A stretch of DNA of 14,685 bases from Kiritimatiellia bacterium (GTDB lineage Bacteria > Verrucomicrobiota > Kiritimatiellia > RFP12 > UBA3636), in assembly GCA_017476965.1 (NCBI GenBank), contig JAFUXX010000004.1:1-14685 (forward strand), given 5' to 3'. The translations under genes were made by a program, and so were the position numbers. Below the pieces are notes generated by a model. The model made no database searches. It saw nothing but the letters and a program-made list of their open reading frames with translations, and was not told the DNA's origin. Shown here piece by piece: positions 1 through 14,685 of this stretch (position 1 is its first letter; each line of letters opens with the position of its first letter).

Positions 1-3000
1 CCGACGAGGGGGCCGCGCCGCGCGAAGCTCCGGCCAAGAAGCGCGCGCGGGAGGACGCTTCGCTCGTGCAGCAGGCGCTCGGAGGGCGGGCGCTTGGCGT
101 CTACGTGTCCGGAGGGCGCGGAAGCGTGGCGCTCAAGGCGTCGCTCGCGCAGCTCGTCGATGCCGAGGAGCGGGCGAGCATCCGGCGGGAGAACGCCGCC
201 GCCGGCGGCACGGAGGCGGACTACCGCGCCGCCGTCGCGGAGCGCGTCCGCGCGAACATGCTCGACGACTCGCCGCGCGCCGCGCAAGTGCTCGCGCACG
301 AGATCGGGCACTGGATCGACGACTTGCCGGAGCTTGGCGGAGTCCTGCGCGAGCGCGGAAACGTGCTCGGTCACATCGCCTCGCTGAAACGCTACCTCTC
401 CAAGACGCTGTTTCTCGACCCGAAGGAACACGGGGGCTTCGACTGGGACGAGGGCAGGATTCCGGGACTCTCGAAGGAGGAGCGCGCGGCAATCGTGCGC
501 GCGGCCGAAAAGGGGATCAAGCGCGAGGACTTCGCATCGGATCAGGATTTCGCGGCCGCGAAACGCAAGGCACGTCGCGAAGCGCTCGAAAACGCGATGA
601 TCGAAAGGGGGCTCGCGAAATACGGGACCGTGCGCGGCGAGCTCGACGACCTGATTGCCTGGTACCGCCAGAGCGATCACGCCCCGGAGTACTACCAGAA
701 GCCTTGGGAAATGTTCGCCGAGGCGTTTTCCGCCTGGCTCTACTACCCGAAGACCGCGGCGGCGAAAGCGCCGACGTTCTGCAAGCTCATCGAAAACTGG
801 GGGCCGAAGAAGGGCGAAATCTGGAACGCGGTAAGGGAGGCGCAGCGGCGCGGCGGCGGCTTCGAGGAAGCGCTCGGAAACGCGGGCGGCGGCTTCCTGC
901 AGCGCTTCCGCGAGCGGATGCAAGCCACGACGGCGGCTTTCTACAAGCTCGAGGGCTTCCGCCGTCCGGACGCGCGTTCGCTCGACGAGCGTTTCCGCGA
1001 CTGGTACGGCGACGTCCTGGCCGTCTTATCCGGCGAGCTGCGCTGGGTGGACTGGGCGAGCCGCAAGCTCGAAAAGTTCCGCACCGGCAGCAGCGCGCAA
1101 GGCGGCTGGGGCACGGCCGCCGGAGCGCAAGCGCGCGCCAGCGTCCACGAGTACACCCACGCCAGCACCCTTGCCGAGTACGAGCTGGCGCGCTTCCGCA
1201 CCGAAGTGCTGCCGCACCTGGAGCGCGGCGGCGCGACGATCCAGGACCTCGACGTGTATCTCACGCTCAACCGCGTGGCGGGCGAAGTGCTGGGCGCCGA
1301 GTCGCAGGGCGGCCGCGCAAACCTCTTCAACCCCGGCGGCCTCACGAGCGCGAGCGCCCGCGCGTATCTCGAAAAGTGGCGGCAGGAATCGCCCGCGACA
1401 TTCGAGACCGCGAAAAGCGCCGCCGGGATCTTCGCGAAAATCCGGCGCGAAACCGTCCTGCCGTTCGCCGAACGGCAATCGGGCATCGGCGAAGCGGAGA
1501 TGCGGGAAATGCTCGAAAACGACGCCTACGCGCGTTTCATGCAACTCTTCGCCCCGCGCGAAAGCCGCGCCGCTGCCGCACAGGGCGAAATGCGGGCCTC
1601 GAGCGGCATCCGCCACCAGCACACCGGCATGTTGGCGCAAAACGTTTCGCCGAGCCTCGCAACGCTCATGGGCGACGGGCAAATCTACTTCGACAGCGGC
1701 CTCAATGGCGCGCGGCGCGACGCCGTGGCGCTGCTCCGTGAAGTCTTCCCGGACGCGGTGCGCCTCGCGCCGCTGAAATTCGATCCGAAAACGCGCACGA
1801 TGGTCCCCGACCAGACGCACGGCGGCGGCTGGCGCACGGTCGTCTTCCGCGAGCGCGGCGAAGACGGCAAGAGCCGCCTCGTCGGCTACGACGTGCGGGA
1901 CTGGGCCGCCGCGGGCCTTCTCGGCGTCACGGCGCCGTACAAAGGCCCCGGAGCCGGATTTTTGCGCGCGCTCGACGCCGTGGGCGGATTCACCGCCAGG
2001 AGCGTGACGCAACTCTCCTGGGGCTTCAACCTTTTGAACCCGTTCCGCGACCGCAGCGGCATGTTGCGCAACATGCCCGTCGCCGAAAACGCCGGCGCTG
2101 CGGAAAAGTGGATCGGCGACGTCGGGAGCGCCGTGCGGTCCATCGCCAACGGCGCGGGCCGCGCCCGGCAGGGAGGCACCGAAGCGCACCCGCTCCTCAT
2201 GGAAGCCCTGAAAGCCGGCGCAATGCCGGGCGGCGACTTCAGCGGCTGGAGCTTCAACCGCACCGCTGCGCGCGCCCTGGAGCAGCTGCTGCGCGGCGGC
2301 GACGAAGCAACCGTACTCAAAGCCGCCGACGAAGTGGTGCGCTCCCTCGGCCTCGACCCCGCCCTTGTCGCCTCGCAGCGCAAGACATTGGGCGTCCTGG
2401 GCGGCGCATGGGAAAAAATCCGCAACGCGTACAACTGGCTCCCGGAGCACATGGTGCGGACGGAGACCAACGGCAAAGCCGCAGCGTACGCCAAAGTCCG
2501 CCGCGCCCATCCCGACTGGGACCCTCGGCGCTGCGCCGAATTCGCGGCGCGCTACCTCGGCACTCCCGACCCGCAAGCGCCCGGACTCATCGCCCAGATA
2601 CCGGGCTTCCGCCTGTTGTCGATGTTCTACACGATGACGACGCGCGGCATCGGCGACCAGATCCTCGGAGCCGCGCGCCTGCAGCCCGGCCTCATGGCCC
2701 GCCGCTTGCTGACGCACGAGGCGCTGCGGCAGCTCGGAAACAATTCCTGGTGGCTCCTCGTCGGCACCGGCGCCGGCACCGGCCTCGTGGGAGCGTTGCG
2801 GCGCCTCGCCGCGAAGTCCGACGAGGACGAAGAGGATGTGGCGTACTACAAGCGCGGCCTGGCCGCCACCGCCGACGCGCTCGAATGGTACTCCGAAGCG
2901 CAACGCGCGATATCGCCATTCGACCGCGCGAGCGCGCACAACTTCCCGATCTTCACCGTAGACCGGAAACAGGGAAAATTCGCCTACCTGAAAATCCCGT

Positions 3001-3707
3001 ACGACCAGTCGTTTTATCCGATCGACGCCGTGGCGGACTACGCCATGTCGCGCGCGACCGGAATGCGGAATTTCACCGCGCGGGCGTTCTCGGACGCCGT
3101 AGCCGGAAGCGCGCTCCCGAGCCTCGGCCCGGGCGCCAGGCAGATAGGAGTCTTGCTGGGCGGGAGCGACCTGGGAAGCGGCAACCGGAACATCCACCCG
3201 AACGAGGATCGCGGACTGGCGGAACACGTTTGGGATCACCTTGCGACAGCATGGGATATCTGGACCGGACGAGGTTTCGGCATGCTCCCGGCGCGCGGAG
3301 GATTCGCCACCGCATGGGACGATCCCTCGAAAACGCCGTTGGAGCGCCTGCTTGCGATTCCCGGAATGAACAGCCTCGTGCGGCCGTTTTTGCGGGTGTC
3401 CAACCAGGGCGACGCAGAAACCGCGCGCATGATCCAGCGCGCGGTCGAACGCAACAAGAAAGCCGAGCGTCGCGCCGCCGCCGCCATTGCGCGGGACGAA
3501 GAGCCGGCCGCGGCCGACCTCGAAGCGTTGAAGCGCTACGCCGCCGAACCGGGACAAATGGTGCAAAGCGCATGGGAGCGTGACTACATGCGAACCAACA
3601 TGCCGCCCTCGTGGCGAGCGCTGCAAAACGCTCCACGTCGGATGCAAAGCGACCTAATGGAAGAGTTTTCCGTCCGACCGCCGCCCCTGCCGCCGGACGC
3701 TTACTAG
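1..3707 (+). CDS. Large phage/mobile-element polyvalent-type protein with HEIGH metallopeptidase motif (5' partial)
   Basis: The frame is open to the left edge (first full codon at base 3, no stop), so the GTG at 66 is probably internal. The window holds 1234 residues and the start lies outside. Near the N-terminal side, HEIGHWID (bases 297-320) is an HExxH zinc site. About 135 residues later EMFAEAFSAW (from base 708) offers a possible third ligand, as in gluzincin-type domains. The middle is long, charged and helical. The last third has PEHMVRTETN, a motif around GFRLLSMFYTM, then a hydrophobic stretch near 2740-2800 (NSWWLLVGTGAGTG). This order resembles the large polyvalent proteins of phages and conjugative elements, whose C-terminal LPD domains accompany proteases and nucleases. 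The exact LPD family is a guess. Likely role (inferred): a protein packaged in or injected by a phage, or a prophage structural-region protein. No strong U-tract terminator follows. Confidence 0.75.
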   Translation, partial: DEGAAPREAPAKKRAREDASLVQQALGGRALGVYVSGGRGSVALKASLAQLVDAEERASIRRENAAAGGTEADYRAAVAERVRANMLDDSPRAAQVLAHEIGHWIDDLPELGGVLRERGNVLGHIASLKRYLSKTLFLDPKEHGGFDWDEGRIPGLSKEERAAIVRAAEKGIKREDFASDQDFAAAKRKARREALENAMIERGLAKYGTVRGELDDLIAWYRQSDHAPEYYQKPWEMFAEAFSAWLYYPKTAAAKAPTFCKLIENWGPKKGEIWNAVREAQRRGGGFEEALGNAGGGFLQRFRERMQATTAAFYKLEGFRRPDARSLDERFRDWYGDVLAVLSGELRWVDWASRKLEKFRTGSSAQGGWGTAAGAQARASVHEYTHASTLAEYELARFRTEVLPHLERGGATIQDLDVYLTLNRVAGEVLGAESQGGRANLFNPGGLTSASARAYLEKWRQESPATFETAKSAAGIFAKIRRETVLPFAERQSGIGEAEMREMLENDAYARFMQLFAPRESRAAAAQGEMRASSGIRHQHTGMLAQNVSPSLATLMGDGQIYFDSGLNGARRDAVALLREVFPDAVRLAPLKFDPKTRTMVPDQTHGGGWRTVVFRERGEDGKSRLVGYDVRDWAAAGLLGVTAPYKGPGAGFLRALDAVGGFTARSVTQLSWGFNLLNPFRDRSGMLRNMPVAENAGAAEKWIGDVGSAVRSIANGAGRARQGGTEAHPLLMEALKAGAMPGGDFSGWSFNRTAARALEQLLRGGDEATVLKAADEVVRSLGLDPALVASQRKTLGVLGGAWEKIRNAYNWLPEHMVRTETNGKAAAYAKVRRAHPDWDPRRCAEFAARYLGTPDPQAPGLIAQIPGFRLLSMFYTMTTRGIGDQILGAARLQPGLMARRLLTHEALRQLGNNSWWLLVGTGAGTGLVGALRRLAAKSDEDEEDVAYYKRGLAATADALEWYSEAQRAISPFDRASAHNFPIFTVDRKQGKFAYLKIPYDQSFYPIDAVADYAMSRATGMRNFTARAFSDAVAGSALPSLGPGARQIGVLLGGSDLGSGNRNIHPNEDRGLAEHVWDHLATAWDIWTGRGFGMLPARGGFATAWDDPSKTPLERLLAIPGMNSLVRPFLRVSNQGDAETARMIQRAVERNKKAERRAAAAIARDEEPAAADLEALKRYAAEPGQMVQSAWERDYMRTNMPPSWRALQNAPRRMQSDLMEEFSVRPPPLPPDAY

Positions 3708-3722
3708 CACCCCGTCGCGCTC

Positions 3723-3821
3723 CGTGCACCGACCCGCCGATTCATCGGCGGGCTCTCGTCCCCGTCGCCCCGCTTCGCTTTCGCCTCGTGCGCCGACCCG
3801 CCGATTCATCGGCGGGCTCTC
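3723..3821. repeat. Two direct copies of a 35-nt REP-like hairpin repeat
   Basis: Copies at 3723-3757 and 3787-3821 differ at one base (A3728 versus G3792) and lie 64 nt apart. Each holds a perfect hairpin, CCCGCCGA-TTCA-TCGGCGGG, at 3733-3752 and 3797-3816. No T-run follows, so these fit REP elements better than intrinsic terminators, although they could stop transcription from the large upstream gene. They lie just beyond the 3' end of a RAYT-like remnant, as expected for REP sequences. Confidence 0.8.
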
Positions 3822-3943
3822 CCGGCCCCGCTTCCCGTCGCTCTCGCTTCTTTCCCCGCCTTTCACGGCATCCAACGCGGTATCCACAACCCGCCCATCC
3901 ACCGAAACCCCAATAAAATCAACCTTTCCACAAACAACTGAAA

Positions 3944-4159
3944 TTAGTCGGGCATGACCGCGAAGGGCGAAACGGGCTCGATGCAGGGCCATGTGTCGTG
4001 AAAGCGGGAAAGGACCGCCTCGAATGCCTGCGTGATGGCGCTCTTCACGAGCGAACCGTCTTCGGAGATGGCCGAAAAGTCGTGCAAGCCCGGCAGGCGC
4101 TTGAGCGTGACCATGTAGAAAAACGGCGTTTTGTAATCGAATCCGAAGAGGCGCGGCAT
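3944..4159 (-). pseudogene. Truncated Y1/RAYT-like (IS200-type) transposase remnant
   Basis: The 71-residue frame begins MPRLFGFDYKTPFFYMVTLK and ends with PFAVMPD followed by TAA. In REP-associated Y1 transposases of the IS200/IS605 superfamily the same place reads MPDHxH, the HUH metal site, followed by the catalytic tyrosine helix. Here the frame stops on the residue before the first histidine, so neither the HUH site nor the tyrosine remains and the product cannot be an active transposase. No Shine-Dalgarno site is seen before the ATG at 4159, although the frame stays open upstream to 4282. The bases after the stop do not restore the family in another frame, so this looks like a deletion or replacement junction and not a point mutation. 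Family assignment rests on recognising the N-terminal pattern. Confidence 0.68.
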
Positions 4160-4186
4160 GCGCAGGAGACTAGCACCTTGCGCCTT

Positions 4187-4249
4187 GCGGCGCAACCCCG
4201 CAGCGCAGCGCGGGGGCGCAAAACCCAGCCCGCGCGGGGCGCAAAACCC
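4187..4249. repeat. GC-rich short repeats in the leader of the GIY-YIG helicase gene
   Basis: GGGGCGCAAAACCC occurs exactly at 4213-4226 and 4236-4249 (23-nt period). A degenerate unit, GCGGCGCAACCCC, starts at 4187. The segment also folds as CCCCGC (4196-4201) with GCGGGG (4210-4215). It lies 26 to 88 nt before the ATG of the helicase gene. It could be leader structure, an operator, or REP-like debris left with the transposase remnant. No clear promoter is visible in front of the gene. Confidence 0.6.
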
Positions 4250-4274
4250 GCTTGCATGGCAGGAGAAAACACCC

Positions 4275-7082
<2,808 letters not shown>

Positions 7083-7098
7083 TCCACGCGCCCGTGGA
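7083..7098 (+). terminator. Small hairpin directly after the helicase stop codon
   Basis: TCCACG-CGCC-CGTGGA is a perfect 6-bp stem beginning at the first base after TGA. There is no T-run, so intrinsic termination would be weak. It may instead protect the 3' end. Confidence 0.45.
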
Positions 7099-7177
7099 CG
7101 GATGCCGGCCTCTTCGAAAATACGGCCTCGCCGCCCCGCCCGCCGCTGGATTGGAGAAAACATCAAGGAAATGAAGT

Positions 7178-7201
7178 AGCCATTTCACGATCTCAATGGC
7201 T
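7178..7201. repeat. Inverted repeat in the convergent intergenic region
   Basis: AGCCATT (7178-7184) pairs with AATGGCT (7195-7201) over a 10-nt loop. It lies between the 3' ends of the convergent helicase and AAA ATPase genes. Function is unknown; it could be a bidirectional stop. Bases 7099-7177 show nothing else I can name. Confidence 0.45.
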
Positions 7202-7225
7202 TGTTGGCTGTGAAAGCAAGTGTTT

Positions 7226-7312
7226 TCGCAGAAATCAAGGAATTCAGATGGTGGAAATTTCGCAGTTTTCAAGACATTCAAAACGAGAACAATCGCAGTT
7301 TTCAAGACATTC
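7226..7312. repeat. 33-34 nt periodic direct repeats
   Basis: TCGCAGTTTTCAAGACATTC occurs exactly at 7260-7279 and 7293-7312, a period of 33 nt. A weaker unit starting TCGCAG is at 7226, 34 nt earlier. The DNA is AT-richer than its neighbours. Only two units are exact and the intervening 13 bases are short, so this is not a CRISPR array. It abuts copy A of the 177-bp element and may be part of the same mobile or recombinogenic junction. Confidence 0.7.
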
Positions 7313-7328
7313 GCCAGTCGCAAAATGG

Positions 7329-7505
7329 GGCGTCGCGCCGGGGCTGTTCCTTGCGTGACCTTGCAATTTTTACCGCGCAGGTAAAAATTGCATTGACTTC
7401 GTGCCGGCGCCTGTCTTGTTCCAGCCCCCAAGACCGCGCCGCCGCGCAGTTCCTCCCGTGGCGCGAATTTTGCGCCCGAATGGCCGAAGCGCCGCATTCC
7501 TCCGC
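7329..7505. repeat. 177-bp intergenic element, copy A (left flank of the AAA ATPase gene)
   Basis: Aligned by eye with copy B (8954-9129) it shows about 13 substitutions and one 1-nt gap, roughly 92% identity, in the same orientation. It contains a perfect 13-bp inverted repeat, TGCAATTTTTACC (7362-7374) and GGTAAAAATTGCA (7380-7392), with loop GCGCA. A second weak fold, GGCGC...GCGCC, is near 7460-7476. No terminal inverted repeats and no transposase are present. The element may be a MITE-like repeat, a structured RNA or a recombination substrate. Confidence 0.82.
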
Positions 7506-7507
7506 GC

Positions 7508-7526
7508 CGCCATCGTGACGGCGGGG
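7508..7526. repeat. REP-like hairpin just past the 3' end of the AAA ATPase gene
   Basis: CCGCC pairs with GGCGG across a short loop. The right part, TGACGGCGGGG (7516-7526), recurs at 8932-8942 and 10791-10801 in the same orientation. It lies 16 nt past the stop codon of the minus-strand ATPase gene and may act as its transcript end, although it has no U-tract. Confidence 0.55.
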
Positions 7527-7541
7527 ATGGAGGTGCGGGGA

Positions 7542-8750
7542 TTAGTAGAGCAGTCCGAACATCCACAGGGGGATGCGGTTGCCGCGGCCGATTTCGAGGT
7601 CGTCCACGGCGAGGTAGCTTCGGGGCAGGTCGGCGATCTGGCCGAAGGTCTTGCCGGGGCCGCCGACCTCGAAGGTCAAGCGGCCGTCGACGAGGAAGTC
7701 CCCCGCCGCGGGATACGCGAGCGCGTGGCCCGCCGCGGCGAGCTGGTTGCGGAAGAACGTCTCGCGGAGCGTCCCGGTGTCCGGGCGGCGGACGAGCGCG
7801 TGCATCAGGTTCGTGTTGTCGCAGTAGATCTTCTCCGGACGGGAGAGGTTCTTGAGGGTCGCCGAACGGGAGGGCAGCAGTCCCAGCAGTCCGGCTCGTT
7901 CCAGCGCGTTCAGAATGCCGAGGCCGTTGTTGCGGTCGGTCTCCAGCTCGCGCCAGAGGTCGGTCATCCGCGGGACCTGCGGCACGGAGGAGGCGAGCAC
8001 CATCAGCATCTTGCGAGCCTTGCGGATCGTGGCGAGGGTGACGGGCTCGGTCCGCGGATAGTCAATCTCCAGGATTTGGTCGGCGATGCGGCGGATGCGC
8101 TCGTGGTAGCCGGTCTTCGACTCCTTGTAGAAGGGGTAGTATCCCGACTTGAGGTAGCGCGAGAAGAGGGGAAGGATCTTCACGCGGGCCGCGATGTCGC
8201 GGGCGATGGCGGCGTGGCGGGACAGGAGCTCCTCCCAACCTACGGCGGGCAGGTCCAGCGCGCCGTCGAAGGACAGAAACTCGCGGAAGGAGAGGCCGGC
8301 GAGCGTGTAGGGAAGCTGCCGGCGCGAGAGGTCGCCGCCGCCCTTCTCCAGCTGCAGCAGGGAGGAGCCGCTGTAGACGACGTGCAGCGCCGGGAAGTCG
8401 TCGTGCAGGTTCTTCACGAGCGTCTGCCAGCCCTCGAAGTGGTGCACCTCGTCGAGGAAGATGTGCGTGCCGCCGTGGGAGTCGAGCCACGCGGCCACGT
8501 CCTGGACGCGGTGCGTGGCGAACCAGAGGTTGTCGAGCGAGACGTAGAGGGCGACGGTCGGATCGGGCGTCGTCTCCTTGATGCGCTGGAGCATCATCGT
8601 CGTTTTGCCCGTTCCCTTCGGCCCTTTGATACAAAGCAGCCGGTCGTTCCAGTCGATCTGCGGATAGAGCGATCGGTGGAACGCGGACGAGGTCGCGCGC
8701 ATCCGGCGCTCCTGCGCGTCGAACAGTTCCTGAAGGTCTTCTTCGTTCAT
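7542..8750 (-). CDS. AAA family ATPase (AAA_14-like) with C-terminal nuclease-like fold remnant
   Basis: The 402-residue protein has Walker A GPKGTGKTT (43-51), Walker B HIFLDEVHHF (97-105) and a sensor-like VVYSGSS (124-130), as in AAA_14 ATP-binding proteins. A helical linker (about 190-300) includes a winged-helix-like segment (MTDLWRELETDRNNGLGILN). The C terminus carries GDFLVDGRLTFEVGG and closes with IPLWMFGLLY, the ending I recognise from a widespread family of AAA ATPases. The D/E positions in LVDGRLTFEVGG sit where DUF4143-type proteins have a PD-(D/E)XK core, but the E-x-K is not intact, so nuclease activity is doubtful. The first frame start is ATG 8750, with only a weak AAGAAG ribosome site. 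A sigma-70-like promoter and a 15-bp leader inverted repeat lie upstream. The gene is bracketed by 177-bp direct repeats. The biological role of the family is not established; defence or self-regulation is inferred. Confidence 0.82.
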   Translation of the reverse strand: MNEEDLQELFDAQERRMRATSSAFHRSLYPQIDWNDRLLCIKGPKGTGKTTMMLQRIKETTPDPTVALYVSLDNLWFATHRVQDVAAWLDSHGGTHIFLDEVHHFEGWQTLVKNLHDDFPALHVVYSGSSLLQLEKGGGDLSRRQLPYTLAGLSFREFLSFDGALDLPAVGWEELLSRHAAIARDIAARVKILPLFSRYLKSGYYPFYKESKTGYHERIRRIADQILEIDYPRTEPVTLATIRKARKMLMVLASSVPQVPRMTDLWRELETDRNNGLGILNALERAGLLGLLPSRSATLKNLSRPEKIYCDNTNLMHALVRRPDTGTLRETFFRNQLAAAGHALAYPAAGDFLVDGRLTFEVGGPGKTFGQIADLPRSYLAVDDLEIGRGNRIPLWMFGLLY

Positions 8751-8771
8751 CGGAGGTCTTCTTTCTCGAAT

Positions 8772-8818
8772 ATCCGGAAATACTGTTTTCGCCCAAGAGA
8801 AAGTATTTCCAGATATCG
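8772..8818 (-). promoter_or_regulatory. 15-bp inverted repeat in the 5' leader of the AAA ATPase gene
   Basis: Arms ATATCCGGAAATACT (8772-8786) and AGTATTTCCAGATAT (8804-8818) match at 14 of 15 positions across a 17-nt spacer. If the promoter at 8829-8857 is right, transcription starts near 8822, so both arms are in the leader, 22 nt before the ATG. It may be an operator for a dimeric repressor or an RNA hairpin. Confidence 0.72.
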
Positions 8819-8828
8819 TCTGGCGGAT

Positions 8829-8857
8829 ACACTAGCAGACTCCGCCCCGCGAATCAA
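8829..8857 (-). promoter_or_regulatory. Sigma-70-like promoter of the AAA ATPase gene
   Basis: On the minus strand TTGATT (8857-8852) is followed by a 17-nt spacer and TAGTGT (8834-8829). The same -35 hexamer and spacing precede the DUF234-type ATPase gene at 14156-14184. Confidence 0.6.
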
Positions 8858-8877
8858 GCGGAAAACGCGGTTTTGCA

Positions 8878-8899
8878 CGGCGCGGCTTCCTCCGCGCCG
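8878..8899. repeat. GC-rich perfect hairpin
   Basis: CGGCGCGG-CTTCCT-CCGCGCCG is an 8-bp perfect stem in the divergent intergenic region, just upstream of the minus-strand promoter. There is no U-tract. It is part of a run of hairpin-forming repeats extending to 8945. Confidence 0.55.
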
Positions 8900-8912
8900 A
8901 CTGCGGCCTCCT

Positions 8913-8945
8913 CCCCGCCGCCGCTGCCGACTGACGGCGGGGCGG
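8913..8945. repeat. REP-like hairpin repeat, left copy (flanks the hipBA module)
   Basis: CCCCGCCG (8913-8920) pairs with CGGCGGGG (8935-8942). Twenty-eight bases, 8918-8945, recur exactly at 10777-10804 just beyond hipA in the same orientation. The shared part contains the TGACGGCGGGG motif also seen at 7516-7526. Confidence 0.75.
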
Positions 8946-8953
8946 CCGGGGGT

Positions 8954-9129
8954 GGCGTCGCGCCGAGGCTGTTCCTTGCGTGGTCTTGCACTTTTTACCT
9001 GCAGGTAAAATTTGCATTGACTTCGTGCCGGCGCCTGTCTTGTTCCAGCCGCCAAGACCGCGCCGCCGCGCAGTTCCTCCCGTGGCGCGAATTTTGCGCC
9101 CAGATGGCCGGAGCGTCGTATGCCTCCGC
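8954..9129. repeat. 177-bp intergenic element, copy B (upstream of hipBA)
   Basis: This 176-nt copy matches copy A (7329-7505) at roughly 92% by hand alignment. Its central fold is an 18-nt perfect palindrome, TTTTACCTGCAGGTAAAA (8993-9010), with two mismatches further out compared with the perfect arms of copy A. The direct repetition brackets the complete AAA ATPase gene and its promoter. Confidence 0.82.
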
Positions 9130-9161
9130 TGTTTTGGCTCTCCACCGCGGATGTTTTACAG

Positions 9162-9190
9162 TTGACCTTGCAAGGCATATTGGATAGAAT
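9162..9190 (+). promoter_or_regulatory. Sigma-70-like promoter of hipBA
   Basis: TTGACC (9162-9167), a 17-nt spacer and TAGAAT (9185-9190) form a near-consensus promoter. Transcription would start near 9197, giving a leader of about 27 nt before hipB. The first operator palindrome overlaps the -35 box and spacer. Confidence 0.78.
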
Positions 9191-9216
9191 TTTCGCCATC
9201 AACTGACCTTGCGAGG
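9163..9216 (+). promoter_or_regulatory. Paired HipB-type operators
   Basis: TGACCTTGCAAGG (9163-9175) and TGACCTTGCGAGG (9204-9216) differ at one base and are 41 nt apart, close to four helical turns. Their cores are CCTTGCAAGG (a perfect 10-bp palindrome) and CCTTGCGAGG (near-perfect). The first overlaps the -35 region and the second covers the Shine-Dalgarno GAGGA (9213-9217). HipB proteins are known to bind palindromic operators and autorepress, so these are the natural candidates. Confidence 0.7.
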
Positions 9217-9223
9217 AACTTTG

Positions 9224-9535
9224 ATGATATACCAAACAACGGCGGAAATGCTCGCGTCGCTTGGAGAAGGTCTCCGTGCGGCGAGGCTGGCGGACAACCT
9301 GTCGCAGACAACGGCGGCGGCGAGGAGCGGCATTTCCCTCAAGGCCGTCCGCAATCTGGAAGCGGGGAAAAACGCGTCGACCGCTTCGCTTCTGGCGCTG
9401 TGCAAGACGCTGCGCCTCGTGGATTGGATCGCGAACTTGTCGCCGCCCGAAATTTCGGACGCGCTCTTCGACCGTCCGCGCGGCGCGCCGCCACGCCGCC
9501 GCGCCTCGCCCGCCAGGAGGAGAAGCCATGCCTAG
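9224..9535 (+). CDS. hipB: HipB-like antitoxin (XRE-family HTH repressor)
   Basis: The protein has 103 residues. Residues about 12-62 form an XRE/HTH_3 domain (LGEGLRAARL, then LSQTTAAARSGISLKAVRNLEAG and a following helix), as in HipB and other antitoxins that both bind operator DNA and neutralise their toxin. The tail after residue 80 is basic and rich in Arg and Pro, and probably disordered. ATG 9224 is preferred over the in-frame TTG at 9209 because GAGGA (9213-9217) lies 6 nt before it. The stop overlaps the hipA start by 8 nt (ATGCCTAG), so the pair is translationally coupled with the antitoxin made first. Two near-identical palindromic operators in the promoter and over the ribosome site point to autoregulation. 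Confidence 0.85.
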   Translation: MIYQTTAEMLASLGEGLRAARLADNLSQTTAAARSGISLKAVRNLEAGKNASTASLLALCKTLRLVDWIANLSPPEISDALFDRPRGAPPRRRASPARRRSHA

Positions 9536-10748
9536 TTTTTCACGGGCGGAGCGGGTGTTCGTGTCGCTCTGGGGGCACCGCGTCGGGACGATCGTTCCGG
9601 CGCCGCGCCAGGGTCTTTATGCCTTTCGCTACGATCCGGCGTTCGTGGCGTCCGGCATCGAAATCTCTCCGCTATCGATGCCCCTGCGCCGCGAGCCCTA
9701 CGCTTTCCCCGAGCTGCCGCAAGAAGACTTCGGCGGGTTGCCGCCCGTTTTTGCCGATTCGCTGCCCGACTCGTTCGGCACGGGACTGGTTGACTTGATG
9801 CTCTCCGAGCGTGGTCTTTCCCGCCGCGAAATCACTCCGCTCGACCGTCTTGCCTACATCGGAAAACGCGGCATGGGCGCGTTGTGCTACGAGCCGGACC
9901 GCGGCCCTCGCGCGGTTCCGTCCGCTTTGGAGATGCGCACACTGGCGGAGTCGGCGAAACGCGCGGCCAGCGGCGAACTGGCCGGCATGTCCGGCGACGA
10001 CGCGCTGCGCGCCATCATCCGTCTCGGCTCCTCCGCCGGCGGCGCGCAGGCCAAGGCCGTTGTCGGGTGGAACCGCGTTGACGGACGCTTCGTCTTCGGC
10101 GACGGCGAATTGCCCGCGGGATTCGAACATTGGATCGTGAAATTCACGCCCAAGGAGTTTCCGTGGCGCGGAGACGCGGAATTCGAGACTAATCGCGCGG
10201 CTGCGGCGGCCGGCGTCGCGACGGCCGAATCGCGCATCGTCGAGATCGACGGCTTGCGCCACTTCATGTCGCGGCGGTTCGACCGGGAGGGGACCCGCCG
10301 CCACCATCTGCTTTCTTTCGCCGCCCTCGCACACCTGCCTCCGGGTGCGCCGCCCCGTTTGCGCAGCTACGAGCAACTTTTCGCAGCCGCTGACGCCCTC
10401 GGACTGCCATGGGAAGACCGCGAAGAGATTTTCCGGCGCATGGCGTTCAACGTCCTCGCGGGCGAATGCGACGACCATGCCAAGAACGTGTCGTTCTTGT
10501 TGCGCGAAGGCGGGGCATGGCGGCTCGCCCCGGCCTACGACCTTACCGGCTCGCGCTTTCCGTCGTCGGACCCTTGGAGCGCGCATGGCGGAGTGCACCA
10601 GCTTTCCGTCGGAGGCAAGTTCTCCGGAATCGGAGAAGACGATCTGTTGCGGGTAGCCGACCGCTTCGGAATCGGCACCGCTTCTTCCGTCCTCGCCCGC
10701 GTCCGCGCCGCGGTTTCGCAGTTGCCGCCCGCTCCCCCCGGGCGCTGA
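9528..10748 (+). CDS. hipA: HipA-like serine/threonine kinase toxin
   Basis: The 406-residue protein is full length for HipA: an N-terminal domain (about 10-120) and the kinase-like HipA_C. Visible motifs are the glycine-rich loop SSAGGAQAK (168-176), ATP-binding Lys in HWIVKF (about 205), HFMSRRFDRE (245-254), the catalytic loop GECDDHAKN (312-320) and the metal-binding AYDLT (336-340). In characterised members the toxin phosphorylates glutamyl-tRNA synthetase or another aminoacyl-tRNA synthetase and causes growth arrest and persistence; the target here is unknown. The usual GNTDDH loop reads GECDDH, keeping both aspartates. ATG 9528 has a strong AGGAGGAG site (9515-9522). It overlaps hipB by 8 nt. 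A hairpin repeat 20 nt beyond the stop may end the transcript. Confidence 0.92.
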   Translation: MPSFSRAERVFVSLWGHRVGTIVPAPRQGLYAFRYDPAFVASGIEISPLSMPLRREPYAFPELPQEDFGGLPPVFADSLPDSFGTGLVDLMLSERGLSRREITPLDRLAYIGKRGMGALCYEPDRGPRAVPSALEMRTLAESAKRAASGELAGMSGDDALRAIIRLGSSAGGAQAKAVVGWNRVDGRFVFGDGELPAGFEHWIVKFTPKEFPWRGDAEFETNRAAAAAGVATAESRIVEIDGLRHFMSRRFDREGTRRHHLLSFAALAHLPPGAPPRLRSYEQLFAAADALGLPWEDREEIFRRMAFNVLAGECDDHAKNVSFLLREGGAWRLAPAYDLTGSRFPSSDPWSAHGGVHQLSVGGKFSGIGEDDLLRVADRFGIGTASSVLARVRAAVSQLPPAPPGR

Positions 10749-10768
10749 TCGTGCCGGCATGCGCTTCT

Positions 10769-10804
10769 CCCCGCCACCGCCGCTGCCGACTGACGGCGGG
10801 GCGG
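10769..10804. repeat. REP-like hairpin repeat, right copy (after hipA)
   Basis: CCCCGCC (10769-10775) pairs with GGCGGGG (10795-10801). Bases 10777-10804 repeat 8918-8945 exactly. It starts 20 nt after the hipA stop and could serve as a transcript end, although there is no U-tract. The DUF3592-like fragment on the other strand loses its family similarity just before this repeat. Confidence 0.75.
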
Positions 10805-11203
10805 GCGCCGTTCAGAAAACGGCAAGCGGGTGTTCGTCGGAAACGGGGCGCCAGCCGGGTAGGCGGCGACGACGCGCTCGGCCAGCCGTGCGTCGCTCGA
10901 CGAGGGCGTCAGGACGGCGTAGCGGTCGCTTTCGCGGCGGACGCCGCCGACCTCGTAGGCGTAGACGATCCGCGGCGAATGCATCGGGCCGTAGGACGAG
11001 TGTCCCGACGGGCGGCCGCGCTTCCATTCGACGTGGACGTCGCTGCGGAGCACCACCGCGTCGACGGGGACCCATCGCCGCGCCTCGAGCGTCTCGACAA
11101 GGCGCGGAACCATCATGATGCAGAAGAACAGCCCGATCCCGATCGGCAGGAGGGAGGCGGTCGGAAAGCGGCGCCGTTCGGCGGGGCGGGCGGGGGCGGT
11201 CAT
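10805..11203 (-). pseudogene. DUF3592-like membrane protein, 3'-truncated
   Basis: The frame starts MTAPARPAER at ATG 11203. It has one hydrophobic helix (about 18-36, SLLPIGIGLFFCIMMVP) and a soluble part with the DUF3592 pattern: RWVPVDAVVL, then PRIVYAYEVGGVRRESDRYAV and ERVVAAYPAG. Family members normally continue with a proline-rich loop and a second membrane helix. Here similarity ends within about 15 codons of YPAG, next to the hairpin repeat at 10769-10804. The open frame then runs on to a stop at 10535, antisense to hipA, which is unlikely to be real. A shifted frame gives GWRPVSDEHPLAVF then TGA (10812-10814), resembling the family's PxxPxxAVL loop, so a one-base frameshift is possible. 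DUF3592 has no settled function. I treat it as a broken gene. Confidence 0.6.
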
Positions 11204-11458
11204 GGCCGGGTTGGGGGGGAAGGCTTGGCGGGGGCGACCTTGGGGACGGAGAAGTGTTCACAATCTCCAATTGAGCATCATTGGCACAAATCCAAATGCA
11301 AATCTCGCTCCGCGGACTTCGCGCGTGGTTCTTCCGCGAATCTTGCGAATGTGGGTTCCCCGTTTGTAGAAGCGCATGTCGCGGAGTCTGGGGAAACAAC
11401 GACGAAAGTCAAGTTAAAGGGGTAAATATCGTGATTGTTTTGAAAAATACACCGTTAT
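11204..11458. other. Intergenic stretch, mostly unassigned, with a GACCTTGGGGACG repeat
   Basis: No supported gene. GACCTTGGGGACG (11236-11248) recurs at 12566-12578 on the other side of the AbiE genes. In both places it is followed by AT-richer DNA with CAAT/CATT words. The rest, to 11458, shows no convincing promoter or fold. Confidence 0.5.
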
Positions 11459-11519
11459 CCTAAATAACGCAGTTGGCCCCGCGCGCTTCCGCGCGCGGCG
11501 GCCAACTGCGTTATTTAGG
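11459..11519. terminator. 61-nt near-perfect palindrome overlapping the AbiEii stop codon
   Basis: Arms CCTAAATAACGCAGTTGGCC (11459-11478) and its exact complement (11500-11519) enclose CCGCGCGC-TTCC-GCGCGCGG, giving a 28-bp stem with one unpaired C at 11499. The TAA stop of AbiEii (11513-11511) is inside the gene-side arm. On the minus strand a short T-run (TTTTTC) follows 10 nt later. It could be a very strong transcript end, or a symmetric insertion that cut the toxin gene. Confidence 0.8.
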
Positions 11520-11900
11520 CTGAATGGTGTCGCCGGTTTCGTCCTGCAGCGAGAGGAACACGCGTTTGCCGCGGTAGTCCTGCTGGCGCAGCTCGACGAT
11601 GTATCCGACGAGCGAGACGGAGATGCCCTCGACGCCGCCGTCCAGGTCCCGGACGAGCGCACGGATGGAGTCGTTGTCGATGGAACGGCGGACGAAGTCC
11701 ACGTCGAGGTCAAGCGTCGTGCGGCGGATGTCGCCGGAAAGCGCGGCCATCACGACGCCGCCCTTGATCGCGAGCTGCGCTCGGTATCCGCTCCGGGCGA
11801 AGGCCGCGAGCAGGATGTCCTGCGCGAGCTTCTCCTCGACGTTGGCGTCGGTGTATCCCCGCGCCTTCAAGGCGGCTTCGGCTTCGGCGAAGGTCGGCAT
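11511..11900 (-). CDS. AbiEii-type nucleotidyltransferase toxin, C-terminally truncated
   Basis: The frame begins MPTFAEAEAALKARG at ATG 11900, with GGAG 8 nt upstream. Residues about 40-72 hold the nucleotidyltransferase signature: AIKGGVVMAAL, then RRTTLDLDVDF, that is GG followed by D-x-D, as in AbiEii toxins of type IV toxin-antitoxin systems. Characterised relatives act as GTP- or CTP-dependent nucleotidyltransferases, some of which modify tRNA. At 129 residues it is far shorter than the usual 250-300; the C-terminal half that completes the active site is missing. The frame ends GDTIQPK then TAA, inside the palindrome. It overlaps the AbiEi stop by one base (TGATG), so the operon order is AbiEi then AbiEii. 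The toxin is probably inactive or altered. Confidence 0.78.
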   Translation of the reverse strand: MPTFAEAEAALKARGYTDANVEEKLAQDILLAAFARSGYRAQLAIKGGVVMAALSGDIRRTTLDLDVDFVRRSIDNDSIRALVRDLDGGVEGISVSLVGYIVELRQQDYRGKRVFLSLQDETGDTIQPK

Positions 11901-12442
11901 CAGAAGATCTCCTTTTCGATCGAGGCGAGGATGGAGTCGCGGTGCGGGAAGGCGTCGAGGTAGTCGTCGATCTTCGCCGGATACAGTTCCGCGCTCCGTT
12001 CCCGGAGCGAGAGGTCGACCTCCTTGTAGAGTTCGTAGGGGAGCTTCGTCCGCATCCGCACCGCGTCGATGGCGAGCCGTTCGAGGTCGTAGGTGCGGCA
12101 CGGCGCGCCGTTCCAGACGATCTCCGCGACGCCGACACCGAGGACCGAGGCGGGGACGAAGTGCTGCCGGATGCGGCGGTCGGCGATCCGGGTCGTATCG
12201 CGCGCCGTCGCCAGATGGAGCCGGTCGGGGACGACATCCGTGAGCCCTTGGTAGAAGAACGCGCTGTCCATTGCGACCACGGCCGCGGGGTAGCGCTTGG
12301 CGGCGAGTTCGGGAAGTCCCGGCGAGGGCTTGTCCGAATAGAGGCCCCACCCGACGCGGTGCAGCTCCCCCGCGTCCAGCTTCTTGCGGATCGCATAGTC
12401 GGAGCCGAGCCATTCCCGGCATTCCAGATAGGTTCGGATCAT
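11900..12442 (-). CDS. AbiEi-like antitoxin / transcriptional repressor
   Basis: The protein has 180 residues from ATG 12442, chosen over the upstream in-frame ATG at 12520 because GGAGG precedes it by 10 nt and the promoter -35 box (12515-12520) overlaps the upstream start. The N terminus has a winged-helix-like segment, SDYAIRKKLDAGELHRVGWGLYS (residues about 14-37), the hallmark of AbiEi antitoxins. The following RYPAAVVAMDSAFFYQGLTD and the later YDLERLAIDAVRMRTKLPYE also fit the family. In known systems AbiEi represses its own promoter and counteracts AbiEii without stable contact. It is full-length while its partner is truncated, which suggests a decayed pair in which the repressor may persist. 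Confidence 0.8.
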   Translation of the reverse strand: MIRTYLECREWLGSDYAIRKKLDAGELHRVGWGLYSDKPSPGLPELAAKRYPAAVVAMDSAFFYQGLTDVVPDRLHLATARDTTRIADRRIRQHFVPASVLGVGVAEIVWNGAPCRTYDLERLAIDAVRMRTKLPYELYKEVDLSLRERSAELYPAKIDDYLDAFPHRDSILASIEKEIF

Positions 12443-12491
12443 CTTTGGATTTCCTCCACTGATTCCTTGTATTTGTGGATGATTTCCAAAA

Positions 12492-12520
12492 AGTCTACCA
12501 CGTGTCCCAATCGATTGCAA
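12492..12520 (-). promoter_or_regulatory. Sigma-70-like promoter of the AbiE operon
   Basis: TTGCAA (12520-12515), a 17-nt spacer and TAGACT (12497-12492) on the minus strand. The leader of about 43 nt carries GGAAATC twice (in 12483-12489 and 12445-12452) and GGAATC once; such spaced repeats could be where AbiEi binds. Confidence 0.68.
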
Positions 12521-12554
12521 GCGGATTCGGCAAACGGCGGTTCACAGTAGGTCG

Positions 12555-12670
12555 TGGACAATGGAGACCTTGGGGACGAGGGGGGGGCCTTGGAGACCGG
12601 GGGACGGGGGAATTGTCACAAACGCTCATTGTCCATCAATCGGCAATGTCATCAATGACAATTGGCGGGG
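12555..12670. repeat. Degenerate GACCTTGG / GGACAATG intergenic repeats
   Basis: GACCTTGGGGACG (12566-12578) repeats 11236-11248. It is followed by variants of the same word (GCCTTGGAGACC, near 12587) and a run of G. TGGACAATG (12555-12563) and CATTGTCCA (12627-12635) are inverted copies, as are AATTGTCA (12611-12618) and TGACAATT (12656-12663). The segment separates the AbiE promoter from the 3' end of the next gene. Confidence 0.6.
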
Positions 12671-12683
12671 GAACCGGTTCCGT

Positions 12684-14123
12684 TCAATCCAGTCCGAGGA
12701 GGCGGGAGAACGGAACGATGGAGTCGAAGTAGCCGTCGGCTTCTACGGAGGGGGCAAGGCGACCGTCGTAGACGAGGGCCGTCCGCACCGACATTTCCCT
12801 CGGGGCCGCGAAGCGACGGACCTTCTCCTTCATTTCGTCGAGGATTTCCCGGCCGATCTCGCGCTGACGCTTGATCTCGACCAGGCAGAAGGACATCCGG
12901 GTTTGCAGCAGAAGGTCGATCTGGACGCCCTTCTTCCGGGATTTCTCGGAGGCGATCCGGCGGTAGGGGGCGGCCGAGAAGACGTGGCTCCGGTCCAGAC
13001 CCAGCAGCGGCAACAGCAGCCGGTAGTTGTTGATTACGAGGTTTTCGAACTGCAACCCCAGCACCGTCGGCCAACCCGCAAACCGGTCCATCCCGCCGAA
13101 GGCGAACGATCCGGCGTCGATCGTTTCTTTCGCCGGCTCGACGCACTTCAGGTAGAACCGCGCATAGTTGTCCTTGAGCCGGAAACGCCGGCTTCTGACC
13201 TCGGCGCCGGTCTCCGGGTTCCGCCCGGGATCGGAAGCGACGAAGCCGGCCTCCTCCAGTTCGTCCATCGCGGAAGAGATCCGCCCGCTCTTCTCCGTCC
13301 CGAGCGCTTCGGCGATCTCCGTGACGCTCTTCGGCCCGTCCACGAGTGTGCGGGCCGCCGTCGCCGCGAACTTCGGCTGGTGCGTCACGACGTCCGAGAA
13401 CATCTCGTCGAAATCCACGCGGAGGACCGACCTCGGGAGGAACGCGAGCTTCCGGATGTTCTCGTCCGCCGAAAGTCCCGGATCGATCTCCTCCAGATAC
13501 CGGGGCACCCCGCCCGTGACGGAAAGCACGTCGAGGATGTCGCGCGCCGAGGTCCGCGACGCCGCCTCCCCCCAGAACTTTGCGCACTCGTGCGGCGGCA
13601 ACTCGTCCGCGACGACGTCCAGCGACCGGCGCCCAACGTAGGCGCGGTTGTCGATGAAGTTTTCCCGGACCCAACTGGAGACGCTCCCGCATAGCACCAC
13701 GACCAGCCGGTCGTGCGGCTTGAGGTAGTTCTCCCAAGCGATGCGGAAGATGTCGGCGAACAACGGCTCTCCGAATCCCAGCCAGGAGATTTCATCGAGA
13801 AGGACAACCGTCCGCTCGTCATCCCGGATCCGGCCGGCGAGCCGGATGAACGCGGCGAGCCAGTTGTGCGGCGTCGAGTCTTCGCTCCCCGTCTGTGCGG
13901 CCAGCTGCTCGGCGAAGACCCGCAATTCGTCCTCGCTCGTGGTCGTGGGGCCCGGCCGTGCCCCTTCGATCTTGATGAACCGGCTCCGTGTCGCTTTCGC
14001 GAACTGCCGGATGAGCGTGCTTTTCCCGATCCTTCGCCGGCCCCTGCACGTCACGAGGGAGGAGACTCGCTTGCGCCACAGGCCCTCCAGCTGGAGAATC
14101 AAGTCTTCGCGTCCGAAAAACAT
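12684..14123 (-). CDS. Archaeal-type ATPase with C-terminal PD-(D/E)XK nuclease-like domain (ATPase_2 + DUF234)
   Basis: The 479-residue protein starts at ATG 14123 with AGGAGG 6 nt upstream. Residues 1-230 are an ATPase_2-type STAND-like domain: Walker A GRRRIGKST (28-36), Walker B VVLLDEISWL (106-115), sensor LCGSVSSW (144-151) and the family motif TGGVPRYLEE (203-212). A winged helix follows (about 250-300, KSVTEIAEALG...ISSAMDELEEAGFV). The C terminus (about 355-440) is DUF234-like with an apparently intact PD-(D/E)XK core: GVQIDLLLQ with D403, then CLVEIKRQ with E416 and K418. The organisation suggests an ATP-gated nuclease or DNA-binding switch; no member's role is firmly known. The sense strand has its own promoter and no overlapping partner. 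It shares neither repeats nor close sequence with the AAA ATPase at 7542-8750 beyond the general fold. Confidence 0.88.
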   Translation of the reverse strand: MFFGREDLILQLEGLWRKRVSSLVTCRGRRRIGKSTLIRQFAKATRSRFIKIEGARPGPTTTSEDELRVFAEQLAAQTGSEDSTPHNWLAAFIRLAGRIRDDERTVVLLDEISWLGFGEPLFADIFRIAWENYLKPHDRLVVVLCGSVSSWVRENFIDNRAYVGRRSLDVVADELPPHECAKFWGEAASRTSARDILDVLSVTGGVPRYLEEIDPGLSADENIRKLAFLPRSVLRVDFDEMFSDVVTHQPKFAATAARTLVDGPKSVTEIAEALGTEKSGRISSAMDELEEAGFVASDPGRNPETGAEVRSRRFRLKDNYARFYLKCVEPAKETIDAGSFAFGGMDRFAGWPTVLGLQFENLVINNYRLLLPLLGLDRSHVFSAAPYRRIASEKSRKKGVQIDLLLQTRMSFCLVEIKRQREIGREILDEMKEKVRRFAAPREMSVRTALVYDGRLAPSVEADGYFDSIVPFSRLLGLD

Positions 14124-14155
14124 CCTTCGCCTCCTTGTTTTGACAACGCCGGCGC

Positions 14156-14184
14156 AGTCTATCAGGTCGTAGAATGGGAATCAA
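14156..14184 (-). promoter_or_regulatory. Sigma-70-like promoter of the ATPase_2/DUF234 gene
   Basis: TTGATT (14184-14179), a 17-nt spacer and TAGACT (14161-14156) on the minus strand, giving a leader of about 26 nt. The -10 box is identical to that of the AbiE operon and the -35 to that of the AAA ATPase gene. Confidence 0.65.
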
Positions 14185-14190
14185 GAGAAA

Positions 14191-14225
14191 TTTCACCTAT
14201 TTTGCATTTTGTGAAATAGGTGAAA
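14191..14225 (-). terminator. 12-bp perfect inverted repeat between the membrane-protein gene and the ATPase gene
   Basis: TTTCACCTATTT (14191-14202) and AAATAGGTGAAA (14214-14225) pair with an 11-nt loop. On the minus strand it starts 14 nt after the stop at 14240 and is followed by TTTCTCTT, so it may terminate the upstream gene. It also ends 6 nt before the -35 box of the next gene and could instead be an operator. Confidence 0.65.
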
Positions 14226-14239
14226 ACAATTCAGGCGAT

Positions 14240-14685
14240 TCAAGAGACGTTCTCCGCGCTCTCCGCGTGGGTTTCTTCCGCGGCGCGCCGCACGGCGGAA
14301 CGGCGGAGCGCCTCGAGCGCGGCGAGGGCGGCGGGGAGGTCGGCGGCGGGGAGGTCGCGGAAGGAGAGCGAGTTGAAGGCGTTGGGGCGGCGGGGAACCG
14401 GGGAGCCCGGACGGGCGGAGAAACAGACCGTCGCGCGGTCGCGTCCGACGCGTTTCACGACGGGCGGGAACAGGCGTTCGGGATCGTCCGCGACCTCGCC
14501 ATACGGCGAAACGGCGCGGCGGTCGGTGACGAGGAAGGGCCGCGCGTTCCATTGGCGGCGGCGCTCCGCCGGGCGATACCAGAACGCTTCGGCCGCCATC
14601 GCAACGGCGACGCTGCCCGGCACCGCCAGCGCGACGAGGCCGAAGAGCCAGCCGAACGGCCAGCCGATCCGGACGAAAAGCAGCC
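14240..14685 (-). CDS. Membrane protein, PH-like (5' partial)
   Basis: The frame is open to the right edge, so the start is outside. The visible part begins LLFVRIGWPFGWLFGLVALA, a hydrophobic segment likely to be a membrane helix that continues to about AVAMAAEAFWY. A soluble part follows with NARPFLVTDRRAVSPYGE and FNSLSFRDLPAADLP. The LVTDRR pattern and the later short beta-rich segments resemble bacterial PH-like domains attached to membrane helices; the match is by eye and weak. The end, EETHAESAENVS, is low-complexity and looks like an intergenic repeat word (GCGGAGA) translated, so the true C terminus may be altered. It could originally have neighboured the DUF3592-like fragment at 10805-11203, with the AbiE and ATPase genes lying between them now. 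Confidence 0.6.
   Translation of the reverse strand, partial: LLFVRIGWPFGWLFGLVALAVPGSVAVAMAAEAFWYRPAERRRQWNARPFLVTDRRAVSPYGEVADDPERLFPPVVKRVGRDRATVCFSARPGSPVPRRPNAFNSLSFRDLPAADLPAALAALEALRRSAVRRAAEETHAESAENVS

Follow-up and report, generated by a model that had tools for sequence, protein, structure and literature searches.

How do single defense and addiction genes reach their islands when no transposon or integrase is visible? The locus described here raises this question. In this gut bacterium (a Kiritimatiellia bacterium) and its relatives, single genes resembling defense/addiction genes sit between short repeats. The stretch of DNA that we analyzed (14,685 nt; hereafter the window) carries an AAA_14 ATPase gene, hipBA and abiE (Table 1), which a preliminary description had read as three complete cassettes, each enclosed by its own independent pair of direct repeats and gained or lost singly by recombination between them. 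We favor, by a modest degree of belief, the proposal that recombination within short intergenic repeats exchanges such modules, with no integron integrase involved.

Table 1. Features of the window, numbered from its first nucleotide
Feature	Position	Strand	Remarks
Repeat A	7329-7505	+	177 nt; putative DUF4143-type ATPase module with the middle deleted
Repeat A, operator/promoter part	~7361-7409		
Repeat A, C-terminal codons	~7425-7473		
AAA_14 ATPase	7542-8750	-	402 aa; Walker A GPKGTGKT, Walker B-like IFLDE
ATPase upstream region	8751-8869	-	Inverted repeat ATATCTGGAAATACT/AGTATTTCCGGATAT; limit of G002:C158 homology at 8869
Hairpin repeat hp1	8908-8948	+	28-nt core 8918-8945; 5 nt from B
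Repeat B	8954-9129	+	176 nt; putative second copy of the ATPase-module relic
Repeat B, operator/promoter part	~8986-9033		
Repeat B, C-terminal codons	~9049-9097		
hipBA upstream region	9159-9208	+	Common to 4 sister loci; homology begins at 9159-9162
HipB-like HTH_3 protein	9209-9535	+	108 aa
HipA kinase	9528-10748	+	406 aa; Couple_hipA and HipA_C; DDHAKN and YDL
Hairpin repeat hp2	10767-10807	+	28-nt core 10777-10804
DUF3592 gene	10812-11203	-	3' end lost
Third-family repeat, left copy	11226-11347	-	Core 11251-11323
Palindrome	11459-11519		61 nt; 20/20 arms, 21-nt GC-rich center; AbiEii truncation point
AbiEii nucleotidyltransferase	11511-11903	-	Truncated, 130 aa
AbiEi antitoxin-like protein	11900-12520	-	ORF up to 206 aa
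Third-family repeat, right copy	12562-12664	-	Subtype seen in G010:C69
ATPase_2 gene (PADLOC PDC-S27)	12684-14123	-	Outside the three modules

The genes of all three modules gave clear Pfam or PADLOC matches to known families. The AAA_14 domain of the ATPase scored 86 bits against a curated Pfam cut-off of 27, and the protein matched the PADLOC candidate PDC-S01 (E 2.6e-20); at E 0.001 Pfam assigns it no DUF4143 domain, a difference from the DUF4143 ATPases. Its orthologue in the sister species G002 is 91% identical at the amino acid level and located at another place, and AAA_14/DUF4143 ATPases occur as several scattered copies per genome. The hipBA pair has the makeup of a HipBA type II toxin-antitoxin system, with an HTH antitoxin gene followed by a HipA gene with both domains above cut-off. 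The AbiE pair departs from a full type IV system: PADLOC covered AbiEi completely (1-180/180; homology in the two closest sisters begins at residue 25) but AbiEii only over 6-127/265. The AbiEii proteins of G002 and G010 measure about 284 and 269 aa, respectively; in the window the C-terminal half of AbiEii is lost and the homology to both ends exactly at the palindrome (cut at 11520), so that module 3 is not the complete unit first described. No further copy of the palindrome arm was found in the source genome at up to 3 mismatches. The neighboring DUF3592 homology stops at about 10847 in the 5 relatives compared (of 7 matched), and the lost AbiEii and DUF3592 tails had no match below E 0.15 in the window or below E 0.6 in the 6 source contigs searched.

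DNA homology to sister loci delimits the modules as 7543-8869 (87%), 9159-10702 (77%, 4 loci in 3 genomes; hipA itself extends further) and 11520-12528 (87%, 2 genomes), leaving gaps of 37, 38, 29, 64, 172 and 33 nt to the nearest repeat. The modules as first delimited thus correspond roughly, not exactly, to the shared units, whose limits lie near the repeats. The surroundings of the shared modules differ on both sides between the window and the sister loci, and the window flanks are common to none of the sister species; the left neighbor has only distant homologues, in 2 of the 10, and on the right, a gene of the repeat array G002:C116 shows 60% identity to the ATPase_2 gene over 479 aa. We found no Rfam match at gathering thresholds and no tRNA target in the window.

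The first two repeat pairs are real and far above chance. Exact pairs of at least 20 nt numbered 71 in the window and 0 in 50 order-2 Markov resamples, and exact 13-mer pairs numbered 143 against about 13 expected, 69 of them within A/B and 16 within the hairpins. A and B are direct repeats with 92% identity and one indel, and the hairpins are 41-nt direct repeats with 90% identity and an identical 28-nt core. The two pairs are not separate brackets as had been claimed: A is followed by the ATPase gene, hp1, B (5 nt farther on), hipBA and hp2. With this interleaving, a deletion of module 1 between A and B would also remove hp1, and a deletion of module 2 between the hairpins would also remove B, so we read the pairs as a single frame present twice. 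We infer that a relic and a hairpin were duplicated together, and that the two slots would now be occupied by the ATPase gene and hipBA.

In the source genome (494 contigs, 75% complete), A/B exist only as these two copies; the full-length repeat is absent from 58 other genomes of the order and from the phages and plasmids searched, and its 23-nt core has no exact match in 84,980 species genomes, a set from which the records closest to the window's own were possibly excluded. A 19-nt match in viral contigs did not extend past 20 nt and looks like chance, and short matches in G040, G048 and G051 were set aside since they lie inside long open frames. The 28-mer likewise has only the hp1 and hp2 copies in the source genome, and its 25-mer no exact match in viral contigs (the sister loci were covered in part, by BLAST). 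Short A/B matches in G003 turned out to be the C-terminus of an ATPase (E 6e-4 per genome for A, 59 genomes searched). Repeat B matches first the upstream region and then the C-terminus of this DUF4143 ATPase (G003:C48 341-1525), collinearly and with a combined score of 95, the next best among 263 non-window genes being 50; none of 2000 shuffled B sequences reached the score of either part. The G003 locus was fetched for its C-terminal likeness to A, which leaves the upstream match as the sole independent test of the suggestion that A and B are decayed ATPase modules, in which operator/promoter would have been fused to C-terminal codons by loss of the middle.

The third pair had been called the weakest, on the basis of the 13-mer GACCTTGGGGACG, which occurs in direct orientation at positions 11236 and 12566 but is otherwise absent from the window. 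Judged on this match alone the pair was rejected, since about 13 such pairs are expected by chance. The copies are nonetheless genuine, as both are members of a dispersed repeat family. A model derived solely from sister copies detected the core of the left copy (E 5e-11); the right copy was missed by this model and fits another subtype (score 58, against a maximum of 35 in 5000 shuffles). Each of 10 sister species holds at least 4-82 copies of the family, whose core has no exact match in viral contigs. Repeats that are common genome-wide in random positions had been named as a finding that would speak against the preliminary description; the third repeat is indeed genome-wide, but most located copies coincide with gene ends, and in two sister species they mark cassette-like gene units. 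The AbiE pair lies between two members of this genus-wide family, and would have been broken later at the palindrome. In place of three independent pairs around three complete cassettes, the window appears to hold one duplicated frame and a third, broken gene.

Evidence for exchange at such repeats comes from relatives, all genomes compared being draft assemblies, many in 200-600 contigs. In G002:C343, one gene (2579-4183) lies between two third-family repeats; the corresponding site in G010:C69 lacks the gene and has a single repeat. The two G002 repeats and their flanks are discriminated by 92 sites. On one side, G010 agrees with the upstream G002 copy at 41/43 sites and on the other with the downstream copy at 44/44, and at the switch inside the repeat three sites follow one copy, one the other and one neither. 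The empty site therefore holds one repeat that is a recombinant between the two G002 copies. This recombinant is known from the sister species; at the window locus itself, neither an empty site nor a circle was seen. The ends of shared blocks also tend to fall at repeats, with 12/32 within 60 nt of one (null expectation from 2000 shifts: mean 2.2, maximum 9), for a sample in which 17 of the 18 loci were picked for containing repeats and in which intergenic breaks are tolerated anyway.

These last figures bear on the possibility that genes arrive by ordinary horizontal transfer and that repeats merely mark where breaks are tolerated. The abundance of the third family is consistent with such passivity, as are the 20/32 block ends more than 60 nt from a repeat and the gene mosaicism around hipBA in the four closest sister loci, where flanking repeats are absent. 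The recombinant repeat in G010 argues against it, together with the sharp edges of an ATPase unit and the lack of flanking repeats at 133 other genes, both described below; we regard passive repeats as unlikely.

The ATPase unit is a 1.48-kb repeat-ATPase-repeat segment that is 98.3% identical in G047 and G057 (25 differences in 1483 columns) in unrelated surroundings; across the 6.5 kb compared, the two loci have nothing in common beyond the outer repeats. The differences are concentrated at the two ends (12/163 versus 13/1320 in the core, p 3e-6, with limits chosen post hoc), and the repeats differ more than the non-coding core (9/145 versus 0/128, p 0.004), as expected for exchange within resident repeats. 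Composite MITEs, in which a trans-acting transposase moves two palindromic repeats with the gene between them, would also account for a unit of this kind: its repeat has 15-nt inverted ends (TAACACACGGATTTG/CAAATCCGTGTGTTA), the unit ends at the outer edges of the repeats, the G002:C116 repeat forms a palindrome of about 225 nt, and TIME-COMP elements offer a precedent (PMC4133298). The excess divergence of the G047/G057 repeats is at odds with such movement, by eye no target duplication is seen beyond a shared TA that is part of the inverted ends, A and B show a 31-nt palindrome in their interior but no inverted repeats at their termini, and the empty site in G010 retains one resident repeat. 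Composite MITEs seem to us improbable, if a shade less so than passive repeats.

Flanking direct repeats are enriched at related AAA ATPase genes, being present at 13/36 of them compared to 0/133 other genes outside repeat-array loci (p 2.5e-10). This test scored single genes of at least 150 aa, leaving out duplicates and any gene whose flanks were short, and the window hipBA pair, which has its hairpins, is not a positive for that reason. Several of the 13 repeats are short (23-36 nt) and 23/36 ATPase genes had none at the threshold used; repeats of at least 60 nt flank 8/36, or 5/33 (p 2e-4) once the window and dependent cases are removed. A first version of the comparison (8/26 ATPases, 22/241 controls) was superseded, its controls having held duplicate ATPase loci and other AAA ATPases. 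We found no report of direct repeats at AAA_14/DUF4143 genes in the open-access literature, as judged by titles and abstract openings.

The recurrence of these repeats, mostly mutually unrelated in sequence, could also suggest that the AAA_14/DUF4143 ATPase gene is itself mobile, A and B being non-autonomous deletion derivatives comparable to the MITEs of transposons. The near-identical unit in two contexts and the likeness of A and B to two copies of one internally deleted module agree with self-mobility, and TniB, a family of transposition ATPases, gives a weak match below cut-off in the G047 ATPase (E 0.003), limited to 25 residues that lie at the nucleotide-binding site. Apart from this match, the ATPases scanned with Pfam gave no integrase or transposase family, the repeats (23-241 nt) are unlike target duplications of one enzyme, and genes other than ATPases in array loci, counted apart from the 133, also lie between repeats (12/99). 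A self-mobile ATPase gene is, in our estimation, very unlikely. A broader and rather speculative suggestion, to which we give little weight, is that AAA_14/DUF4143 genes are minimal mobile units that spread with their operator between direct repeats, leave derivatives like A and B, and build frames later occupied by other toxin-antitoxin-like genes.

Exchange inside short repeats accommodates these observations as follows. The locus would be a mosaic in which short intergenic repeats separate single-gene modules, each consisting of a gene (or pair) and the upstream region that belongs to it. Modules would be gained, lost and exchanged by recombination within repeat copies, possibly homologous or by template switching, with the resident repeat providing the outer part of each module boundary and no requirement for an integron integrase. 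For the relatives, the proposed gain and loss of single genes without an integron integrase is supported by a locus pair with and without a gene, the junction lying inside a short repeat, by the block ends, by the ATPase unit in two contexts and by the enrichment; for the window locus, the same process may have been at work. If this applied more widely, it would also explain the several scattered AAA_14/DUF4143 copies per genome, as genes that travel and leave recognizable relics.

The third-family repeats resemble integrons in some respects. They form arrays in G002 and G010 with mostly one gene per repeat, gene stops often fall at a fixed place within the repeat in these two species, and among the matches listed, all 28 in the 10 contigs with at least two point the same way within their contig. 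Integron attC sites have a conserved hairpin with R and L boxes, and integron cassettes all face one way and carry the recombination site at their 3' end. At 34 of 47 located repeats (from 82 matches) both neighboring genes share the orientation of the repeat. The third-family repeats differ from integrons in being alike in sequence. By eye, no common hairpin was apparent among 11 folded copies, one of which folds as a long hairpin; head-to-head pairs occur in other genomes, with a weak one in G010:C69, and each window module comes with an upstream region of its own, their orientations being mixed. No integron integrase (TIGR02249) scored over the curated cut-off in the 11 genus genomes, in a search whose power is not established because none of the 14 control genomes did so either; weaker matches were seen in 9/11 and 14/14, respectively.

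With composite MITEs, the likeness varies by locus. Terminal inverted repeats are present in the G047/G057 and G002:C116 repeats and absent from A and B. According to PMC4133298, the Tn3-derived TIMEs are 262 nt long, with inverted ends of 38 nt and target duplications that mostly measure 5-6 bp; in TIME-COMP elements two such short repeats, oriented alike or oppositely, enclose other DNA that includes no transposition gene. The loci described here share with that account the paired short repeats enclosing DNA without a transposition gene, and differ from it in that the repeats vary by locus, that A and B are without inverted ends, and that one empty site is a single recombinant repeat.

A repeat search of the window recovered the 177-nt A/B pair and the hairpin pair (hp1 and hp2, with identical 28-nt cores) as the preliminary description had them, and a direct search found the 13-mer pair, the exact match between the two copies of a third repeat flanking AbiE. 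Chance is expected to produce no exact pairs 20 nt or longer in the window (none in 50 resamples) but about 13 exact 13-mer pairs. A/B has two copies in the own genome, a 75% complete assembly of 494 contigs, as does the 28-mer; Rfam at gathering thresholds matched no family. The proposal that each module has its own separate repeat bracket did not hold for the first two pairs, which interleave because hp1 sits 5 nt ahead of B. The layout is A, 36 nt, the ATPase gene and hp1, followed by B, 79 nt to the hipB start, hipBA, 18 nt and hp2. Divergence is about equal in both pairs (identity 92% for A/B, 90% for the hairpins), which fits one frame that would have been duplicated and now holds two different genes in its slots.

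From left to right the window carries genes for a 1213-aa protein without a Pfam or PHROGs match at E 0.001, a T5orf172/ResIII protein (Pfam), the AAA_14 ATPase (minus strand), hipBA (plus strand) and, all on the minus strand, DUF3592, AbiEii, AbiEi and ATPase_2 proteins. The ATPase and HipA functions are predicted from family membership, and the Walker motifs of the ATPase and the DDHAKN and YDL motifs of HipA are presumed to be catalytically important. Three segments have DNA homology in sister genomes, and the surroundings beyond their borders differ from the sister loci. The gaps from homology border to nearest repeat are 37, 38, 29, 64, 172 and 33 nt. AbiE had been described as a complete unit, but its AbiEii frame, about 284 aa in sister genome G002, is cut short by a 61-nt palindrome, which provides the stop codon; the palindrome arm is found nowhere else in the own genome. 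The DUF3592 proteins of five relatives (those compared, of seven matched) extend beyond the homology endpoint in the window, about 40 nt from hp2. The AbiEii and DUF3592 genes are both damaged, so AbiE is incomplete and the hipBA side of the locus did not arise by clean insertion.

Features of the window and of related loci
Feature	Positions	Remarks
40-nt direct repeat	3718-3757, 3782-3821	93%; carries inverted pair CCCGCCGAT/ATCGGCGGG; directly follows 1213-aa gene
20-nt triplet	7226-7312	TCGCAGTTTTCAAGACATTC, two identical and one 75%; spacing 33-34 nt; a short way left of A
Repeat A	7329-7505	
Repeat B	8954-9129	
DNA homology	7543-8869	G002:C158, 87%
DNA homology	9159-10702	G002, G009, two places in G007; 77%
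DNA homology	11520-12528	G002:C343, G010:C69; 87%
Third repeat, left copy	11226-11347	
Third repeat, right copy	12562-12664	subtype also seen in G010
Palindrome	11459-11519	perfect 20-nt arms; in place of AbiEii C-terminal half
Palindromic element, G002:C116 (L119)	1288-1512, 4755-4979, 6355-6578	~225 nt, AACACAGAGCCACACGGAG ends; a DUF4143 ATPase gene lies between two copies in direct orientation; one copy begins directly after ATPase stop
Third repeat, own contig C199	L134:3423-3519	head-to-head copies, long hairpin
Third repeat, own contig C42	L135:3408-3518	head-to-head copies, long hairpin
Repeat, own contig C206	L138:330-600	two near-identical ~120-nt copies, each a strong palindrome of TCCGCGGACT-like motif

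Single gene gain or loss at direct repeats, as the preliminary description proposed, is supported by two sister contigs. G002:C343 and G010:C69 are collinear across their shared part, barring one G002-only gene and one replaced segment. The G002-only gene sits between two third-family repeats, and G010 has one repeat at the empty site. The upstream side of this repeat agrees with one G002 copy at 41/43 sites and its downstream side with the other at 44/44, counts that include flanks beyond the repeat whose agreement follows trivially from synteny; the switch between copies falls inside the repeat. Across 10 shared blocks between sister contigs, 12/32 block ends lay within 60 nt of a repeat, versus 2.2 expected, a figure that describes these contigs (17/18 chosen for holding repeats) rather than whole genomes. 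Gene gain and loss at repeats is seen by sequence comparison in relatives; modules 1 and 2 (the ATPase and hipBA) may have moved in this way at the locus in the window.

The third repeat belongs to a dispersed, genus-wide family, with many further copies found by a profile built from the first ones. A sequence-only model of seven sister copies, with the window left out, recovered the left window copy at E 5e-11. Among 59 genomes, counts that are lower bounds because scoring covered a subset of the first-look candidates gave at least 5 copies in the own genome and at least 4-82 per genome for 10 sister species; 8 further genomes from the same taxonomic family scored none, and at least 12/40 genomes from other families of the order had the repeat. 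Both neighbouring genes share its orientation in 34 of 47 located copies (picked among 82 matches from 38 sources; genes called by a simple codon-usage script), and in 15/47 the gene upstream has its stop codon 29-33 nt after the repeat begins. With stops at a fixed place inside the repeat, unrelated proteins share a C-terminal tail. A short HAESAE-like tail occurs in many unrelated genes of sister contigs (L077, L078, L119-L131). Some members of the family are head-to-head palindromes.

We compared flanking direct repeats at genes that encode 150 aa or more and have sufficient flanking sequence, called by the same script; all genomes used are draft assemblies. They were found at 13/36 AAA ATPases (homologues of the window ATPase and AAA kin), 0/133 other genes outside array loci and 12/99 non-AAA genes in array loci. 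With a minimum repeat length of 60 nt the ATPase count was 8/36 (p 2e-6), or 5/33 without the window and non-independent cases (p 2e-4). These repeats are unrelated between loci, except for two neighbouring genes in G003 and the genomes G047 and G057, which have in common a 1.48-kb repeat-promoter-ATPase-repeat unit (98.3% identical) and nothing outside it within the 6.5 kb compared. The differences are crowded at the two ends of the unit (12/163 versus 13/1320 in the core, with 0 in 128 non-coding core positions), a pattern that favours exchange within resident repeats over transfer of a composite element as a whole. Transposition is a less likely alternative; at this one unit, the only one examined, inspection revealed no target duplication. 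One ATPase gave a weak, sub-threshold TniB match, a hint toward the bolder, unlikely reading of AAA_14/DUF4143 ATPase genes as minimal mobile units.

Across 58 other genomes of the order, matches were confined to short pieces of A. Two such matches, both in G003, fall on codons for the C-terminus of an AAA_14-DUF4143 ATPase, and alignment of A/B to this gene revealed another match in the same order. The inverted repeat and TTGAC region upstream of the gene correspond to positions 33-81 and its C-terminal codons to positions 96-145; A and B lack the roughly 1.1 kb that separates these parts in the gene. B scored 44 and 51 for the two parts (shuffle maxima 30 and 33, 2000 shuffles each), and its summed score of 95 compares with a next best of 50 among 263 non-window genes scanned; the locus was chosen for its C-terminal match, so that independent evidence comes from the upstream match. 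Both copies appear to be remnants of an ATPase module. Since the same middle is absent from both, one module would have lost its middle and then been copied, in its deleted form, into A and B.

No integron integrase scored above the curated cut-off in 11 genomes, in a search run without a positive control, and no hairpin common to 11 folded repeats was apparent by eye; the locus is probably not of integron type. Among described elements, TIME-COMP composite MITEs (PMC4133298) come closest; they have inverted ends, whereas A/B are without them.
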